From positions 434,001 through 498,000 of the forward strand of contig JANSYR010000001.1 in assembly GCA_024742285.1 (NCBI GenBank): a stretch of 64,000 bases of DNA, read 5' to 3'. Numbering within the stretch: position 1 is the first letter of the stretch; every line of letters begins with the position of its first letter. The stretch is from a bacterium. GTDB taxonomy: Bacteria; Myxococcota_A; UBA9160; UBA4427. The position numbers and the translations under genes are program-made. Shown here in pieces: positions 1 to 64,000 of this stretch. The notes under the pieces were generated by a model. That model did not search any database. It had not been told where the DNA came from and saw only the letters and a program-made list of their open reading frames with translations.

Positions 1-1996
1 ACTCGGGATCGCGGATGCAGGTATTCGCCGTGTAGCCACGGCGTTCCCCGGCGGCCAGGATCATCGGGAAGTCGGGGCCGCCCTCCGGCACGTGCTGCTC
101 ACGCAGGCCCCGCATCTCGTCGAGCATCTCGCTCATGTCGAGGCGGACCTTCCCTCCCGGCAGCCGGAACTGGGTCGCCGCGTTGCCCGGCTCGTCGCGG
201 GAGACGATCGCGCCCGACGGGCTGCCGAGGATGGCCTCGAAGAGACGCTCCCCGAGCGCCAGCCCCTCGCCTTCGTAGCCCGCGGCGCGGACGAGATCGG
301 GGCTCTGCATGGCGTAGCGATGCGACAGGGCCCAGACGCCGGCGGACGCAGCCATGCCCTCGGGCAGGGTCGGGCCGAGGGTGCGGTAGACGACGTAGGG
401 CAGGTGCGGACCGATCTTCGGGTTCGAGCCGAGCGCCGCGAAGAAGGCGGGGCCGAAGACGTCGCGCCCCTGCTTCGCGGCCTCCTTCAGCTCGTCGAGC
501 TCGCCGTCCTCGAAGACACCGAGCGCCTCGATCAATCGTGCGTGGATCTCGGGTTCCGGGAGCGTGCCCTCGCGCGGAGAGAAGATCGGGTGCCGCAGGT
601 GGAAGAAGTTCTCCGGGTGCTCGAAGTTGAAGAAGGTCGACTCGAGCTTTTCGTACTGGGACGGCGCGGGCAGGACGTAGTCGGCGAGTCGCGCGGTCTC
701 GGTCATCGCGACCTCGATCACGACGACCGTGTCGAGTCGAGCCATCGCCTCGCGAAAGCGCTTCGCGTCGGGCAGCGAGTGGGCCGGGTTGGAGCTCTCG
801 ATCAGGATGCCCCGCGCGCGCTCGGGATGATCGGTCAGGATCTCGTCCGGGATCGCCGCGCCGGGCATCAGCCCGCCGAGGATCCGTTCGCCGCTCACCG
901 GGAGGGTGAGGTAGTCGTGCTCGAAGCCCGCCTCGTCCGCCCGCTTCGCGGCGCCGGTCGAGCTCATGAGCGGGACCATCGGCGTCGGGAGATGCGTACC
1001 GCCGAGACCGTTCGCGAAGCTCCCCCGGAGCGTGAAGAGCAGGATCAAGAGGTAGCTGTTGAGCGTCGAGTGAATAGACATCTCCATCCCGATGTCCTCG
1101 TAGACGGCGATCTTGTCCGTCCGGCCCATCGCCTCGGCGACGGCGACGACGTCCTCGTGCGCCACGCCCGCGTAGTGGGCGTAGTCCGCGACCGGGATCT
1201 GCTCGAGGATCTCGAGCACGGGCTCGTAGCCCGACGCGTGCGCCTCGAGCCAGGCATGGTTCACGAGGTCGTGCTGGACCAGGTGGCCCAGGATCGCGGT
1301 CAGCGCCCAGGCGTCCCGACCCGGGCGAACGGCGAGATGGACGTCGGCCAGGTCGGCGGACTCCGTGCGCCGCGGATCGAGGATCACGAGCGTCCGGTCC
1401 TCGTCCTTCGACAGCTCGCGCATCAGGATCCGCGCGCGCTGGATCCCGTTCGACTGCCAGGGGTTCTTGCCGACGAAGATCGCGACGTCGGCGTGTTCGA
1501 AGTCCCCGTGGTAGAGCGCGCCGAGGGTCCGCTCGCAGGTCCAGTGCCAGCCGGTCTTCTCCTGGGAGAGCGCGTTTCCGCCGTAGCGAATGCCGAGGGC
1601 CGCCTTGACGGCGCCGCTGTACATGCCGCCCAGGTGGTTGCCCTGCCCGCCGCCCCCGTAGTAGAGGATCCGCTCGCCGCCGTGCTCGTCGCGGATCCGA
1701 CCGAAGCGCTCGGCGATCTCGCGAAAGGCCGTGTCCCAGTCGATCTCCTCGAACGTGCCGTCGGGTCTGCGACGCAGCGGGCTCGACAGTCGATCGCGCC
1801 CGTTCTGGTAGTAGTCGAGGCGTGTGGCCTTGTTGCAGGTGTAGCCCTGGGAGACCGGGTGCTGCTTGTCGCCCTTCACGCGGGCGATCGTGCGGCCATC
1901 GTCTCCGACCTTGATCTGCACGCCGCAGTTCGCGTAGCAGAGACAGCAAGCGCTCGGCTGCCATTCGGGATTCGGCGGGGTCGTGGTTTCCGGCAT
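1..1996 (-). CDS. Molybdopterin-dependent oxidoreductase (partial, C-terminus off the left edge)
   Basis: Reading the minus strand from the ATG at 1996 gives about 665 residues with no stop before the window edge. The N-terminus has a C-x2-C-x3-C cluster (CCLCYANC) and a later GYTCNKATRLDYY segment, which together form the usual [4Fe-4S] site of formate dehydrogenase/DMSO-reductase-type molybdoenzymes. Further along come typical cofactor-binding stretches: YYGGGGQGNH, VFVGKNPWQSNG, ILDPRRTESADLADVHLAVRPG and LIESSNPAHSLPD. The missing part should be the C-terminal molydopterin dinucleotide-binding domain, of which LPGGKVRLDMSEML is the beginning. Substrate is unknown; acetylene hydratase/formate dehydrogenase-like members are the nearest guess. 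It lies back-to-back with an HxlR regulator that probably controls it. The strong antisense open frame (92..2059) is a shadow. Confidence 0.9.
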   Translation of the reverse strand, partial: MPETTTPPNPEWQPSACCLCYANCGVQIKVGDDGRTIARVKGDKQHPVSQGYTCNKATRLDYYQNGRDRLSSPLRRRPDGTFEEIDWDTAFREIAERFGRIRDEHGGERILYYGGGGQGNHLGGMYSGAVKAALGIRYGGNALSQEKTGWHWTCERTLGALYHGDFEHADVAIFVGKNPWQSNGIQRARILMRELSKDEDRTLVILDPRRTESADLADVHLAVRPGRDAWALTAILGHLVQHDLVNHAWLEAHASGYEPVLEILEQIPVADYAHYAGVAHEDVVAVAEAMGRTDKIAVYEDIGMEMSIHSTLNSYLLILLFTLRGSFANGLGGTHLPTPMVPLMSSTGAAKRADEAGFEHDYLTLPVSGERILGGLMPGAAIPDEILTDHPERARGILIESSNPAHSLPDAKRFREAMARLDTVVVIEVAMTETARLADYVLPAPSQYEKLESTFFNFEHPENFFHLRHPIFSPREGTLPEPEIHARLIEALGVFEDGELDELKEAAKQGRDVFGPAFFAALGSNPKIGPHLPYVVYRTLGPTLPEGMAASAGVWALSHRYAMQSPDLVRAAGYEGEGLALGERLFEAILGSPSGAIVSRDEPGNAATQFRLPGGKVRLDMSEMLDEMRGLREQHVPEGGPDFPMILAAGERRGYTANTCIRDPE

Positions 1997-2041
1997 GGAG
2001 TCTCCTCGCGTTTCGGGCACGACGGAAACCTATTCTTTTTG

Positions 2042-2056
2042 GTTGCTGGAAGCAAC
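2042..2056. promoter_or_regulatory. Candidate HxlR operator: perfect 6-3-6 palindrome
   Basis: GTTGCTGGAAGCAAC is a perfect inverted repeat (arms GTTGCT/AGCAAC, 3-base spacer). It sits in the 81-base gap between the divergent molybdopterin oxidoreductase and the HxlR gene, 22 bases before the HxlR ATG. The flanks are AT-richer than the surroundings. The position suits autoregulation and repression of both genes; binding itself is inference. Confidence 0.45.
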
Positions 2057-2077
2057 TGATTTTCGTAACCTCCGGTC

Positions 2078-2557
2078 ATGGGTCGAAAGAGCTTCGAACA
2101 CATGAACTGCGGCATCGCCCAGTCCCTCGAGATCCTCGGCGACTGGTGGACCCTCCTCGTCGTGCGGGACGCGTTCCTCGGCGTGCGTCGGTTCCGCGAC
2201 TTCGAGGCGAGCCTCGGGATCGCCAAGAACGTGCTGACCGACCGGCTCCAGCGCCTGGTCGAGCACGAGATCCTCGAAACGGTCGACATCGGCGAGAGCG
2301 GGACCCGCTACGAATACCGCCTCACCGAGAAGGGTCTCGCCCTCCTCCCGATCGTCACGTCGCTCCGCGAGTGGGGCGAGGAGTGGATCCTCGGCGAAGG
2401 CAACGAGCCGATCCTTGTGAAGGATCGCCGTACGGGCCGGCGTCTCCCGAAGCTCCGCCTGCGCGATGCCGACGGGAACCTCGTCGAGCCGCAGGACCTC
2501 GTGGTCGAAGCCGGGCCGGGGGCCGATCGGGCGACGGCGGAGCGATTCCGGGAGTAG
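2078..2557 (+). CDS. HxlR-family winged-helix transcriptional regulator
   Basis: A 159-residue protein. Residues 9-105 are a textbook HxlR domain: an N-terminal Cys (MNCGIAQSLEILGDWWTLL), then VVRDAFLGVRRFRDFEASLGIAKNVLTDRLQRL as helix-turn-helix, the wing (TRYEYRLTEKGLALLP) and a final helix with WGEEW. HxlR proteins are small dimeric regulators that often respond to electrophiles, with the N-terminal Cys as a possible sensor residue. The last 50 residues form a charged tail. It is divergent from the molybdopterin oxidoreductase, with a palindrome between them, so control of that gene and of itself is the natural inference. Confidence 0.93.
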   Translation: MGRKSFEHMNCGIAQSLEILGDWWTLLVVRDAFLGVRRFRDFEASLGIAKNVLTDRLQRLVEHEILETVDIGESGTRYEYRLTEKGLALLPIVTSLREWGEEWILGEGNEPILVKDRRTGRRLPKLRLRDADGNLVEPQDLVVEAGPGADRATAERFRE

Positions 2558-2611
2558 GCCGGGCCGTGGACCGCGTCTTGGTTCGAGCGTCCCGGCTCGC
2601 AGACTCGGGGG

Positions 2612-3907
2612 CTAGGCGGATCGGTCGCTCGTGTGCGACCGCGTCGCCCGCCGAGGCCGGACGCTCGCGAGCCCCGCGAGACCGAGTCCGAGCAGCAGAC
2701 CCGTTCCGGGTTCGGGGAGGACGATCAGCACGGTTCGGGATCGACTACGGGGGCGGCCGAGGAAGTCCTCGATGACCTGGTCGACCGCGAGAAAGACCCT
2801 CCCGTCGTCCGACATCTCGAGGATAAAGCGAAAGTCCCATCCTTCGACGTCGAGGCCCGCGAGCTGCATGACCGTTTCCAGGGTCTGGACACCTGCGGCC
2901 TCGGTCACGACGAGTGGCGGATCGCCGATTCGATTCACACTCACCACGGAGCCGTCTCCGGACAGCTCCATGTCGTACTGCGACCCGAGCGCACCGAAGA
3001 AGTCGTCGTTGTACTGGATGATCCACGTGGCTCCGCCGTCGTCGAAGACCGCGGTGACCGGCCGTTCCCCGACGCTCCCGTCGTCGAGCTCGATCTCGAT
3101 GGTGCCGAATCCGAGTCGACGCGCACCGTCGTGGCTGATGTCGCCCGTCCATCGCTGCGACCAGGCAAGACCGTCGGCATCCACTCCGGCGAGCCGCTCC
3201 GCCTCTCCGTCGCTATTCCAGCGAAGACCCGCGAGTGGGCTCCGGATACCCCTCGATGGGTCGTCCCTCCAACCCGATCCGTAGGCGACCCCCTCGTTCG
3301 TAATGCCGACGGTCGTGACCACGTCGAACTCCGGATCACGCTCGACGATCCGCGCGCCGTTCTCCGCGTCCCAGATCGCGACTTCAGGCAGCGAACCGCC
3401 GCCGAATTCCAGGAACTCGCTGCCGGCGGCGTATCGGCCGTTCGGGGAGATCGAGGTGAAGATGCTCGGATACTCGTTCGGATCGGGCCGGGAGACGACC
3501 GTCTCCGTATTCGTCTCCGCGTCGACGAGAAAGAAGTCGGCCTGCGGGGTCCGCTGCCCGATCGCGAAACGGTGGTCCGAGCTGAGCGCGTTGAGCCTGG
3601 TGAACGAATAGGGCGGCTGGGGATAGACGTCCTCCTCGTACCCAGTCGCGTACGTCCAGACCCCCCGATTGAACACGACACGGGAACCGTCGCCGGAAAG
3701 GCGCTCGCCACCCAGGAATCCGTCGCGCAGCAAGTAGATCCCGGGCGGCGGGGGAGCAGCGAGGGCCGTCGAAGCGCCGAGGAGCATCGCCAGCGCGACC
3801 AGGGTCGCCGTCAGGGCGAGGGGCAGGCATGCACGTCGGCCGCTGCGCTGTCCGAGAGCCCTGGGATCCGAGAGGTTTGTCCGCCGTGCCGTCCGATTCG
3901 AGACCAA
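2612..3907 (-). CDS. PEP-CTERM-anchored beta-propeller-like exported protein
   Basis: The frame encodes a signal peptide (LALTATLVALAMLLGASTALA), then repeated blades such as GDGSRVVFNRGVWTYATGYE, SSDHRFAIGQ, SPNGRYAAGSEF, SHDGARRLGF and SGDGSVVSVN. It ends in a PEP-CTERM signal: LPEPG, a hydrophobic helix (LLLGLGLAGLASV) and an Arg-rich tail. PEP-CTERM proteins are exported and processed by an exosortase, which is not in this window. The blades resemble WD/TolB-like or HAF repeats. No ATG lies at a sensible distance before the signal peptide. The in-frame TTG at 3907 is my choice, about 40 residues upstream, and is weak. The open frame runs on to 4348 but would then overlap the divergent gene. 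Confidence 0.75.
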   Translation of the reverse strand: MVSNRTARRTNLSDPRALGQRSGRRACLPLALTATLVALAMLLGASTALAAPPPPGIYLLRDGFLGGERLSGDGSRVVFNRGVWTYATGYEEDVYPQPPYSFTRLNALSSDHRFAIGQRTPQADFFLVDAETNTETVVSRPDPNEYPSIFTSISPNGRYAAGSEFLEFGGGSLPEVAIWDAENGARIVERDPEFDVVTTVGITNEGVAYGSGWRDDPSRGIRSPLAGLRWNSDGEAERLAGVDADGLAWSQRWTGDISHDGARRLGFGTIEIELDDGSVGERPVTAVFDDGGATWIIQYNDDFFGALGSQYDMELSGDGSVVSVNRIGDPPLVVTEAAGVQTLETVMQLAGLDVEGWDFRFILEMSDDGRVFLAVDQVIEDFLGRPRSRSRTVLIVLPEPGTGLLLGLGLAGLASVRPRRATRSHTSDRSA

Positions 3908-4089
3908 TCGCTTTCTCCGCGCCCGATCGAGCGCAAACGTGACCGCTCTGGAGTGGTCTCCGCGAGCCGAATATCGCGTACGAATCGCGGGCGCGATCGC
4001 CCGTGGTAGCCGAACCGCGCTCGTAGAAGCCCAGCGGCCCCCCCGATATCGTCTCGACCTGAAGAGCTCCGCGAGCGCAGAGGGCATCG

Positions 4090-5028
4090 ATGAAGCAATC
4101 GCGTCGATTTCGTTTCGGGTTGAAGGTTCGTACGTCCGCCGACGGGAGGGATCTCGCGGAAGCCGCGCGCCGAGCGGAGAGCTTCGGCTACGACGCGCTC
4201 CTCGTCTCCGACCACCCCACCCACCCACAGCTCGGTCCGATCGCCACGGCCACGGCGCTCGCCTGCGCGACGACGACCGCACGCATCGGATCGAGTGTCG
4301 TCGCCAACGACTTCCGACACCCTGTCCTGCTCGCGAAGGAGTTCGCAACGCTCGATCGGCTCTCTGGCGGTCGAGCGGAGCTCGGGATCGGCACGGGTTG
4401 GAAGCGGGACGAGTACCTGGACCTCGGCCTGGAGTTCGAGCGGCCGGGACGCCGCATCGAGCGCCTCGGCGAGGCGATCGACATCCTTCGCGCCTTCTTC
4501 TCCGGGCAGCCCTTCGACTTCGAGGGCGAGCACTACCGGATTCGCGAGATGGCGCCCTACCCCCCGCTCTCGCGCCCGCGGCTCCCCCTCATGATGGGCG
4601 GCGGCGGGCGAAAGTTCCTCAGCCTCGCTGCACGCAAGGCGGACATCATCGGCATCAACCCGGCCGCACGATCCGGCGTCCACGACGTCGCGACGGATAC
4701 CGACGCGACGGAAGTACGCACGGACGAGAAGCTCGAGTGGATCCGCGACGCGGCCGGGGAACGCTTCGACGAAATCGAGCTCGCGATGCAGGTCTATGCG
4801 GGACGGATCACCGACGACCGCGCCGAGGGCGATCGGCTCCTCCAGCAGCGGTATCCCTTCGCGATCGAAGAGGCACGGCGCGTCCCCTATGCCTGGGTCG
4901 GGAGCGTGGACCAGGTCTGCGAGGCGATCGAAGCGCATCGCGAACGCTGGGGGATCAGCTACTGGGTCGTGATGAGCGACGGAATGGAAGAGATGGCGCC
5001 CGTAGTCGAGCGGCTGGCGGGGCGATGA
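4090..5028 (+). CDS. Luciferase-like F420-dependent oxidoreductase (TIGR03621-like)
   Basis: A 312-residue (beta/alpha)8 luciferase-like monooxygenase-family protein. Diagnostic stretches are GYDALLVSDHPTHPQLGPIA, TTTARIGSSVVANDFRHPVLLAKEFATLD, RAELGIGTGWKRDEY and PRLPLMMGGGGRKFLSLAARKADIIGI. The family uses FMN or coenzyme F420; this branch is usually predicted to use F420. It is one of three such enzymes in the window and lies tail-to-tail with a Baeyer-Villiger monooxygenase, which fits oxidation of small organic substrates. The specific substrate cannot be read from the sequence. Confidence 0.9.
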   Translation: MKQSRRFRFGLKVRTSADGRDLAEAARRAESFGYDALLVSDHPTHPQLGPIATATALACATTTARIGSSVVANDFRHPVLLAKEFATLDRLSGGRAELGIGTGWKRDEYLDLGLEFERPGRRIERLGEAIDILRAFFSGQPFDFEGEHYRIREMAPYPPLSRPRLPLMMGGGGRKFLSLAARKADIIGINPAARSGVHDVATDTDATEVRTDEKLEWIRDAAGERFDEIELAMQVYAGRITDDRAEGDRLLQQRYPFAIEEARRVPYAWVGSVDQVCEAIEAHRERWGISYWVVMSDGMEEMAPVVERLAGR

Positions 5029-5085
5029 AGCGAGATGCTCCCGATCGCCGCTTGACGTCGATCGGGCGGACGCCAGTGCCAGATC

Positions 5086-7050
5086 TCAGCGCACATCGAG
5101 ATCGTCGAAGTCCGGTTCCCTGAGCAGACTCCACATCTCGAGGGGCGTGAGCGGGTTCTGGGTCGCCGAGCGGCCGAACTTCGTCCAGTAGTAGTTCCGG
5201 GCGCGGGGATCGCTCCAGGCCATCTGCCCGTTCCGCTCGTCGATCATCTCGTTGTAGGCGCGGTAGGCCTCGAGCTTGACGTCGATCGAACGCTTCTCCT
5301 CGAGGACGAGGCGCTCGATGCATTTGAGCGCGTAGAGCGTCTCCATCTCCTGGAAGGCCGGGACGAGAAGGCCGCCATTGCTGTTCGGGCCGTAGAGCGT
5401 CCACAGGTTCGGGCAGCCCGGGATCATCGCGCCGACGTAGCCCTGGGCCCCGGTGTCCGCCCACAGCTTCTCGACCGTCATGCCGTCACGCCCCGTGATC
5501 GCCATCGGGAAGAGATACTCGGTCGCCTTGAATCCTGTCGCGTAGACGATCGCGTCCACTTCATGGACCTCGCCGCTCTCGGTCTCGACGCCCTTCTCGG
5601 TGATGGTCCGAATCGGATCCGTCACCAGGTCGACGTCGTCACGCTGGACGGCGTCAAGGATGCTGTACTCGGAGTCGACGATCACCGGTCGAGCGGAGAG
5701 CACCGGATGCTCCGGTGTCATCTTCGCGATCATCTCTTCGTCGTCCCCGAACTTGTCGCGCAGAAACTGGACGCAGTTGTCACGCGCCATCTTGTTCAGC
5801 TCGCTGATCGCGTGTTCGTCGTCGAAGTCCGGATCGATCTGCGCGATCGGCGCGAATCCTGCGGCGAATCCGCCAGCGACGCGGAGGCGCATGAAGTTCG
5901 TATGGAAGGGCAGATTCCGATCCAGCCAGGGCACCTCGGGCGGGAAGGCGTCGCGATAGCCCGGAGAGGGGAAGCACCACTGCGGCGTCCGCTGGAAGAC
6001 CGTGAGGTGACCGGCTTCGGGAGCGAGTTCGGGGATCATCTGATACCCGGTGCAGCCCGTCCCGATCACGGCGATCCGCTTGCCCTTCGGATCGAAGTCG
6101 ACCGGCCAGCGCGCGGTGTGCCAGGACGGTCTCTCGAAGCGCTCGATTCCCGGAATGTCCGGATCGCCCGGGCGATTGAGGAAACCGACCGCGGTGATGA
6201 CCGCATTCGATCGCAGGGTCCGCTCGCCGCCGGGACCGTCGACCCGGATCTCCCACATGGACGCGTCTTCGTCCCAGGTGAGCGAGCGCACCTCGGTCTT
6301 GAAGGTGATGTCGCCGCGTACGTCGAAGGTGTCCGCGACCCAGTCGAAATATTTCTGGTTCTCCGTCCAGGGACAGAACGAGTAGGGGTAGCTGTAGTCG
6401 GAGGCGAAGGTGTGCGTGTAGAGACGACTCGGCGTATCGACCCGTGCGCCCGGGTAGCGGTTCTCGTGCCAGGTTCCCCCGACGCCTTCGTTCTTCTCGA
6501 GCACCCGAAAGGCGATGCCCGCACGCTTCAGCTGAATCGCCGCGTTGAGCCCCCCCATGCCCGACCCGATGATCGTCACGGAGAAGTCCCGACCGCGGTC
6601 GCCGGGTTCCCGGGACCAGTCGAGCCCGCGTGCCCACGGATTCACCGCCAGCTCTTCGAGCCAGAGATCGAACGCCTCGGGCTCCAGCTCGCGGCCCATC
6701 GTGAGCGCCATGCTCTCGGCCAGCCGACCCGAGGGTCCCATGTCGATCGGACCCGCACCGCGATCGCGATACGACTGGAGGAAGTCTGCGGCCTTCCGCC
6801 GAATGAGCGCGGCGGCTTCCGGCGTCGCCTCGATCCCGCCTGCGAAGCCGCGGGCGGTCCCGACGATCACCTCGGTCGCCGCGATCTCGGCGTCGCCGGT
6901 GAGTTGGTAGACGAGTCCGCGGAGGACCATCGAGTCCGCGTGTTCCAACGCGGCTTCGATCTCGGCGTCACTGGCTTCCAGGAGCTCGGTACGGGCCGCG
7001 GCGGGGGCCGTCGGGTCCTTGCGCAGGGCGTCGGTCGGGGCGTTCGTCAT
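5086..7050 (-). CDS. Baeyer-Villiger flavin monooxygenase, 4-hydroxyacetophenone monooxygenase-like
   Basis: From the ATG at 7050 the product has 654 residues. It has a roughly 155-residue N-terminal extension (contains MVLRGLVYQLTGDAEIA) before the FAD Rossmann motif GSGMGG (about residues 162-167). This arrangement is typical of 4-hydroxyacetophenone monooxygenase rather than cyclohexanone monooxygenase. The flavin/arginine segment GGTWHENRYPGARVDTPS, the second dinucleotide site GTGCTG and the ATGF motif (YATGFKATEY) are present. The Baeyer-Villiger fingerprint F-x-G-x3-H-x3-W-P appears as FERPSWHTARWP, with Arg replacing the Gly. The predicted reaction is NADPH/O2-dependent oxidation of ketones, probably aryl ketones, to esters. 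The open frame extends to 7629 but that part overlaps the next gene and is not coding. Confidence 0.9.
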   Translation of the reverse strand: MTNAPTDALRKDPTAPAAARTELLEASDAEIEAALEHADSMVLRGLVYQLTGDAEIAATEVIVGTARGFAGGIEATPEAAALIRRKAADFLQSYRDRGAGPIDMGPSGRLAESMALTMGRELEPEAFDLWLEELAVNPWARGLDWSREPGDRGRDFSVTIIGSGMGGLNAAIQLKRAGIAFRVLEKNEGVGGTWHENRYPGARVDTPSRLYTHTFASDYSYPYSFCPWTENQKYFDWVADTFDVRGDITFKTEVRSLTWDEDASMWEIRVDGPGGERTLRSNAVITAVGFLNRPGDPDIPGIERFERPSWHTARWPVDFDPKGKRIAVIGTGCTGYQMIPELAPEAGHLTVFQRTPQWCFPSPGYRDAFPPEVPWLDRNLPFHTNFMRLRVAGGFAAGFAPIAQIDPDFDDEHAISELNKMARDNCVQFLRDKFGDDEEMIAKMTPEHPVLSARPVIVDSEYSILDAVQRDDVDLVTDPIRTITEKGVETESGEVHEVDAIVYATGFKATEYLFPMAITGRDGMTVEKLWADTGAQGYVGAMIPGCPNLWTLYGPNSNGGLLVPAFQEMETLYALKCIERLVLEEKRSIDVKLEAYRAYNEMIDERNGQMAWSDPRARNYYWTKFGRSATQNPLTPLEMWSLLREPDFDDLDVR

Positions 7051-7103
7051 ACCCCCGATTATAGGAAGCGGCGGCACCCGTCGGGGACGAAATCGAGGCT
7101 GCC

Positions 7104-8051
7104 TCAGACCAGCTCGGCGAGCGCCGCCCAGGTCCGCTCGACAGAAGCCTGGGGATCGTCGCCCACACCGACGGGCAGGAAGGCCATCTCGTCGACGCCC
7201 GCCTCCCGGTACCGCGCGAGGGCCGCTGCCAGCGCCTCCTGATCGCCGTGGGGCACGACGGCGTCGATCATCGCGTCCGTCCAACCGTCGCGCGGCCCGT
7301 TCTTCGCGTCGGGGACACCGCAGCGCTCGAGCAGCGCCGCATACGCTTCGAGACGCGGGTAGAGATCGAGATAGGCGTGGACACCCGCGCGGACCTCCTC
7401 CCGATTCGTCGAGAGGATGCAGGGCATGATCATCACGACGGGCGGCACCGGACGCCCGGCTTTCTCGGCGCTCTCCCGAAGCGTCGGGACGATCGTGTCG
7501 CGCACGTAGGCCGGAGGCGCGAGCCACGGCAGGACGCCGTCGGCGTGCCGACCGGCCGCGCGGCACATCTGCTCGCCGAGCGAAGAGAGGAAGAGTGGAA
7601 TCGGCGGCGACTCGACGTCGATCTCCCAATCGACGCGGAACAGTTCACCCTCGAACTTCGCGTGCTTGCCGTCGAAGACCTGGCGCAGGATCTGGAAGTA
7701 CTCCGACGTGTGCCGGATCAACCGATCGAAGGGCAGGCCGAAGCAGTCTTCGATGATCGAGGCGTGCCCGGGTCCGAGGCCGAGCCGCAGCCGTCCATCC
7801 GCCGCCGCCTGCGTCGTCAACGCCTGCATCGCCGTCACCAGGGGATGGCGCGTGTAGGTCGGCAGGACGTTCGTCGTGAGCAGCACGCATTCGGTCCGCC
7901 CCGCGGCGACCGCGAAGACGACGAGCGGGTCCATGTTGTGGCCGCAGCCGAGCATCGCCGAGTGGAAGCCCAGCTGCTCCGCCCGCTCGATCCAGGACAC
8001 GGCCCGATCGAGCTCGCGAACCTCCGGCGGTAGAACGATCGACTGCTTCAT
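7104..8051 (-). CDS. Luciferase-like F420-type oxidoreductase
   Basis: A 315-residue LLM-family protein. It shows ERAEQLGFHSAMLGCGHNMDPLVVFAVAA, VLLTTNVLPTYTRHPLVTAMQALT, RLRLGLGPGHASIIEDCFG and a C-terminal GVDEMAFLPVGVGDDPQASVERT. It is transcribed toward and just upstream (53 bases) of the Baeyer-Villiger monooxygenase on the same strand, so the two may be cotranscribed. Flavin versus F420 use cannot be settled from sequence alone. The ATG at 8051 is preceded by CAGGAGGTCCC, a good ribosome site. Confidence 0.9.
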   Translation of the reverse strand: MKQSIVLPPEVRELDRAVSWIERAEQLGFHSAMLGCGHNMDPLVVFAVAAGRTECVLLTTNVLPTYTRHPLVTAMQALTTQAAADGRLRLGLGPGHASIIEDCFGLPFDRLIRHTSEYFQILRQVFDGKHAKFEGELFRVDWEIDVESPPIPLFLSSLGEQMCRAAGRHADGVLPWLAPPAYVRDTIVPTLRESAEKAGRPVPPVVMIMPCILSTNREEVRAGVHAYLDLYPRLEAYAALLERCGVPDAKNGPRDGWTDAMIDAVVPHGDQEALAAALARYREAGVDEMAFLPVGVGDDPQASVERTWAALAELV

Positions 8052-8213
8052 GGGACCTCCTGCGTGGGACGCCTCGGGCGGCGTCTGCGCAGGAGGGTAC
8101 GTCCGAATCGACGCGCGGGTGAGGCCTTCCGGCCGACCCTTCAGACGTCGAAGGAGACGTGACGAGAGCAGGCTGGCGAGCGCGACGCTCGCTGTGATCG
8201 CCCAGTAGGTTGT

Positions 8214-9023
8214 TCATCCGGCCTCGAGCATCGCCCGTCGAAGATCGACCAGATAGGCCCGCATTCGCGCGTGGTTCCGCGCCCCGAGCCTCATCAGCTG
8301 CTTGTCGAGCGGGGGCAGCGCCTCGAGCGCCGGGTCCGCGTACCGATAGAGCACCTTGGGCCGGACCAGGACGGGGTCGCGCGGTGGCTCGGGCGCTTCG
8401 AGCGCACGATCGATCGCTTCGAGCACCGCTTCACGCGGCGTCGCCTCCGTACCGAGCTCGCCGAGGGCCGCCGCCAGGATCGGCTCGATCGACAGGACCA
8501 CCGACGCCGCCGTCGACGGGGAAATCGATTCGAGCAGGTCGAGCAGGGGCTCGAATCGCGCGGCGTTGGCGGGATCGGGGTAGATGCGGCCTTCGCGCTC
8601 GAGAACGCGATACGCGCCGCCGGGGCGCAGGAACTGGAGCTGCCGATGGGGCAGCTCGCTGCGCGTGGCGTTGTCGACCAGCACGGCGAGCCGGCGTACG
8701 AGCTGCTCTCGCGCGACCCAGTCGGCGGGCAGATCGAGCGGTGCCAGCTGATCTCGCACGAAGGGGTCGCTGTCGGCGAGCGGCGGCACGGGCGCCTCTG
8801 GCTCGGGCGGCGCGGGCACGGGGCGCGTCACGGCGGGTGACGGTGGCGCCGCGGGCGCCCGAGGCGGTGGCTCGACGGGATCCGGACGCTCGACGGCAGG
8901 CACTTCGGGCCGAGGCTCGGGCGGCGGCGACGGTGTCGTCGGCACGAACTCGTCTCGAAGCAGCCACCAGGCAACACCCAAGGTGGCCAGGATCGCCACG
9001 ATCACCGGTACGGTACGAAGCAC
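8214..9023 (-). CDS. DUF3014 membrane-anchored protein
   Basis: 269 residues. A single N-terminal membrane helix (VPVIVAILATLGVAWWLL) is followed by a roughly 70-residue Pro-rich linker. A conserved domain follows: DSDPFVRDQLAPL, QLVRRLAVLVDNATRSELP, LQFLRPGGAYRV, then YRYADPALEALPPLDKQLMRLGARN. This matches my recollection of the DUF3014 family, whose function is unknown. The topology suggests a periplasmic domain on a long extensible stalk. It lies about 100 bases after a lytic transglycosylase on the same strand, consistent with an envelope role. Confidence 0.8.
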   Translation of the reverse strand: MLRTVPVIVAILATLGVAWWLLRDEFVPTTPSPPPEPRPEVPAVERPDPVEPPPRAPAAPPSPAVTRPVPAPPEPEAPVPPLADSDPFVRDQLAPLDLPADWVAREQLVRRLAVLVDNATRSELPHRQLQFLRPGGAYRVLEREGRIYPDPANAARFEPLLDLLESISPSTAASVVLSIEPILAAALGELGTEATPREAVLEAIDRALEAPEPPRDPVLVRPKVLYRYADPALEALPPLDKQLMRLGARNHARMRAYLVDLRRAMLEAG

Positions 9024-9127
9024 GGTCCCCTCCTTCTTCCTTCTATCTATCTACGCCCGGGCCGCGCGGCGGGCATGAAGGACCGACGGCGGAGACGCGC
9101 TTGCGGTTCCCGCGTGCGGCGACGGTG

Positions 9128-10687
9128 TCACTCGATCCCCATGAGCACGTACGACAGGTACCGCTGGTTGATCTCGCTCACGTACTTGACGGGCTCGGCC
9201 TTGCGCATGCCGAGCATCGCGATCTCGACGTGACGGAACCACCGGTCGGGGTCGAGCCCCTGCTTCGCCGCCCGCCTGCGCGCGAGCAGGACGGTCCGAG
9301 GGCCCGCATTGTAGGCGGCGAGCGCCATCCGAAGCCGGTCGCGCTCCCGCATGTCGGGCTCACTGTCGAAGTATCGCTGCTTGATCCAATCCAGGTATTT
9401 CAGGCCCGCGTGCACGTTGTTCGACGCGTTCTCGGCGCCGGCCACGTCGGCGATCCCCACGTAGGGCTCGCGCGCGGTCGTGGGCTTGATCTGGAGCAGC
9501 CCGACCGCACCCGAACGATTCCGGGCCGCCGCATCGAAGCGCGACTCCTGATGGGCCATCGCGGCGACGAGCCGCCAGTCGAGATCGAAACGGGCAGCGT
9601 GCTCGCGGAACAGGGCATCGTAGTCGGAGAGGCCGCGCTCCTCGGCGTCCGCCAGCCGACGTGCGACGCGGCCGCGTCTCTTGAAGTACCGCTCGATTGC
9701 GAGGTTGCCACGTAGACTGCCCTGCCGATGGCGGCGCAGGAAGGCGTTCATCTCGGCGAGCAGCCCGTCGGCGCCGAGGCGCGTCGCCCAGGCGAGCTTG
9801 CCGCCTTCTCGGAGCGGAGGGGCCTTCGCGATGCGGAGCGTCGGATGGAGGGCGACGAGCGTCTCCGCAACGAGGCTGTCGGCCACCGTGTACGGAAAGC
9901 GACGGGCCGCCACGAGTTCGAGGATGCGCTCCGTCTCGAGCCCGCCGTCGACGGGAAACACATCGACCGGCGGGCGCCCCGCATCGGCGAGGGTCCGATC
10001 GAGACGGGCGAGACTCTCGGCGAAGCTGCTGCTCGCGCGAACGGCGACGGTCCGGCCCGAGAGCTGTTCGAGCCGCTCGAGCGCCGGCGCCTGGTCGTGG
10101 GAGACGATCCGCTCGTCGACGCTCTGGTAGGGCTTCGAGAACGCGACCTGCTCCGCGCGTGTCGGCGTGATCGTCAGGCGCGCGGCGATCAGGTCGCCCG
10201 CCCCTTCGAGCAGGAGCGGGATCAACTGGTCGTCATCCACGGGGATCAGCTCGAACTGGATCGGCGGGGAGCTCGGGGGACGCTCGTGTCGCTCGTTCAG
10301 GAAGCGGGTGAATCCGCGTACCATCTCGTACTGGTAGCCGCCCCGCTCGCCGTCGTTCAGGAAGAAGTCGAAGGCGTTCCGCGAGGTCAGCACCCGAAGG
10401 AAGCGTGCTTCGAGCACGGTCTCGAGGCTCGCCGGGTAGCGATCCGCCACGTGCCGTCCGAGGGGTCCGGCGGTGGCCTCGGTCAACACGGGGTCGACGG
10501 GGGCCTCCGCGGCCTCGGCCTCGGCGGGTGCCGAGGTCTCCGAGGGGCGAGGGTCGGACGCCTCCTCCGAGCAGGCGAGAAAGGCGAGCAGCGCGCTCAG
10601 GATCAGCGCCATCGTGATCGGGAGCAATCGAGGACTTCGGGGATCGAGACGACCGTCCATCGCGGAGGAGTAGCACGGCGACCTCAT
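9128..10687 (-). CDS. MltF-like membrane-bound lytic murein transglycosylase
   Basis: 519 residues from the ATG at 10687, which forms an ATGA overlap with the stop of the upstream RND gene; an ATG at 10660 is the alternative start. A lipoprotein signal (ALLAFLAC) is followed by an acidic Ala/Pro linker. Next is an extracellular solute-binding type 3 domain (FLRVLTSRNAFDFFLNDGERGGYQYEM to RQGSLRGNLAIERYF). A C-terminal SLT goose-lysozyme-like domain has HQESRFDAAARNRSGAVGLLQIKP (catalytic Glu in QES), LKYLDWIKQRYF and LAAYNAGP. This is the domain order of MltF, which cleaves peptidoglycan to 1,6-anhydro-muropeptides at the outer membrane. The tail ends QRYLSYVLMGIE. Confidence 0.92.
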   Translation of the reverse strand: MRSPCYSSAMDGRLDPRSPRLLPITMALILSALLAFLACSEEASDPRPSETSAPAEAEAAEAPVDPVLTEATAGPLGRHVADRYPASLETVLEARFLRVLTSRNAFDFFLNDGERGGYQYEMVRGFTRFLNERHERPPSSPPIQFELIPVDDDQLIPLLLEGAGDLIAARLTITPTRAEQVAFSKPYQSVDERIVSHDQAPALERLEQLSGRTVAVRASSSFAESLARLDRTLADAGRPPVDVFPVDGGLETERILELVAARRFPYTVADSLVAETLVALHPTLRIAKAPPLREGGKLAWATRLGADGLLAEMNAFLRRHRQGSLRGNLAIERYFKRRGRVARRLADAEERGLSDYDALFREHAARFDLDWRLVAAMAHQESRFDAAARNRSGAVGLLQIKPTTAREPYVGIADVAGAENASNNVHAGLKYLDWIKQRYFDSEPDMRERDRLRMALAAYNAGPRTVLLARRRAAKQGLDPDRWFRHVEIAMLGMRKAEPVKYVSEINQRYLSYVLMGIE

Positions 10688-13449
10688 GCGACTCGCCCGG
10701 TCACCGACCCCAGCCGCTCCGCGAGCACACCGCTCAGGTTGCCGAGCACGCGCGCGGCGATCCGAGGGTGGCGGCGGGTGAGGTCCTCGAGGTGGGTGCG
10801 CTCGAGACGTAGCAGCCGTACCTCCGAGCGCGTCCAGACGTCGGCCGTCCGTTCGCCCGTGAAGACCGCCGCCTCGCCGACGAGATCGCCACGCCGCATC
10901 GAGCGCAGGCCGATCGATCCTTCCGGCCGCTCCGTCGAAGCCTCGAGCAGGCCGTCGATCACGACGTAGAGGGCGTCGCCGCGTTCGCCCTGCTTCAGGA
11001 AACGGCGGTCGGCGGGCACCTCGATCAGCTCCGCCATCAACGCGACGATCCGCGCCTGCCAGGGGCGGAGACCGGCGAAGAGCGGGATGGTGCGATCGGG
11101 CGCGTCGCCGAGGTCGAGGGTGAGCACGTCCCAGAGCGAGACGATGCGCATCCGGGTGGCGAGCGACGGCGTGAAGGTCAGGTCGTTGGCCCAGGCGATG
11201 GCGAGAATCACGGCGGCGAGCACGCCGAACTCGACCTGGGCCCGGATCTCGCTCATCAGCAGGGCGAGGAAGCCCAGGCAGAGCGCGAGGGTCGTGACCG
11301 TGACCGGACGACCGATCTCCGCGACCGCTTCGAGCACGCCCCGCTCCTCGTCGGCGTGCCGGCGGGCCGCCTCCTTGAAGTGCACCAGCAGATGAATCGT
11401 GTCGTCGACGGCGATGCCGAGGACCATGCACGCGACCAGCCCGGTCGTGATGTTCAGCGTGACGCCCGTCCAGCCGAGCACGCCGAAGTAGATCGCGATC
11501 GGGATCAGGTTGGGGGCGAGGGCGAGGAGGCCGGTCTTCAGGGAAGTGAAGAGGAGCGCCAGGACCAGGTAGATCAGCGCGATCGCCGTTGCGAGGGAGA
11601 GCGCCTGGCCGAGCGCGATCTCGTCCATCGTGCGGCTGAGCAGCACGGTCTGGCCGGTCACCTCCGCCTCGAGCGGCGCGGGCAGCGTCGCGAGCCGCTC
11701 CTCGATCCGGCCGACGAGCGCCATCACGTCGACCGAGTCGATCGCGCTCGTCCGCACGACGACGTTGGCGGCGCGGCGATCGGCGTCGACGAAGCGATCG
11801 ACCTCCTCGTTGCCGCCGAGCACGAGCAGCTGACCGACGAGGGCGCGCGACTCGGGGACGCGCAGGGCCGCCCGGTCGCCCTCGCGGAAGCCCTGGTTCA
11901 GCACCCGAACGTAGTCCGCGAAGGACGTGCTGCCCGCGACCTCCGGCTGCTCGGCCAGCCAGGTCTGGAGCGCGACGAGGGTCTCGAGCCGCGCGGGCTC
12001 GAGGAAATCGTCCGGCTCCGGGCTTTCGACGAGGATCTGGAATGCGTTTGCCCCACCGAGGGCCGCGTTCACACGGTCGAAGTCGAGGCGGACGGGGTTG
12101 TCCGCGCGCAGGTTGCTCACCATGTCGGTGCTGATCTCGATCCGCCCGATGCCCGCGGCGGCGACGACGGTGGCGAGGAGCCAGACGGCCATGACCGCGT
12201 CGCGATGACGCAGGTCGAAGCGCGCGATCCGGCGCAGGAAGGCTTCGAAGCGGCTCTCGGCGGGACGCTCTTCGGACGCGGATCGGGGCGCGGGGCGCCG
12301 CAGCAGCGCCAGGCACGCGGGGCCGAGGGTGATCGAGACGAAGGTCGTGGCGAGCACGCCGACGGCGCAGAAGACCGCGAACTCACGGACGGCGACGATC
12401 GGGCTGGTCGCGAGAGAGAAGAAGCCGATCGCGGTCGTCAGGCCGGTGAAGCAGATCGGCTGGATCACACGTCGCAACACGTCGGTGGCCAGGTCGGCGG
12501 GCGCCACCGCCGCCGGAGACTCCGCGGCACGCGCGTAGTAGGCGGAGACGACATGGACCGCGTAGGCGAAGCCGACCGCGATGATCACCGGCGGCGCCGC
12601 CACCGTCACGGGGTTGAGCTCGCCGAACAAGGTGCCGACCAGGGCCATGGTCCAGACGAGGCCGACGCCCACGGTCGCGAGCGGCAGCGCCACACCCCGC
12701 AGCGTACGGAACGACGCGAAGGCCGCGAGGGCCATCAGCAGGACCGAGAAGGGAAGCACGCCTCCGAGGTCACCCAGCATGAGCCGGTTCGTCTCCGCCT
12801 TGACGTGACTCCCACCGGCTATCCACACCTCGAGCCCGCCGGCCTCCTCGGCGGCGATCCGACCGAGGCGCTCGTCGAAGCCACTCTCGATCAGGTCCCG
12901 ATCCGAGAGGTCCAGCAGCGCGATCGAGATCGCCGCCACCCGACCGTCGAAGGACACGAGATTGCCGGCGTAGATCGGGTCGGCGAGCGCGCGGCGCCGC
13001 AGATCGGCGAGGGCCGAAGGGTCGGTCGGCACGTCGTCGTAGAAGGGCTCGATCTGGAGCTCGCCCCGTTCGCTTCGGATGTTGAGGGCCGTGGCGAGAC
13101 TCGAGGCGTACCGGACCTCGGGCTGGTCCTCGATCCGCTCGGTCAGGCGCTTCAGACGCTCGAGCACCTCGGGCACGAACACGTCGTCCGCCGCGATCGC
13201 GACGAGCAGCAGCTCACCGCCATCGAAGAGCGCGTTCGCGCGCGCCGCGGCGGCGAGCCCAGGATCGTCTCGCCGCAGCATGCTCTCGATCGACGGGTCG
13301 AGCAGCAGTCGCGGCGTGCCCGTGAAGGGATCGACGATCGCGGCGAGCGCGAGCAGCGTAGCCACGAGGATCGTGCCGACGACCCGGCGAGGATGCTGGG
13401 TCACCCGCCGAAGCCACCGGGACCGACGATTCTCGACCGGCTCGCTCAC
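10684..13449 (-). CDS. RND/MMPL-family exporter with C-terminal cyclic-nucleotide-binding domain
   Basis: 921 residues. It has the two-repeat architecture of MMPL/HpnN-like RND transporters: TM1 (VVGTILVATLLALAAIV), a large periplasmic loop, helices such as LPFSVLLMALAAFASF and PVIIAVGFAYAVHVVSAYYARAA, then a second set (IALIYLVLALLFTSLKTGLLAL, VACMVLGIAVDDTIHLLVHFKEAA). After about residue 800 comes a cNMP-binding domain (RRFLKQGERGDALYVVIDGLLEA, MRRGDLVGEAAVFTGERTADVWT). These exporters move lipids or hydrophobic compounds; the cNMP domain suggests gating by a nucleotide or serves as a docking fold. The fusion is uncommon. ATGA overlap with the transglycosylase downstream suggests coexpression. 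Confidence 0.9.
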   Translation of the reverse strand: MSEPVENRRSRWLRRVTQHPRRVVGTILVATLLALAAIVDPFTGTPRLLLDPSIESMLRRDDPGLAAAARANALFDGGELLLVAIAADDVFVPEVLERLKRLTERIEDQPEVRYASSLATALNIRSERGELQIEPFYDDVPTDPSALADLRRRALADPIYAGNLVSFDGRVAAISIALLDLSDRDLIESGFDERLGRIAAEEAGGLEVWIAGGSHVKAETNRLMLGDLGGVLPFSVLLMALAAFASFRTLRGVALPLATVGVGLVWTMALVGTLFGELNPVTVAAPPVIIAVGFAYAVHVVSAYYARAAESPAAVAPADLATDVLRRVIQPICFTGLTTAIGFFSLATSPIVAVREFAVFCAVGVLATTFVSITLGPACLALLRRPAPRSASEERPAESRFEAFLRRIARFDLRHRDAVMAVWLLATVVAAAGIGRIEISTDMVSNLRADNPVRLDFDRVNAALGGANAFQILVESPEPDDFLEPARLETLVALQTWLAEQPEVAGSTSFADYVRVLNQGFREGDRAALRVPESRALVGQLLVLGGNEEVDRFVDADRRAANVVVRTSAIDSVDVMALVGRIEERLATLPAPLEAEVTGQTVLLSRTMDEIALGQALSLATAIALIYLVLALLFTSLKTGLLALAPNLIPIAIYFGVLGWTGVTLNITTGLVACMVLGIAVDDTIHLLVHFKEAARRHADEERGVLEAVAEIGRPVTVTTLALCLGFLALLMSEIRAQVEFGVLAAVILAIAWANDLTFTPSLATRMRIVSLWDVLTLDLGDAPDRTIPLFAGLRPWQARIVALMAELIEVPADRRFLKQGERGDALYVVIDGLLEASTERPEGSIGLRSMRRGDLVGEAAVFTGERTADVWTRSEVRLLRLERTHLEDLTRRHPRIAARVLGNLSGVLAERLGSVTGRVA

Positions 13450-13519
13450 AGGCCTGCGCGCCTCCCGACCGAAGCATCGCAGACTGGACGCGGTTCGCCG
13501 ACGCCGGGGGACCGGGGCC

Positions 13520-14194
13520 TCAGCGGAGGGCGAGGTCGGTCCGAGCGAGCCAGTCGTGGGCGCTCGCCACGATCGACCGCGTACTGCGCTCCGTGAGGCG
13601 TGCCTGGAGCATCCGCGGCAAGACCGGGCCGATCTCGACCTCGCTCGCGTAGACGAGCAGCGAGCGATCGGGCCCGAGCGCGTGGACCTCCCAGAGACCT
13701 GCGACGTGCTTCAGGTCGCTCTCGTGCTGGTCCGAGAGGGCCCAACGGATCCGCCGCGCCGTGGCGTCCCACGTGTGCCGAATCGTGTAGTCGATCCGCG
13801 TGAGGAGCACCGGCATCGAATAGCGGTCGACCGAATCGTGGCTCGAGCGTGAGACCGGATCGATCGAGCCGACCTCGCGCATGAACTCGCCGTGGCGCGT
13901 CGTCTGGATCAGGCGCCCGAAGACCTCGTCCGCGGGGCGCTCGACGACGAGCAGCGCCGAGATGAGCTCGGGACAGCCCTCGATGAACCCGGGCTCGGGG
14001 AAGGCGAAGCCGCGCTCGGCGAGGGGCGCGGCGATCGGGTCGGGCAGCGCGTCGAGCCACGCCTCCGCCGACTCCTCGACGACGGGCGGGAGCATCTCCA
14101 CGTCACAGCTCGCATGGGCGACGCCCGCGAGGCCCCAGAACACGACCAGGACCCCGAAGAGCTGCGTGGCGTTTCGGACGATGACGATCTGCAT
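13520..14194 (-). CDS. Exported SRPBCC/START-like protein
   Basis: 224 residues from the ATG at 14194, which has a strong ribosome site (GGAGGAACTGCC). A signal peptide (LFGVLVVFWGLAGVAHA) is followed by a segment with two cysteines, then a helix-grip-like domain. Features are ISALLVVERPADEVFGRLIQTTRHGEFM, VDRYSMPVLLTRIDYTIRHTWDATARRIRWALSD, VAGLWEVHAL and LVYASEVEIGPVLPRML. SRPBCC folds bind hydrophobic ligands; an exported version next to an RND lipid-type exporter suggests periplasmic lipid handling. The assignment to the fold is from pattern recognition only. It ends 70 bases before the RND start on the same strand. Confidence 0.72.
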   Translation of the reverse strand: MQIVIVRNATQLFGVLVVFWGLAGVAHASCDVEMLPPVVEESAEAWLDALPDPIAAPLAERGFAFPEPGFIEGCPELISALLVVERPADEVFGRLIQTTRHGEFMREVGSIDPVSRSSHDSVDRYSMPVLLTRIDYTIRHTWDATARRIRWALSDQHESDLKHVAGLWEVHALGPDRSLLVYASEVEIGPVLPRMLQARLTERSTRSIVASAHDWLARTDLALR

Positions 14195-14561
14195 GGCAGT
14201 TCCTCCCGGTCGCTCTCGACCCTGAGACGAGGATCGCTCGCGGGCGATATCGCTTCCGAGAAGCAGGCCACACAACGCTTCTTTTTCCGCTTTCGCGGGA
14301 CGCTCGCCACGCCGCCGCGGGCACGGCACGACGGGCACACCGGATTTCCCGTAGGCGGCCTCACACAGGTCGGCCCGGACGCTGATCCTGATACCGTCCC
14401 CGAGGTCGGGCTCGATCCGGATCCGCCGACCGCCTCCCCGATCGCTCCGGGGGCGATGCCGACGCTGGTCGTGGGTCGCCGTCTCCGGCAGGATTGGAGG
14501 CATGCGGACGCCGACCGTCGCGATGCTCCCGCGACGCGTCTCCGGGAATCGAGGACGGGAA

Positions 14562-15113
14562 ATGCCGATCACCTATCGCACGCTGCCGGTTCCGGCCTTC
14601 GAGGCGTTCACCGCGCGGATCCCCGCCGGCGCCGTGACCTTCGGCGTGGAGTATCGAAGGCTCGATGAGGCCGTGATCCTCGACTTCTACGGTCCGGACG
14701 CCCGCGATCAGTTCGATGGCGTCACGCCGGCGGGCATGGAGGGAACCATCGAGGAGGACGGGCTCTGCCTCCACGTGTTCGGAACGAGCGACGGCGCCGA
14801 GTACCTGCGCTTCGACTGCTTCGACGACGCCGCGCACTATCATCTCCTCGACCCGTTCACGCCCCGCAACGTCGTGGTCGAGCACGACGTCGCGCGCCGG
14901 GGACCGCTGCTCGACTGGGCGCTCGCGTCGTTGCTCGATCGACTGCCGGAGCTCCTCACAGAGGCAGGCGCGTCGGATCTGGCCGCGGCGGTCGATGCCG
15001 GACGTGTCGCCCACGCACTCGAGGCGGTGAAGATCGAGGTCGAACGCGCACTCGCGGCCGGTGCACCGATCGCGAGCGGCTCGCGCGATGGGGTCGGGAC
15101 GGAAACGGGGTGA
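14562..15113 (+). CDS. Conserved protein of unknown function coupled to a GST
   Basis: 183 residues from the ATG at 14562 (MPITYRTLPV), preceded by GAGGACGGGAA; an upstream ATG at 14502 lacks a ribosome site. I do not recognise the family with certainty. It is a mixed alpha/beta acidic protein with IPAGAVTFGVEYRRLDEAVILDFYG, GLCLHVFGTSDGAEYLRFDCFDDAAHYHLLDP and a helical C-terminus. It has no signal peptide or membrane segment. Its TGA overlaps the GTG start of the GST gene (GTGA), so the two are translationally coupled and probably act on related substrates. Confidence 0.75.
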   Translation: MPITYRTLPVPAFEAFTARIPAGAVTFGVEYRRLDEAVILDFYGPDARDQFDGVTPAGMEGTIEEDGLCLHVFGTSDGAEYLRFDCFDDAAHYHLLDPFTPRNVVVEHDVARRGPLLDWALASLLDRLPELLTEAGASDLAAAVDAGRVAHALEAVKIEVERALAAGAPIASGSRDGVGTETG

Positions 15114-15730
15114 GGATTCACGGCAGTCCCACGATCGGCAATCCGAGGCGGGTGGCGATCTTTCTCGCCGAGAAGGGGCTCGAGATCCCCTTCGTGCCGG
15201 TGGACCTCTACTCCCAGGAGCACCGGGGCGAGGCCTTCCTCGCGAAGAATCCGATCGGGCTGGTGCCCGTCCTCGAGCTCGACGACGGGACCTTCGTCTC
15301 GGAGACGATGACGATCTGCCGCTACCTCGAGGAGCTGTTTCCGGAGCCCAGCGTCCTGGGTAGCGATCCACTCGACCGCGCGATTCGCGACATGTGGCAG
15401 CGCCGCGTCGAGTTCGGATTCTTCGCCGCCATCCGGGCCCATTTTCGACACGGCTTCGAGCCGGCGCGGGTCCTCGAGCCGATTCAGATCGCCGAGTGGG
15501 GCGAGCTGAATCGCACGCTGGCCGTGGAGGCGCTCCGGGTGCTGGACGCCCAGCTCGCCGAGAACGAGTTCGTCGCCGGATCCGGATTCAGCGCGGCGGA
15601 CATCACGCTGGTGGTGAGTCTGCAGGGCACGGCGTCGACCGGATTCCGGATCCCCGAGGACTGCCCCCACGTAGAGCGATGGTTCGCCGAGGTCGTTCGG
15701 CGACCGAGCGTCGTCGCGACGGCGCCCTGA
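15110..15730 (+). CDS. Glutathione S-transferase family protein
   Basis: 206 residues starting at a GTG that overlaps the preceding stop. The thioredoxin-like N-domain has SPTIGNPRRVAIFLAEKGLEIPF (Ser/Thr in the catalytic loop), the cis-Pro segment NPIGLVPVLELDDG, and the glutathione-contacting VSETMTICRYLEELFP. The C-terminal helical domain shows LDAQLAENEFVAGSGFSAADIT with the conserved capping Asp. Cytosolic GSTs conjugate glutathione to electrophiles. It is convergent with a DsbA-fold isomerase that often uses glutathione, supporting an aromatic or electrophile detoxification role. Confidence 0.93.
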   Translation: MRIHGSPTIGNPRRVAIFLAEKGLEIPFVPVDLYSQEHRGEAFLAKNPIGLVPVLELDDGTFVSETMTICRYLEELFPEPSVLGSDPLDRAIRDMWQRRVEFGFFAAIRAHFRHGFEPARVLEPIQIAEWGELNRTLAVEALRVLDAQLAENEFVAGSGFSAADITLVVSLQGTASTGFRIPEDCPHVERWFAEVVRRPSVVATAP

Positions 15731-15766
15731 ACCCCTTCGGACACGAAGCGCGGCTCGCGACCGATT

Positions 15767-16375
15767 TCAGGCGGCCTCTTCGAGCGCCCTCTCGAGATAG
15801 AAGCGCGCCAGCTCGAAGCGGTCGTTGCCCCAGAACATCCGATCGCCGACGAAGTAGGTCGGAACGCCGAAGACGCCACGGTCGATGGCCTCCTGCGTGG
15901 CCTGGTCCAACTGGGCTTCCAGCTCGGGCGAGCTCGCGCGCGTGAGCGCCGCGTCGGCATCGAGTCCCGCCCCGGCGAGCAGGGCGTGGACGACTTCGGG
16001 ATCCGAGAGGTCGCGCGCCTCGACCCATCGCGCCCGATAGGCCGGATAGTGGTACTCCCGCAGCTTCCCGGCCTCGGCGGCCACGAACGCTCCGCACAGC
16101 GCGAGTCGGGTCGAGCGCCCGACGAGCTCCTTCGGCGCGAGGTTGAGCTCCCCCCCGATCATCTCGGACCAGCCCTGGAGATCGTCCATGTACCACGCGC
16201 CGCGCCGTTCGCCGGTCGGCGCTTGTTGCGGTCCGGCCGTGGGCTCTCTCAGGGTGGCGAGATGGACCGGGCGGAACTCGATCGTGGCGCCGAGCTCGCC
16301 GAAGAAGGCCTCGGCGCGACAGCTTCCGAGATAGGCCCAGGGGCACGCGTAGTCGAAGTAGAACGGAATCTGCAT
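15767..16375 (-). CDS. DsbA-family / 2-hydroxychromene-2-carboxylate isomerase-like protein
   Basis: 202 residues from the ATG at 16375 (AGAGGATGCGCC before it). The thioredoxin-fold start MQIPFYFDYACPWAYLG carries a Ser/Cys-type active-site region. A helical insert follows, and the end is FGVPTYFVGDRMFWGNDRFELARFYLERAL, the cis-Pro and C-terminal signature of HCCA isomerase / kappa-class GST-like proteins. HCCA isomerases act in naphthalene-type degradation and bind glutathione. The canonical DsbA CxxC is reduced to CPWA. It is tail-to-tail with a GST, 37 bases apart. Confidence 0.88.
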   Translation of the reverse strand: MQIPFYFDYACPWAYLGSCRAEAFFGELGATIEFRPVHLATLREPTAGPQQAPTGERRGAWYMDDLQGWSEMIGGELNLAPKELVGRSTRLALCGAFVAAEAGKLREYHYPAYRARWVEARDLSDPEVVHALLAGAGLDADAALTRASSPELEAQLDQATQEAIDRGVFGVPTYFVGDRMFWGNDRFELARFYLERALEEAA

Positions 16376-16437
16376 GGCGCATCCTCTGATTCGATGGAAT
16401 GCGCCCCATTCTACCGCAGGGGGATGCCCGCCCCAGA

Positions 16438-16465
16438 GGCAGGAGCCGACGAACCGGCTCCTGCC
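16438..16465. terminator. Hairpin, likely terminator of the LamG gene
   Basis: GGCAGGAGCCG (16438-16448) and CGGCTCCTGCC (16455-16465) are exact complements around a 6-base loop. An outer CCCC/GGGG pair (16431-16434, 16466-16469 region) extends it. It lies just past the stop of the minus-strand LamG gene. There is no clear T-tract. Confidence 0.55.
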
Positions 16466-16487
16466 GGGGCGAGTCGAAGCCCTCGGA

Positions 16488-17522
16488 CTATCGCCGGTGC
16501 TTGCCGTGCTTGCGGTGCTTGCGCTTCTTCCGGTCGCGATCATCGTCGTCGTCGTCATCATGGTGACGTCGACGATCATGACCCCAACGGCTTCGGATTC
16601 GAGGCTTCGCGTCGTGGCTGTGCAGACTCGCCTCGAGGTTCTCCAACAGGAGATCGATCTCCCCGATCCGGTCGATGAGCATGCCCATCTCCATCTCGAG
16701 CGCTTCGATCGACTCGAACGCGATCGTCAGCTCCTCGGCCAGCGCTTCGGTGCCCGGTGCATCGGGGGCCCCGAGCGGCTTGCACTTGCCGGCGGCACCC
16801 GCTTCGAAGACGGCGGCGATCTCCTGCTCCGCGAGGGCGCGACCGTAGATCGTGAGCTCGTCGACAGCACCGTCGAGCGCCTGATCCGCCTGGAAGCATC
16901 CGCCCAGACAGTCCTGGTCCTGACCGAGCAGGAGACCGAGGGGGCCTACGTCGAGAGGCCCGGCCGGGTAGGCGCGGCGGTCGACGACGAGCCCATCCAC
17001 GAAGAGCGAGCCCTCGCCGCCTTCGCGCACCAGCGCCACGTGATGCCAGGCGCCGTCGTTCACGAAGACCGGGATCGATCCGGACTGCGACTGCTTGATC
17101 CACACGACGAGGCCAGCCGTCCCCTGGAACAGAAGCAGCTCGTTGGCGCTGGACGGGTTGCCGTTGGCAGCCGAGAGCAGGCCGGCAGTCGGATCGGTCG
17201 TATTGATCCAGAACTCGACCGTCAGGTCAGCCAATCCATCCGCGGCCAGACGAGGCAGGAGAACACGATCGTCCTGGCCGCCTCCCACACCATCGAACCC
17301 GAAGGCGTCCCCCACGAGCCCCATCGCATAGCCTGCACCGGCCGTCGGGCGCGCGTCCCTGCCGGACTCGAGATCGCTCGCGGAGCCGTCGCCTGGCCAC
17401 CAGCCGATGGAGCCGGGTGGATTCTCGACACATTGCTGTGCGGAAGCCATCGGCGCGAGGGCGAGGGTGATTCCGAGGGAGATCGCGGGGATCGTCTTCT
17501 TCAGAGGGGCGGCGCGTTTCAT
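16488..17522 (-). CDS. Secreted LamG/concanavalin-like protein with charged His/Asp/Lys tail
   Basis: 344 residues from the ATG at 17522 (GGAGAGTTCGA upstream). The signal peptide is TIPAISLGITLALAPMASA. The LamG-like jelly roll covers about residues 25-245: IGWWPGDGSASDLESGRDA, DAFGFDGVGGGQDDRVLLP, LADLTVEFWINTTDP, GAWHHVALVREGGEGSLFVDG, GAVDELTIYGRALAEQEIAAVFEAG. This fold binds sugars or proteins. An acidic coiled coil follows (ESIEALEMEMGMLIDRIGEIDLLLENLEASL). The last about 35 residues are extremely charged, with a run of seven Asp and Lys/Arg/His repeats encoded by trinucleotide-repeat DNA near 16500-16570. The tail could bind metal or polyanions. Confidence 0.85.
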   Translation of the reverse strand: MKRAAPLKKTIPAISLGITLALAPMASAQQCVENPPGSIGWWPGDGSASDLESGRDARPTAGAGYAMGLVGDAFGFDGVGGGQDDRVLLPRLAADGLADLTVEFWINTTDPTAGLLSAANGNPSSANELLLFQGTAGLVVWIKQSQSGSIPVFVNDGAWHHVALVREGGEGSLFVDGLVVDRRAYPAGPLDVGPLGLLLGQDQDCLGGCFQADQALDGAVDELTIYGRALAEQEIAAVFEAGAAGKCKPLGAPDAPGTEALAEELTIAFESIEALEMEMGMLIDRIGEIDLLLENLEASLHSHDAKPRIRSRWGHDRRRHHDDDDDDDRDRKKRKHRKHGKHRR

Positions 17523-18032
17523 TCGAACTCTCCGTTCTCGATCATCGGGGGCGTGCACGGATCCGCGATGGACGCGGATCAGAATCCTGTGATGGCGAGG
17601 AAGGGAGACGCTGTCTGAGAAGCTCGGCGCCGTGCGTCTTCGACGAAGGAACGTGAGCGGACGGACGACACGGGGCGCGATCGAAAGAGAAGCGTCTCCC
17701 GACGGCCTCGCCGCCGGAATCCCCTCCTCCTGAGTTCTGGCACCGAACGCGGCTCGCTCGCAGTCCGTACGACCGAGCGTCTGTCCGGCACCGGAATACT
17801 TCGGCGCTTCGTCGAATCAGGTGGTGTGTCGACGGTCACGCGAAGCCGGCTTTGCCCGCGGCTTGCTCTTCGGGAGCCACTCAGTCGCGACGCGATTCCG
17901 TGAGAGCGATCCCCACGGGCCCCACGCCGACACGATCCGTCGGCGAAGACCTCCGAGCACATCGGTGTCGCCGCCGGACCACCCCATCCCGGAGAAGCCG
18001 ATCAGGGGGCCGGGTGATCGCGCCGTGCCGGC
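17523..18032. other. 510-base gap without a convincing gene
   Basis: A 127-codon minus frame (17579..17962) is Arg/Ser-rich, has no ribosome site and resembles no family. I see no gene, repeat or strong hairpin here. It probably holds the upstream region of the LamG gene and the 3' end of the TAXI gene transcript. Confidence 0.5.
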
Positions 18033-18923
18033 TCAATCGGGATCGGCGAAGACCTCGGGGCCGGCCATCAACATGAAGCGAGACAGTTTGCTCCGAGTGT
18101 CTCGATCGAGCTTGCGCTTCGACGCGAGGAGGAGACTTCGCATGCAGAGCGTGTCGACTTCGATGCCCGCGGACGAGCTCTTGTCGCCGACGCGCACGCG
18201 CTCGAAGGTATACACGGAGCTCTCGTCCGGAAGTCGCCCTCCCTGAACGTCGGAGGCGTAGATCGGCAGCAGTCGATAGTCGCCGGAGCGGGCAAGCAGC
18301 ACCTCGACCACCTCCGAGCGCACCGTGGGCCGCTGCACGATCATCACCACGCCGAGGGCAGAGTTCGCCGCGCCGACCTGGAGCTGAAGCATCGCCTCCA
18401 TGACGTCGGTGTAGACGACATTCAGGCTCGAAAGGTCCGGGTCCTTCTCGAGCAGGTAGCCGAAGGTCACCGCCGCGCCGCTTCCGGGCCCGTCGACCGA
18501 GATCTCGGTTCCCTTCGTGGCGGCGAGGTTGGCGAAGCTCCAGAGGCTCCCCTTGCTCGATCCGATCGCGAGGACGCATTCCTTGCCCGCATCCCCCAGC
18601 ACGATGTACTCGCTCGCGAACTCCGGGTTCATCTTCACGAACCGGGCGAGCGCATCCGACTGCGTCAGCGCGAGGCCCACGGGACTCGACGGATCGGCGA
18701 GACGCGCAAGGTTCTGCGTCGATCCCGAGCTGGGATCGAGCGAGATCTCGTAGCCCTGGTCCGCCGAGAGACTCGCCTTCAATCGCTCGCCGATCGCGTG
18801 GTAGCTGCCGCCCTCCCGGCCGGTGCTGATCGCCGTCTGCGCGCCGGCGACGCCGGAAAGGCAGAAGACGAACGCGAGCCCGACCACCGGGATCGCGAAC
18901 AGAGAAGAGGCACTCGACGACAT
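18033..18923 (-). CDS. TAXI-family TRAP-type solute-binding protein (orphan)
   Basis: 296 residues. The signal peptide ends at GVAGA/Q. The mature protein begins TAISTGREGGSYHAIGERL, the TAXI-family start, and continues with GSTQNLARLADPSSPVGLALTQSDAL, KECVLAIGSSKGSLWSFANLA, ISVDGPGSGAAVTFGYLLEK, and a C-terminal VDTLCMRSLLLASKRKLDRDTRSKLSRFML. TAXI proteins deliver organic acids such as glutamate to TRAP transporters. No DctQ/DctM membrane gene is adjacent, so it may work with a distant transporter or serve as a sensor partner. Confidence 0.88.
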   Translation of the reverse strand: MSSSASSLFAIPVVGLAFVFCLSGVAGAQTAISTGREGGSYHAIGERLKASLSADQGYEISLDPSSGSTQNLARLADPSSPVGLALTQSDALARFVKMNPEFASEYIVLGDAGKECVLAIGSSKGSLWSFANLAATKGTEISVDGPGSGAAVTFGYLLEKDPDLSSLNVVYTDVMEAMLQLQVGAANSALGVVMIVQRPTVRSEVVEVLLARSGDYRLLPIYASDVQGGRLPDESSVYTFERVRVGDKSSSAGIEVDTLCMRSLLLASKRKLDRDTRSKLSRFMLMAGPEVFADPD

Positions 18924-19153
18924 GCGCAGGAATCTCCGACTTCGAGGATCTCGAGGAGGTGAAGGCTCGATGGGAGCGATGTGTCGGGTCGTCCTCGGTT
19001 CGGGGCGAAGCCCGCGACCCGTCAGGGTGATTCTAGACGAACGCGGCGCCGGAGCCGAGCCTGGCGTTCCGACTCGGCACGTCCATGCGCGTATGGCGCC
19101 GCCCCGTGGGCTCGGGCTCCCGGCTCGGCTGCTGGAGGGCGCGACGCGCGGGA

Positions 19154-19684
19154 CTAGACGCCCTCTTCGTGTGCGCGCTTGCGGCCGAGGGAGATCGCGA
19201 TCACAGCGCCCACGAGGATGACGTGGAGGAGCCCGATGAACAGGGCCATCCAGGGGATCGGCTGCGTGCCGGGCTCGACGCGCTCCATGTCGAGGACGTT
19301 CGGGAAGGTGCTGAACATCGGAATGCGGAAGCCGTAGGACGTGAGTTTGACCGTGGGCCTCTCCGGGTTGATGGAGAAGCTCTTGGCTTGCGCAGCGACG
19401 TTCCCCGAGTCGAACTTGAAATAGGGCGGCCAGCCCCAGCCCGTATCCTCGTTGCGATACACGCGCGGCGCCCCTTCGAGGTCTTCCGCCATCACGTAGC
19501 GCACGTCGAGCGCGCGGATCCCGCCCTCCGGCGTCTCGACATCACCGCGCCGCGTCTCGGTCCCCGTGACGTGAACCAGCTCGTGTCTGGGCAGCGTCCA
19601 GGCGAGAAAGACCAGGTAGGCGGCGAGCAGGATCAACCCGCCTCCGAGGCCGATCCGTTTGAGCCAGCGCTCCAGGGTCTCCAC
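19154..19684 (-). CDS. DUF1523 family inner-membrane protein
   Basis: 176 residues from a GTG at 19684, chosen because AAGGAGCGACGAAAC precedes it. The longer frame upstream is Arg-rich and unlikely. There is one N-terminal membrane helix (GLILLAAYLVFLAW) and one C-terminal helix (LFIGLLHVILVGAVIAISL). Between them is the diagnostic LPRHELVHVTGTETRRGD and PRVYRNEDTGWGWPPYFKFDSGNVAAQAK. I recognise this as DUF1523, of unknown function. The large loop between the helices should be periplasmic. Confidence 0.85.
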   Translation of the reverse strand: METLERWLKRIGLGGGLILLAAYLVFLAWTLPRHELVHVTGTETRRGDVETPEGGIRALDVRYVMAEDLEGAPRVYRNEDTGWGWPPYFKFDSGNVAAQAKSFSINPERPTVKLTSYGFRIPMFSTFPNVLDMERVEPGTQPIPWMALFIGLLHVILVGAVIAISLGRKRAHEEGV

Positions 19685-19995
19685 GTTTCGTCGCTCCTTG
19701 GTCAGCGGTCCGCAAAGGTAAATTCGATGGGCCGATGGCGCCAACGCGGTCGCCTCGACGCCGGGGGGTACGCCCATCGTGTCGTCGAGATGGCGCCCCA
19801 GACGCGCAACGGCTCCGCAATCGACACGCAGCTCTCGGGTCGAAGACGCGTGCGCTGCACGGTGGCTGCGGGCCCTTTCCGGGATTCGACGCGTTTTTCG
19901 ACCGCATCCGAGGGTTTCACTCGTCCCCGGTCGCGCGACGTCCGAAACGACAGCGAAGGTCGCTCCTCGACGAGAGCGGCCCGCGAACGGCCGAG
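19685..19995. other. 311-base divergent intergenic region
   Basis: The gap separates the divergent DUF1523 and GGDEF-EAL genes and should carry both promoters. The plus-strand frame of the GGDEF gene stays open back to 19735, but this stretch has no family features, and a good start exists at 19996. No clear promoter boxes or repeats were seen. Confidence 0.4.
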
Positions 19996-21882
19996 ATGGA
20001 CGAAGCAGCGAAATCCAACGAAGAGACACGGGACGCGCCCAAGGGCTTCTCGCTCCTGCTCGTGGTCGAGGACGACCTCACCGCGAAACGGCTGGAGGAG
20101 ATCCTCGCGCGGCCCGAGGGCACGCGCTTCGAGACGACCCGGGTCCTGCGCGTCGAGGAGGCGCTGCTGCGCCTCCACGCCGATCGTTTCGACGCCATGC
20201 TGATCGACCTCTCGGTCCACGAAGCCGACGGCCTCGACTCACTGATGCGCGCGAGTGCCGCGGCGAGCGCGGTGCCGATCGTGGTGCTGACCTATCAGCG
20301 CGACGAGGAGACCGGGCTGCGAGCGACGCGCGCCGGCGCCCAGGACTACCTGGCGAAGGGCGAGGTGACGCCGGAGCTCCTCACCCGGACGCTCATACAC
20401 GCGATCGAGCGCCACCGGACTCTGCAGGCCCTCACCCAGGCCAAGCGGAAGCACCAGTTCCTCGCCACCCACGATACGCTGACCGAGCTGCCCAACCGCT
20501 ACTGGTTCATGGACCAGCTCGACCGGCTCCTCGCGCGGTCCCAGCGCAGCAACACCCCGATCGCCGTGTTCTTCATCGACCTCGACGGATTCAAGGCGAT
20601 CAACGACAACCTGGGCCACGCGATCGGCGACGAGCTGCTCGGCGACGTCGCCAAGCGATTGCGCAGCTCGATCCGCAAGAACGACCTCGTGGCGCGGATC
20701 GGCGGCGACGAGTTCCTGGCGGCGATCCAGGGCATCGAGGACGAGGAAGAGGCGTTCACCACGGCGGACGTGATCCGACAGGCCGTCGAGCGCCCCTACC
20801 ACCTCGACGGCAACGAGTGCTGGATCAGTGCGAGCATCGGCATCGCGATCCATCCCCAGCACGGCGAGGACGGAGAGTCGCTGATCCAGAGCGCGGATGC
20901 CGCGATGTACGAGGCGAAGAACTCGGGCAAGAACTGCATCCACATGTACAACACCGAGCTGAACGAGAAGGCCGCCGAGCGCTTCGAGATGGTGAACGGG
21001 CTGCGGCAGGCCGTGCTCTCGGGCCAGCTCTTCCTGGAGTTCCAGCCCCAGATCGAGGTCGCGACGGAGTCGATCGTCGGCGTCGAGACGCTGGTGCGAT
21101 GGGAGCATCCGACGCGCGGCTCGATCTCGCCCGCGGACTTCATCCCCGTCGCCGAAGAGACGGGCGGGATGGTCCAGCTCGGGGAGTGGGTCCTGCGCGC
21201 AGCCTGCCAGGCCGCGATGGGCTGGGAGGGTCTCAACGACGCGCGCGTCGCGGTGAACATCTCCGGTCGCCAGATCCACCACCACGACTTCCTGAGCCAT
21301 CTCGACCGGGTTCTCGACGAGACCGGAATCGCGCCCACGCGCCTCGAGCTCGAGCTGACGGAGTCCCTCGCGGCGAGCGAAGAGGCCGTCCAGGTCCTCG
21401 ACCAGATCCGCGAGCGCGGCATTCGGGTGGCCATCGACGACTTCGGGACCGGCTACTCGTCGCTCACCCTGCTCCGCCGGCTGAACGTCGACCTGCTGAA
21501 GATCGACCAGTCCTTCGTTCGGGGCGCCGCCCAGACGGATCCCGACGGCGTGATCCTCGAAGGCATCATCCACATCGCGCGCGGTCTCGGCATCGACCTG
21601 ATCGCCGAGGGGGTCGAGACGGTCGAGGAGATGCGCTGCCTGCTGGAGCGCGGCTGTTCGCGCATGCAGGGCTACCTGTTCTCGAAGCCCGTCACGCGCC
21701 ACGAGCTCGTGCACCTCGCCACCGACCCGGAAGCGGCCTGGCGAATCCCGATCGTCGACCCGGAGAGCTGGTCACCCGAGCTGAGTCAGCGGTCCATTCA
21801 GACCCAGACCCGAAGAGGCGGCGCGCGGAGCGGCAGTCTCCACGATCCCGACGAGCACCTCTACCCGGTGCTGAAGGACTAG
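19996..21882 (+). CDS. REC-GGDEF-EAL hybrid cyclic-di-GMP enzyme
   Basis: 628 residues from the ATG at 19996. A receiver domain (about 17-135) has the acidic pair in VVEDD, a phospho-acceptor Asp in DAMLIDLSV, the Thr in VLTYQRD and the Lys in QDYLAKGE. The GGDEF motif is intact (residues 236-240), with an intact inhibitory site RKND exactly five residues before it. The EAL domain has ETL at about 364 in place of EAL, and keeps ISGRQ, ELTES, DDFGTGYSSL, KIDQSFVRG, AEGVET and QGYLFSKP. Both synthesis and breakdown of cyclic-di-GMP look possible, gated by phosphorylation. No partner kinase is adjacent. Confidence 0.95.
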   Translation: MDEAAKSNEETRDAPKGFSLLLVVEDDLTAKRLEEILARPEGTRFETTRVLRVEEALLRLHADRFDAMLIDLSVHEADGLDSLMRASAAASAVPIVVLTYQRDEETGLRATRAGAQDYLAKGEVTPELLTRTLIHAIERHRTLQALTQAKRKHQFLATHDTLTELPNRYWFMDQLDRLLARSQRSNTPIAVFFIDLDGFKAINDNLGHAIGDELLGDVAKRLRSSIRKNDLVARIGGDEFLAAIQGIEDEEEAFTTADVIRQAVERPYHLDGNECWISASIGIAIHPQHGEDGESLIQSADAAMYEAKNSGKNCIHMYNTELNEKAAERFEMVNGLRQAVLSGQLFLEFQPQIEVATESIVGVETLVRWEHPTRGSISPADFIPVAEETGGMVQLGEWVLRAACQAAMGWEGLNDARVAVNISGRQIHHHDFLSHLDRVLDETGIAPTRLELELTESLAASEEAVQVLDQIRERGIRVAIDDFGTGYSSLTLLRRLNVDLLKIDQSFVRGAAQTDPDGVILEGIIHIARGLGIDLIAEGVETVEEMRCLLERGCSRMQGYLFSKPVTRHELVHLATDPEAAWRIPIVDPESWSPELSQRSIQTQTRRGGARSGSLHDPDEHLYPVLKD

Positions 21883-22352
21883 CGAGCTTCCGCCGGCTCG
21901 GAATAGATCCCGACCTGGCCCGAATGGATCTCGATCCACTCCGCGCCCTCGTCTCCCGCGCGCCACGCGTAGAGCTTGTCGGGCGAGAAGTAGCCCATGC
22001 CGGGGCCCACGCGTCTCGAGCCGAAGAAGAGCTCGCCCCGCAGCACGAAGTTCACCTGGTAGGTGCCGTGGCGATGGGGCTTGACCGACTCGCCGGGCGC
22101 GGCGGTCTCGTGATACACGGTGAGCTCTGGCGTCTGGATGATGGTCCGGGTCACGAGGTCGCGCCCCAGCAGATCGAGCAGCGCGTCCGCGTCGGCCGCC
22201 TCCCCCATCAGCTCGAGGTTGGTCTGGCCGGCGATCTTCGCGACGTCGAAGATGAAGGGTCGACTCACGTCGGTGTCGTTCTCGGTGACGATCGCCGTCG
22301 GGTTGGGCCCGACGCTCGTGCCACCGCCCTGCTCGTCTCCCTGCTCCGCCAT
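21879..22352 (-). CDS. Cupin-domain protein
   Basis: 157 residues. The C-terminal half is a single cupin barrel: TVYHETAAPGESVKPHRHGTYQVNFVLRGELFFGSRRVGPGMGYFSPDKLYAWRAGDEGAEWIEIHSG. HRH and the later Glu/His positions are likely metal ligands. The N-terminal half (FIFDVAKIAGQTNLELMG) is not recognised. The stop overlaps by four bases the stop of the convergent GGDEF-EAL gene. Function is unknown; cupins include dioxygenases and sugar-binding regulators. Confidence 0.82.
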   Translation of the reverse strand: MAEQGDEQGGGTSVGPNPTAIVTENDTDVSRPFIFDVAKIAGQTNLELMGEAADADALLDLLGRDLVTRTIIQTPELTVYHETAAPGESVKPHRHGTYQVNFVLRGELFFGSRRVGPGMGYFSPDKLYAWRAGDEGAEWIEIHSGQVGIYSEPAEAR

Positions 22353-22512
22353 CCGACACTCCTTCGCGTTTCGTGCTGGAACGAGCGTACCCTGGCGCGA
22401 GGAGGCCGCCAGCCGGGGCGACGTCGACCCGATCCGAGCTCACCCAGGGCAGAATCGCGTCCAGCGCGACCCGGCGAGCCCCGACGGATCCGCGCAGCGC
22501 GTCGCCTCCGCG

Positions 22513-22926
22513 CTAGAAGACGAAGCCCGGGCCGCACTCCACGAGGAGCTGCCCTTCCAGTCCAGCGGCGCGGTGCTCCTGAGCGGCCTGGTATTCGGGG
22601 TCGCGAAGCATGTCGAGCATGACCTGCGTCGTCGGGTACTGGATGAGAGCCATGGCGTCCCAGGCGCCGTCGCCAGTCCCGATCAGGAAGCCGCGCACGT
22701 CACCCGAGTAGAGGATCTTCACGCCGCGGGAATCCATCACCGCGTGAAACCCCTTCGCGTAGAGCTCGTACGCCTCGCGCCCGCTCAGGTCCGACGCGCG
22801 TCCGTCCGCGTACTCGGCGCGCTCCTTGAACTTGAGCAGGTTGAGCATGGCGATCGGCTCGCCGGTCCGACGGTCGCGGAAGGCGCGGACCTGATCTCCG
22901 GTCGGCTGAAGGATGTTCTCGATCAC
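22513..22926 (-). CDS. DUF1330-family protein
   Basis: 137 residues from the GTG at 22926, preceded by AGAGGGAAACCGCC. Typical dimeric ferredoxin-like features are GEPIAMLNLLKFKERAEYADG, GREAYELYAKGFHAVMDSRGVKILYSGDV and WDAMALIQYPTTQVMLDMLRDPEYQAAQEHRAAGLEG. This matches DUF1330 proteins, small dimeric alpha+beta-barrel proteins of unsettled function. The longer frame upstream (to 23082) has no ribosome site. Confidence 0.88.
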   Translation of the reverse strand: MIENILQPTGDQVRAFRDRRTGEPIAMLNLLKFKERAEYADGRASDLSGREAYELYAKGFHAVMDSRGVKILYSGDVRGFLIGTGDGAWDAMALIQYPTTQVMLDMLRDPEYQAAQEHRAAGLEGQLLVECGPGFVF

Positions 22927-23085
22927 GGCGGTTTCCCTCTGCGGTCTGATGGCTCGAAGCGCGCAGCATACATGGAATCCGCCCGATCCAGCGCCCGCGT
23001 CTTCGGAGGACGGGTGCGGAGCTTCGCGTCGATCTCGAGGTCGGGGCCGACGGACGTTCGACCTCAGGTCGCGAGGACCCACTGC

Positions 23086-23928
23086 TCAGCGAAGAAGCGT
23101 CACCCGATCACCCGCGCGGATCTCCCCGGGCTCCTCGACGAGCGCGTAGACGCCGAGGTGCCCCTCGTTCTCGCGGACCAGCGTGCGCATGATCTGCGGC
23201 GCCTTCGGGAGGTCGGCGAAGCCATGGGTGACCATCGCGCACCGGACGCACTTCGAGTGAACCGAGAGCACGGCGTCACCGACGCGCAATCGGCCTCCGA
23301 CCCAGTCCTGCTCCGGAAAGGCCCCGCCACCTACGCCCGCGACGAGCAGGTTCGGACGGAAGCGGCGCCAATCGACCTCCGCCTCGGGCTGAGCGTCCGC
23401 GATCGTGTCGAGCGAGCGATCGGTCAGGACCAGGAGCGGGAAAGCATCGACGAGCGGTCCGTTGCGCGACTGGAACTCGACGAGCTCGGGGGCCGGCTCC
23501 GAGAAGTCGGGCAGCGGCTCGTCCGCCTCCCTCGCGAGCATCGAACGCATCTCCGCTTCGCCGATCGGCTCCCCGGCCTCGGCCGCTCGCGACTCCGCGC
23601 CCGCTGGCCAGACGCTCACGCGCCTCCCGAGGAACGCCGACAGGCGCTCGGCCGCGTCCGGCGCGCCCGCCGGAAATCGTGGGCCGCCGGGCAACACGAC
23701 CTCCGGGACGGCCCCCGGCTCGTACCCATCGACGTACGCCGCCGCACAGGACATCAGCTCCGGACAGCGCTTGCCCAGAAAGAAGTCGCCCCGGCTCTCG
23801 TCGCGCAACCCCCAGGCGCGATCGCCCGGGAGGCCGTCGATTCCGAGAGCGGCCCGCCCCAGGCGTTCGCCCTGCATACTCTTGACCGGATAGCGGAAGA
23901 TCCCGGCGAGTTCGCCGACGCGGGGCAT
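23086..23928 (-). CDS. MOSC-domain protein (YcbX/mARC-like)
   Basis: 280 residues with the MOSC N-terminal beta-barrel (VGELAGIFRYPVKSMQGERLGRAALGIDGLPGDRAWGLRD) and the MOSC domain (WRRFRPNLLVAGVGGGAFPEQDWVGGRLRVGDAVLSVHSKCVRCAMVTHGFADLPKAPQIMRTLVREN). The Cys in KCVRC is the conserved residue expected to ligate molybdenum cofactor. Relatives reduce N-hydroxylated compounds. No ferredoxin domain is fused. It starts 14 bases after the RidA gene on the same strand. Confidence 0.92.
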   Translation of the reverse strand: MPRVGELAGIFRYPVKSMQGERLGRAALGIDGLPGDRAWGLRDESRGDFFLGKRCPELMSCAAAYVDGYEPGAVPEVVLPGGPRFPAGAPDAAERLSAFLGRRVSVWPAGAESRAAEAGEPIGEAEMRSMLAREADEPLPDFSEPAPELVEFQSRNGPLVDAFPLLVLTDRSLDTIADAQPEAEVDWRRFRPNLLVAGVGGGAFPEQDWVGGRLRVGDAVLSVHSKCVRCAMVTHGFADLPKAPQIMRTLVRENEGHLGVYALVEEPGEIRAGDRVTLLR

Positions 23929-23941
23929 CGACGCCGCTCGA

Positions 23942-24349
23942 TCAGGGAAGCACGGCGACGGCGCTGATCTCGATCAGCATTCCGTCCATGGCCAGGCCCT
24001 GCACGCCGAGCATCGTGGACGCATTGGGCGGAAAGGGCTTGCCGTCGAGTGCTTCGGCCATCGCCGCGGAGAACGTCTCGACCTTCTCTGCCGAGATCTC
24101 GACGATGTACATGTTGCTGCTGACGACGTTCTCGACCTCGCCGCCCACGGCCTGGAGGGCGGTTCGCAGATTCCGGAAAGCCTGCACCGTCTGGGCGTGC
24201 AGATCACCGGGCCCCACGAGCTGGAAGTTCGCATCGAAGGCACCCTGGCCCGCGATGTGAACGATCTTCCCGACCCCCTCCGCAGTGACCACCTGCGTGA
24301 AGGCATCCAGCTTGAACAGTCCGTCGGGATTCACTCGCTCGATCTGCAT
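23942..24349 (-). CDS. RidA-family enamine/imine deaminase-like protein
   Basis: 135 residues from the ATG at 24349, preceded by CGGAGGAGCG. It has the RidA fold: GVGKIVHIAGQGAFDANFQLVGPGDLHAQTVQAFRNLRTALQAVGGEVENVVSSNMYIVEIS and NASTMLGVQGLAMDGMLIEISAVAV. The canonical catalytic Arg region (R-V/A-x-V) reads ASTMLGVQ, so the classical RidA Arg appears absent and this may be a non-deaminase subgroup. It is probably cotranscribed with the MOSC gene. Confidence 0.9.
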   Translation of the reverse strand: MQIERVNPDGLFKLDAFTQVVTAEGVGKIVHIAGQGAFDANFQLVGPGDLHAQTVQAFRNLRTALQAVGGEVENVVSSNMYIVEISAEKVETFSAAMAEALDGKPFPPNASTMLGVQGLAMDGMLIEISAVAVLP

Positions 24350-24378
24350 CGCTCCTCCGTTTCGTTCGGCTGCGCTTC

Positions 24379-27300
24379 TCAGCACCCGCCGGGCGGGCGC
24401 GGGGGCAGCGGCGCGGCGGGTCTCGGCAGCAGCGTCGACGTGACGTACCACGCGCCAGACGGGTTGTCATAGTGCAGGAACTGGCTCGTCCCGTCACCCG
24501 AGAAGTCTCCGAGATACTGGCGCGTCGCGTTCTCGGAGTAGGTGCGCTCGGGCAGATAGGCGGTCAGCGACAGCCACAGGAGGGGCTTCGCGAAGCGTTC
24601 GCCCTCCGAGAGCGCGACGAACCAATCGTTGCTCGAGGGCCGCTTGAAGAGGTAGTCCGTCCGTCCATCACCGTCGAAGTCGCCGAGGAACTGGAAGTTG
24701 TGGGGGTCCTCGTGATAGGCCTGCCCGGTCGGCGAATCGCTTCCGGCGAGCCAGCGCGTCGGGAGGTCGAACACGTCCGCCCGGGAGCGGGCGACGTACC
24801 ACTCGTCCACGCCCTCGCGCTTCCATAGATAGTCGTCGGCCCCGTCGCCGTCGAAGTCGGCCACGTACTGATACCCACGGTTGAACGTCGGGAAGCCGGG
24901 GGCGTCGACCTCGCCGAGCCACAGCGTCGGCGTATGGAACGAGTTTCCGGACGAGAGCGCGACATACCAGTCTCCGCCTCCCGTCTCCTTGAACAGGTAG
25001 TCGCTTCGACCGTTTCCGTCGAAGTCGCCGATCAGCTGGAAGCTCGGATCGGCGTGGTAGGTCCTTCCGGTCGGAGACGCCGCGCCGAAGAGCCAGGGGA
25101 GCGGCGGCTCGAGCCCGTTCCCGGTCGATCGGGCGACGAGCCACTCGTCGATGCCCGAGCGCTTGTAGAGGTAGTCCGACCGTCCGTCTCCGTCGAAATC
25201 CGCGACGTACATGTACCCGGCATTGTGGGTCGGACCGGCGGGAGCGGTGCTCGCGTCCAGCCAGAGGGCCGGCGTCTCGAATCCATCTCCGTTCGAGACC
25301 GCCGCGTACCAGTCGTTCGTTCCCTCCTGCTTGAAGAGATAGTCGCTCCGTCCGTCCCCGCTGAAGTCCGCGACGAACTGGAAGGCCGCGCTGACGTGGT
25401 AGGACTTGCCCGTCGGAGAATCTCCGTTGGTCAGCCAGATCATCGGCGGGGCGAAGCCGCCCCCCGTCGAGACCGCGACGTACCAGTTTCCGGTCGCGAC
25501 CTCTCGGAACATGTAGTCGTCCCGCCCATCGCCCGTGAAGTCGGCGACGTAGCGGTGCCCCGGATCCGGATGGAGGCTCACGCTCGTCGCCGAGTCGGCG
25601 TCGAGCAGCCAGGGCGTGGAGTGCGATCGATAGACGTCGCCGAGCGTGTCCTCGAAGACGCCGTAGCCGGCGACGACGCTCAGCTGATTGTCCCAGCCGT
25701 TGACCGATACGAGCTCCTCCGGTGGCACCTCGAGCGCATACCGGTAGCGATCGTAGATACCTCCGATCGTGCACTGCTCTCCGACCTCGGGCTCGGACAC
25801 GAGATCGGCGGTGACGATTCGAACGGCGTGGCCGTCCGAGAAGAGGCCGACCTCGAGCGACTCCTCGAGATCGACGGCACAGACCCAACCCTCGACGACG
25901 TAGTCGCCGGCGTGATCGAACGAGGCCAGCTCGATGTCCGCGCGCACCTCCGGAAAGCGTGTCGTCCGCTGCGAGGCGGTGAGGACGAAGTCGCCTCCGA
26001 CGTCGAGCACCAGAACCGCCTCCTGGAGGGTCTCGATCGCGAAGCCCGGCGGAGAGACGATCTGGGGATCGGTCGCGTCGTAGTGGAGAGAGATGGTGTC
26101 GCCGACCGTCGGGGCGAGGAGCGCCTGGCGGATCTGCGGGCCGTAGTCGAAACCCGCGACCTGGATGGTCTCGGGGACGAGAGCGAGGGGCAGGAGCACG
26201 AAGCCCTCGGCATCCCCGGCGAGCTCCGCGAGCTCTTCGTCGATCTCGGACTCGACGACCCGCGCGAGGGCGCCTTCGATGACGGAGAGATCCAGCGCGT
26301 CGGCGATCACGTCGGGAAGGAAATCGCCGAAATCGTCGAAGAGGCTGATGACGGATCCCAGTCCGCCGCCTCCGTCGATGTCGACCGTGACGGGACCGTT
26401 CGTGGCGGCGAGGTTCGTGATCTCGCCCGAGATCGGATCGAAGAGTCCGCTGACCGCGATGTCCGGGACGGTGATCTTGACGATGAACTTCGTGTTGTCA
26501 TCGGCCTCCGGCTTCAGCTTGAACTTGAGGAACGCTTGTTCGAGTCGTGCCGTGAACGCATGGGATCCCGTGGCGAGGGCGGTCGATTCGACGCCGATGC
26601 TTCGCGTCAAGGTCAAGCGAACGTTGCGCACGTTGAACGAGTACTCGTTGAACTCCTGGACCAACGCGGACCGAAGCTTGTTCTGCAGATCCGTTTCGAT
26701 GTCGCTCACCTCGCCCCGGAGCGTGTCACCGACGCTCGCGACGATCTCGACGTCGTCCTGCGTTCCGGTCTGCACGGAACCGTCTTCGTCGTAGACGACC
26801 GCCCCGACGTGTCCCGTCCGGCGCACGAGCTTGTCCACGCGAGGGCACTCCCCGCACGAGCCGCCGCAGCCATCGTCTCCGCAGAGTCTGCCGGAGCAAT
26901 CGGGAGTGCACGTGCCGGGAGGCGGGGTACACGTGCTGATGTGGGACACCATGATTCCGCCGAGACCCGGCCCCGCGCAGCCCGCCCCACCCTCTCCCTG
27001 GATCCGGATACGGATCCGATCGCCCTCGCTCATTCCCATGTATCGGAACGTGTAGACGTCGGTCTCGCCATCGAAGCTGAAGTCGGGATGGGGTTCCGGC
27101 TGACCCTCGACACCGAACTGCGGAACCGCGCCGAGATCGAAGTCGGCGTCGGAATCGTCCGCGCGCGCCTCGAGACGAAGGTTCGGAGCGTGTTCCGGTC
27201 CACTGTTGTCCGTGATCAGATTGAGGCAGAAGTCCTGGAGCGTGCCCGTGTTGATTCGGAGCTGGTTGACGAAGTTGTTGGCGTTACCACAGGCGTGTTC

Positions 27301-27759
27301 GTCGTAGGTCGTTCCAGAGGTTCCGGTCGTCCCGTCCGGGAGGATGAACACGTCCCAGCTCGGGTCACCGCCGGCGGTCTTGACGCCGACCGGCTCACCA
27401 CCGGCATCGGGCGAGAACGTGCGATCCAGTGCATCGAGTCCCAGGTGGTGCTTGAAGTTCTCGAACTCCGGAGTCCACTCGATACAACCATCGCAATCGG
27501 TCGGGAGACCCGACTGGAAGTCGTCGAGATCGAATGCCGGGAAGTACTGCAGGTGCTGCCCCATTCCCGGGCCGCGGAAATCGGTCGTCGTCGTCTTCCC
27601 GACGTAGGTGATCGTCTGCTTGAGAGGCGGGGTCTCGGAGAGCGCGAAGGTCTGGGGGTCCGCCATCTCAGCGCGAACGACGGCCAGCCCGAGCAAGGCG
27701 AGCGCGACGCCGAAGACGCGGGACGCCCTGGCGCGAACGAGGGCTCGACCGCGCCTCAC
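24379..27759 (-). CDS. Large secreted protein with Cys-rich motif and C-terminal VCBS/FG-GAP repeats
   Basis: 1126 residues from a GTG at 27759 that overlaps the stop of the Lgt-like gene (GTGA). A signal peptide (VFGVALALLGLAVVRA) is followed by a domain with several Cys pairs (CDGCIEW, HACGNANNF) that resembles secreted myxobacterial proteins. A Cys-rich knot follows (CTPDCSGRLCGDDGCGGSCGEC), then a long beta-rich middle (about 300-780). The last third holds six full and one partial repeat of 56-58 residues of the type F.AD-F-D-G-D-G-R-S-D-Y-L-F-K....W-Y-V-A-x-S, with calcium-binding DxDGDGRxD loops. These form a beta-propeller like integrin alpha. Surface or secreted adhesive role is inferred. 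Confidence 0.88.
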   Translation of the reverse strand: MRRGRALVRARASRVFGVALALLGLAVVRAEMADPQTFALSETPPLKQTITYVGKTTTTDFRGPGMGQHLQYFPAFDLDDFQSGLPTDCDGCIEWTPEFENFKHHLGLDALDRTFSPDAGGEPVGVKTAGGDPSWDVFILPDGTTGTSGTTYDEHACGNANNFVNQLRINTGTLQDFCLNLITDNSGPEHAPNLRLEARADDSDADFDLGAVPQFGVEGQPEPHPDFSFDGETDVYTFRYMGMSEGDRIRIRIQGEGGAGCAGPGLGGIMVSHISTCTPPPGTCTPDCSGRLCGDDGCGGSCGECPRVDKLVRRTGHVGAVVYDEDGSVQTGTQDDVEIVASVGDTLRGEVSDIETDLQNKLRSALVQEFNEYSFNVRNVRLTLTRSIGVESTALATGSHAFTARLEQAFLKFKLKPEADDNTKFIVKITVPDIAVSGLFDPISGEITNLAATNGPVTVDIDGGGGLGSVISLFDDFGDFLPDVIADALDLSVIEGALARVVESEIDEELAELAGDAEGFVLLPLALVPETIQVAGFDYGPQIRQALLAPTVGDTISLHYDATDPQIVSPPGFAIETLQEAVLVLDVGGDFVLTASQRTTRFPEVRADIELASFDHAGDYVVEGWVCAVDLEESLEVGLFSDGHAVRIVTADLVSEPEVGEQCTIGGIYDRYRYALEVPPEELVSVNGWDNQLSVVAGYGVFEDTLGDVYRSHSTPWLLDADSATSVSLHPDPGHRYVADFTGDGRDDYMFREVATGNWYVAVSTGGGFAPPMIWLTNGDSPTGKSYHVSAAFQFVADFSGDGRSDYLFKQEGTNDWYAAVSNGDGFETPALWLDASTAPAGPTHNAGYMYVADFDGDGRSDYLYKRSGIDEWLVARSTGNGLEPPLPWLFGAASPTGRTYHADPSFQLIGDFDGNGRSDYLFKETGGGDWYVALSSGNSFHTPTLWLGEVDAPGFPTFNRGYQYVADFDGDGADDYLWKREGVDEWYVARSRADVFDLPTRWLAGSDSPTGQAYHEDPHNFQFLGDFDGDGRTDYLFKRPSSNDWFVALSEGERFAKPLLWLSLTAYLPERTYSENATRQYLGDFSGDGTSQFLHYDNPSGAWYVTSTLLPRPAAPLPPRPPGGC
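24460..25560 (-). repeat. DNA encoding about seven tandem VCBS/FG-GAP repeats of about 170 bases
   Basis: Repeats begin near 25560, 25390, 25215, 25045, 24870, 24695 and 24525 (minus strand) and share the GACTTCGACGGCGACGG-like core. Odd and even units alternate in type (Y-x-Y-V-A-D-F versus F-Q-x-x-x-D-F), implying duplication of a two-unit block. Confidence 0.8.
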
Positions 27760-28595
27760 GAGACACCGACCCCGGCGGCGCCGGCGCGCTCGCCCGACGC
27801 GCGGCTTCCATCAGCGTACGAACGCCGCCGCTCCCAGAGGAGGAGCGCGAGCGCCACCAGTCCGATCGGAACGACGACCAGATGGAATCCGCTCACCGGA
27901 TCACGGAAGAGCTCGATCCATCCTTTCGCGAGTCCGTGAATCGCCAGGAAGAGGAGCGTGACTTCTCCCTCGAAGCGGGCGCGTTTGCGCAATCGAAGGA
28001 GGTAGGCCGCCAGGATCCATTCCATGAGCAGCAGGTATATGGGAAACGGGTGGACCGCGGCCGAGAGCGACTCGACCTGCGAGATGTGCCCGGCCGCGAG
28101 GTGATCGTGCCACGGGATCGAGCCGTACGGATACTGGATCGCCCACGGAAGACTCGACGGAGCGCCGTAGCAGCAGCCGTGCAGGAGGCACGCCACACGA
28201 CCGATGCCGCCCCCGAACGCGAACGCGGGCGCCCATGCATCGAGGTATGCGCGGGCCGACAGACCCCGCGGAAGGAGTCGCCGACCGAGCCAGACGGCGA
28301 GCAACATCCCGACGAGCGCCCCCGGATACCGCCAGCCCCCTTGAACCTCCTGGGAGAAATCCCCGAGTGCTCCGCCGAAGCTCGCCCATCGATAGAGGAG
28401 GCTGTACAGCTTCGCGCCACCGAAGCCCCCGATCCCGACGAGCACGGCCATCGGGACGAGATCCCGGATCCGGAATCCTTCCCTCCCCAGGAGCCAGAAA
28501 AGGACGAGGCTGACCGCGAGCGCCGCCAGCGCGGTCACCGGCGTATAGAGCAGCGCCCCGTCGAGATTCTCGAAGCCACCGAGCCGGGGATACAT
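27756..28595 (-). CDS. Lgt-like (prolipoprotein diacylglyceryl transferase family) membrane protein
   Basis: 279 residues from the ATG at 28595. About seven membrane helices are visible, including ALLYTPVTALAALAVSLVLFWLL, PMAVLVGIGGFGGAKLYSLL and LVVVPIGLVALALLLWERR. The key segment FGGGIGRVACLLHGCCYG keeps the Gly-Arg of Lgt but replaces the usual GNFxN with Cys-rich ACLLHGCCYG. Near the C-terminus HGLAKGWIELFRD corresponds to Lgt's Y-x3-R-x3-E stretch with Lys where Arg is expected. It is therefore a divergent paralogue, perhaps modifying the secreted protein it is translationally coupled to rather than general lipoproteins. Confidence 0.8.
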   Translation of the reverse strand: MYPRLGGFENLDGALLYTPVTALAALAVSLVLFWLLGREGFRIRDLVPMAVLVGIGGFGGAKLYSLLYRWASFGGALGDFSQEVQGGWRYPGALVGMLLAVWLGRRLLPRGLSARAYLDAWAPAFAFGGGIGRVACLLHGCCYGAPSSLPWAIQYPYGSIPWHDHLAAGHISQVESLSAAVHPFPIYLLLMEWILAAYLLRLRKRARFEGEVTLLFLAIHGLAKGWIELFRDPVSGFHLVVVPIGLVALALLLWERRRSYADGSRASGERAGAAGVGVS

Positions 28596-28911
28596 ACGCG
28601 AGACCCCATCGGTCCGATCAGGGCGGAGACGCGGTATGACGCATCGATCCGAAGAGCAGCGGGACCGATTCCGAGTTAGCGCGGGGCGCGGAGGGGCGCA
28701 AGAAAGGAGCGGGTTCGCGGGCCCGAAGCCGCCTCCGCGGTCCGACGAACGAACGCCTCTACGGAACGCGCGTGAGATCTCGGGCCCGCGAGGATGGCGA
28801 ACCGACCGACGCGTAGAAGACGAGCGGACGCGCGTTTCCTCGAGGGAACCGCGATCGGCGATACGCTCTCGACTCGCCGAGAGATCGAGAGGGGCGAGCG
28901 GGGAGACACGA

Positions 28912-29970
28912 ATGCAGGCATTGAGACTCGTCGAGTGGAAGTCCGAACCGAAGCTGGTCGAGGTCGACAGGCCCGAGCCCGGCCCCGGCGAACTCGTCGT
29001 CAAGATCGGCGGAGCCGGTGCGTGCCACTCCGACCTCCACATCATGCACGACTTCGATCCCGAGACGGCCACCTGGGAGCTGCCCTTCACGCTCGGCCAC
29101 GAGAACGCCGGCTGGGTCGATGCGGTGGGCGACGGCGTGACCGGCATCGAGCGCGGGCAGCCCGTCGCCGTCTACGGGCCCTGGGGCTGTGGAACCTGCG
29201 CGCGCTGCAGACCGGGGATGGAGATGTACTGCGAGAACCCGCTCGAAGCGCCGACGCCCGGAGGCGGAGGTGGCATCGGTGTCGACGGAGGCATGGCGGA
29301 GTACATGCTCGTGCCCGACCCGCGCTTGCTCGTGCCGTTGCCCGACGGACTGGATCCTGCCCGCGCGGCGCCGCTGACCGACGCCGGACTCACGCCCTAT
29401 CACGCGATTCGACGCTCACTGCCGAAGCTGGTGCCGGGCTCGAGCGTCGTCGTGATCGGCGTCGGGGGTCTCGGGCACATGGCGGTGCAGATCCTCAGGG
29501 CGACGACGGCGGCGAAGATCATCGCGGTCGATCAACGCGAATCCGCGCTGAAGCTCGCGCAGGAGCACGGCGCGGACATCGCCCTGCTCGCGAACGACGC
29601 CACGGCCGAAGAGATCCGGTCTGCGACCGGGGGGCTCGGCGCCGACGTCGTGTTCGACTTCGTCGCCGTAGAGGCGACACTCGGTCTGGCCGCCGCCGTC
29701 GCGCGCCCACTCGGCGACCTGACGGTCGTGGGGCTCGGCGGCGGGGCGCTGCCCGTGTCGTTCTTCACCGTGCCCTACGAAGTCAGCATCCAGACGACCT
29801 ATTGGGGATCGCGCCCCGAGCTCGTCGAGCTGCTCGATCTCGCGGCGCGCGGGCTCGTCGGATCCCGGGTCACGAAGTTTCCGCTCGATCAGAGCGTCGA
29901 CGCCTATCGCGCCTTGCACGCCGGCGAGATCGACGGGCGCGCGGTCGTCGTGCCGTTCGAGAGCTTCTGA
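28912..29970 (+). CDS. Zinc-dependent alcohol dehydrogenase (medium-chain)
   Basis: 352 residues from the ATG at 28912 (GGGGAGACACGA upstream). The catalytic zinc ligands are Cys in GACHSDLH and His-Glu in GHENAGWVDAVGDGV. The structural zinc site is CGTCARCRPGMEMYC. The cofactor site is VIGVGGLGHMAVQIL followed by an acidic residue in AVDQRES, which suggests NAD over NADP. It ends in a typical DAYRALHAGEIDGRAVVVP. It oxidises alcohols or reduces aldehydes; substrate unknown. It is divergent from the Lgt-like gene, with a 316-base gap between them in which I see no gene. Confidence 0.94.
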   Translation: MQALRLVEWKSEPKLVEVDRPEPGPGELVVKIGGAGACHSDLHIMHDFDPETATWELPFTLGHENAGWVDAVGDGVTGIERGQPVAVYGPWGCGTCARCRPGMEMYCENPLEAPTPGGGGGIGVDGGMAEYMLVPDPRLLVPLPDGLDPARAAPLTDAGLTPYHAIRRSLPKLVPGSSVVVIGVGGLGHMAVQILRATTAAKIIAVDQRESALKLAQEHGADIALLANDATAEEIRSATGGLGADVVFDFVAVEATLGLAAAVARPLGDLTVVGLGGGALPVSFFTVPYEVSIQTTYWGSRPELVELLDLAARGLVGSRVTKFPLDQSVDAYRALHAGEIDGRAVVVPFESF

Positions 29971-30039
29971 ACGGGGGCACCGGCGAGCTGAGGCGCGCGA
30001 CCGGGTCCTTCACGACCGACGGCGCGGGAATCGTCGCAC

Positions 30040-32112
30040 CTAGCGGTCGAGTATCTCACCGACCATCGCGAGGAGGTCGTTCGGCTTGAAGGGCTTCTCG
30101 AGAAAATCACCCTTCAGGATCTCGGCTTCTTCGCTCGAATCCATCACATGCCCGGAGACGAGGAGCGAACGGAACGAGGGCTGAAGCTTTCGCAGCTCCT
30201 CGAGCACGCTTGGGCCCGTTCGACCCGGAAGAACGACGTCGGCGACCACGAGATCGACGGGACGACCCGCCGCACGCATCACCGCATGGGCTTCGTCACC
30301 ATCGGCGGCCGTCAGAACCCGGTAGCCGGCTTGCTCCAGCACCGAGGCGTTCAGCAGACGGACCATCTCATCGTCTTCGACGAGGAGAACGAGTCTGCCC
30401 GCACCCGACTTCCGCGAGGCGACCACCCCATCGTCGTCGGAAACGTCATCCACATCGTCTTCGGGCAAGAGAACGCGGAATCGGGTGCCCTCGCCAGGGA
30501 CGCTGCGCACGAAGATGTCGCCGCCCAGCTGTCTGGCGATTCCGTAGCAGGTCGAGAGTCCGAGGCCCGTCCCTTTTCCGGCCGGCTTGGTCGTGAAGAA
30601 CGGCTCGAAGATTCGATCGAGATCCTCGGGCGGAATTCCGGGCCCCTGGTCGACCACGTCGATGCACGCGTAGCGTCCCGCCGGAAGGGGGCACTCGACC
30701 GTCGATCCGCTCAGCTCGTGCGACGACACCGTGATGGCGATCTCTCCTCGTCCCGAGATCGCATCCCGTGCGTTGATACAGAGATTCATCAACACCTGCT
30801 CGACCTGACCGACGTCGACGCGAGCGGTCGGACGATCGATCGCGCGAATCACGATCGTCACGTCATCCCCCACCATTCGTTCGAGCAACTGCGATACGCC
30901 ATCGACCAGAGTCGCGAGGTCTACGCGCGTCACCTTCAAAGGCTGTTGGCGGGCGAACGCGAGCAGCTGTCGGGTCAACTGGGCGCCGCGTTCCGATGCG
31001 TCGGCGATCATCTGCGCCGAGCCTCGCTCGTCTTCGCCCAGCTCCGAGTCGTCGAGCAGAACCTGGGCGAATCCCGTGATCACGGTCAAGAGATTGTTGA
31101 AGTCGTGCGCGATTCCCCCTGCCAGCTGACCGATGCCCTCCATCCTCTGGGCCTGGTGCAGCTGGTCCTCGAGCTTCTTGTACGCAGTGCAGTCGCTCAT
31201 CGTCCCAAGCAGGCGATCCGAACCGCCGCTCGGCGACCTCTGCTCGAGCTGTCCGCGCGTTTCGATCCATCGGATCGAGCCATCCGGAGCCATGATTCGA
31301 TAGGTAAGAAATCGCTGGAGCTCCGGATGGCGGATGACGCTCCCGAACTCCGCGGCAACGCGATCCCGGTCGCTCGGATGAATGATCGAGAAGAATTCTT
31401 CGTGGCTCGCCGGGCTCCACCCGTACTCGCGCCCGAGAATCTCCCCGACCTCCTCGCTGCAGACGACCCGGTTCGAACTGAGCGACCAGGACCAGGTCCC
31501 CATGGCCGCGGCCTTCAACGCGATCCTCAGCTCCTGCTCACGAGTCTGAAGCACCTTCTCAGCGCTTCGCCGGAGCTCAGCTTCCAACGTGAGTGCCGCG
31601 AACTCCCCGATCGATGCGGCGAAGCTCTCTTCATCGCGTGTCCAGCTTCGACGTCGCCCGACCTGTTCGTGGCAGATCACGCCGACGCTGCGCCCGCCCA
31701 TCATGATCGGCGCATCGAGCATCGAGTCGATGCCCAACTCCGACAGATAGTCGGCAGCGAACTCGCGCGTCAATGGGTGATTCGCCGCGTCGATCGCCGC
31801 AATCGTGCGCTGGTCATCGAGCGCGGAGAAGTAGATCGGGTAGTCGCTCCGTCTCAGCTCCGCACCCGACGAGTGGGTCTGGTCCCGAGTATCGAGGAGA
31901 TTCTCGCAGACGAGCTTCGAACGGGAATCGTCGAGTAGCCAGACGCTGACTCGCGCGACCCTGAGCGCATCCGAAGCCTTCTCACAAAGCTCGCGAAAGG
32001 CGCGACGCCGATCACCCGAATGCCACGTCGTGCTTCGAGAGAGATTCAACAGCGCAGACGTGAACTGCTGGAGCTGATCACTCACGCGCCGTTCCGCGGT
32101 CTTTCGGGTCAT
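30040..32112 (-). CDS. GAF-PAS hybrid sensor histidine kinase with C-terminal receiver
   Basis: 690 residues from the ATG at 32112 (GGCGGAGCCTCG upstream). A GAF domain (about 20-190) has [35 protein letters not shown] domain (about 205-325) follows. The dimerisation/phosphoacceptor segment is [22 protein letters not shown] with His at about residue 336. The ATPase domain has [32 protein letters not shown] and [19 protein letters not shown] receiver domain has VEDDE and the phospho-Asp at about 625 in VVADVVLPG. There are no membrane helices, so it is a cytosolic sensor. A DNA-binding partner is not adjacent. Confidence 0.95.
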
Positions 32113-32474
32113 CGAGGCTCCGCCGCTTGACCAATCAGGTGCGTACGTCGAACGCTGAAAGAGAGTATGACGAATCGGTAGCTGCCGCTCGAAGTCTCCC
32201 CCCTGCCGATTCGGCTGGCGACGGTCTTTCCATGACGACACTTTTCTTTGTTCGACACGAAAGCCTGAGAAGTGGGTTGGCCAGACGACGGCTCGCGTTC
32301 GGCTGACACATCACGGTGGTCCGGACGGCCTGGGGACGCATCCCGATCGCCGAGACTGGGAGAAACGCCCGAGGAGGGTCCGGAGATTGCCCGGGAGCGG
32401 GAGACTGCAGCCCGAAGTCCGAGCCGGCCGACTGAATCGCCCCGAGTTTTCCGGAGGCTCCATCTCTCGAGAGG
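32113..32474. other. 362-base gap upstream of the histidine kinase
   Basis: No credible gene is visible. Open frames here are short, lack ribosome sites and are shadows. The stretch next to 32112 should hold the kinase promoter; composition there (GTATGACGAATCGGTAG, GACACTTTTCTTTGTTCG) is AT-richer than average. Confidence 0.4.
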
Positions 32475-32674
32475 ATGGCGTCGCGCCACGGCAGGAAAGG
32501 TCTTCACAAGGAGTTCGGGAACGTGCGGTTCGGATGGTCGCAGGACACCGATCCGAATGGGGCTCGGAGTGGGAGGCCATCCGATCGATCGCGGAGAAGA
32601 TCGGATGCTCGGCTGAGGCCCTCCGCACCTGGGTCCGAGGGACCCGGCCGGGATTCCCGGCGTGGTTCACTTGA
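32475..32674 (+). pseudogene. IS3-family OrfA transposase remnant
   Basis: One frame reads RERAVRMVAGHRSEWGSE then WEAIRSIAEKIGCSAEALRTWVR, the helix-turn-helix start of IS3-family OrfA proteins. The expected beginning (K-x-F-T-K-E-F-R) is in other frames across 32490-32515, so there are small indels. After WVR the match stops (GTRPGFPAWFT, then stop), and no OrfB follows. It is a decayed fragment with no visible terminal repeats. Confidence 0.75.
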
Positions 32675-33076
32675 ATCGGTGATTCCGGCAGAGCCCGATG
32701 GGATTTCCCGTCCCCAATTCCCTCGCCGCAGGCACTCCCATTCATGGCGTCGATCCTCCGATCACGAAAGGCGATCGGCACGGTTCTTGCTCAAACGCGG
32801 GTGCGGACACGTCGCCCGTCCAGGCAGGCGACGCCACCGCGACCGGGAAAGACGGGAAGTCGGCCTCCCCGGGCGTTTCGAACCTGCCCTCCGGCGCATT
32901 CGCAGCTTCTGCTGCGTACTCCGGAGGGGAAATAGTTGAAGTTGAGTTCCACTTCTTGCGCAACGGATCCGAGGCCTCTCGTGAAATCGAGCGGCCGAGG
33001 CGCGCAGGCAGGTGGCAAGGGTCGAGCAATCGGGTGCCGGAACACGAGCGGCCCAGAGCAGAAGAAGCGAGATGAG
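32675..33076. other. 402-base gap after the IS3 remnant
   Basis: I see no gene. The region upstream of the PEP-CTERM gene contains an AT-richer patch (GGGGAAATAGTTGAAGTTGAG near 32930) that could be a promoter. The plus frame of the next gene is open back to 32936 but lacks a signal peptide there. Confidence 0.4.
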
Positions 33077-33895
33077 ATGAGAACGACGATGACTCAGCCC
33101 CCCCGAGCCGCTCGCCCGGAGATTCGTGGACGTGCCCTGGGAATCTTCGTGATCGCCGCCCTCCTGATGGCGCCTGGCGTCGGAAGTGCCGCCTTGATCA
33201 CCCTCACCTTCGACGATGGCGCCTACGATCCGACGATCGTCTACCCGGGCGGAGAGCTGCACGGCCCCTACGACTGGATCGAGTCGAACGGGATCCGGGC
33301 GGCCGGATTCTGGGCGACGGACGTGGGTACGCCGAGCGCCGCGTTCCAGCTCGGGCATACGCACGTGCAGCCGAACTGGTCCGGACGACCGGATGGCCGA
33401 TACGAGCGGATGCACTCCTGGACCGACGACCTGCAGGGGCTCAACATCTCCCTCGAGAGCGGGGCGCGCTTCGACGTCGTGTCGATCGACTACTCGATTC
33501 GGGAAAGGATCTCGACGGTGCCCGATCTCAAGCGGCTTCCCTGGGCGACGGGCCCCGACGACGCCCAGATCCTGTTGAGCACCGAATTCGATCCGACCGT
33601 CGCGGACCTCGAGAGTCAGTGGACCGCCTTCGCCATCGACGACTACGGGTTGCCCTACAGGCCCTGGTTCACCCTGGACGTCTCGGGCTTCGACAACGTT
33701 TCGAGCTTCTATCTTTCGCAGACCATCGCGGGCCTCGGAATCGACACCATCGTGCTCGACGTGCACAGCGTCACGCCCGTCCCCGAGCCCTCCACGGCGC
33801 TGCTGATCGGCCTCGGGCTGGCGGGACTCTCGCGCCGGGCCTCTCGGCCCGTTCCGGAGGCGGCGCTCGGCCTCCGGGATCGACACCGTCGGTAG
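33077..33895 (+). CDS. PEP-CTERM exported protein
   Basis: 272 residues from the ATG at 33077; an ATG at 33089 is also possible. A signal peptide (ALGIFVIAALLMAPGVGSA) is followed by a beta-rich domain starting ALITLTFDDGAYDPTIVYPGGELHGPYDWIESNGIRAAGFWATD and containing DDLQGLNISLESGARFDVVSIDYS. It ends with the sorting signal VPEPSTALLIGLGLAGL and a basic tail. The middle resembles the jelly-roll domain seen in many short PEP-CTERM proteins. It is a substrate for an exosortase encoded elsewhere. Confidence 0.88.
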   Translation: MRTTMTQPPRAARPEIRGRALGIFVIAALLMAPGVGSAALITLTFDDGAYDPTIVYPGGELHGPYDWIESNGIRAAGFWATDVGTPSAAFQLGHTHVQPNWSGRPDGRYERMHSWTDDLQGLNISLESGARFDVVSIDYSIRERISTVPDLKRLPWATGPDDAQILLSTEFDPTVADLESQWTAFAIDDYGLPYRPWFTLDVSGFDNVSSFYLSQTIAGLGIDTIVLDVHSVTPVPEPSTALLIGLGLAGLSRRASRPVPEAALGLRDRHRR

Positions 33896-34123
33896 GACGC
33901 GGGACGGAAGACCCACTGCGACTGCGAAGCCGAGCCCTTCGTACCTGAGGCCTGGCCGGTAGCCAGTCGCGCGTGCTCGCGGGCGCCGACCGAAAGGCCG
34001 GCCGGGCGAGCTCGACGGCCGATTGTCTTCCCGGGCTCACGCGCGAACGCGATCAGCCGCGCTTCGAAGTTCGCACGGCGTGTCGCGAGCGCCTGCCGCG
34101 TGGCGACTCCCGTTTCCGGTTCG

Positions 34124-35344
34124 TCAGCTGCCCCCCGTACGAAGCGCGGCAGGACGCGACGGCGACGTGACCGGGGGCATCGCGTCCGCGAACCGCGTCT
34201 CCGACGAGAGCCGCGCGATCGTTCGTGTCAGAAGACCGAGTCCAATGGAGAGGCACTCGTCCGGAAAGCGGTAGTCGTCGTGGTGCAACGCTGCGGCTTC
34301 CATGCCGGCTCCGAGTCCGAAGTACACGGACGGCCATCGCAGGGAATAGACGCCGAAGTCCTCGGACCAGGCGAACGGCGCGTCCGCGGTCCGGACGTCG
34401 ACCCCCCGCGCGCGAGCGCAGTCGGCCAACACGCGCGTGAGGCCCGGGTCGTTGCGGCAAGCCGGGAACGACTCGTGCCAGCTGAGCGCGTGACTGAGTT
34501 CGTGTTCGCTCGCGACCGAGACCACGAGCTCCTCGACGGTGCGCTTCAACGGCCGAAGCGAGGCGTCGTCTTCCGCGCGCAGCGTCGCGAGCACCTCGGC
34601 ATGCCCCGGCGAGAGACCGAACGACGGACGTCCGAGCGAGGCGTGAGTGACCGTGACGATGCGACCTCCGTCGAGGCTCGCTGCGACCTGCGAGAGACCG
34701 AGGAGCAGATCGGCGACGGCGAGGGTCGGCGGGCGCGCGAGCTCCGGCTGCGCCGCGTGCCCCGGGATGCCGTCGAGTCGCACGCGTACGCCCGTGGAGG
34801 CGCGCGTGAAGAGTCCTTCCCTGACGACGACCGACCCGAGCGGATGCCCCGGCAGGTTGTGGAAGCCGAGGACCGCATCGGGCCGCAGGGTCTCGAACCG
34901 CGCATCGTCGACGATTCGCAACGCGCCTTCGCCGGTCTCTTCGGCGGGCTGGAAGAGCAGCACGACGCGCCCCTTCGCCGGCGGCGAGTACCGAAGGATC
35001 GGAGCGAGGCCGGCGACGATCGACATGTGCCCGTCATGTCCACAGCGGTGCGCAGCGGATCGCTTCGCGAGTGGTTCCGCGCTCCCGTCCGGCTCGACCG
35101 CAAGGGCGTCGAGTTCGCAGCGAACGACGAGGGTCGGGCCCTCTTCTCCGCTCTCGAACACCGCGGCGACACCATGCCCCCCTAGACCGAGCAGGAGCTC
35201 GTCCGGCGCGTAGACCGAAAGGAAGTTCGCGATGATCTGCGCGGTGAGCGCCTCGTGACCGGCGGGCTCGGGCACGTCGTGGAGGGTGCGTCGAAGGGTC
35301 GCGAGGGAGTCCAGCAGCAGTCGGTCGGGGAGCGCGTCGATCAT
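34124..35344 (-). CDS. M20-family amidohydrolase (last gene of the sigma-54 operon)
   Basis: 406 residues from the ATG at 35344; the frame runs open to 36520 but overlaps the symporter gene. M20D-type metallo-amidohydrolase features are the metal ligands AHRCGHDGHMS, the catalytic FQPAEETGEGALRIVDD, GFHNLPGHPLGSVVVREG, the lid domain with GIPGHAAQPELARPPTLAVADLLL, and the C-terminal HHDDYRFPDECLSIGL. Relatives remove acyl groups from N-acyl amino acids or split small peptides. It starts 17 bases after the symporter gene. With the GNATs and ligase upstream, a likely role is to hydrolyse the acetylated or peptide product or an imported relative. Confidence 0.92.
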   Translation of the reverse strand: MIDALPDRLLLDSLATLRRTLHDVPEPAGHEALTAQIIANFLSVYAPDELLLGLGGHGVAAVFESGEEGPTLVVRCELDALAVEPDGSAEPLAKRSAAHRCGHDGHMSIVAGLAPILRYSPPAKGRVVLLFQPAEETGEGALRIVDDARFETLRPDAVLGFHNLPGHPLGSVVVREGLFTRASTGVRVRLDGIPGHAAQPELARPPTLAVADLLLGLSQVAASLDGGRIVTVTHASLGRPSFGLSPGHAEVLATLRAEDDASLRPLKRTVEELVVSVASEHELSHALSWHESFPACRNDPGLTRVLADCARARGVDVRTADAPFAWSEDFGVYSLRWPSVYFGLGAGMEAAALHHDDYRFPDECLSIGLGLLTRTIARLSSETRFADAMPPVTSPSRPAALRTGGS

Positions 35345-35361
35345 GGTCGCGAGGATAGCGT

Positions 35362-36615
35362 TCAGCGCTCTCCCGCATCGCCCACCACGGCGCCGACCGC
35401 GGCCGCGCCGACGGCATCCCCCCAGACGTTCACCGCGGTGCGGAAGCGATCGATCAGCCAGTCGATCGCGAGCAGGAGCCCGAGGCCCTCGAGCGGGAGA
35501 CCGACGGCCTCGAGGACGACGACCATCGTGACGAGACCGGCCTCGGGAATGCCCGCGGCGCCGATCGTCGAGAGCGTCGCCGTCACGAAGAGGGCCACCA
35601 TCGCGCCCGCGTCGAGGTCGACACCCACGGCCTGGGCGATGAAGACCGCGGCGACCGCCTCGTAGAGCGCGGATCCGTCCATGTTGACCGTCGCGCCGAG
35701 CGGAAGCACGAACCGGCTGACGTTCGCGTCGACGCCCGCTTCCTCCACGGCGTCGAGCGTGAGTGGGAGCGTCGCCGAGGAGCTCGCCGTGGCGAACGCC
35801 GTCGTGAGCGGCGTGCCCAGATCGCGCGCGTAGGCGAACGGATCGCGTCGAGCGACGAGTGTGAGCACGAGGCCCAGCGTGAGAATGCCATGGATCGCGA
35901 GCCCGCCGACGACGGTCAAGGTGAACCACCCGAGCCCGGTCAGCAGCGCGACGATTCCCTCGCTCCCGCCGGCTGCGCCGAGTCGCGCGGCCACTAGGCC
36001 GAACACGCCGATCGGTCCGAGCAGGATGATTCCGTGGACCATCTTGAGGATCGCGGCGAACACGCCCTCCACCAGCTCGGAGACGGGTCGACCACGATCG
36101 CCGATCATCGAGAGCGCGATCCCGAACGCGAGCGCGAAGAGGATCAGCGGAACGAGGTCGCCCGCCGTCGCCGAAGCGACGAGGTTGGGCGAGAGCAGAT
36201 TGCGCAGGACGTCCTGCCAATCCGTGCGACCCGCCGCGGAGGTAGCCACGTCCGGCGTCGCCGCACCCAACAGGTCGACGCCCTCGCCGGGCGCGATCAC
36301 GGTCACGGCGACCACGCCGAGTCCGATCGCACACGCGGTCGTCCCGAGATAGTAGATGGCGGTCGCGGAGCCCAGACGGCCGAGACGCCCCGAGTCTCCG
36401 ATCGAGGAGACGCCGTGCACCACGGAGAAGACGATCAGCGGGATCACCGTCATCCGGAGCGGCAGCAGCCACAGTTCGCCGAGGATTCCGACCTGCGCCG
36501 CCCGCTCGGGCGCGACCCATCCGAAGACGCCGCCGAGCAGAGCACCGGCCGCCATCGCAGCCAGCAAGCGATGGGATCTCGATCCCGCGCTCGCTTCCGG
36601 CTCAGCCGTGGACAC
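35362..36615 (-). CDS. Dicarboxylate/amino acid:cation symporter (DAACS, GltP-like)
   Basis: 417 residues from a GTG at 36615, preceded by GAGGGGGGCGCC. Eight membrane helices and two hairpins are recognisable. Signatures are the serine-rich hairpin FATASSSATLPLTLDAVEEAG, the helix-7 motif NMDGSALYEAVAAVFIAQA (NMDGT-like), GIPEAGLVTMVVVLEAVGLP and helix 8 AIDWLIDRFRTAVNVWGDAVGA, which keeps the Asp and Arg-Thr region that contacts acidic amino acids in glutamate transporters. The probable substrate is glutamate, aspartate or a C4-dicarboxylate, with Na+ or H+. It follows the papain-like gene by 105 bases on the same strand. Confidence 0.93.
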   Translation of the reverse strand: MSTAEPEASAGSRSHRLLAAMAAGALLGGVFGWVAPERAAQVGILGELWLLPLRMTVIPLIVFSVVHGVSSIGDSGRLGRLGSATAIYYLGTTACAIGLGVVAVTVIAPGEGVDLLGAATPDVATSAAGRTDWQDVLRNLLSPNLVASATAGDLVPLILFALAFGIALSMIGDRGRPVSELVEGVFAAILKMVHGIILLGPIGVFGLVAARLGAAGGSEGIVALLTGLGWFTLTVVGGLAIHGILTLGLVLTLVARRDPFAYARDLGTPLTTAFATASSSATLPLTLDAVEEAGVDANVSRFVLPLGATVNMDGSALYEAVAAVFIAQAVGVDLDAGAMVALFVTATLSTIGAAGIPEAGLVTMVVVLEAVGLPLEGLGLLLAIDWLIDRFRTAVNVWGDAVGAAAVGAVVGDAGER

Positions 36616-36720
36616 GGCGCCCCCCTCGCCCGGACTGCCCGCTGCGCCCGTGCGGTGCTCTCGCGCCGCGACCCGCCTCGCGTCCGCCCGCTTCACTCCC
36701 ACTCGGGATCATCGCCACGC

Positions 36721-38793
36721 TCACCGCCACTCGAAGTCCCGCCCCCACGTCTCGCGTGCGTGCGTCTCGATCTCGTCGATCGTCTCCTGCGGGACAGCGA
36801 AGCCGTCGCCGACCTCGTAGGGGTTGTAGTGGAAGGCATAGAGGTGGGCGGCAAAGTGCTCGAAGGGAAGCGAAGACTCGCCCGGCACCTCGCCATGCCC
36901 ACGCACGGTCGGTTCGACGTCACGGCCCCAGCGCTGCCGTCCCTCGTTGTTCGGATTGAAGAAGTACACCCGCAAGTCACCGCCGCCGTCGGACGTCACG
37001 CGCTGGATCGAGATCGCGTGGTATCCGAGGAGCTGGCCGTGGACGTCGGTCACGAAGATTCCGACCGGGTTCGGATAGATCAGATCGGCGTGGTCTGCGT
37101 AGCCCGGATGATGCGTCGCGAAGAAGAGACGGACGAACTCCGCGTAGCCCAGAACGCTCGCGCCGCCGACGTCGAAGATCGACGCGAAACCGTTCGGGAC
37201 CCAGCGTCCGTAGAGCGCGGGGTTCACCCATTTGTGCGGATCCTCGCCGCGGAGGGAGGCCTGCCGCATCATCTCGTCGTAGATGCGGTCGAGATGCGGC
37301 ACGAGGATGCGCGAGACCGGGTCCAGCGACGTCGTGTCGAAGACGCCTTCGGCGACGCCCCCTCCGAGTTCGTCGGACCGCAGCGGCCGGCCTTCGAAGG
37401 GAATCTCCACGGTCCCGTCCCGCGCGGCGCCCACGAGGTGCTCGAGGAGGTATCCCGGCGCCTGGAGACTCCACATACTGATCGCCCGTGCCGCCACGCA
37501 CGTCGGGTTCGAGCCCTGCCCCACGCCGAGCGGCTGCCCGAGAACGGAGACGACGCCCGCGATGAGCGCGCCATTCGCCGTCATCCCACTCCCGGAAGGC
37601 AAGGGGTCGAGGAGTGCCGAACGGACCTCGCTCCGCAGGTCGATCGTCCCCAGCTTGGCGAGAGAAGTCGCGACCTCCGGGCGTGAGAGCAGAGATCGCT
37701 CGAGCATCTGCGAGAGTCCGTGAATCGCGTCACAGGTCGCGGGCGTGATCGCCGCACCGATCAGATTCGCGACCAGCTCCGCGTTCTGCTCGAGGTCCGC
37801 CCTGCCCACGTCCGACAGACCGAGTGCGGTCGCGACCCGGTCGACGTCGCGCCGCACGCGGCGGAGCAGCACGGCGTGGAACCCGCTGGAGAGCCCCGTC
37901 GAGGCGAGCAGCTCTCCGAGCAGGGACACCTCTGAATCGACCGTCGCGTCTCCGGACTCGACGAGGTGGGCCCGGTAGGCAGTCAGCGAGCCGGCCACTT
38001 CTGCACTCGCGGACGGGAAACGACTCGCGCGGACGAAGCGATCGAGGCGCGCACGCGTTGCGTCCGACTCGCCGTCGACGGGAATCGACGTCGCCTGTTG
38101 GACGAGCCGGTGCAGCACGTCCACGCGAATCGGGCGCTGGGCCGCACGCTGCTCGATCTCTTCGACGACGCGGTCCAGGAGGCCGTCGGTCGGGATCTCC
38201 TCCTCGATCAGGCGAAAGAGGCGACGCGCTCTCGCCATCACCCGCGGCCGGACACGCGCCTCTTCCGTCTCCCCCTCGCCGTAGAGGAGATCGAGATTCA
38301 GCTTCATCACGTCCGAGAGGAACCGCCTCGCGTCGTCCTCCGACAGGTGCTCGTTCGCGTACTCCCCAGCGGCGATCGACAGCAATCGAATCTCGCTCAG
38401 CGCTTCTACGGTCGGGTAGACGCCTTCGCCGCGCAGCCCGGCGGCGACGAGCTCGGGAACCAGCCGGTCGACGCGTTCCCATGGACCGCCGCGAAAGACG
38501 CCAGCAGCGTCGAAGCGGCGGGCGTGGTGCCTGACGAAGCCGATGCTCTCGTCGTCGTCCAGTCCCTCCGCCGCGAGTCGGAAGAGTTCGGTCTGGTAGC
38601 GCGCCTTCGCGAAATCCCTCGCGCCTTCGAGATCGTCGAGGGCACGGACGAACGACGAAGCCCAGGCCCCGGTAGCCGGATGCGGCTGCGCTGCGCCGCT
38701 CTCGGGCGGCGCTGGTGGCTTGGCTGCCTTCGTCCGGGTATCCGCCGGAGGCGTTCCGGGAGAGCCCGCCGGGTGAGTGGTGGGATCAGACAT
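36721..38793 (-). CDS. Large protein with C-terminal papain-like Cys-His-Asn site (unknown family)
   Basis: 690 residues from the ATG at 38793, which overlaps the ATP-grasp stop in ATGTCTGA. Residues 1-40 are Pro/Ala-rich. Residues about 45-410 are mostly helical with no family I recognise (ARRFDAAGVFRGGPWERVDRLVPELV). The C-terminal 280 residues contain GVGQGSNPTCVAARAISMW: Gln426 is exactly six residues before Cys432, as in papain (Q-G-S-x3-C). His592 (LLGYHAISIQ) and Asn613 (YFFNPNNEG) follow with papain-like spacing. Residues C432, H592, N613 therefore form a plausible catalytic triad. It could be a peptidase, a transpeptidase or an amide-forming acyltransferase. No signal peptide is seen. 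Position between a peptide ligase and a glutamate-type symporter suggests work on a peptide or acyl amino acid. Confidence 0.75.
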   Translation of the reverse strand: MSDPTTHPAGSPGTPPADTRTKAAKPPAPPESGAAQPHPATGAWASSFVRALDDLEGARDFAKARYQTELFRLAAEGLDDDESIGFVRHHARRFDAAGVFRGGPWERVDRLVPELVAAGLRGEGVYPTVEALSEIRLLSIAAGEYANEHLSEDDARRFLSDVMKLNLDLLYGEGETEEARVRPRVMARARRLFRLIEEEIPTDGLLDRVVEEIEQRAAQRPIRVDVLHRLVQQATSIPVDGESDATRARLDRFVRASRFPSASAEVAGSLTAYRAHLVESGDATVDSEVSLLGELLASTGLSSGFHAVLLRRVRRDVDRVATALGLSDVGRADLEQNAELVANLIGAAITPATCDAIHGLSQMLERSLLSRPEVATSLAKLGTIDLRSEVRSALLDPLPSGSGMTANGALIAGVVSVLGQPLGVGQGSNPTCVAARAISMWSLQAPGYLLEHLVGAARDGTVEIPFEGRPLRSDELGGGVAEGVFDTTSLDPVSRILVPHLDRIYDEMMRQASLRGEDPHKWVNPALYGRWVPNGFASIFDVGGASVLGYAEFVRLFFATHHPGYADHADLIYPNPVGIFVTDVHGQLLGYHAISIQRVTSDGGGDLRVYFFNPNNEGRQRWGRDVEPTVRGHGEVPGESSLPFEHFAAHLYAFHYNPYEVGDGFAVPQETIDEIETHARETWGRDFEWR

Positions 38794-40009
38794 AGAAGTC
38801 GTACTCCTCGTAGTGTTCCACCAGCTCGCGAAGGACCTTCGGATCCTCTCCTGAAAAGAAGATCGTTCCATAGTGATTTCCGAATCCGATCCGTTCGGCG
38901 ACCTTGCTGGTCGCGGGTTCGAACATGTCGTGGCGCTCGAAGCAGGGGTGCTCGAGCAGAGCCGACGGCATGTCGAGCTCATGGACGCGCTCCTGCCGGG
39001 GGTAGACCATCAGGTTGGCCGAGTACCTCGTGGCCTCGGGGGCCGGCGGGAAGAAGCGGTCGAGCTCCTCTTCCGTCGTCTCCGGGCGCGCACAGAGCAC
39101 ATACGCTCCGTAGGCGTTGAAGCCGTGTGCTTCGCTGATCAGGTCGAAGATGTGTCCACCGGGGACGCGCGCAGCGACCTCGCCGAAGTTCAGATCGCCG
39201 TCGGCGTCGACGAAGTACTCGGGATGAATCACGCCGTACTCGACCTGGAACGCGCGAATCAGCTTCTCGACGGCCGCCTCGATCCGATCGCGGTATCGAT
39301 CTAGATCGGGCGACGCGGGAACGATCTGCGAGTAGCCGAGATGGACGTACTCCGTGATGTTCATGAAGCGAATCCGGCCGCGGTGGACGAAGGCCTCGAC
39401 CGAGAACTCCTGTCCGGAGATGTGGCTCTCCGCGAGGCACGGAAAGGCGTCGTCGGGAAGCGCCGCGACGTCGTCCTCCGAACCGATCACGACATGACCG
39501 ACGCTGCCCGCCGCGTTGAGCGGCTTCACGTGCACGGGGTCCGAGACGTCCTCGTGGGTCCGCAACATCGCCCGGTTCACGCGGCGGAAGAATTGCAGCG
39601 CGTCGTCGCGCGACGCGATCTCCTCGAAGACACCGACGCGAATGCCGTTCAGCTGCGCGTTCCGCTTCATCATCGCCTTGTCGCGGAAGAGGAGCGACCG
39701 CTGGAACGAGCGCGGATCTTCCCGCAGGACGCCGTTCACGGCCCCCGCCCATTCGACGGTTTCCTCGTAGAGCGGAACCGCGACGCTCGCACCGCGCTCG
39801 GAGAGCCGCTCTGCGAGTCGGCCCGACTCTTCGTTGCGGAGCCCGAAGTCCCAGGACTCCACGGGGATCCCGTCCTTCTCCAGCTGGTCGACGAAAGGCT
39901 CCGGGACGACGGCAATGAAGGGAACGTCGAGCTCGGTGGCCGCTTCCATCGTTTCGACGCTGTAGCCGAGGAGCGCGATCGGACGCCGATCGGTCGATGA
40001 CTCAGACAT
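38786..40009 (-). CDS. ATP-grasp ligase, probable L-amino acid/dipeptide ligase
   Basis: 407 residues from the ATG at 40009 (ATGTCTGA overlap with the GNAT upstream). The N-terminal Rossmann-like domain (ALLGYSVETMEAATELDVPFIAVVPEP) is followed by the ATP-grasp domain: RDKAMMKRNAQLNGIRVG, the adenine-site Lys in VHVKPLNAAGSVGHVVI, GQEFSVEAFVHRGRI, and the magnesium site HPEYFVDADGDLNFGEVAARVPGGHIFDLI with Glu and Arg. This pattern resembles BacD/carnosine-synthase-type ligases that join carboxyl and amino groups through an acyl phosphate. In context it should couple an amino acid or N-acetylated amino acid to another amine. Confidence 0.88.
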   Translation of the reverse strand: MSESSTDRRPIALLGYSVETMEAATELDVPFIAVVPEPFVDQLEKDGIPVESWDFGLRNEESGRLAERLSERGASVAVPLYEETVEWAGAVNGVLREDPRSFQRSLLFRDKAMMKRNAQLNGIRVGVFEEIASRDDALQFFRRVNRAMLRTHEDVSDPVHVKPLNAAGSVGHVVIGSEDDVAALPDDAFPCLAESHISGQEFSVEAFVHRGRIRFMNITEYVHLGYSQIVPASPDLDRYRDRIEAAVEKLIRAFQVEYGVIHPEYFVDADGDLNFGEVAARVPGGHIFDLISEAHGFNAYGAYVLCARPETTEEELDRFFPPAPEATRYSANLMVYPRQERVHELDMPSALLEHPCFERHDMFEPATSKVAERIGFGNHYGTIFFSGEDPKVLRELVEHYEEYDFYV

Positions 40010-40766
40010 GATTCGAGACCTCCTCTCGCTGGGAAAGGCCCGCGGCGCGTCGTGCGGACAGGTCCGCGGCGCGCGAGTGCTCCGCGATCGCCCAGCTGCG
40101 CGGAGCCGAGGCGGAACGGGCCTCCCTGTCGTCGGCCGGCTCGACGGCGAGCCCGTAGAGTTCGAAGCCCTCCTCGTAGTAGGGAGCGAGCCAACCGTCG
40201 TGCCAATCGAGCACCTCGTCGCGTTTCGTGGCGATCCGCTCGAAGCCGAAGCGGGTGTAGGCGCGGGTCGCCCACGTCGCCTCGGGATGCGCGATCAGCA
40301 CGAGGCCACGTTTGCCCTGGCGTCGGGCGCACTCGGCCGCGTGATCGAGCAGCTGAGGGCCGAACCTGCGTCCGGTCTCGTGCTCATAGACGTAGACGTA
40401 CCCCAGGTAGAGCCAGTCCCCGGCTTCCTGCGTGGACAGCACGCCGACGGGGTCGCCGCCGGACCAGCCGAGAAAAAAATCTCGCCGGTCGAAATTCTCT
40501 TCGATCCACTCCGGACCGACGTCGTGCTCGGACATGTCCTCGGGCTCGAGGAAAGGGCGGTACCAGTCGGCGGTCGAGCGCAGGATGTCCGCCGCGATCG
40601 GCATCTCCGCCCGCGTAGCGCGGCGTACGGTCATCCGGTCGCCGCGACGCGCGGCGCCTCGTCGACGTGGGCCGCTGGACCCGGGACGTGGGCCCGAGGC
40701 CAGGTCTCGTCCGCGGGGTCGAGCGCGCTCGGAGCGCTCGGTGGTGGGTGTCGTTTCGGCACTCAT
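40002..40766 (-). CDS. GNAT-family N-acetyltransferase (first of the ligase operon pair)
   Basis: 254 residues from the ATG at 40766, chosen for its strong ribosome site (AGGAGAACTGAAAC); a second ATG at 40634 would remove a 44-residue Pro/Arg/Gly-rich leader. The GNAT domain runs from MTVRRATRAEMPIAADIL through DFFLGWSGGDPVGVLSTQEAGDWLYLGYVYVYEHETGRRFGPQLLDHAAECARRQGKRGLVLIAHPEATWATRAYTRFGFERI, with acetyl-CoA loop GRRFG. A C-terminal region of about 65 residues (DEVLDWHDGWLAPYYEEGFELYGL) is unfamiliar. The start is 3 bases after the stop of the other GNAT. It probably acylates an amino group of the pathway intermediate. Confidence 0.87.
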   Translation of the reverse strand: MSAETTPTTERSERARPRGRDLASGPRPGSSGPRRRGAARRGDRMTVRRATRAEMPIAADILRSTADWYRPFLEPEDMSEHDVGPEWIEENFDRRDFFLGWSGGDPVGVLSTQEAGDWLYLGYVYVYEHETGRRFGPQLLDHAAECARRQGKRGLVLIAHPEATWATRAYTRFGFERIATKRDEVLDWHDGWLAPYYEEGFELYGLAVEPADDREARSASAPRSWAIAEHSRAADLSARRAAGLSQREEVSNHV

Positions 40767-40769
40767 GTT

Positions 40770-41315
40770 TCAGTTCTCCTTGGTTTCGGGACTCGGTATT
40801 CGGGGGGACGGGGAAGGGATCGGGGGAGACGGAGCGCCGTCGACGACAGCGTCCGAAGCCGTCGGAGCGAACGCCGCACGCTTCATGCGAATCCGCTCGC
40901 GACCGTCGAAGCCGCGATGTCGACTCACGGGCCGGAATCCGTATCGCTCGAAGAAGGCGGGCTGCGTCGTGCGGCACCACACGTCGATCGAGCGGGCGAG
41001 TTCGTCGCAGAGGAGCGGCTCGAGGACCGCACGTGCCAACCCGCGGCCGCGAAACTCGCGCGCGACGGCGACGGATCGCAACGACAGCGCGCCGTCCTCC
41101 GCGGGAAGGAGCGCAGCAGCAGCGACGACGGTCTTCGTGTCCGACGGCGTCGCGACCAGGAATCGGTGGGCGTGGGTACGAATCCACGCCTCCGGCTCCG
41201 GGACGCAGTTGCCCGCGGTTGCGCGCAGCAACGCCGAGATGGACGCGGCGTCGTCGCGACGCCCCGCTCGCAAGACGATCGAGGTGTCTGGGATCATCGA
41301 TTCGAGCCGACTCAT
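40770..41315 (-). CDS. GNAT N-acetyltransferase, ArgA/NAGS-like
   Basis: 181 residues from the ATG at 41315, in an ATGA overlap with the kinase stop. The GNAT core is IVLRAGRRDDAASISALL, RFLVATPSDTKTVVAAAALLPAEDGALSLRSVAVAREFRGRGLARAVLEPLL (acetyl-CoA loop RGRGLA) and WCRTTQPAFFERYGFRPVSRHRGFDG. The TQPAFFERYGFRP stretch and overall length resemble the short acetylglutamate synthases and the GNAT domain of ArgA. Beside a kinase with N-acetylglutamate-binding residues, making N-acetylglutamate or a close relative is the best guess. The C-terminal 25 residues are Pro/Ser-rich. Confidence 0.87.
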   Translation of the reverse strand: MSRLESMIPDTSIVLRAGRRDDAASISALLRATAGNCVPEPEAWIRTHAHRFLVATPSDTKTVVAAAALLPAEDGALSLRSVAVAREFRGRGLARAVLEPLLCDELARSIDVWCRTTQPAFFERYGFRPVSRHRGFDGRERIRMKRAAFAPTASDAVVDGAPSPPIPSPSPRIPSPETKEN

Positions 41316-42220
41316 GCGCTGATTCGCAGATCGCGCTCGTCTTCGGCGTCCGACTCGATGCGGGTCGCGAGGCCGGCCGCGAAGTCGTCGAAGCCGCCGA
41401 GCCGGACGGTCGGCACCCCCGCGCCGCAGCCGTCCGCTTCCGACGCGAAACGGGCCGCCCGGAGCTTCGGGATCATGCCGTCGGTCGCGACGCCCTCCTC
41501 GATCAGGTCGTCGATTTCGTCGGTCGAGATCGCGTCGACCGCTCGGCCCGCCGCGTCTCGCAGCGGCCCGGTCGTCACGAGATCGAGCCGGTCCGCCCCG
41601 AGCGCGCGCGCGATCGCGCCGGCCGCGACGTCGCCGTTCACGTTCATCACCTGATGCGACGGCCCCCGCGCGATCGGCGCGACGAGCGGAACCACGCCGT
41701 CGTCGAGCAGGCGCCAGACTCCGCGCGGATCGACGGTCGGTACGTCACCGACCTGCCCATAGCGCGCGAGGTCGAGGGGCTCGGCGCGGAGCAGGTCGTC
41801 GTCGAGACCGCTCAGCGACGATGCCTCGATCCCGACTTCGGCCATCGCGGCCAGGACGCGCGGCGCGACGAGGCCGCAGAGCGCCGCAGCGACGAGCGCA
41901 GCCCCCGATTCGGTGGTGACGCGGAGACCGCCTTCGTAGGTGCTGGGCAGGCCCGCCATGTCGAGCAGGGTCGAGATCTCCGGGCTGCCGCCGTGGACGA
42001 CGACGAGGCGTCCGCGAAGCGACTCCCGTTCCAGCATGAGCTGAAGCGCCTGGATGGCGCCGTGGGGTTCGAGCGCGCTTCCCCCCAGCTTGATCACCAC
42101 GAGGGGATCGCGGGCGTTCCGGCGGGTGGCGCCGTGCCTCGCACGGCGCTCGGGAACGGGCGGGTCGACCAGCGGGCGAATGGGTTGGGTGTTGCGGTGG
42201 GAGTCGAGCCGAAGTTGCAT
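41312..42220 (-). CDS. N-acetylglutamate kinase-like amino acid kinase (first gene of the operon)
   Basis: 302 residues from the ATG at 42220; ATG at 42229 or GTG at the VVIKLGG segment are alternatives because no clear ribosome site exists. The amino acid kinase fold shows VVIKLGGSAL (catalytic Lys), VVVHGGSPEISTLLDMAG (phosphate loop), YEGGLRVTTE (Arg that binds the N-acetylglutamate carboxylate), MNVNGDVAAGAIARALGAD (Asn and Asp that bind substrate) and TDGMIPKLRAA (second catalytic Lys). These are the ArgB signatures. About 40 Arg/Pro-rich residues precede the domain. No argC or argD is nearby, so it is not an arginine operon. A sigma-54-type promoter ends about a dozen bases before this start. 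Confidence 0.88.
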   Translation of the reverse strand: MQLRLDSHRNTQPIRPLVDPPVPERRARHGATRRNARDPLVVIKLGGSALEPHGAIQALQLMLERESLRGRLVVVHGGSPEISTLLDMAGLPSTYEGGLRVTTESGAALVAAALCGLVAPRVLAAMAEVGIEASSLSGLDDDLLRAEPLDLARYGQVGDVPTVDPRGVWRLLDDGVVPLVAPIARGPSHQVMNVNGDVAAGAIARALGADRLDLVTTGPLRDAAGRAVDAISTDEIDDLIEEGVATDGMIPKLRAARFASEADGCGAGVPTVRLGGFDDFAAGLATRIESDAEDERDLRISA

Positions 42221-42242
42221 CTGATTCATGGCGGGCTGCATG

Positions 42243-42259
42243 TGCAGGGCCCGTGCCAA
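42243..42259 (-). promoter_or_regulatory. Sigma-54 (-24/-12) promoter for the kinase-ligase operon
   Basis: Minus-strand sequence TTGGCACGGGCCCTGCA matches the consensus YTGGCACG-N4-TTGCA with one mismatch (CTGCA for TTGCA). The invariant GG and GC are at the correct spacing. Transcription should start near 42233, just before the kinase start codon at 42220/42229. A sigma-54 activator is encoded divergently, strengthening the call. Confidence 0.75.
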
Positions 42260-42306
42260 CGCCCGAGCAGCCTCTGCACGGATGCTCTCACGAGACGGGA
42301 CATACT

Positions 42307-42365
42307 TGGCACCTCGAAAAGTGCCACCCATGGCACTCTCGTCCAGAACGGGTCATAGTTGGCAC
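42307..42365. promoter_or_regulatory. Candidate enhancer: TGGCAC/GTGCCA repeat cluster
   Basis: Four copies of one hexamer lie here: TGGCAC at 42307-42312, GTGCCA at 42321-42326, TGGCAC at 42331-42336 and TGGCAC at 42360-42365. The first two form a 6-8-6 inverted repeat and the second and third a 6-4-6 inverted repeat. They are about 75-130 bases upstream of the predicted sigma-54 start, where activators normally bind, and directly before the activator gene, so autoregulation is likely. Confidence 0.55.
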
Positions 42366-43805
42366 GTGTCCGAAGCCAATGCCGCCGAGAGCAACTCCGA
42401 GAACGTCGTCGTCGTCTTGAATTCGCGCCGCGCGGCGAACTGGCTCGCGCGAGCCGGCTGGGAGACCCGCGAGATCGCCAGCCCGAGCGAGTTCAACGGG
42501 CTGCGCGAGGGACGCAGCGCGCGCGTGATCGTCGTCGGGTGTGGCCGCTCTGGCCCCGAACGAACCGCCGAAGTGGTCGAGCAGCTGCACGCGGCGGCTC
42601 CACTGGTCGACGTCGTCGTGTGGCGCGCAGGCGCATCGGCCGATTTCGTGCGCGCGAGCTTCCGCGCAGGCGCGCACGACGTGGTCCTCGGGGACACCGC
42701 GCAAGCCCTCGTCGAGGCGACGGAGCAGGCCTTCCAGCGGCAGCGCCTGTTGCCGCAGGTCGAGAACCTGAGCCGGGCGCGCCATCGCAGCGGCCGCTTC
42801 GAGGGCATGCTGAGCCGAAACGACGTGATGTGGGACATCTTCATGACCATCACCCGAACCGCCGCGACCGAAGCGACGGTGCTCGTGACCGGCGAGACTG
42901 GCACGGGCAAGGATCTGGTCGCCCGCGCCATCCACCGACGCTCGGGCCGCGACGGTCGCTTCGTCGCCGTCAACTGCAGCTCGATCCGGCCCGAGATCGT
43001 CGAGTCGGAGCTCTTCGGTCACGAGCGGGGCGCGTTCACCGGCGCGAACCAGTCGAAGGAAGGCCTCTTCCGGCACGCGGACGGCGGGACGCTGCTGCTG
43101 GACGAGATCGGGGACATGCCGGGAGAGGCACAGCTGAGCCTCCTGCGTGTCCTCCAGGAGGAGCGGATCCGACCCGTGGGCGCGACGAGGGAGGTGCCCG
43201 TCAACGTCCGCGTCGTCGCGGCGACCAACGCGCCGCTCACGGACCAGGTGCGCGATGGGTCCTTTCGCGAGGACCTCTTCTACAGACTCGACGTGATCCG
43301 CATCGAGATCCCACCGCTTCGAGACCGACGCGAAGACGTGCTGTATCTCTTCGGGCATCTCCTGCGGACGCACTGCAAGCGCTACGGCGTCGACCGCCCC
43401 CACCTGAACCAGGGCTTCATCGACCGCCTCACGGAATACGACTGGCCCGGGAACGTGCGACAGCTCGAGAACGTCACCGAGCGGCTCGTTCTCGAGGGCG
43501 ATCGCGAGACGCTCGCCCCCCGCGATCTGAACCGGGTGCTACCGAAGACCGAGGAGTCCGCGACCGCGAGGCCTGCGAGTGACCGGGTTCCCCAACCGGT
43601 CGACTCGAAGCTCGACACGGAGATTCCGCTCGCGACCCACCTGGATACCGCGCGCGAGCGGATCGAGCGCGAGTACCTGGAGGCGGTGCTCACGGAACAG
43701 TCCGGGCAGGTACTGAAGGCCGCGGAGCTCGCCGGGATCAGTCGCCGCACCATGTTCCGGAAGATGAAGGAGCACGGCCTGGACAAGCAGGACTATCGCC
43801 CTTAG
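42366..43805 (+). CDS. Sigma-54-dependent activator (EBP) with degenerate receiver domain
   Basis: 479 residues from the GTG at 42366; ATG at 42330 is an in-frame alternative. Residues about 13-125 look like a receiver fold but lack the acidic pocket and phospho-Asp (VVVVLNSRR, VIVVGCGRS), while FRAGAHDVVLGD resembles the receiver end. The AAA+ domain has Walker A GETGTGKD (176-183), the sigma-54-contacting GAFTGA (222-227), Walker B LLLDEIGDM and the Arg finger region FYRLDVIRIEIPPLRDR. The C-terminal Fis-type helix-turn-helix is LKAAELAGISRRTMFRKMKEHGL. Divergent position and the promoter found next to it point to control of the kinase-ligase operon by a non-phosphorylation signal. Confidence 0.95.
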   Translation: MSEANAAESNSENVVVVLNSRRAANWLARAGWETREIASPSEFNGLREGRSARVIVVGCGRSGPERTAEVVEQLHAAAPLVDVVVWRAGASADFVRASFRAGAHDVVLGDTAQALVEATEQAFQRQRLLPQVENLSRARHRSGRFEGMLSRNDVMWDIFMTITRTAATEATVLVTGETGTGKDLVARAIHRRSGRDGRFVAVNCSSIRPEIVESELFGHERGAFTGANQSKEGLFRHADGGTLLLDEIGDMPGEAQLSLLRVLQEERIRPVGATREVPVNVRVVAATNAPLTDQVRDGSFREDLFYRLDVIRIEIPPLRDRREDVLYLFGHLLRTHCKRYGVDRPHLNQGFIDRLTEYDWPGNVRQLENVTERLVLEGDRETLAPRDLNRVLPKTEESATARPASDRVPQPVDSKLDTEIPLATHLDTARERIEREYLEAVLTEQSGQVLKAAELAGISRRTMFRKMKEHGLDKQDYRP

Positions 43806-43835
43806 CGCCCCGGGCGATCTGCCCGGGGCGCTAAG
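43801..43835. terminator. Perfect 15-bp stem hairpin after the activator gene
   Basis: CTTAGCGCCCCGGGC (43801-43815) and GCCCGGGGCGCTAAG (43821-43835) are exact reverse complements around the loop GATCT. The stem includes the activator's stop codon. There is no T-run, but stability is very high; it lies between convergent genes and may stop both transcripts. Confidence 0.75.
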
Positions 43836-43992
43836 GGCGATTCTCAATGCCTGCTCGATCGAGCCGCGTGCACGCCTAGCGGAATTCGAACTCGAAGCTT
43901 CCCTGCGGAACCGAAACCGGCGCGTAGAAGACCGGAGCCGGCGCAGGCTCTTCGGGCGGCGGCCCGAGTACGAGACCGCTGACACGCGGGAC

Positions 43993-44994
43993 TCAGACGC
44001 TCGCCGCGGACCCCACTGGCTCGGGCTTCGAGAGGCCGTAGACGATCTCGCCGTCCGGCTTCACGTCGTAGACCTCGTAGCCGTTCTCGACCCGGGGCGC
44101 GTCGCCGCCGAGGGCGACGGCCACCTTGTTGGTCGCATTGCGCAGCAGGTCGAGGACGAGCTCCACGCGGGCCTCGGGCGAGACGTGCCGGCGGAGCGCC
44201 GCGACCCCCTCCGCGTCGAAGCGGGCCGGGCTGGCGAGCATCCCTTCCGAGAAGGCGAGCGCCGCCTTCGTCGCCGGGTCGAGATCGCTCTGCGCCCAGC
44301 CATCCACGGCATCGAACGTCGCGTCGTCCGCGCCGGCAGCCATCGCCGAGTGGCTCCGCACCGACTGGCAGACGCGGCAAGCGTGATGGCGCGCACCGAG
44401 CAGTCGCACGAGCTCCGTCGTCACGGGGTCGATCGACTGGAGCGCGGGCACGACCCGGATCAGCTCGTCGACCGCAGTCTGGAGCGTGCCCGTCGAAGGC
44501 GCATCGGTCGGCCAATCGCTCGCGCCGAAGCAGGCATCGAGCGCGGCCCGCGCACGGGGGAGGAGGTCGGCCGCGAAGAGTGCCTGGGCGAAGGGCACGG
44601 CGTTCTCGCCGAGTGCGGCGAAGAAGGCCTCGCGGTGCTCCGGCTGTACGGAGGCGACGTCGAAGGCGATCTGCTCCGCCATCGCGAGCGCCGCGCGTGC
44701 GCGCTCGTCGACGCCGTCGTCGCTGCGCCAGGCGGCGGCGGTTTCGAGCGTCCACGGGCTCTCGCCAAGAGACGCGGGCCGGGGCAAGGCGGCGAGCCGG
44801 TGCTGACCGGCGATCGCGAGGCGCGCGCGGTCGAAGAGCAGATCGAGCGCTCGGGCACGCAGATCGCTCCAGGGTGCGGATGCGAGCGCGTCGAGGACGG
44901 GCGCCTGCTCGGGGGCGTGACACGCGAGTGCGTCGCGTCCGGAGCGGCCGCTCTTCGCCTCGCTCGATTCCGGGTCGGGCGTCGATCGGTTCAT
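43993..44994 (-). CDS. AhpD/carboxymuconolactone decarboxylase-like protein
   Basis: 333 residues from the ATG at 44994, preceded by a strong GGAGGAG. The region RLLGARHHACRVCQSVRSHSAMAAG contains the C-x2-C redox pair and downstream His of AhpD-like proteins. The rest is two similar helical halves (ARALDLLFDRARLAIAGQHRLAAL, ALAFSEGMLASPARFDAEGVAALRRHVSPEARVELVLDLLRNATNKVAVAL). Such proteins act as peroxidases or decarboxylases. It is monocistronic, with a 206-base gap upstream. The frame stays open beyond its TGA for 38 codons. Confidence 0.82.
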   Translation of the reverse strand: MNRSTPDPESSEAKSGRSGRDALACHAPEQAPVLDALASAPWSDLRARALDLLFDRARLAIAGQHRLAALPRPASLGESPWTLETAAAWRSDDGVDERARAALAMAEQIAFDVASVQPEHREAFFAALGENAVPFAQALFAADLLPRARAALDACFGASDWPTDAPSTGTLQTAVDELIRVVPALQSIDPVTTELVRLLGARHHACRVCQSVRSHSAMAAGADDATFDAVDGWAQSDLDPATKAALAFSEGMLASPARFDAEGVAALRRHVSPEARVELVLDLLRNATNKVAVALGGDAPRVENGYEVYDVKPDGEIVYGLSKPEPVGSAASV

Positions 44995-45200
44995 GCGCAC
45001 TCCTCCGTGTGGGACCGAGGAACCTAGAGGACCGGAGGCTTCGACGCACCAACGCGTCACCGGCGCGCGCCGCACGGCGAGCGGGCAGAGGCGAGTCGAC
45101 CGGAGGCGCGGTGGGCAGACCCGGGCCATGTCGGTCCCGGACCAGGGATCTCCGCGGCCATGGGGGGCGGTCGACTGGATGGAGCGGTGCCGACCGCACC

Positions 45201-45671
45201 TCAGGGCTCCGGCACGATCTCCTGCAGGCAGAGGCGCAGACCGCAGTACTCGTCGAAGCCGGCCTGCCGGATCGAGAACCGCTCGCCGTCCGAGAGCTGT
45301 CGGGCGTCGACCTCGTCTGCCGAGATCGTCTCGCGGAAGAGCAGGCGCCGGCCCTCCGCTTCGAGCGCGGCGACCCGCGCGTCGAGGTCGTTCACGTCGT
45401 AGACCACGCTGTAGACGCCGTCTCCATGCTCGGCGAGGAAGGCCCGTGCCGCGTCGACCATCAGGCCGCTCGCGTAGGCGGGCGTCATGATCTCGATGCC
45501 GGCGCGCCAGGAGATCAGCACTCGGAGCCCGAGGTCGGGGAGGTCGATCTCGTGAAGGGAAACGTCGAGGGATTCTTCCCAGAAGCGTCTGACCGACTCG
45601 AAGCGCTCCGGCGCGACGCACCACACGACGTGGTGGACGCCGCCCGCCGCTACAGGTTCCTTGCGTTCCAT
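45201..45671 (-). CDS. VOC-superfamily (glyoxalase-like) protein
   Basis: 156 residues from the ATG at 45671 (GGGAGAGCGAGCG upstream). It has two beta-alpha-beta-beta-beta modules: VHHVVWCVAPERFESVRRFWEESLDV and YSVVYDVNDLDARVAALEAEGRRLLFRE, then FDEYCGLRLCLQEI. His in VHHVVW and Glu in LCLQEI are probable metal ligands. The family includes ring-cleavage dioxygenases and glyoxalases. It begins 29 bases after a cytochrome P450 on the same strand and is likely in the same operon. Confidence 0.85.
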   Translation of the reverse strand: MERKEPVAAGGVHHVVWCVAPERFESVRRFWEESLDVSLHEIDLPDLGLRVLISWRAGIEIMTPAYASGLMVDAARAFLAEHGDGVYSVVYDVNDLDARVAALEAEGRRLLFRETISADEVDARQLSDGERFSIRQAGFDEYCGLRLCLQEIVPEP

Positions 45672-45700
45672 CGCTCGCTCTCCCGATGCGGGGGCGCCGT

Positions 45701-46858
45701 CTAGAGCGCCAGGTGGATCTCCCCGTGCGCGCGAGCCCAGCGTGAATGGATCCAGCCGGGCTCCTCGAGCAGTCGGTAGTCGGGATGTCGTGCGAGCAGC
45801 TCTTCGAAGGCGACCCGCGCCTCGAGCCGCGCGAGCGAGGCGCCTAGGCAGAAGTGGAGTCCGTGTCCGAACGAGAGGTGGCGCGTGATCTTGCGCGTCA
45901 CGTCGAAGCGCTCGGGCTCCTCGAACTCGCGCTCGTCGAGGTTCGCCGCGGCCCAGACCAGCAATACGCGCTCGCCTTCCGGCACGCGGCGACCGTGGAG
46001 CTCGAGGGGCCGACGCGTACGTCGCGGCAGCGCCTGAGCCGGGGTCTCGTAGCGGAGCATTTCCTCGACGGCCGCAGGGATTCGATCCGGTGACTCGGCG
46101 AGGAGCTTCTGCTGATCGGGGTGTCGCGCGAGGAGCACGGCGCCGTTCCCGATCAACGACGTCGTCGTGTCGTTGCCGGCGACGATCAGCTGGTAGCAGA
46201 AGCCCAGGATCTCCTCGTCGGAGAGCGTCTCGCCGTCGAGCTCCGCGGCGAGCAGTCCGCTCATCAGGTCGGCGGCGGGGTGTCGCCGGCGCTCCTCGAG
46301 CAACCGTCCGAACTCCTCGTAGATCCGCTGAGACGGCTCCTCGATCGTCTCCGCGATGCTGAGCGAAGGATTCGTCGTGAGCATCCGGCGCGTATGACCC
46401 AGGAAAGTCTCGCGGCGCTCGGGCGGGACGCCGATCATCTCGGCGATGATGCGCCCCGGCAGCGGCGTCGCGTAGTCCTCGACGAGCTCGCAGCGATCGC
46501 GCCCCGCCAGACCGTCGAGCAGCTCCCGGGCGATCGCGCGCACGCGATCCTCCATCGCGGCGACCCGCCGGAAGGTGAACGCGCGCGAGACGAGCGTGCG
46601 CAGGCGGTCGTGGCGGGGTGGGTCGAGGTAGTTGAGCATCGGGAGCAGGCTCTGCGCCTCCTCGATGCCCTCGGTCGTGAGCGTCTCGACGTCGAGGGTG
46701 GCGTTCCAGACGTCTTCGAAGCGGGAGATCGCCCAGATCCCCCGCTCCGGGTTGTGGTAGACGGGATGCTCGTCGCGAAGCCGTTGGTAGACCGCGTGCG
46801 CGCGGTCCTGGAACTCCGCGACGTAGGGGTCGTAGACGAAGGCCGATTCCTCGCCCAT
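45701..46858 (-). CDS. Cytochrome P450
   Basis: 385 residues, soluble bacterial type. The I-helix oxygen-binding segment is LIVAGNDTTTSLIGN, the ExxR motif is EEMLRYETP, and the heme loop is FGHGLHFCLGASLARLEA with the axial Cys at about residue 337. PPRHDRLRTLVSRAF is the typical C-helix. It needs ferredoxin and reductase partners that are not adjacent. With the VOC gene and the neighbouring F420-type oxidoreductase (divergent), it suggests breakdown of a steroid-like or aromatic compound; the substrate is not identifiable. Confidence 0.95.
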   Translation of the reverse strand: MGEESAFVYDPYVAEFQDRAHAVYQRLRDEHPVYHNPERGIWAISRFEDVWNATLDVETLTTEGIEEAQSLLPMLNYLDPPRHDRLRTLVSRAFTFRRVAAMEDRVRAIARELLDGLAGRDRCELVEDYATPLPGRIIAEMIGVPPERRETFLGHTRRMLTTNPSLSIAETIEEPSQRIYEEFGRLLEERRRHPAADLMSGLLAAELDGETLSDEEILGFCYQLIVAGNDTTTSLIGNGAVLLARHPDQQKLLAESPDRIPAAVEEMLRYETPAQALPRRTRRPLELHGRRVPEGERVLLVWAAANLDEREFEEPERFDVTRKITRHLSFGHGLHFCLGASLARLEARVAFEELLARHPDYRLLEEPGWIHSRWARAHGEIHLAL

Positions 46859-47029
46859 GCGGACACCTCCTCGTGTCGGACGTCCACGGTAGCGGAGAAC
46901 GCGCCCGACCCAGGGCGCGACAGCGAGCCCCTTCCGGCGGCCGAGCTACCGTCGGAGCGATTGGCTGAAACGCGTTCACGAGGCAGTGCCGGCCCGCGAC
47001 GCGACCCTCGCCCCCGCTCGGAGCTTTCC

Positions 47030-48076
47030 ATGCGCTTCTCACTCTCGCTCCCGACGATCCGACACCCCGAGCGCGCCGATCCCTACGACGAGACCTTCGC
47101 GCTCGCACGTCTGGCCGAAGAGGAAGGCTTCGACACCGCCACGATCGGTCACCATCATTTCCTGCCCGGCAATCAGAGCGACCCCCTGACGTTCATGGCC
47201 GCGGTGGCCGCTCGGACGACGACGTTGCGCGTCGGGACCGGGATCTTCCAGCTCCCGGTCCACAACCCCGTGCGCGTCGCGGAGCAGGTCGCGACGATCG
47301 ATCAGATCTCCGGCGGGCGGATCTCGCTCGGCGTCGGCTCCGGCTGGTGGCCTCTCGAGTATCAGGTGCACGGTTCGAACTTCCGCGAGCGCGGCGCGCG
47401 CATGGAAGAGGCCCTGGAGATCCTGAGGCGCGTCTGGACGGAGACCGACGTCGCCTTCGAGGGGCGCTTCTGGAGCTTCCCCGAGCTGACGGTCCACCCC
47501 CGCCCCGTGCAGTCGCCACGCCCTCCTCTCTGGGTCGCAGGCGTGGTCGATGCCGCCGTCGACCGTGCGGCGCGCCTGGGCGACGCATGGCTCTGCGGTC
47601 CGGTCCAATCCCTCGGTCGTGCGAAGACCTGCCTCTCGGTCTACCGCGATTCGTGTCGGCGGATCGGAAGGGAGCCGGAGTGGATCCTCAGGCGCTTCGC
47701 GTGGATCGGAACGGATCGGCGCAAGATCGAGGAGGAGATCCTGCCTCGCTACATCGAGGGGCTGCTCGTCCATTGGCGAGAGTCCGCCGAAGACGACGTC
47801 GAGAAGGCGTTGTTCGAGCGACTCGACCGCGGCGAGAAGATCACGCCGGAAGAGATCGCCGGCGACCGGCTGCTCTGGGGCACGCCCGAAGACGTGATCG
47901 CGCAGATCGAGCGCTATCGATCGCAGACCGGCTGCCATCACGTGCACGCGGCCTTCGGCGCGGGCATGCCGGCCCACGAGGACGAGTACTCGACGCTCGG
48001 CCGTTTCGAGGAGCAGGCGGAGATGATCCGCCTCTTCGGTCGCGAGGTGATTCCGCATTTCCGCGACGGACGCTGA
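47030..48076 (+). CDS. Luciferase-like F420-type oxidoreductase
   Basis: 348 residues from the ATG at 47030. LLM-family features are LARLAEEEGFDTATIGHHHFLPG, TTLRVGTGIFQLPVHNPVRVAEQVATIDQISGGRISLGVGSGWWPLEYQVHG, and PPLWVAGVVDAAVDRAARLGDAWLCGP. The late HVHAAFGAGMP and an insertion (RIGREPEWILRRFAWIGTDRRKIEEE) are characteristic of the longer subgroup. Divergent from the P450 by 171 bases. It is the third such enzyme in the window and is not closely similar to the other two. Confidence 0.92.
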   Translation: MRFSLSLPTIRHPERADPYDETFALARLAEEEGFDTATIGHHHFLPGNQSDPLTFMAAVAARTTTLRVGTGIFQLPVHNPVRVAEQVATIDQISGGRISLGVGSGWWPLEYQVHGSNFRERGARMEEALEILRRVWTETDVAFEGRFWSFPELTVHPRPVQSPRPPLWVAGVVDAAVDRAARLGDAWLCGPVQSLGRAKTCLSVYRDSCRRIGREPEWILRRFAWIGTDRRKIEEEILPRYIEGLLVHWRESAEDDVEKALFERLDRGEKITPEEIAGDRLLWGTPEDVIAQIERYRSQTGCHHVHAAFGAGMPAHEDEYSTLGRFEEQAEMIRLFGREVIPHFRDGR

Positions 48077-48251
48077 GAGGGACCGCGGGATTCGCGTCTG
48101 CTGGGCGGGACGCTGGTCGTCCCGAACGTACCGAGCGGTCATGGCGGAGAGTTGCCGCTGATCCTGTTGGGCGCCTGGTACTTCGCGAGCTTCGTCACGC
48201 GCGGCTTCTAGGACGCGCGAATCCGATCGATGCGGAGACGGCGACGGGCGC

Positions 48252-50102
48252 TCACGTGCGTGCGCGGCGAGCCCCCGCCGTGAGAGCCAGGGCGCCGATC
48301 GCGAGTGCGAGGGTCGTGCCCGGTTCGGGCACGCTCGTGTAGCCGAGACGCGCCTGCGGATTTCGCGGAACGAAGATCCCGGACCTCCACTCGTAGTCGA
48401 TCGCGTAGGGACCGACCATCGCGATCAGCGGATCCGGATCCGGATCGTTCGTTTCGCCGATCGAGAGGTGCCCGCCTTCCGGACCGCGCAGCACGATCTC
48501 GCCGTAGGTGTCCGGGAGCGTCGGGAAGGGGCCTCCGTTCACGGTGAAGCTCGGGACGACGGTCCGGGTGTAGACATCGATCGCGTGTGTCGCGCTTTCG
48601 AGGAACGCGAGGTCCGAGGCCGCGCGCTGACCGACGTTGTGGGGCACGATGCTCGATCCGGCCACGTAGTCGTAGAACAGATCGTAGGTCCCGGGGATCA
48701 CGCTGAGGGTCACCTGCTGGTCGCAGCTGCAGCCGAGGGGGATCACGTCGCCTGGCGTCTCGCCCACGAGGCGGAAGTCGCCGCGTTCGTAGGGCGAGGC
48801 GGGAAAGGGTGCGCCGTCGAGACGGAAGTCGAGGGTGATTTCCACGGTCTCGACGTCGACCTCGAGGGTCGAGGGGCCGAGGATCCGCACGCGGCGGCGG
48901 AGCAGAGCGTCCTCGTTCCAGGGCACGATCGAGCTGCCGGTGACCGCCCGGTAGTGGAGGTCGTAGCCACCCGCGACGACCCAGACCGGATCGAAGTCCG
49001 AGGACGTGTATCCGAGCGTGACTTCGTCGCCGCGTTCACCCAGCAAGACGAGGATTCCGTGCTCGTACGCGGACGCGGGAAAGGTCGCGCCGTCGAGCGT
49101 CGCGTCGACGCTCGTCTCGTACGCGACCAGGTCGATCTCGCTGAACGACAGCATGTTGGGCAGCGGAGGCGGCGCAATCTCGAGGTCGGTCGCCACGACC
49201 GCGCGCTGGTTCCGCGGCACGATCGAGCTCCCGGCACGGTGTTCGTAGACGACGTCGTAGGTCCCGGGGATGACGCGCTGCACGCCGACCGGTACGTGCG
49301 TCGGGCCCCAGGGCACGCGGTCGCCGGTCTCGGGATTCTCGAGGGAGAGGTCGCCCCGCTCGTACGCCGAGGTCGGGAACGCCGCGCCGTTCAACGTGGC
49401 CGAGACCGCGTGCGAGAACGCCGGGATGTCGATCGCGACGGTCGGGGTCAGGGCGAAGTCCACGTCGGTCGCGATCACGGCGTGGGTGTTCAGCGGGAGC
49501 ACCGCCCCCCGGTCGTACTCGTAGACGACGTCGTAGCGCCCCGGCAGGACGCTCACGGCGATCGGCACATCGTGGGTCGTTCCGATCCACGACTCGACGC
49601 CGCTCTCGACGTTCCGCAGTCGGATCGTCGCCCGCTCTTCGTACTCGGTCGGGAGCGCGCTGCCGTTGAGCGAGAGCTCGAGCACGCCGTTCAACGCGGG
49701 CAGGTCGACGTCGACGTCGGACAGGCCGTCGACCTCGATCGGCGGCCCGACCGGCGCCGACGCGTTTCTCGGAAGCACGCCCCCGAAGCTGTAGTTCAGC
49801 TCGTAGCGCGGCTGATAGGTGCCGGGGACGAGGAAGAGCGGCCCCCAGTCGGGATCGGCGCTCGTGCCGACCGGCGTCGTCGTCTGCGGCCCGACGATTC
49901 CGTCGAGCTGCAGCGTCGCGAGCTCGCTCGCCGAATCGGGGGGCGGCGCGCCGTCCAGAGTGAGCGTGCCGCTCACGGCGACCGCCGGAACGTCGACCGT
50001 CAGGAAGGTCGCGATGGGGAGATTCTGCGCCGCACCGGGCCGCGGGAGCGCGATGCAAAGGAGGAGGAACGCGAGGGAGAGTCGGGTTCGAGACGGGAGC
50101 AT
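48252..50102 (-). CDS. PEP-CTERM protein built of about six tandem domains
   Basis: 616 residues. The signal peptide is LSLAFLLLCIALPRPGAAQ. Then come about six beta-rich repeats of 85-100 residues, each with L-N/D-G-A-x-F-P-x-S-x-Y-E-R-G, a turn, V-I-P-G-T-Y-D-V-x-Y and G-S-S-I-V-P-x-N-x-x-A. The C-terminus is the sorting signal VPEPGTTLALAIGALALTAG with a basic end. The repeats look like carboxypeptidase-regulatory or bacterial Ig-like folds (the GxYxLxY theme). It is exported and anchored by the exosortase system, perhaps as a surface stalk or biofilm component. No partner genes are adjacent. Confidence 0.88.
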   Translation of the reverse strand: MLPSRTRLSLAFLLLCIALPRPGAAQNLPIATFLTVDVPAVAVSGTLTLDGAPPPDSASELATLQLDGIVGPQTTTPVGTSADPDWGPLFLVPGTYQPRYELNYSFGGVLPRNASAPVGPPIEVDGLSDVDVDLPALNGVLELSLNGSALPTEYEERATIRLRNVESGVESWIGTTHDVPIAVSVLPGRYDVVYEYDRGAVLPLNTHAVIATDVDFALTPTVAIDIPAFSHAVSATLNGAAFPTSAYERGDLSLENPETGDRVPWGPTHVPVGVQRVIPGTYDVVYEHRAGSSIVPRNQRAVVATDLEIAPPPLPNMLSFSEIDLVAYETSVDATLDGATFPASAYEHGILVLLGERGDEVTLGYTSSDFDPVWVVAGGYDLHYRAVTGSSIVPWNEDALLRRRVRILGPSTLEVDVETVEITLDFRLDGAPFPASPYERGDFRLVGETPGDVIPLGCSCDQQVTLSVIPGTYDLFYDYVAGSSIVPHNVGQRAASDLAFLESATHAIDVYTRTVVPSFTVNGGPFPTLPDTYGEIVLRGPEGGHLSIGETNDPDPDPLIAMVGPYAIDYEWRSGIFVPRNPQARLGYTSVPEPGTTLALAIGALALTAGARRART

Positions 50103-50258
50103 GCGTCGGTCCTCTTGTGCTTGCGGCCGTGGCGGCCGCCGACGAGCAGAGGGTCGGCGAGAGGCGGCGCGGGCTCCGTGAAGCGCTTCACACGGGCGCG
50201 GATCGCGCAGGGACGCTCTCCTGCGCGCTGGAGATCGCTCGAGAGCGCCTCGGTTTTC

Positions 50259-50269
50259 GGGGGGGGGGG
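50259..50269. repeat. Run of eleven G
   Basis: A homopolymeric tract of 11 G lies in the 289-base gap between the PEP-CTERM repeat protein and a GST gene. Such tracts can slip. No gene spans it, so it would affect expression rather than frame. The rest of the gap (50103-50391) shows nothing else. Confidence 0.6.
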
Positions 50270-50391
50270 CGCGTCACGGCCATGGCCGCGAGCGTCGCCT
50301 TCGCAATCGCACCGCGCGGCGGTCCCGAAGGCGAAGAACACGCTCCGTCGTCGGGGCTTGGGCGCCGGAGGCTTCCGTGAGTCCGTGCGAA

Positions 50392-51027
50392 TCAGGCCCC
50401 GGGTCGCGTCGCGCCCGGCCCCGCGATCGACATCGCCTTCTGGTAGGCGGGCCGCTTCGCGATGCGCTCGACGTAGGCCTGCGCGTGCGGGAGCTCCGCG
50501 ACGCGAAGTCCACCGAAGGGCGGGAGTGTCGTCAGATTGAAGGTCACCATGATGTCGGCGCAGGTGAACTCGGACCCCGCGAGGTACTCGGACTCGGAGA
50601 GACGCTGATCGAGGTATCGGAGGTAGCGATCGGCTCGTCGCGCGATGAAGCCGGCTGCCCGGTTTTCGCTGCCGTCGACCGGCTCGCCCAGGGCGAGCGA
50701 CGCGAAGAAGAGCCCCTGAATGTTGTTGTTGAAGTGCAGCCAGTAGAGGTAGTCCTCGTAGGCTGCCTGGTCGGGCCCGATCGTCAGCCGACCGCCCGCG
50801 TGGCGATGGCAGATCGACTCGAGGATCACCGCCGATTCGGTCAGCAGTCGCTCTCCGTCCTTCACGACGGGGGCCGTGCCTGCGGGATGCAGCGCCAGGT
50901 AGTCGGCCGTGGCCAGACCGTCGGGGCCACGATCGAACCACTCGAGCTGATAGGGCAGCTCGAGCTCCTCCATCAGCCAGACGATTCGATCCGATTGCGA
51001 GACCGCGAGGTGGTAGATCGTGATCAT
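50392..51027 (-). CDS. Glutathione S-transferase family protein
   Basis: 211 residues from the ATG at 51027 (GGAGTATCG upstream). The thioredoxin-like domain has YHLAVSQSDRIVWLMEELELPYQLEWFDR (Ser in the catalytic loop), the cis-Pro segment LHPAGTAPVVKDGE, and LTESAVILESICHRH with the glutathione-contacting Glu-Ser. The helical domain has LDQRLSESEYLAGSEFTCADIMV. It is a second, clearly different GST in the window. The frame runs open to 51345 but has no start with a ribosome site there. Confidence 0.93.
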   Translation of the reverse strand: MITIYHLAVSQSDRIVWLMEELELPYQLEWFDRGPDGLATADYLALHPAGTAPVVKDGERLLTESAVILESICHRHAGGRLTIGPDQAAYEDYLYWLHFNNNIQGLFFASLALGEPVDGSENRAAGFIARRADRYLRYLDQRLSESEYLAGSEFTCADIMVTFNLTTLPPFGGLRVAELPHAQAYVERIAKRPAYQKAMSIAGPGATRPGA

Positions 51028-51233
51028 CGATACTCCGGTGTTCCGCGGGACGGCTTCAGACGGTCGGGCAAGAGAGTCCGAGATTCGGGGCCCCGTCGCC
51101 ACCGGTCGTCCGTGGGAAATCGGCATCAGGTGCGCCGTATTCCCGCGAATCCAACGCGACTCGGTCCGGTGGCTTCGTTTTGTTTCATCTGACCCAGCGT
51201 TCGACCGAAGCGATCCGCGGAAGGGGGAAGCGC

Positions 51234-52007
51234 ATGGTCGAGATGCTGCAAAGCGCCGCGGGGCTCGGTTGGCTCGCGTGGAATCTATCGTCGCTCTACA
51301 TCGGGGCCCGGCTGCTCCGCCTGGGTGTCCGATCGGAGAATCCACCGGCGAGATGGATCGGAACCTACCTGTTCTTCGCGATGGGCCTCGCCAGCGTCCT
51401 CTATATCATTCCGATGTCGCGCACGGAGATCGCCAGCAATCCAGCGACCACCCTCGACCGGACCTTCATCGCGGGACACTTCGCCGCGACGATCATCGCG
51501 AACTACGGACTGCTCACCTTCACCCATCGTGTGTTTCGACGCGACAGCGCGATCGCCGGCTATGCGTCGAGCGGCCTGCTGGTCTGCATGACCGCGGGCG
51601 CAATCGGCCATTGCTGGACGACGAGCTTCGACGGGTCGTTCGCGACCGCCTTCGCGGGCGTCTACCTGGCGGTGCCGGTCGTCGGCAACACATGGGCGGC
51701 GACCGAGTCCTTCCTCTACTTCCGCATGATGCAGCGGCGCGTCACGCTGGGTCTGGCGGACGCGACGATGGCGAACCGCTTCGCGCTCTACGCGCTCGGC
51801 GCGGCGGCCGCCGCGATGCTGTTGGGTGGCAACTGGCTAGAGATGCAGGTCGTCGCGCGACGCGACCCCTCGTCCGTCGCCGGTGTGAAGATGGTGTCCC
51901 TAGCCGTGAAAGCGGTCCTGGGGCTCGTCTGCGCGGGCGCTTATCTCCTTGCGTTCATGCCCCGACGGGAAGCGAACCGGCGCGAGCGCGTCGGCGGCGA
52001 GGCGTGA
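51234..52007 (+). CDS. Multi-pass membrane protein of unknown function
   Basis: 257 residues from the ATG at 51234, preceded by AAGGGGGAAGCGC. About seven membrane helices are visible (LGWLAWNLSSLYIGARLL, WIGTYLFFAMGLASVLYIIP, ATIIANYGLLTFTHRVF, IAGYASSGLLVCMTAGAIGHCW, FAGVYLAVPVVGNTWAATESFLYF, FALYALGAAAAAMLLGG, AVKAVLGLVCAGAYLLAFMP). The His and Trp in the central helices could hold a cofactor, but I recognise no family. It is 4 bases before a small gene on the same strand, probably coexpressed. Confidence 0.8.
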   Translation: MVEMLQSAAGLGWLAWNLSSLYIGARLLRLGVRSENPPARWIGTYLFFAMGLASVLYIIPMSRTEIASNPATTLDRTFIAGHFAATIIANYGLLTFTHRVFRRDSAIAGYASSGLLVCMTAGAIGHCWTTSFDGSFATAFAGVYLAVPVVGNTWAATESFLYFRMMQRRVTLGLADATMANRFALYALGAAAAAMLLGGNWLEMQVVARRDPSSVAGVKMVSLAVKAVLGLVCAGAYLLAFMPRREANRRERVGGEA

Positions 52008-52011
52008 GACG

Positions 52012-52317
52012 ATGGCCGAGTCGAAGGTCTTCGCGTGGCTCTGCGAACGCCTGGAAGCCGACACGGATCTCGACCGCCTCGAGGCCCGTGGGACCGTTCG
52101 GATCTGCCTGAAGCAGGCCGGACTGATCGCCGCCGACCTTTCGCCGGCACAGGCGGCGACGGTCGTCGAGAAGGTGCTGCCGCAGGAGCTCGAAGCTCGC
52201 GGGGTCGCGGAGGCCGACGTCCTCTGTGAACGCCTCGCGCACAATACGCAGATGCTGACCGACGAACGTTCGGAGGCAGCGCCCGACGAGGTCTTCGGTA
52301 GCTTGACGCGATCCTGA
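52012..52317 (+). CDS. Small helical protein of unknown function
   Basis: 101 residues from the ATG at 52012, with GAGGCGTGAGACG before it. It is acidic and all-helical: VFAWLCERLEADTDLDRLEARGTVRICLKQAGLIAADLSPAQAATVVEKVLPQELEARGV. No motif or signal peptide is recognised. It follows the membrane protein by 4 bases. Confidence 0.72.
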   Translation: MAESKVFAWLCERLEADTDLDRLEARGTVRICLKQAGLIAADLSPAQAATVVEKVLPQELEARGVAEADVLCERLAHNTQMLTDERSEAAPDEVFGSLTRS

Positions 52318-52366
52318 TGCGCGACGCGCGTCCGGCGTCAGCGAGGCCCCTCCGCCGTCGGAGATC

Positions 52367-52612
52367 GAGTGCCCGAACGTCGATTCGTCGGGCCGCCGGG
52401 TCGATCGTCGGGCCCAGGAGAAACGCCGAGTCGCCAGTCTGATCGCGCTAGGCATCTTCGTCGTCGTCAACTCCGCGGTGGGTTTCCGCCTCCTTCGGAC
52501 CGCCATGAGCAAGGGCGGGGAAGCGACCTGGGCCTGTGGTCTCGGCTTCGTCTTCATCGGCCTGCTCGGCTACCCGCTCACGTCGATCGCCGGCGTGGGC
52601 GCGAGGTCCGTG
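52367..52612 (+). pseudogene. 5' fragment of a two-helix membrane protein, joined to a recombinase
   Basis: The frame encodes RRAQEKRRVASLIALGIFVVVNSAVGFRLL then WACGLGFVFIGLLGYPLTSIAGVGARS, a basic start and two membrane helices. No ATG, GTG or TTG precedes the first helix back to an in-frame stop at 52304, so the start is lost or altered. At about 52612 the reading frame passes directly into serine-recombinase sequence. This is a host gene truncated at the island edge. Confidence 0.55.
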
Positions 52613-53836
52613 GGCGAGGTCACCGGGGAGCGAATTCGGGACAAGATCGCGGCCTCCAAACGGAAGGGGCTCTGGATGGGCGGACGTGTGCCGCTCGGAT
52701 ACCGGTCAAACGGCCGAACATTGGAGATCTCGGAGTCGGAGGCAGGAATCGTCCGCCGAATCTACGACCTCTACGAAACCGAGAAATCGGTGACACGAGT
52801 GGCCGAAGAAGTCTCGCGCCTGGGTCTCAGGACCAAGGTATATGTCGACAAGCGGGGCCGAACGAGCGGCGGAAAGTCGTTCAGCCGCGGGCATATCCAT
52901 CGTCTTCTAGCGAACCCCATCTACGCGGGTTGTATCAGCCACAAGGGTGCGATCTATGAGGGCCAGCACCGCGCGATCATCGACGTGGCCACTTGGGAGC
53001 GGACTCAATCGGTTCTCAACGCCGGGGCACCCGCAGGAGAGCGTCGCAGCAGCCCGAGCCTTCTGCGAGGCAAGTTGTTTGACGCGACGGGGGCTCCCTT
53101 CACCCCGAGCCACACCGTCAAGTCCGGGCGACGCTATCGGCACTACGTCTCCCGACCCGCATTGCCAACTGAGACTTCCGACGCATGCTCCTCGATCTCT
53201 CGCCTTCCTGCCGGCGATATCGAGAAGCTCGTGTCCGAGACGGTCGCAGAGCTGCTCTCCGACCGGAGGCAGATGAGCGACCTCCTTCGAGGCCAGGGCG
53301 TCGGCGCCGCCGTCATCTCCAGCACCCTCGGAGCGCTCTCGAGCTGGCGCGGCAATCCTGTCGACATGGTTCGTCGGGTCGACGTCACGTCCGAGAAGAT
53401 TTCGATCGAGCTCGATATATCAACGATCGCGCAGCGAGAGATTCCCCTGCTGCGACTCAACATCGCGACTCGAATTCAGAAGCGCCGGAGTACTCGACGA
53501 ATCGTGCGGAAGGGAGACACTCGATCTAGATCCCGATGCCTCGACCTTGCTCTCTTGAATTCTGTCGCCCGAACACGGTGTTGGTTCGAGGCCATATCGA
53601 CTGGGCGGGTTCGATCGTTCGCGGAGATTGCTGCGGCTGAAGGAGTGAGCGAGCAATACGTTGGAAAGCTGATGTCGCCTGCCTGGCTGTCGCCAGAGAT
53701 CGTCGAGGGCGTCGTCGACGGCACCGACTTCATCGAGATCACGACGGAAGCGCTGACGTCGAAGATCGATATCCCAGCAATCTGGGGGAGGCAGCGATTG
53801 GCGCTCGAAATCAGGGATTCGGCTGCTGCTTCCTAA
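52613..53836 (+). pseudogene. Large serine recombinase lacking its catalytic domain
   Basis: From EVTGERIRDKIAASKRKGLWMGGRVPLGYR onward the protein matches large serine recombinases: the recombinase domain (NGRTLEISESEAGIVRRIYDLY, VAEEVSRLGLRTK, FSRGHIHRLLANPIYAGCISHKG), a central region, and the C-terminal helix-turn-helix often found in these proteins (SFAEIAAAEGVSEQYVGKLMSPAWLSPEIVEGVVDG). The roughly 130-residue catalytic resolvase domain with the nucleophilic Ser is absent. A host membrane-protein start is fused in frame instead; a GTG at 52478 could start a chimera. It cannot be active. Confidence 0.82.
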
Positions 53837-53983
53837 TCGCCGACCGTTTCCGCTCTAGCGAACTCCACACGCCCCAGTCTCCAGATGGGAATCACAGTGC
53901 GGCGCCTGAGAAGCCTTCGCTCGCGAGCTCGCCCTCATTCTAAAGCCGAGTGTTGCGCGTCGAAGTTGATATCAAGCGGCGTC

Positions 53984-54691
53984 CTATCTTGCACTACCTG
54001 CGACTATCCTGACCCACGGATACAGACCGGTTTGCACTTCGAGATGGTCCCGAACTCGATTGGACGATACCGACGACGCCCGAATGACGGCATCAGAGGA
54101 TTTTCGGACGTAAGCTTTGTGGACGGCCGCACCTTCACTCACTCTGTGGGCGATAGCGCCGCGCCGAGTAACCATTTTCTCGAACTTGTCGAGTACATCG
54201 GCGTTTGAGTTCTTCGCCCAGCTCCATTTCTTCGACAGCTTGTCAAGACCGATCAGGTCCGAGAACATCTCGTCGATCTGCGCTGGTCGTGGAGTGTTGA
54301 GCCTTCCAACGTGGCGCTTGAGTGTTGTGTGTTTGTGGTTGACGAGGACCTTCTTCCAGTTGTCCCCGGCCAGCTCCCATACCTTCGTTTCGTCTGGATG
54401 GCTTCTGAGTTCGCGCGTGGCTGCGACTCGCACTTTGGTGGGAAAGACGCTTGGGTCGTTTGCATTCGCAAGTAGGAACTCGAACGCATTCGTCGCCAGG
54501 TCTTCTACGAATGCTTCCCAGCACGCGACTAACAGAACCAGCGCGCTCCGGTTCAACACCTCAACCTTGTATTTGCGCCCAACTGTCTTTCCAGCGATCT
54601 CGGAGTGAATCTCGAGAAGCCTGTCGACCTCAGCAAGGTTGCTTTTCAGCTGATCGATATGCGCGGGATGTACGATTTTGCTGGGGGCCAC
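53984..54691 (-). CDS. RiboL-PSP-HEPN-like protein (cassette gene)
   Basis: 235 residues. The first helix pair contains RSALVLLVACWEAFVEDLATNAFEFLL, typical of RiboL-PSP-HEPN proteins. The C-terminal half has VTRRGAIAHR, the R-x4-6-H HEPN motif that forms the RNase site. Such proteins act as toxins or RNA-cleaving effectors in defence and stress systems. Codon use is less GC-rich than the flanking chromosome. Immediately upstream is the sequence GGGTTGTGGGCT, shared with the next unit, consistent with a mobile gene cassette. No antitoxin is beside it. Confidence 0.72.
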   Translation of the reverse strand: MAPSKIVHPAHIDQLKSNLAEVDRLLEIHSEIAGKTVGRKYKVEVLNRSALVLLVACWEAFVEDLATNAFEFLLANANDPSVFPTKVRVAATRELRSHPDETKVWELAGDNWKKVLVNHKHTTLKRHVGRLNTPRPAQIDEMFSDLIGLDKLSKKWSWAKNSNADVLDKFEKMVTRRGAIAHRVSEGAAVHKAYVRKSSDAVIRASSVSSNRVRDHLEVQTGLYPWVRIVAGSAR

Positions 54692-54714
54692 GTGGAATGC
54701 CCTGTAGCGGAGTA

Positions 54715-54877
54715 GCCCACAACCCGCAGACTTCGCAGTTGAGGCGCCTCAGAGGTACAGCCAGTCTACGCCAGATGGCACAAGCCGTGCTTTCAGGTCG
54801 CTCTTAGGCGGGGATTGTGCGATGGAGGGCGTTCCAAGCTCCGCAATCGGTCTGTCAGACCCAGGGACTTGTTATAC
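54715..54877 (-). other. attC-like recombination site 1
   Basis: On the minus strand the site starts GTATAACAAGTCCCTG and ends CTGCGGGTTGTGGGCT. The segment ACAAGTCCCTGGGTCTGACAG is closely similar to the same part of site 2 (55352-55508), and the CTGCrGGTTGTGGGCT end is shared. The TAA stop of the upstream-cassette gene lies within the GTATAAC core, as is common in integron cassettes. The full cruciform fold was not computed. Confidence 0.5.
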
Positions 54878-55321
54878 GGCGGGCGAACGCCACCAAATCA
54901 CCGCCACGACGAGCAAGCTCGTCGCCCAGATCATTGCGACGTGTCGCCACCACGACCTCCAAGCGGGTTCGTTCGGAGTGTTGTGCCAAGAATCGGGATA
55001 GACACGCTCGCCGGACGGGGTTTCGAGTTCGGAGAGCCCTAACGCCTCGTTCACGCGGACCACGACTCCCGTCACGCGGAGGTAGGAGCGATTGTTCGCT
55101 CGAACCATCGCCGACGCGACGTAGGCCGCGAGCAGCGCGAAGATCGAAAGCGATGCGCGAACACCCCACGGCATCGACTCAGTCGACGAGACGAGCCAGC
55201 CTGCAAGGATCAGCATTGTCGCGACGGTCCGCTCCGTAACGGAATGCATCTTCGCCCGGAGCGACATCGCCTGATCGGAATGTGTCGCTAAGACTCCGAG
55301 CAGCTTCTCATCAGTCTGCAC
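54872..55321 (-). CDS. Small membrane protein (cassette gene)
   Basis: 149 residues. The N-terminus is soluble and helical (EKLLGVLATHSDQAMSLRAKMHSVTERTVATMLILAGWLVSS), then three hydrophobic segments (TVATMLILAGWLV, VRASLSIFALLAAYVASAMV, WWRHVAMIWATSLLVVAVIWW). The topology resembles small membrane effectors found with nucleotide-signalling or HEPN systems, but I recognise no family. Its stop codon is inside an attC-like core and its start follows another such site. Confidence 0.68.
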   Translation of the reverse strand: MQTDEKLLGVLATHSDQAMSLRAKMHSVTERTVATMLILAGWLVSSTESMPWGVRASLSIFALLAAYVASAMVRANNRSYLRVTGVVVRVNEALGLSELETPSGERVYPDSWHNTPNEPAWRSWWRHVAMIWATSLLVVAVIWWRSPAV

Positions 55322-55351
55322 AGCGTCCGCCGCCTTCCTTATGACGGATCA

Positions 55352-55508
55352 GCCCACAACCTGCAGGGATCGCCATCAACCCCGCTTCGAGCTGATCGGG
55401 TTCGCCGCCAGGGTACCACGAGCGGCCTTCCCGGCGAAGCCGGGATGAGGCCGCGGGGCCCACTCCCAGCTCGCCCAACGCCCTGTCAGGTTCAGGGGCT
55501 TGTTATGC
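55352..55508 (-). other. attC-like recombination site 2
   Basis: Minus strand: GCATAACAAGCCCCTGAACCTGACAG at the left end and CTGCAGGTTGTGGGCT at the right. The middle holds a strong imperfect hairpin (GCGGCCT with AGGCCGC enclosing CCCGGC-TTC-GCCGGG, near 55430-55470). It starts 11 bases after the stop of the upstream gene on that strand. Similarity to site 1 at both ends supports a shared cassette origin. Confidence 0.5.
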
Positions 55509-55519
55509 GGCGTTCCAGT

Positions 55520-56344
55520 CTAGACGCTTCGAATTACCTGATCGGCAATACTCTTGAAGACTACCCACAGCACCGAGGCGTCGTTCTCGTCAAGAGTGAC
55601 GCCGTGCGAGAGCTCCTTCGCGGGATGGATGTAGTTGCGGTAGTCGCGGATCACGACGCCAACATCTCGCGCGGACTGACGAATCCACCCCTGGTCATGG
55701 GCCACGTCAATATAGTGGCGAAGTGTCCAGTCTTTGAGCTGGATCGGCTTTCCAGATTTGTCCTTGGGGACGGCTCCGGATCGAAAAATGGGAGCGAGGT
55801 CAGGGACGTGATTGACGCGTGACAGGAGTAGCGCCTCGAGAAGAGCTCCCATCATCACGACGGATGCCAGATTGGCTCCCGACTGAAGGCACAGCGACGT
55901 TTCGGCCCACCGTCGCGTGAGAATATTCCGCATTGCCGAATCAGAAACCAGCGGCGAGAAGTCCGGACACTCATCTACGATCGCGGCACTTCCATCCAGA
56001 AGCGCTGGGTCCTGAATCAGCTCTGAGCGGAGTGCGACTAGATCTTTCCGTAGGTCACCGGCAACCTTCTTGTACCGGCTGCGCGTAGTTGACCTACCAG
56101 TTGCGTCTAGGAGCTCTCGGAATCCAGCGTCTACATAATTGAGCTCGGGCTCGTCTGAGCGCGTGGTCAGATTAGGTCTGTGCGACTTAAACCACGCGTA
56201 GGCGGTCGCTTGGATGAGGTTCTTCTCGGCGCTCGACGAGACTTGCAACGAAGTGCCTCTGTTTATCGATCGCCTAAGCCTCTCAAGGTCCTTGATGGCT
56301 TCGTCCACCACGGCACTAGGATCGAGCTTGTTGGGCGAACTCAT
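55520..56344 (-). CDS. Cassette protein with C-terminal HEPN-like motif
   Basis: 274 residues from an ATG that directly abuts the stop of the histone-tailed gene (TAG-ATG). The N-terminal half is helical and not recognised (KNLIQATAYAWFKSHRPNL). The C-terminal half contains NLASVVMMGALLEALLLSRV and VGVVIRDYRNYIHPAKELSHGV; RDYRNYIH is an R-x6-H arrangement typical of HEPN-type domains in RNA-targeting or abortive-infection proteins. It is coupled to the DNA-binding-like protein upstream, which may sense or regulate. Confidence 0.7.
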   Translation of the reverse strand: MSSPNKLDPSAVVDEAIKDLERLRRSINRGTSLQVSSSAEKNLIQATAYAWFKSHRPNLTTRSDEPELNYVDAGFRELLDATGRSTTRSRYKKVAGDLRKDLVALRSELIQDPALLDGSAAIVDECPDFSPLVSDSAMRNILTRRWAETSLCLQSGANLASVVMMGALLEALLLSRVNHVPDLAPIFRSGAVPKDKSGKPIQLKDWTLRHYIDVAHDQGWIRQSARDVGVVIRDYRNYIHPAKELSHGVTLDENDASVLWVVFKSIADQVIRSV

Positions 56345-56965
56345 CTATCTGCGCCCGCGTGCGGCCGCCTTTTTTGCTCCCTTCTTCTTCTTGGCGGCTT
56401 TCTTCTTCGCCGCCTTCTTACGGGCGCCCTTCTTCTTGGGCTTGCGAGGAGCCGCGCTTGCACTTCCGTCCGGCAAAACCATCGCGACGAGATTCTCGCC
56501 GACTGAGTTGATCTTGAATTGACCGCGCTCGCCAGCCTTATCGAGGTAGCCGGCCTTAAGTGTGTTGTTCAACGTGTCTTTCGGAGAGTTGAGACGCGCC
56601 CGCCCCGCCTTGCGACACGCGTCTTGCAGTAGATCGGTACCGATCGACTCGGCGCGCTCAGCGGAAGGCGCCTCGAACTGGTAGTAGTACGCCACCGTCG
56701 CAGCGAACTGCGTATCGGCTCGGGGGGATTTGCTTTCAACGAAGGTCTTGATGTCTGAACCCTGAGGAGCGGCAAGCTGCGGAGTGGCGGCAGGGGTGAC
56801 TTGGGGAGCGGCACCTGCTGCCGGCGGAGCGGGAACAGAAGGAAGTGACGTGCCGAGCTTTTCGGACGCCCATCGAATGATCCGGGCTCGTTCGTCGTCG
56901 TCGAACGGCTCTAGCGTGTCGACCAAGACTCGAACTGCCTCGAGGTCGTCCTTGTCGTTCGGCAT
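56345..56965 (-). CDS. Winged-helix-like protein with histone H1-like Lys/Ala tail (cassette gene)
   Basis: 206 residues. An acidic N-terminal helix region (VRVLVDTLEPFDDDERARIIRWASEKLG) is followed by an Ala/Pro linker. Next is a helical domain (SPRADTQFAATVAYYYQFEAPSAERAESIGTDLLQDACRKAGRARLNSPKDTLNNTLKAGYLDKAGERGQFKINSVGENLVA) with winged-helix features. The tail repeats KKKGARKKAAKKKAAKKKKGAKKAA, like histone H1 or AlgP, and should bind nucleic acid. It is paired end-to-end with the HEPN-like gene. A GTTATGC core is 38 bases upstream of its start (minus strand). Confidence 0.75.
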   Translation of the reverse strand: MPNDKDDLEAVRVLVDTLEPFDDDERARIIRWASEKLGTSLPSVPAPPAAGAAPQVTPAATPQLAAPQGSDIKTFVESKSPRADTQFAATVAYYYQFEAPSAERAESIGTDLLQDACRKAGRARLNSPKDTLNNTLKAGYLDKAGERGQFKINSVGENLVAMVLPDGSASAAPRKPKKKGARKKAAKKKAAKKKKGAKKAAARGRR

Positions 56966-57002
56966 GTCGCGTCTCCTTACAGCACGGCGTCGGCGGAATG
57001 CC

Positions 57003-57147
57003 GCATAACAGGTTAGTAACCCGCAACAGTGCTATTGGCCGTCGTTGAACCCCGCAGTTGCATTGGTCCTGATCCTATCACGAGCGCGCCTGCAACCGCT
57101 CCAATCGCTGTCTCAAGCGGGAAGCAGCGTGATCGTCGTCGTTATGC
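57003..57147 (-). other. attC-like recombination site 3
   Basis: The ends are perfect 7-base inverted cores: GCATAAC at 57003-57009 and GTTATGC at 57141-57147 (plus strand), 145 bases apart. The TGCGGGTT motif near 57018-57026 (minus strand) is shared with sites 1 and 2. It immediately precedes the histone-tailed cassette gene. The remaining 57148-57446 shows no gene. Confidence 0.45.
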
Positions 57148-57446
57148 CGCGATGAAAATGGGAGCGGGCACGATCTCGGCAGCCGCGAAGTTGCGTCTTC
57201 GCATGGGTGCGCCAAAAGGGGGAAGCGCGGCACACTAATCCCCGGCGGGACCTGCCGGCGGTGGCAAGCTCCCAACCACCGGACTTCGCCACAGAGATTT
57301 CCTGGCCAGGTTCGCCCGAAACCCTCGCTCTCCGGCGGTCTCCGGTTGGCTGCATAGTCGCGCACCCCGCAACATCGCCCCACACACCCCCAAAGTCGCC
57401 GACTCCACGACCAGCGCGCACAGAGCCTCTGAAAAGAAGGACTCAA

Positions 57447-57534
57447 TGGCGGAGAGAGTGGGATTCGAACCCACGGTAGGTTGCCCTACACACGCTTTCC
57501 AAGCGTGCGCCTTCGACCGCTCGGCCATCTCTCC
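57447..57534 (-). tRNA. tRNA-Ser (GGA), CCA encoded
   Basis: Minus strand: acceptor GGAGAGA pairs with TCTCTCC, D-arm GGCCGAGCGGTCGAAGGC, anticodon stem-loop CACGCTT-GGA-AAGCGTG, a long variable arm (TGTAGGGCAACCTACC) and T-arm GTGGGTTCGAATCCCAC. The long variable arm and GGA anticodon identify serine UCC/UCU decoding. The 3' CCA is encoded at 57447-57449. It lies at the right edge of the accessory region, a common island boundary. Confidence 0.97.
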
Positions 57535-57695
57535 GGGAGCTCGGGGCGACTGTTTTCGTCGCCCTCCGAGCGGCGCGGAGGCTAGCACAGCGCCTCCGCA
57601 TGGCCCCAAGCGGCGGATTCCGGGGGTCTCAGCCTGGTTCTCGCGTCGGGTGGATGGGCTTCCGCCCCCCTGATCGCTGGCCTTCCGGCGGAAAC

Positions 57696-58475
57696 CTAGG
57701 GCGCCGGTGTCGCCGAGACGCACTTCGCGGCCGCCTTTCGCGCCTTCGGCGAAGACGTCAGCGCATGTGAGCGGACCAGGGTCCACCAGTCGTACTCGTC
57801 GCGACTCGGCTGCTCGAGACCCGGGTGCCACATGCGCGAGATGTTCTCACCGTTGCGGACGAACCAGTCGAGGGCGTAGGTCGTCGGGATGATCTCGCGG
57901 GCGCAGCAGCTGACGCCGTCGGTGATTCCCTTCGCCACGTCTTCGGCGGAGTCGTGGTCGGCCTGGGCGTCCGCCACTCGGGAGCGGTAGTCGGCGAGGA
58001 TCTTCGGGTCGCCGCGCAGGTTCTTGAAGAAGTTGGTCGCGATCCCGCACGGATAGCTGACGCTCACGCGACCCGGGAGCTCGCGGACCGAGGCGTAGGC
58101 CCAGCCACGGATCGCGTGCTTGGTCGCAGAGTAGAGGGCGAAGGTCGGTGCGGCGACGACCGACTGATTCGAGCCGACGACATGGACGTGGGAGGCGCCG
58201 CCGGCGAGGGCCGTCTGCGCCTGCTCGATCGTGCGGAGGACGTTGACTTCCCACATCTCGCGGGCGTCGGCGTGGACCGGGCTCGCGCTCGACTGGAGGA
58301 GGCCGAAGCTCGCGTTGAGGAAGACCGTGTCGAACTCCGCCGGATCCCATTCGTCGCCGCGGGAGAGCGGCGTGACGTCCGCGCCGCGGGCGCGCAGGGT
58401 CTCGACCAGCGCCTTGCCGACGCCGCCGCTCGCGCCCGTGACCGCCGTCTTCCGTCCTTCGAAGTCGAATCTCAT
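57696..58475 (-). CDS. Short-chain dehydrogenase/reductase
   Basis: 259 residues from the ATG at 58475 (GGAGACGGCACG upstream). The cofactor site is KTAVTGASGGVGKALVETL; the active site has Ser in VVGSNQSVVAAP, and Tyr/Lys in YSATKHAIRGWAY. VSVSYPCGIATNFF is the usual PG-motif area. A C-terminal extension of about 50 residues (DWFVRNGENISRMWHPGLEQPSRDEYDWW) is unusual and may cap the active site. The start overlaps the radical SAM stop (ATGA), so both proteins are made together. Confidence 0.92.
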   Translation of the reverse strand: MRFDFEGRKTAVTGASGGVGKALVETLRARGADVTPLSRGDEWDPAEFDTVFLNASFGLLQSSASPVHADAREMWEVNVLRTIEQAQTALAGGASHVHVVGSNQSVVAAPTFALYSATKHAIRGWAYASVRELPGRVSVSYPCGIATNFFKNLRGDPKILADYRSRVADAQADHDSAEDVAKGITDGVSCCAREIIPTTYALDWFVRNGENISRMWHPGLEQPSRDEYDWWTLVRSHALTSSPKARKAAAKCVSATPAP

Positions 58476-59476
58476 CGTGCCGTCTCCTGCGAGAAACGGC
58501 TGCGCTTCGTCGCGGTGAAGTCCCAGGAATCGCAGCTTCGGCAGGGCTCGGGGAGCTTCTCCCAGGCCTGCCACTGGTGCAGGGACCAGATCTCTCGGTA
58601 GGCGTCGCTGTGCCAGATCTCGCGGATCGTCTGCCCGTCGATCACGTTGCCGAAGGAGAGCTCTCCGTCGACGTCGACCGAGCAGCCCTGGACGTTGCCG
58701 TCGGCCGCGATGATGATCCGGTCGCCCAGATAGCGACAGGCGGCGCGCTTCTCCGGCTGGATGAAGTCCTGGAACCGCGTTCGGCCCAGAAAGCCGAGCG
58801 CGGGGCGGATTTCGATGTCGTCGACGATGCCCTTCCAATGGTCGAGGAACGCGTCGATCTCTTCGTCGGTCTCGTCCGTCCGGACCGAGGTGATCGCGAT
58901 CCAGGGAACGAGCTGGTCACGGTCGTTTCGGATGCCGTGCTCACCGCGCACGCGGAGCGCGGTCTCGATCCGGCTCTCGATCACCGAAGCCTTGGCGCCA
59001 CGCACCTGGCGATAGAGGTCGGCGTTCGCTCCCTCGAACGAGAAGTGGAGCGTGTCGAGGCCGGCCTCGATCAGATCGTTCATGATCTTCTCGGTGAGCG
59101 GCGTACCGTTGGTCGTGACGGCGACGATCGGGATTCCGCCCTGCTTGGCCCGCGAAATGACGGGCAGGAGCCGGTCCAGGTGGAGGAGCGGCTCGTTGAA
59201 CAGATGGAGGTAGAGGCCGTAGACCCCGTTCTCGGCGCACTCGTCGACGACACGCGCGAGGGTCTCGGCGTCCATCTCACGGGTGAACTTCTTCCGGGTC
59301 GGCTTCGAGCAGAAGCTGCAGTCGAGATTGCAGTCGGCACCGACCTCGAGATAGACGGTCCGGGGGAAGTCGACGGGCATCACGTTCCCGTGACGGGCGA
59401 TCTCGAGATAGTCGTCGCGATTCCGGGGGACGTGGTTCTTGATCCAGTGGAGCTTCTCGGCGTCGTAGTTCTTCAA
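58472..59476 (-). CDS. Radical SAM protein with SPASM/twitch-like C-terminus
   Basis: 334 residues from a TTG at 59476, supported by GAGGGGCGACC and by the frame's loss of sense upstream. The cluster motif is C49-x3-C53-x2-C56 in GADCNLDCSFCSKP. Radical SAM barrel features are LYLHLFNEPLLHLDRLLPVI, IVAVTTNGTPLTEKIMNDLI and LDTLHFSFEGANADLYRQVRGAK. A second set of cysteines (CRYLGD, GNVQGCSVDVDGELSFGNV, PCRSCDSWD) indicates an auxiliary Fe-S cluster as in SPASM/twitch enzymes. These modify peptides, sugars or cofactors. It is coupled to the SDR and not to a recognisable precursor peptide. Confidence 0.92.
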   Translation of the reverse strand: MKNYDAEKLHWIKNHVPRNRDDYLEIARHGNVMPVDFPRTVYLEVGADCNLDCSFCSKPTRKKFTREMDAETLARVVDECAENGVYGLYLHLFNEPLLHLDRLLPVISRAKQGGIPIVAVTTNGTPLTEKIMNDLIEAGLDTLHFSFEGANADLYRQVRGAKASVIESRIETALRVRGEHGIRNDRDQLVPWIAITSVRTDETDEEIDAFLDHWKGIVDDIEIRPALGFLGRTRFQDFIQPEKRAACRYLGDRIIIAADGNVQGCSVDVDGELSFGNVIDGQTIREIWHSDAYREIWSLHQWQAWEKLPEPCRSCDSWDFTATKRSRFSQETAR

Positions 59477-59707
59477 GGTCGCCCCTCGCGCACGCGCGCG
59501 TCGGGCGCGCGGTCCTGTGCGTATCTCGGGTGCAACGAAGAGGCACCTTAGACGCAAGTCCCGGAATTCGGATTCCCCGATCCAGAATGCGCGAAAGGGG
59601 TGAAGGCGACTCGGGAGGAACCCCCACTCGGGACTGGGCGCCCTCCCCCATCCCGGCTCCACCGTTTTCGGTACCGTCTCACGAGTCCAACGAGCGAGGA
59701 ATCTGCC

Positions 59708-60277
59708 GTGAGCTACGTGATCGACTGCCGCAAGAACTGGGAGATGACCGAGCGTATGCTCGCCGAAGAGACGGACCCGATCCGCCGGCGCAACCTCGAG
59801 ACGATCGTCGCCCACGCCAAGGCCGAGGCGAAGCCGGACTTCGACGCGCTGATGGCGACCGTCGCAGAAGACGCCAGCTACACCAGCTACACCGACGGCG
59901 ACGCCGACGCGAACAGCCCGACCGGCAAGGACGGGGTCGCCGCCTACTACTCCGGGATCGTCGGCTCCGGCTGCAATCACATCGAGCACGCCGTCGACCG
60001 GATGGCGGTCGGCCGCGACGTGATCACGACCGAGGGCGACATGAAGATGGCGTACCCGGGCAAGGTCCTCGCGGCGATGGGCATTCCGGTCCCCGACGAG
60101 GACGCGCACTATCTCTACCTGTCGCGCCTGATGATCGTGTGGGGCTTCGACGAGAACGGGCTCGTGACCTGCGAGGACAGCTACGCGGCGGGGGGCCATC
60201 CCGGCTTCGACGGGATCGCCGAGCGCCCGGTCACGATGGACCAGATCTATCTCTGGGCGGACGATCCGGCGAGCTGA
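59708..60277 (+). CDS. NTF2-like/SnoaL-type protein
   Basis: 189 residues from the GTG at 59708, preceded by CGAGGAATCTGCC. The cone-shaped NTF2 fold is suggested by IVAHAKAEAKPDFDALMATVAEDASYTSYT, GKDGVAAYYSGIVGSGCNHIEHAVDRMAVGRDVITTEGDM and HYLYLSRLMIVWGFDENGLVTCEDSY. Members include ketosteroid isomerase-like enzymes and ring-hydroxylase small subunits. No catalytic assignment is possible. Divergent from the radical SAM gene by 231 bases with no gene between. Confidence 0.78.
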   Translation: MSYVIDCRKNWEMTERMLAEETDPIRRRNLETIVAHAKAEAKPDFDALMATVAEDASYTSYTDGDADANSPTGKDGVAAYYSGIVGSGCNHIEHAVDRMAVGRDVITTEGDMKMAYPGKVLAAMGIPVPDEDAHYLYLSRLMIVWGFDENGLVTCEDSYAAGGHPGFDGIAERPVTMDQIYLWADDPAS

Positions 60278-60330
60278 AGCGCCGGGATCCGTCGGCTTCG
60301 ACACCGCTGCGATCGTCCGGCCGTCGTCGT

Positions 60331-60987
60331 CTAGCCCTCGGCCGGAACGACGTCCGCGAAGACGAAGCCTTCCCGCTCGACGATCTCTCCGCACTCGATC
60401 GGGATCGGGGCGGCGAAGTCCGGACTGTCGTAGACGAAGGTGTGGAACTCGCCGTTCTCGCCGCAGGGGTCGGCGCCTTCGGGCAGGCGCGCGAGGAGCG
60501 ACTCGTCCCAGTCGTGCCCCGCGAGCGCGCGATCGATTTGCTTCGGGTCGACACAGGCCAGTGCCGCACGAATGCCGGCGCCCATCATCTCCCCGGCGAG
60601 CGCGCGGGTCTCCTTCCCCCAGATCGGAAAGACCGGCTCGAGGCCGACGCGCTTCATCTGCTCGATGCGGTAGTCCCGGATGTCCTCGAGGAAGAGGTCC
60701 CCGAACGCGACCGCACGCACGCCCTCTCCTTTCGCGCGGAGGAAGGCCGCGTCCATGCGCGTCTCGTACTCCTCGTTCGTACAAGGAAAGGGAAGTTCGA
60801 CGCACTCGATCGGCAACCCGATCGCCTCGGCCTGCGCTTCGAGGAGGGAGCGACGCACCCCGTGCATCGCCACGCGATCGTGCTCCGCATTGCAGCTCGT
60901 GATCAGCCCCCGCAGATCGGCCCCGCTCCGCCGCAATACGTGCAGCGCCCACGCGCTGTCCTTGCCCGAGCTCCAGGACAGGAGCAT
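60331..60987 (-). CDS. Dph6-type ATP-pyrophosphatase (diphthine-ammonia ligase-like)
   Basis: 218 residues from the ATG at 60987. The PP-loop is LLSWSSGKDSAWALHVLRR. Further ATPase-family motifs are GLITSCNAEHDRVAMHGVRRSLLEAQAEAIGLP, GEGVRAVAFGDLFLEDIRDYRIEQMKRVGLEPVFPIW and the C-terminal CVDPKQIDRALAGHDWDESLLARLPEGADPCGENGEFHTFVYDSP. This matches bacterial relatives of diphthine-ammonia ligase. Bacteria lack diphthamide, so the real substrate is a different carboxylate amidated through an adenylate. Unlinked to its neighbours. Confidence 0.92.
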   Translation of the reverse strand: MLLSWSSGKDSAWALHVLRRSGADLRGLITSCNAEHDRVAMHGVRRSLLEAQAEAIGLPIECVELPFPCTNEEYETRMDAAFLRAKGEGVRAVAFGDLFLEDIRDYRIEQMKRVGLEPVFPIWGKETRALAGEMMGAGIRAALACVDPKQIDRALAGHDWDESLLARLPEGADPCGENGEFHTFVYDSPDFAAPIPIECGEIVEREGFVFADVVPAEG

Positions 60988-61072
60988 CGGGCCCGCCTCT
61001 CGGCCGACTCCACTCAAGGCGATTCCTCCGCGCTCGCAGTATCGCACGTCCGATGCTCTACTCTCGAACGGA

Positions 61073-61465
61073 ATGCATCCGCCAAACATCCACGAGATCG
61101 AACGCATGGTCCTGCTGCGACAGGCCCTCGACGTGCTGGAAGCCGGCGAGGAGGAGCAGCGGGCGCTCTATCCCGAAGATCGAGACCCGGCGCTCGAGAT
61201 GAAGCTCCTCTTCCGCGAGGCCTGGCACGGTGTCCGCGCCGTGTTCACGCCGATCCTGCCTCGTCTGGCCGTCGAGATCCTCGACACCCTCGACGCCGAG
61301 CTCGATTCCGCGCCGCCCGATTGGTCCGGCATTCGTCGCAAGGCGACGGAAGCACGCGCGAACCTTCCGAACCTGGGAGAACGGAGCGCGCCCCGTGCCT
61401 GGCTCGACCAGATCGTGCTCGGCCCGCACCACCTCCTCGTCCGGAGACAGCTCGGGAGCGAGTAG
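61073..61465 (+). CDS. Small helical protein of unknown function
   Basis: 130 residues from the ATG at 61073. It is helical and acidic (IHEIERMVLLRQALDVLEAGEEEQRALYPEDRDPALEMKLLFREAWHGVRAVF, LAVEILDTLDAELDSAPPDWSGIRRKATEARANLP). No signal peptide, membrane segment or recognised motif. It is divergent from the Dph6-like gene by 85 bases. The following 257 bases (61466-61722) show no gene. Confidence 0.62.
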   Translation: MHPPNIHEIERMVLLRQALDVLEAGEEEQRALYPEDRDPALEMKLLFREAWHGVRAVFTPILPRLAVEILDTLDAELDSAPPDWSGIRRKATEARANLPNLGERSAPRAWLDQIVLGPHHLLVRRQLGSE

Positions 61466-61722
61466 TCGGACTGCGCGGGCTGGAGCGCGCGACTTCGTCC
61501 GCGGTCGACGAAGCGCCATTAGGCCGACGCTCCGTCAGATCCTGCCTGGCCATCGGAAGGCACCGCCCGCGCGATCCCGAGAGCGCAGAATCCCCCCACA
61601 TCCGCTCCCTCCAACCGGCTCGAGGGTCGAACTTCCGCGTTGGCGGCGCTCCGGGCGTCTCACTATTCTGGCCCGACCGCGAGAACCCGAATCGCGGCCC
61701 CTCCCTGCTCCGGAGCCTCAGA

Positions 61723-62406
61723 ATGCGCCCCTCCCTCCGTTCGCTTTGCCTGCCCCTGGCCGGGCTCCTCCTTCTCTGCGTCCTCGCTCCGACGAGCGCA
61801 CTCGCGGAAGAAGGCGAGGTCGATTGGTCGCGGACAGGCCCGTACCTCGGCGCGAGCCTCGTCGGCGGACGCTTCCTCGTCCTGGCGGACGACCTGGAAG
61901 AACAGCTGGTGCCGCTCGGCCTCGAGATCCCGCGCGTTCCCGGAACCGGCCCCGGGTCGACGCTCGGCATCCAGAACAGCATCGAGCACGACTTCTCGAT
62001 CGGCTACGACGTGTTCGTCGGCTACCGCGTGCACAAGTACGTCGCCGCCGAAGCCGAGTTCGAATGGCTGACCGACGTCGCGTTCGACGAGAACGGCGGC
62101 ACCTTCGTCGACGGTGACACGATGACCTTCGCGGCGTCCGTCCGCGCGATCCTTCCGCTCGGGCGCTTCGAGCCCTTCGCGGTCGTCGGGATCGGCGCGA
62201 TGTACGCGAACCTCGAGGACGCGCAGCGCCTCGGCGTGATGTTCGAGGACGGCACCGACTTCCTCTGGAAGGTCGGCGGCGGCTTCGATTTCCACCTGAC
62301 CGAGCAGGTCGGCGTGCGCTTCTCGACGGACTACATGCGCCCGAAGGGCAACATCCACGCCCTCGAGCACGCCTCGGTCGGCGGCGGGCTCTTTTACCGT
62401 TTCTAG
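61723..62406 (+). CDS. Outer membrane beta-barrel protein (OmpA-like/opacity-type)
   Basis: 227 residues from the ATG at 61723. The signal peptide is LCLPLAGLLLLCVLAPTSALA. The mature part is alternating beta strands: GPYLGASLVGGRFLVL, FSIGYDVFVGYRVHKYVAAEAEFEWLTD, MTFAASVRAILPLGRFEPFAVVGIGAMYANLED, FLWKVGGGFDFHLTEQVGVRFSTDYM, and a final strand SVGGGLFYRF ending in Phe, the usual outer-membrane insertion signal. It is an eight-strand-type barrel; transport or adhesion role unknown. The last codons are duplicated in the tandem repeat that follows. Confidence 0.85.
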   Translation: MRPSLRSLCLPLAGLLLLCVLAPTSALAEEGEVDWSRTGPYLGASLVGGRFLVLADDLEEQLVPLGLEIPRVPGTGPGSTLGIQNSIEHDFSIGYDVFVGYRVHKYVAAEAEFEWLTDVAFDENGGTFVDGDTMTFAASVRAILPLGRFEPFAVVGIGAMYANLEDAQRLGVMFEDGTDFLWKVGGGFDFHLTEQVGVRFSTDYMRPKGNIHALEHASVGGGLFYRF

Positions 62407-62460
62407 CCGCGGGCGCCTACCGTTTCTAGCCGCAGGCGCCTACCGCTTCTAGCCGGGCGC
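62395..62460. repeat. About 2.9 tandem copies of a 23-base unit after the barrel gene
   Basis: TACCGTTTCTAGCCGCGGGCGCC (62395-62417) is followed by nearly identical copies at 62418-62440 and 62441-62460. The first copy contains the final Tyr-Arg-Phe-stop codons of the barrel gene; the second and third repeat them downstream. Base changes (CGG to CAG, T to C) show they have begun to diverge. Confidence 0.85.
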
Positions 62461-63029
62461 TAGAAGAAGAGGCCGAGCGTCGGGTACTCGATGTCCGCCA
62501 TGTCGAGGATCACCTCGCGGCGGACGATCCGTAGATCGCCGGCGGAGCCGCCCTCCGCTCGGGCCAGCACGTCTCGCCGCTGACCCGCATAGAGGAAGGT
62601 CGCGCTTCCCGGGCGCGTCCAGTGCAGATGGAAGGCGCTCACGACCGAGAACGTCTCGCCCTCGGTCCCGGTGATCTCGACGTTCCCGACGAGTCGGCGC
62701 GTGCGCGCCGGTGGATTCTCGGACCAGGAGTTGGGCTTGAAGGCGCGCTCGACCCGGAGCATCAGATAGGGGAGCGTCTCGTCGCGGATCGGCAGTCGGT
62801 CCCCGTCGCGCTCTTCGAGCTCCCGTTCGACGCTGATCATTTCCTCGGTTCCGCGGAGGGCGTTGTCGACGAGGGGGTTTCCGCGTCCGGGAACGACGTA
62901 TCGGATCTCGGGCGCGCAGAGCGCGAGCCATTTCTGGTACTCGCGCCCGTCGAGGAGCCGCGCCTCGCGGTAGTACCACTGTTCGATTTCGTGCTGGAGC
63001 TCCAGGCTCGCTCGGAAATCGTCCGACAT
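62460..63029 (-). CDS. Aromatic-ring-hydroxylating dioxygenase, small (beta) subunit
   Basis: 189 residues from the ATG at 63029, which shares a base with the alpha-subunit stop (TGATG) and follows GGAGGAGGGC. The family pattern is LQHEIEQWYYREARLLDGREYQKWLALCAPEIRYVVPGRGNP, then RLPIRDETLPYLMLRVERAF, NPPARTRRLVGNVEI and FHLHWTRPGSATFLYAGQRRDVLAR...LRIVRREVILD. The beta subunit is an NTF2-like structural partner in alpha3-beta3 dioxygenases. Translational coupling to the alpha gene confirms the pair. Confidence 0.95.
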   Translation of the reverse strand: MSDDFRASLELQHEIEQWYYREARLLDGREYQKWLALCAPEIRYVVPGRGNPLVDNALRGTEEMISVERELEERDGDRLPIRDETLPYLMLRVERAFKPNSWSENPPARTRRLVGNVEITGTEGETFSVVSAFHLHWTRPGSATFLYAGQRRDVLARAEGGSAGDLRIVRREVILDMADIEYPTLGLFF

Positions 63030-64000
63030 CAGCCCTCCTCCACCGCCATCAGCGCATCCCGCCAACGCAGGTAGAAGTTCCGCGCGTAGAACTCGTTCGC
63101 GGTCACGCTCACCAGCCCCGGCAGGTCCGGGTGGGGCTTCTCCTCCCCGACGCCGAGCCCGTAGAAGTAGGGCCGGTCGTCCGCGAAGTCGATCGCGCTC
63201 CCCAGGTACTGCTGGGTCCACGCTTCGGAGTCTTCCTGCTCGAGGAGTCCGCCCGGACCGAAGAACGCGGTGTGGTTGCCACGCAGGATCCGCTTGTACT
63301 CCTCCGGCGCGTCCGACGGCACGACGGACCACGACCAGTACTCGACCTTCCCCGGGCCGCGAGGATGCGAGACCTTGAACGCGGTGTTCGACCAGAGAAA
63401 GGACAGGTTCGGGTAGACGCCGTAGGTCAGCCCCTTCATCCGCGCGCGAATCGGGCCGACGCGCTCCTCCGCTTTCATCTGCAGCTCGCGCAGATACTCG
63501 TGGATCTCGGGCGAGAGCAGAGAGGCCATCCCCTCGAAGCCCCACGCCACGCTCTCGAGGGGCGCATCCTCGGGCATCAACCGGAACGTCGCCCCGTGCC
63601 CCGGCTGCGCCACGCAGCTATAGCCGTGATCGAAGACTTCGGCGTTCGCCTCCGGCGGGATGACGGCGGCGTGCAGAAAGGGGCCGTGGTTGACGTCGCC
63701 GAGCTGGTTTTCCATCGGGAGCTTCCAGTTCGCGTTCAGCACCCATCGCTGCGGCGAGCCGACGAACTCGATCCCGTTCTCGAAGCGCTCGAAGAAGGCG
63801 TCGAGGTACCAGCGCTGGTCTCCGAGATACTGCTCGAGGGGCTCGATCTCGGGGTCGAAGGAGCCGAAGATCATCCCGTGCCAGGTTTCGACCCGCGGCA
63901 CGGCCTTGAGCGAGAGCTTCGACTTGTCGGTCCTTCCCTCGACATGGCGTTCCTGCGGAATCGACTGGAGCTTGCCTTCGACCGAGTAGCTCCAGCTGTG
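63029..64000 (-). CDS. Rieske dioxygenase large (alpha) subunit (partial, N-terminus off the right edge)
   Basis: The frame is open to the window edge, so only the last about 323 residues are present. It begins HSWSYSVEGKLQSIP, the second half of the Rieske [2Fe-2S] site (C-x2-H-x-W); the first Cys-His pair lies beyond the edge. The catalytic domain shows the mononuclear-iron segment LGDVNHGPFLHAAVIP (two His after the Asp-Asn), the preceding VETWHGMIFGSFDPEIEPL, and LSFLWSNTAFKVSHPRGPGKVEYWSWSVVPSDAP. With the beta subunit it dihydroxylates aromatic or related substrates using electrons from a reductase/ferredoxin pair elsewhere. Confidence 0.95.
   Translation of the reverse strand, partial: HSWSYSVEGKLQSIPQERHVEGRTDKSKLSLKAVPRVETWHGMIFGSFDPEIEPLEQYLGDQRWYLDAFFERFENGIEFVGSPQRWVLNANWKLPMENQLGDVNHGPFLHAAVIPPEANAEVFDHGYSCVAQPGHGATFRLMPEDAPLESVAWGFEGMASLLSPEIHEYLRELQMKAEERVGPIRARMKGLTYGVYPNLSFLWSNTAFKVSHPRGPGKVEYWSWSVVPSDAPEEYKRILRGNHTAFFGPGGLLEQEDSEAWTQQYLGSAIDFADDRPYFYGLGVGEEKPHPDLPGLVSVTANEFYARNFYLRWRDALMAVEEG

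Follow-up and report, generated by a model that had tools for sequence, protein, structure and literature searches.

Among the described transport systems, the closest to the protein reported here are the pumps of the HAE3/MMPL branch of the RND superfamily (MmpL3, MmpL4, MmpL5, HpnN and AmeD). Patched and NPC1 belong to the same superfamily. To our knowledge, there is little documentation of small intracellular signals acting as allosteric regulators of RND lipid exporters. The regulators of RND pumps named in excerpts of a review are small proteins and a lipid, and the same excerpts put MFS-CNBD fusions, in which the second part is a cyclic-nucleotide-binding (CNB) domain, on record (PMC10710835). 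Voltage and cyclic-nucleotide binding gate the transporter SLC9C1, while AmeABCD, an HAE3 system that has been studied, includes a partner from the LolA superfamily, both as described in excerpts of the papers concerned (PMC6052114; PMC6394551). When the open-licence literature was searched for cNMP together with MMPL, or for the RND superfamily together with cyclic nucleotide-binding, no paper was found, and broader literature searches gave no title on such a fusion among the matches listed. Other databases may well contain the fusion among their automatically compiled domain architectures.

The window, by which we mean the whole 64,000-nucleotide stretch of bacterial DNA that was analysed, encodes such a fusion. 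The exporter shares with the HAE3/MMPL branch the 12 predicted transmembrane helices (TM), the two periplasmic domains and the structural matches, but adds a C-terminal CNB domain and has an Asp pair in TM10 and none in TM4. Like SLC9C1, the MFS-CNBD fusions and SthK it joins a membrane transport protein to a CNB domain, and a profile of its CNB domain matches that of SthK; its transport part, in contrast, is of the RND/MMPL type. With the CNB domains of CRP, PKG and PKA it has the fold, the P-helix and the cassette Glu and Arg in common. It differs from these by the fusion to an RND transporter and by the residues R853 and P895, which are invariant across the family and which we take to lie outside the generic CNB cassette, together with a near-invariant R893 (84/87).

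The exporter and its C-terminal domain

The preliminary description had proposed an RND/MMPL exporter with a C-terminal cNMP-binding domain, and both parts score above their Pfam cut-offs. MMPL (PF03176) matches in two stretches, the best of which covers residues 128-410 (E 3.5e-40, 138.4 bits, cut-off 20.5), and cNMP_binding (PF00027) matches residues 810-894 (E 3.8e-14, 52.8 bits, cut-off 27.5). The two peptides quoted in that description were also both found in the window protein, which is translated from a GTG start to a TGA stop and comprises 921 amino acids (Table 1). The best NCBIfam match of the exporter is TIGR00921 (HAE3), yet its 223 bits stay below the cut-off of 351.9, showing that the protein is HAE3-like and falls short of membership in the HAE3 subfamily. 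The score for HpnN (108.8 bits, cut-off 751.85) is likewise below threshold.

Table 1. Positions of the exporter, its parts and its neighbours in the window; the last row gives positions in other loci.
Feature	Position	Strand	Basis
RND/MMPL exporter fused to CNB domain	10684..13449	-	ORF, Pfam, AlphaFold model
RND part, residues 1-768; 12 predicted TM, two periplasmic domains	11146..13449	-	model, Foldseek
TM10 Asp682-Asp683, putative proton-relay acids	11401..11406	-	residue counts in 87 members
Cytoplasmic linker, residues 769-805, motif LWDxLTLDLGxxP...LFxGLxxxQARIxAL	11035..11145	-	family alignments
CNB domain, residues 806-921: beta-roll, P-helix 859-864, helices B and C	10687..11034	-	Pfam, model, profile
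Phosphate-binding cassette, residues 858-869 (G858, E859, R867, T868, A869)	10843..10878	-	87-member counts
MltF-like lytic transglycosylase (SBP_bac_3 + SLT), next gene after the exporter	9128..10687	-	Pfam, NCBIfam
Exported START/SRPBCC-fold protein, 224 aa, upstream of the exporter	13520..14194	-	model, Foldseek PDB
TerB/DUF533-like tails of four fused members	L053:6726-7298(-), L052:10084-10737(+), L060:2497-3006(-), L133:7412-7939(+)		

The AlphaFold model of the exporter has a mean pLDDT of 88.6 and a pTM of 0.82, and was computed from an alignment of 74 family rows, taken from the 87 full-length members described below. Model and hydropathy together predict the 12 TM helices, TM1 and TM7 each being followed by a large loop. 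In Foldseek searches with this model the MmpL proteins (MmpL4/5/3) ranked first, followed by NPC1L1 and HpnN. Against viral models a single match fell below 0.001, to a CRP-like protein of a phage, in keeping with the C-terminal domain. MmpL-type relays such as that of MmpL3 are expected to have an Asp in TM4. Position 295 in TM4 of our family is A, S, C, T or G in all 87 members and no acid occurs at the matching place, while in TM10 D683 is present in 87/87 and D682 in 77/87 (Asn in the other 10). The absence of an acid from TM4 and the invariance of D683 suggest that the proton relay is asymmetric.

From the number of TMs (12) and an N-terminus rich in Arg, we predict a cytoplasmic location for the CNB domain. 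In the model its P-helix starts from the cassette Glu, and the helices B (884-893) and C (895-920) follow the beta-roll. The profile made from this domain (alignment A1) aligns with the CNB domains of PKG, PKA-R, Epac, SthK and CRP chains. In the window protein the cassette VGEAAVFTGERTADV contains G858, E859 and R867, and by its sequence the domain thus keeps the Gly, Glu and Arg set of a ligand-competent CNB domain. Over the 87 distinct full-length members, G858 is found in 87/87, E859 in 82/87, R867 in 84/87 and A869 in 84/87. Out of the 106 columns 800-905, those of G858, E859 and R867 rank within the sixteen best conserved. The preliminary description had named the loss of the cassette Arg and Glu in all members as the case that would refute its proposal. 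Instead, both residues are kept in 79/87 members, with E or R lost in 8. Position 868 holds Thr in 70/87 and Ser in 12/87; a Thr at the matching position favours cGMP in eukaryotic kinases and channels, and we do not take it as a basis for choosing between cAMP and cGMP.

A subclade of the fused pump carries an extra C-terminal TerB/DUF533-like tail, which in the four members examined (L052, L053, L060 and L133) scores below the Pfam cut-offs. His replaces the cassette Arg in three members, L052, L060 and L133, and hence in 3/4 of the tails examined.

Distribution and evolution of the fusion

The search for the same fusion elsewhere, which had been proposed as a check, was successful in relatives of the source organism and in Gammaproteobacteria. 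The full-length fusion occurs in 20/60 nearest genomes, a count that includes the window's own genome and in which identical copies remain, with 29 copies at E 1e-100. The C-terminal profile matches 24/282 genomes of the phylum, and every one of these belongs either to the order of the window or to a single family within its class. A first search of a contig collection with the single window protein found no relative, and the search with alignment A1 gave 120. Among the best 80 of these 120 are Myxococcota/'Deltaproteobacteria' MAGs and Gammaproteobacteria, and a few of the 80 are titled Pseudomonadota, Proteobacteria or Klebsiella. These best 80, together with the window and 28 numbered loci, make up 109 loci, which after removal of 17 with a repeated C-terminus leave the 92 non-redundant loci used throughout. 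Matches on both sides of the RND/CNB junction are present in 92/92 loci. The matches span more than 800 residues in 87/92, and these 87, being long enough, are the members on which all residue counts are based.

The putative sensor built into the pump is hence conserved across Myxococcota and Gammaproteobacteria. Named isolates with the fusion are Hydrocarboniphaga effusa AP103 and Solimonas terrae KIS83-12, both Nevskiales, and Panacagrimonas perspica DSM 26377; further named carriers are Fontimonas thermophila, Stagnimonas aquatica and Sinimarinibacterium flocculans. Its presence in named strains makes cyclic-nucleotide gating of an RND pump directly testable.

In a quick tree with 15 open forks, built from 47/87 full-length members hand-picked for spread and 23 other sequences, non-fused RND copies nest within the fused clade, and the starred branches force at least 4 changes. 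This nesting indicates that the CNB domain was lost or gained several times and argues that transport does not need it; a single fusion origin without loss was therefore rejected. One fused RND-CNB protein, L154 (G075:C236:4000-15000), is 30% identical to the window protein and stands outside the main clade on a long branch, possibly as an independent fusion or by a long-branch effect. Some records deserve a separate remark. The same fused gene lies on short contigs of two genomes of differing kinship to the window (L058 in G029, L059 in G002), one of which may be a mis-binned contig. The record L130 (CAMATU010000119.1) is titled Klebsiella pneumoniae and is probably mislabelled. Its pump groups with the uncultured MAG sequences L105 and L056, and 41 class III cyclase matches were counted in its genome.

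Carrier and cyclase genes beside the pump

Neighbouring genes were read from six-frame ORFs and not from a gene caller. As in the known pairs of LolA_like (PF17131) and MMPL genes, a co-directional LolA-like ORF lies directly upstream of the fused pump in 67/92 loci (65/84 of those with at least 900 bp upstream). Pfam assigned LolA_like to one member of each of two clusters (5.1e-47 and 1.9e-34). The gene is absent upstream in 19/84 loci with at least 900 bp, among them the whole 8-row clade of the window. The window operon has no LolA_like gene, and the three LolA_like matches of the genome adjoin non-fused RND genes.

In the window the upstream place is taken instead by a START/SRPBCC-fold gene that ends 70 bp before the RND start and encodes a signal peptide, as judged by eye. 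That an exported SRPBCC protein precedes the exporter had been noted before. The fold is matched by our model of this protein (pLDDT 82.9; helix-grip fold; SRPBCC/START structures at a Foldseek E of 1.8e-10), and Pfam Polyketide_cyc stays at 15.6 bits, under its cut-off of 23.4. Its PDB matches are ZhuI, TTHA0849, WhiE-ORFVI and a STAR-related protein from Xanthomonas. With the window included, this protein has 11 matches in 7/50 genomes, of which 4/11 have a member of this RND family within 1.5 kb, two fused and two non-fused. The commoner partner of the fused pump is the LolA-like protein. An MMPL pump with a START-fold or LolA-like carrier at its side would be suited to handing over hydrophobes, and the upstream protein of the window is possibly a periplasmic hydrophobe carrier in the place of the LolA-like protein.

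Two further clusters recur in the neighbourhoods. In 11 loci, e.g. L084:11917-12456(+), a gene for a stand-alone CNB protein lies at a distance of a few kb from the fused pump, and an MFS-like protein with HEAT repeats is encoded near 12 loci; Pfam was run for one member of each.

Class III cyclases occur close to the fused pumps more frequently than expected from their density in the genomes. A cyclase ORF is located within 7 kb in 15/92 loci, in a search with an HMM derived from these same neighbourhoods rather than with PF00211, and this cluster was singled out from about 30 neighbour clusters for its bearing on the gating question. The comparison with genome-wide density covers the 67 of the 92 loci with genome cyclase counts. 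The locus L046 had been included after its cyclase was seen, and our headline counts leave it out: cyclases are near 13/66 loci versus 1.12 expected, where some genome counts were made at E 1e-3 and others at E 1e-5, a stricter cut-off that slightly reduces the expected number, and genome sizes are rounded. After clustering of the loci at 50% identity, and with five partial members dropped (61 loci), a cyclase is found in 6/12 clusters versus 0.99 expected (P 2.8e-5, or P 1e-3 with every cyclase density doubled). With L046 kept, the figures are 14/67 loci versus 1.15 and, for 62 loci, 7/12 clusters versus 1.0. In 53/67 loci no cyclase lies within 7 kb in the flanking DNA examined. Among the 25 numbered loci outside the count, one, L062, has a cyclase-like ORF in which the metal Asp is absent by eye.

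In six loci the arrangement of these genes is tight. The cyclase of L111, L116, L126, L132, L138 and L140 shares its strand with the LolA-like gene and stops some 20-120 bp short of a possible start of that gene, giving a co-directional array of cyclase, LolA-like and RND-CNB genes; L145 keeps this order over a 1.3 kb gap. Judged by eye, several subfamilies are represented among the neighbouring cyclases, and this speaks against a single inherited accident. In 21 genomes we also compared fused with non-fused RND genes and found, among the cyclase matches listed, a cyclase within 7 kb in 8/26 versus 2/94 cases, a comparison biased by the choice of genomes with known adjacent cyclases. The 94 non-fused rows come from tblastn-type matching and in some cases represent fragments of a single gene, and one N-terminal piece of an already counted gene was left out. 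The window itself has no cyclase near the exporter gene. Its genome, a 6.5 Mb draft in 56 contigs, contains three class III cyclase matches (PF00211), all on other contigs, and 16 CNB matches, one of which is the exporter gene. A seeming cyclase link in the MmpL3 interactome was rejected, as the 'adenylate cyclase' in an excerpt of that paper is the two-hybrid reporter (PMC6656915).

A proposed gating mechanism and its alternatives

On balance we consider it probable, though far from certain, that the protein works in the inner membrane as an MMPL/HAE3-type RND exporter for lipids or other hydrophobes and is gated allosterically by cAMP or cGMP bound to its own CNB domain. Here we infer ligand binding, gating and its direction (activation or inhibition), the substrate and the hand-over. 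A class III cyclase would make the nucleotide in response to a cue. The nucleotide would then bind the beta-roll via E859 and R867, upon which the helices B and C would rearrange. This movement would be passed to TM12 through the linker, whose residues W773, D779-L780-G781 and Q798-A799-R800 are conserved in the alignments and which is likely the transmission element, and would alter the proton-driven cycle that involves the putative relay acids D682 and D683 in TM10. Finally, the RND part would draw a hydrophobe from the membrane and pass it to the periplasmic carrier, i.e. to the LolA-like protein in most members and to the START/SRPBCC-fold protein in the window. The gating reading is supported by the conserved fusion, the kept cassette and the enrichment of cyclases nearby, but is weakened by the lack of a cyclase near the exporter gene in the window and within the 7 kb flanks of 53/67 loci, by the loss of E or R in 8/87 members, by the repeated loss or gain of the domain and by the missing Asp in TM4. 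More tentatively, cyclase, periplasmic carrier and RND-CNB protein could together constitute a signalling-export module in which a second messenger sets the traffic of lipids or hydrocarbons from the inner to the outer membrane directly and post-translationally; we regard this wider idea as possible and somewhat doubtful. Gating of the pump, if real, would connect cAMP/cGMP signalling with envelope building without transcription, and would be a case of cyclic-nucleotide control in the superfamily of Patched and NPC1.

The CNB domain could instead serve as a structural or assembly module, or as a dock for a cytosolic partner, with a bound nucleotide acting at most as a constant cofactor that does not switch. 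The members that have lost E or R yet retain the domain, and the His for Arg in 3/4 of the TerB-tailed members examined, speak for this, as does a precedent for docking: structure entry titles record solved complexes of MmpL relatives with AcpM, which is a cytosolic protein. A purely structural module, however, would not be expected to have its cassette among the most conserved residues of the domain, nor to be accompanied by enriched cyclases, and we judge this explanation unlikely, if worth keeping in mind. Cassette conservation alone is no proof of cAMP or cGMP binding, since a related domain with altered ligand, that of trypanosome PKA, binds nucleosides according to an excerpt of the paper (PMC6440977). 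The fused domain might therefore sense another small molecule, such as a nucleoside, a different nucleotide or a ligand derived from a lipid. The family-invariant R853 and P895, which presumably fall outside the generic cassette, would suit such a ligand; the canonical Glu/Arg pair in 79/87 members and the class III cyclases nearby point the other way and make it quite improbable.

Even less can be said for the view that the cyclases work for other genes, such as that of the stand-alone CNB protein near 11 loci, and that the fused CNB domain is a slowly drifting relic. In L087, L089 and L100 the cyclase is indeed 3.7-6.3 kb off and on the other strand, with a member of the stand-alone CNB cluster present. 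But six loci have the tight co-directional array, and a relic would hardly retain G858 in 87/87 and R867 in 84/87 members, so that we think this very unlikely. That the pump exports cyclic nucleotides themselves, with the CNB domain as a substrate-capture site, has only the presence of the domain in its favour and strikes us as barely credible: the transport part resembles lipid and sterol carriers (MmpL3/4/5, NPC1L1, HpnN), the partner proteins have hydrophobe-carrier folds, and the CNB domain would face the cytosol, while the substrates of RND pumps enter from the membrane or the periplasm.

The gene after the exporter does not enter the gating mechanism proposed above. The preliminary description had coupled the exporter by an ATGA overlap to an MltF-like transglycosylase. 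SBP_bac_3 and SLT are over their Pfam cut-offs in this gene (NCBIfam MltF 198.6 bits, cut-off 354), and the RND stop does overlap with one of its ATG codons as ATGA. Internal ATG codons also suit a lipoprotein-like signal by eye, and with several usable starts the overlap hinges on which of them is used. As a conserved neighbour the gene did not hold up: in the flanks of 108 other loci an MltF homologue is near one only, L137, where the ORF is cut by the locus end and lies 4.9 kb away. The coupling was thus rejected as part of the system, being without conservation in the flanks examined. Elsewhere in the window, a 715-aa ORF at 19735-21882(+) reads by eye as a response regulator with GGDEF and EAL domains, and so c-di-GMP signalling also appears to be encoded near the exporter. 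Divergent from the exporter genes, a DUF7700 protein is encoded at 14502-15110(+) (Pfam 3.1e-28), adjoining a glutathione S-transferase gene.

Follow-up and report, generated by a model that had tools for sequence, protein, structure and literature searches.

Papain-like enzymes of clan CA, among them calpain, bleomycin hydrolase, staphopain and the C1B dipeptidyl aminopeptidases, present their catalytic residues in the order Gln-Cys-His-Asn, with a spacing of six residues between Gln and Cys, a helix starting at the Cys and the His lying in a strand. Their fold has also been recruited outside proteolysis, since BtrH-type acyltransferases of the butirosin pathway (BtrH_N, near C39 and C70) perform acyl transfer in small-molecule biosynthesis (PMC10318531). 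The 2023 classification of papain-like proteins is organized around Pfam families (PMC10318531).

Glutathionylspermidine/trypanothione synthetase-amidases combine an ATP-dependent ligase with a cysteine amidase of papain-like type, the substrate of which is a small amide. The synthetase half of these enzymes has an ATP-grasp-type fold. L-amino-acid ligases such as RizA (4wd3) and BL00235 (3vot) have, to our knowledge, no papain-like partner. The pathway of N-acetylglutaminylglutamine amide follows a logic of GNAT plus ATP-grasp enzymes that yields a neutralized dipeptide, with a peptidase encoded nearby; its product is a known osmolyte dipeptide (PMC1224877).

The protein analyzed here is encoded in a stretch of 64,000 nucleotides, hereafter called the window, and is given the working name PAP (papain-like protein). 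It belongs to a family with invariant, presumably catalytic residues that has neither a Pfam or NCBIfam model nor an assigned function, and thus differs from the families around which the 2023 classification was built (PMC10318531). Our literature searches found no description of the gene pair that PAP forms with an adjoining ATP-grasp ligase. The pair resembles the synthetase-amidases in its general composition, and in the polyamine-linked neighbours of some PAP paralogues, but consists of separate genes, with a partner related to L-amino-acid ligases and a Gln-Cys-His-Asn site; no Pfam match to the CHAP amidase or GSP_synth domains was found in PAP or its partner. With the N-acetylglutaminylglutamine amide pathway the PAP cluster has in common the combination of GNAT and ATP-grasp enzymes, whereas in the window cluster these are separate proteins, an asparagine-synthetase-like gene is missing and no window protein matches the NCBIfam models for the enzymes of that pathway. 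PAP differs from BtrH-type enzymes in having no Pfam match and a triad ending in Asn, and no acyl-carrier protein was seen in the window cluster.

The papain-like protein and its presumed active site

PAP is encoded by an open frame of 690 codons on the minus strand (36721..38793). A previous sequence-only reading had delimited this frame correctly and had recognized in it a papain-like site formed by Q426, C432, H592 and N613, a numbering that proved exact, including the spacing of six residues from Gln to Cys as in papain. It had also noted that a signal peptide is absent, in agreement with a maximal 19-residue hydropathy of 0.24 within residues 1-60, a region in which hydropathy analysis reveals no membrane segment or hydrophobic leader. 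Residues 1-40 are disordered in the AlphaFold2 prediction and precede an all-helical domain (residues 41-400, 37594..38673, minus strand) and a C-terminal domain (residues 396-690, 36724..37608, minus strand). Neither alone nor as a set or profile of 24 members does PAP match Pfam, NCBIfam or PDB sequences, and scanning all 24 members against Pfam with loose E-values (up to E 1) returned only scattered chance hits.

The alignment of homologues proposed in the sequence-only reading gave a clear outcome: the four residues do not vary in 24 of 24 relatives, nor in the enlarged set of 45, which includes all PAP paralogues. Such a level of invariance far exceeds chance, and every one of the 45 sequences has the clan CA order Q-C-H-N. 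On the minus strand of the window, the codons concerned are those of Gln426 (37516..37518), presumed to lie in the oxyanion hole, Cys432 (37498..37500), the presumed nucleophile at the start of helix 432-444, His592 (37018..37020), the presumed general base, and Asn613 (36955..36957), which presumably completes the triad.

AlphaFold2 models the protein with confidence, at a pLDDT of 86 over its full length and 85 in the C-terminal domain. A helix begins exactly at C432, H592 lies within strand 588-601 and N613 comes after strand 607-612. When the C-terminal domain was compared with known structures by Foldseek, calpain, bleomycin hydrolase, staphopain and related papain-type enzymes led the matches (best E 0.005, probability 0.77), even if none had E < 0.001 and TM-scores were about 0.3. 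The structural check envisaged in the sequence-only reading leaves the papain topology uncontradicted, with papain-type enzymes at the head of the matches, but does not provide a match at the stricter threshold. Sequence profiles link PAP to no papain family: its members have no Pfam match to peptidase family C1 (PF00112), none of the 24 members matches Transglutaminase-like, BtrH, C39 or CHAP models at E up to 1, and the profile-profile comparison with C1 peptidases by hhalign, in which the C1 alignment consisted of three sequences only, was not significant (E 0.07). The sole local alignment in this weak comparison places H592 and the Ala following it on the catalytic His-Ala of C1 peptidases. 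The papain-like nature of the C-terminal domain, as modeled, has good but not conclusive support.

PAP is further distinguished from clan CA enzymes by the lack of a signal peptide, by its fixed ligase partner and by an extra helical domain of about 360 residues, which the sequence-only reading had rightly called unfamiliar. Foldseek searches with the full model are dominated by generic helical repeat proteins and yield no credible relative for this domain. Six of its residues, E130, R136, E177, R180, Q219 and T299, are invariant in the 45 sequences, suggesting that it has a specific role.

The ATP-grasp partner and the distribution of the pair

The strongest property of PAP is its partnership with an ATP-grasp ligase, the gene of which lies immediately upstream (38786..40009, minus strand) and overlaps that of PAP by 8 bases. 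The partner matches PF13535 above cut-off and, in profile searches of the PDB, finds the L-amino-acid ligase RizA (4wd3) first, with the weak similarity of E 3.5e-10; RizA and BL00235 (3vot), both of the dipeptide-forming kind, are its closest relatives of solved structure. Alignment with 4wd3 shows that the ATP-grasp domain retains the conserved catalytic motif, GEVAARVPGG in the partner corresponding to GEIAMRIGGG. The partner was found in all 14 PAP genomes tested. Among 398 genomes of Pseudomonadota, 11 contain both PAP and this ATP-grasp subfamily and the others contain neither, while among 294 genomes of Planctomycetota both are confined to the same six. If treated as independent draws, the co-occurrence in Pseudomonadota would have a probability of about 1e-21, a value that is indicative only because the genomes are related; indeed, these counts are not phylogenetically independent and the Pseudomonadota hits are mostly Halomonas-like. 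The pairwise distances within the two families are also correlated (r = 0.93), a value reached in none of 1000 permutations.

One scan of a genome collection retrieved 25 PAP loci, distributed among Nitrospirota, Planctomycetota, Myxococcota, Bdellovibrionota, Bacteroidota, Gammaproteobacteria, Eiseniibacteriota, Bacillota (Scopulibacillus) and a metagenome-assembled genome labelled Euryarchaeota. Later searches added Halomonas, ten other Pseudomonadota genomes, judged Halomonas-like from their synteny and their place in the tree, and further Planctomycetota; overall, the 45 relatives span at least seven phyla. No PAP relative was found in phages, and the plasmid collection contained one Halomonas replicon with PAP, devoid of gene annotation. 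In a sample of the phylum to which the window belongs, a genuine PAP copy is present in the window genome only, and the phylogenetic tree places its sequence beside those of Nitrospirota; this combination makes it likely that the window PAP was acquired by horizontal transfer. In one Nitrospirales locus (L023, 6778-9953) the frames of the ATP-grasp ligase and PAP are in pieces, owing to either sequencing error or decay.

Gene neighbourhoods and predicted sigma-54 control

The window operon, on the minus strand, includes a second argB for acetylglutamate kinase (41312..42331, likely start 42220; TIGR00761 above cut-off), a better-scoring argB being located on another contig (C28). Two GNAT acetyltransferases follow: GNAT1 (40770..41315), which resembles N-acetylglutamate synthase through weak NCBIfam matches (PRK07757/PRK07922) and has a homologue within the arg operons of L009, L021 and L007, and GNAT2 (40002..40766, likely start 40634; PF00583), which adjoins the core in many loci and is present in eight of the 14 PAP genomes but missing from the other six. 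Downstream of PAP, at a distance of 18 bases, lies a sodium:dicarboxylate symporter (35362..36702; PF00375), and the operon ends with an M20 amidohydrolase (34124..35344, start inferred; PF01546, TIGR01891). Of the two neighbours highlighted in the sequence-only reading, the ligase is near-universal across loci, whereas the transporter adjoins PAP only in the window and in Nitrospirota; reading of the loci led us to reject the symporter as a constant partner. The plus strand next to the operon encodes a protein (32936-33895) that carries a PEP-CTERM sorting motif at its C-terminus.

A divergent gene for a sigma-54 activator (42228..43805, plus strand; PF00158), the annotated start of which is probably too early, lies next to argB. 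A -24/-12 promoter sequence, TGGCACGGGCCCTGC, lies at 42244..42258 (minus strand); the pattern matches nowhere else in the window, where 0.07 occurrences would be expected. The combination predicts that the operon is controlled by sigma-54. Homologues of the activator are divergent from the cluster in nine other loci (L003-L007, L009, L015, L021 and L023), and upstream sigma-54 elements are perfect in L009 and L021 and weaker in L015, L006, L003, L004 and L023. The palindrome TGAGACA-N4-TGTCTCA, found between the activator gene and the first operon gene in L003, L005, L006, L023 and L007 but not in the window, is a plausible candidate for the activator binding site. The interval between activator and argB in the window (42270-42370) contains several TGGCAC/GTGCCA half-sites and palindromes, for instance AGTGCCATGGGTGGCACT, which are not common to other loci.

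A link with ornithine and arginine recurs in several lineages. In L009 the gene order is argC, argB, argD, GNAT1, argJ, GNAT2, ATP-grasp and PAP, and the same gene set is present in L021; in a further genome of Planctomycetota, portions of this set are spread over two contigs (L066 and L067). In six Nitrospirota loci, one of which was tested by profile, argG follows the symporter, and the window has its second argB. The arg link is real, though not always a duplication. In genome G198 the argB and argJ of the cluster are the only copies, so that the arg linkage there may reflect ordinary operon growth instead of dedicated supply, which weakens the idea that the clusters generally carry their own source of ornithine.

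Other neighbours vary. In three loci, which represent two phyla, PAP is immediately followed by a gene for alanine racemase (L011 9985-11151, L022 2621-3886 and L017 10117-11325); these racemases are 52-75% identical, exceeding 50% even between phyla, and some products may contain a D-amino acid. Two Halomonas-like paralogues of PAP follow genes for putrescine-type ABC transporters, with no ligase adjoining (L096 2941-8870 and L098 7280-13458). Both fall within a single clade that has Ile in place of R436, and we speculate that R436 binds a carboxylate of the substrate that is missing from the substrate of these paralogues. Genes of the histone-deacetylase family are found beside one PAP (L094) and one GNAT2 (L050), an M20 enzyme is beside the GNAT2 of L051, and an operon for an Mrp-type antiporter follows PAP in L018. 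Several hosts have the two core genes alone.

Possible reactions and products of the pair

PAP and its ligase probably make, or make and break, a small amide. We give about an even chance to the specific proposal that the adjoining ligase produces a small amide and that PAP, a papain-type enzyme of the cytoplasm, acts upon it. The constant association with the ligase is compatible with the suggestion of the sequence-only reading, namely a transpeptidase, amidase or acyltransferase located in the cytoplasm; catalysis, substrate, product and role are inferred. In the proposed mechanism, the ligase would couple an amino acid with an amine; the likeliest building block in the window is ornithine or one of its derivatives, and the upstream genes there would feed acetylglutamate or ornithine into the pathway. 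Cys432, activated by His592 and Asn613 and with Gln426 in the oxyanion hole, would attack the resulting amide to form an acyl-enzyme, from which another amine or, with lower likelihood, water would take over the acyl group. An optional modification would be the acetylation by GNAT2 of an amine in either the precursor or the product. As a guess, the product would be an accumulated solute or a nitrogen store. Transfer in biosynthesis, which falls a little short of an even chance, is favoured over turnover because neither gene has been found without the other; the same observation favours a shared pathway over scavenging.

Hydrolytic turnover nevertheless deserves consideration as a possible, if doubtful, reaction of PAP. 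In its pure form, equally tentative, PAP would be only the amidase of a make-and-break pair, hydrolyzing back the amide that the ATP-grasp enzyme makes. Glutathionylspermidine/trypanothione synthetase/amidase provides a precedent for coupling a synthetase with a papain-like cysteine amidase (PMC2784880, PMC6272389), but PAP and its partner have no CHAP or GSP_synth match in Pfam. The paralogues in putrescine-type importer operons, with no ligase adjoining, are what would be expected for the breakdown of an imported compound, and hydrolases of the HDAC and M20 types lie near some members. Constant co-transcription, however, would produce futile cycling unless regulated, and a ligase without PAP was never seen among the 398 Pseudomonadota and 294 Planctomycetota genomes. 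Moreover, many accumulated solutes are, as far as we know, made without a dedicated hydrolase.

It is improbable that the pair modifies proteins, with the ATP-grasp enzyme adding amino acids that PAP removes or processes, since the partner resembles ligases of free amino acids instead of RimK, the neighbours are small-molecule genes of amino acid and polyamine metabolism, and the many invariant polar residues would suggest a defined small substrate. There is nonetheless a precedent in RimK, an ATP-grasp enzyme that acts with the protease RimB on ribosomal protein S6, and in a Pseudomonas operon of this ATP-grasp/protease kind that affects osmotic tolerance (PMC12239564); the large helical domain of PAP could bind a protein. 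We hold in similarly low regard the production of a secreted signal or antibiotic-like peptide in place of an accumulated solute: in clusters for peptide natural products, acetyltransferases and BtrH-type enzymes of papain-like fold do accompany ATP-grasp ligases (PMC2922099), and L011, L022 and L017 have an alanine racemase after PAP, but the window cluster has no exporter, resistance or tailoring genes by Pfam and NCBIfam, several hosts have the two core genes alone and the same two genes recur in very different phyla. That PAP is an ordinary cytoplasmic protease, functionally unrelated to its neighbour, is very unlikely; the tendency towards a papain-like fold and the triad speak for it, against which stand its exact co-occurrence with the ligase, the linked evolution of the two families and the lack of likeness to peptidase families in sequence profiles. 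A protease function of PAP is unsupported, though it keeps a small probability.

The hosts and the Mrp-type antiporter of L018 suggest that the product may be a salt-related solute, a link based on host names (soda-lake, marine, Halomonas) and few neighbours. The complete scenario, in which an amino-acid ligase and a papain-type acyltransferase equipped with a new helical domain make an ornithine-linked amide as osmolyte or nitrogen store, in hosts that span at least seven phyla and comprise Halomonas, is put forward tentatively and may well be wrong in some part. With only two genes and one small molecule involved, the fixed partnership with the ligase renders the function of the family testable in a standard laboratory strain. 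Should the product be a solute, the pair would constitute a new biosynthetic route beside those of known compatible solutes; and if PAP is a transferase, it would be a papain-type enzyme that builds amides rather than cutting proteins.
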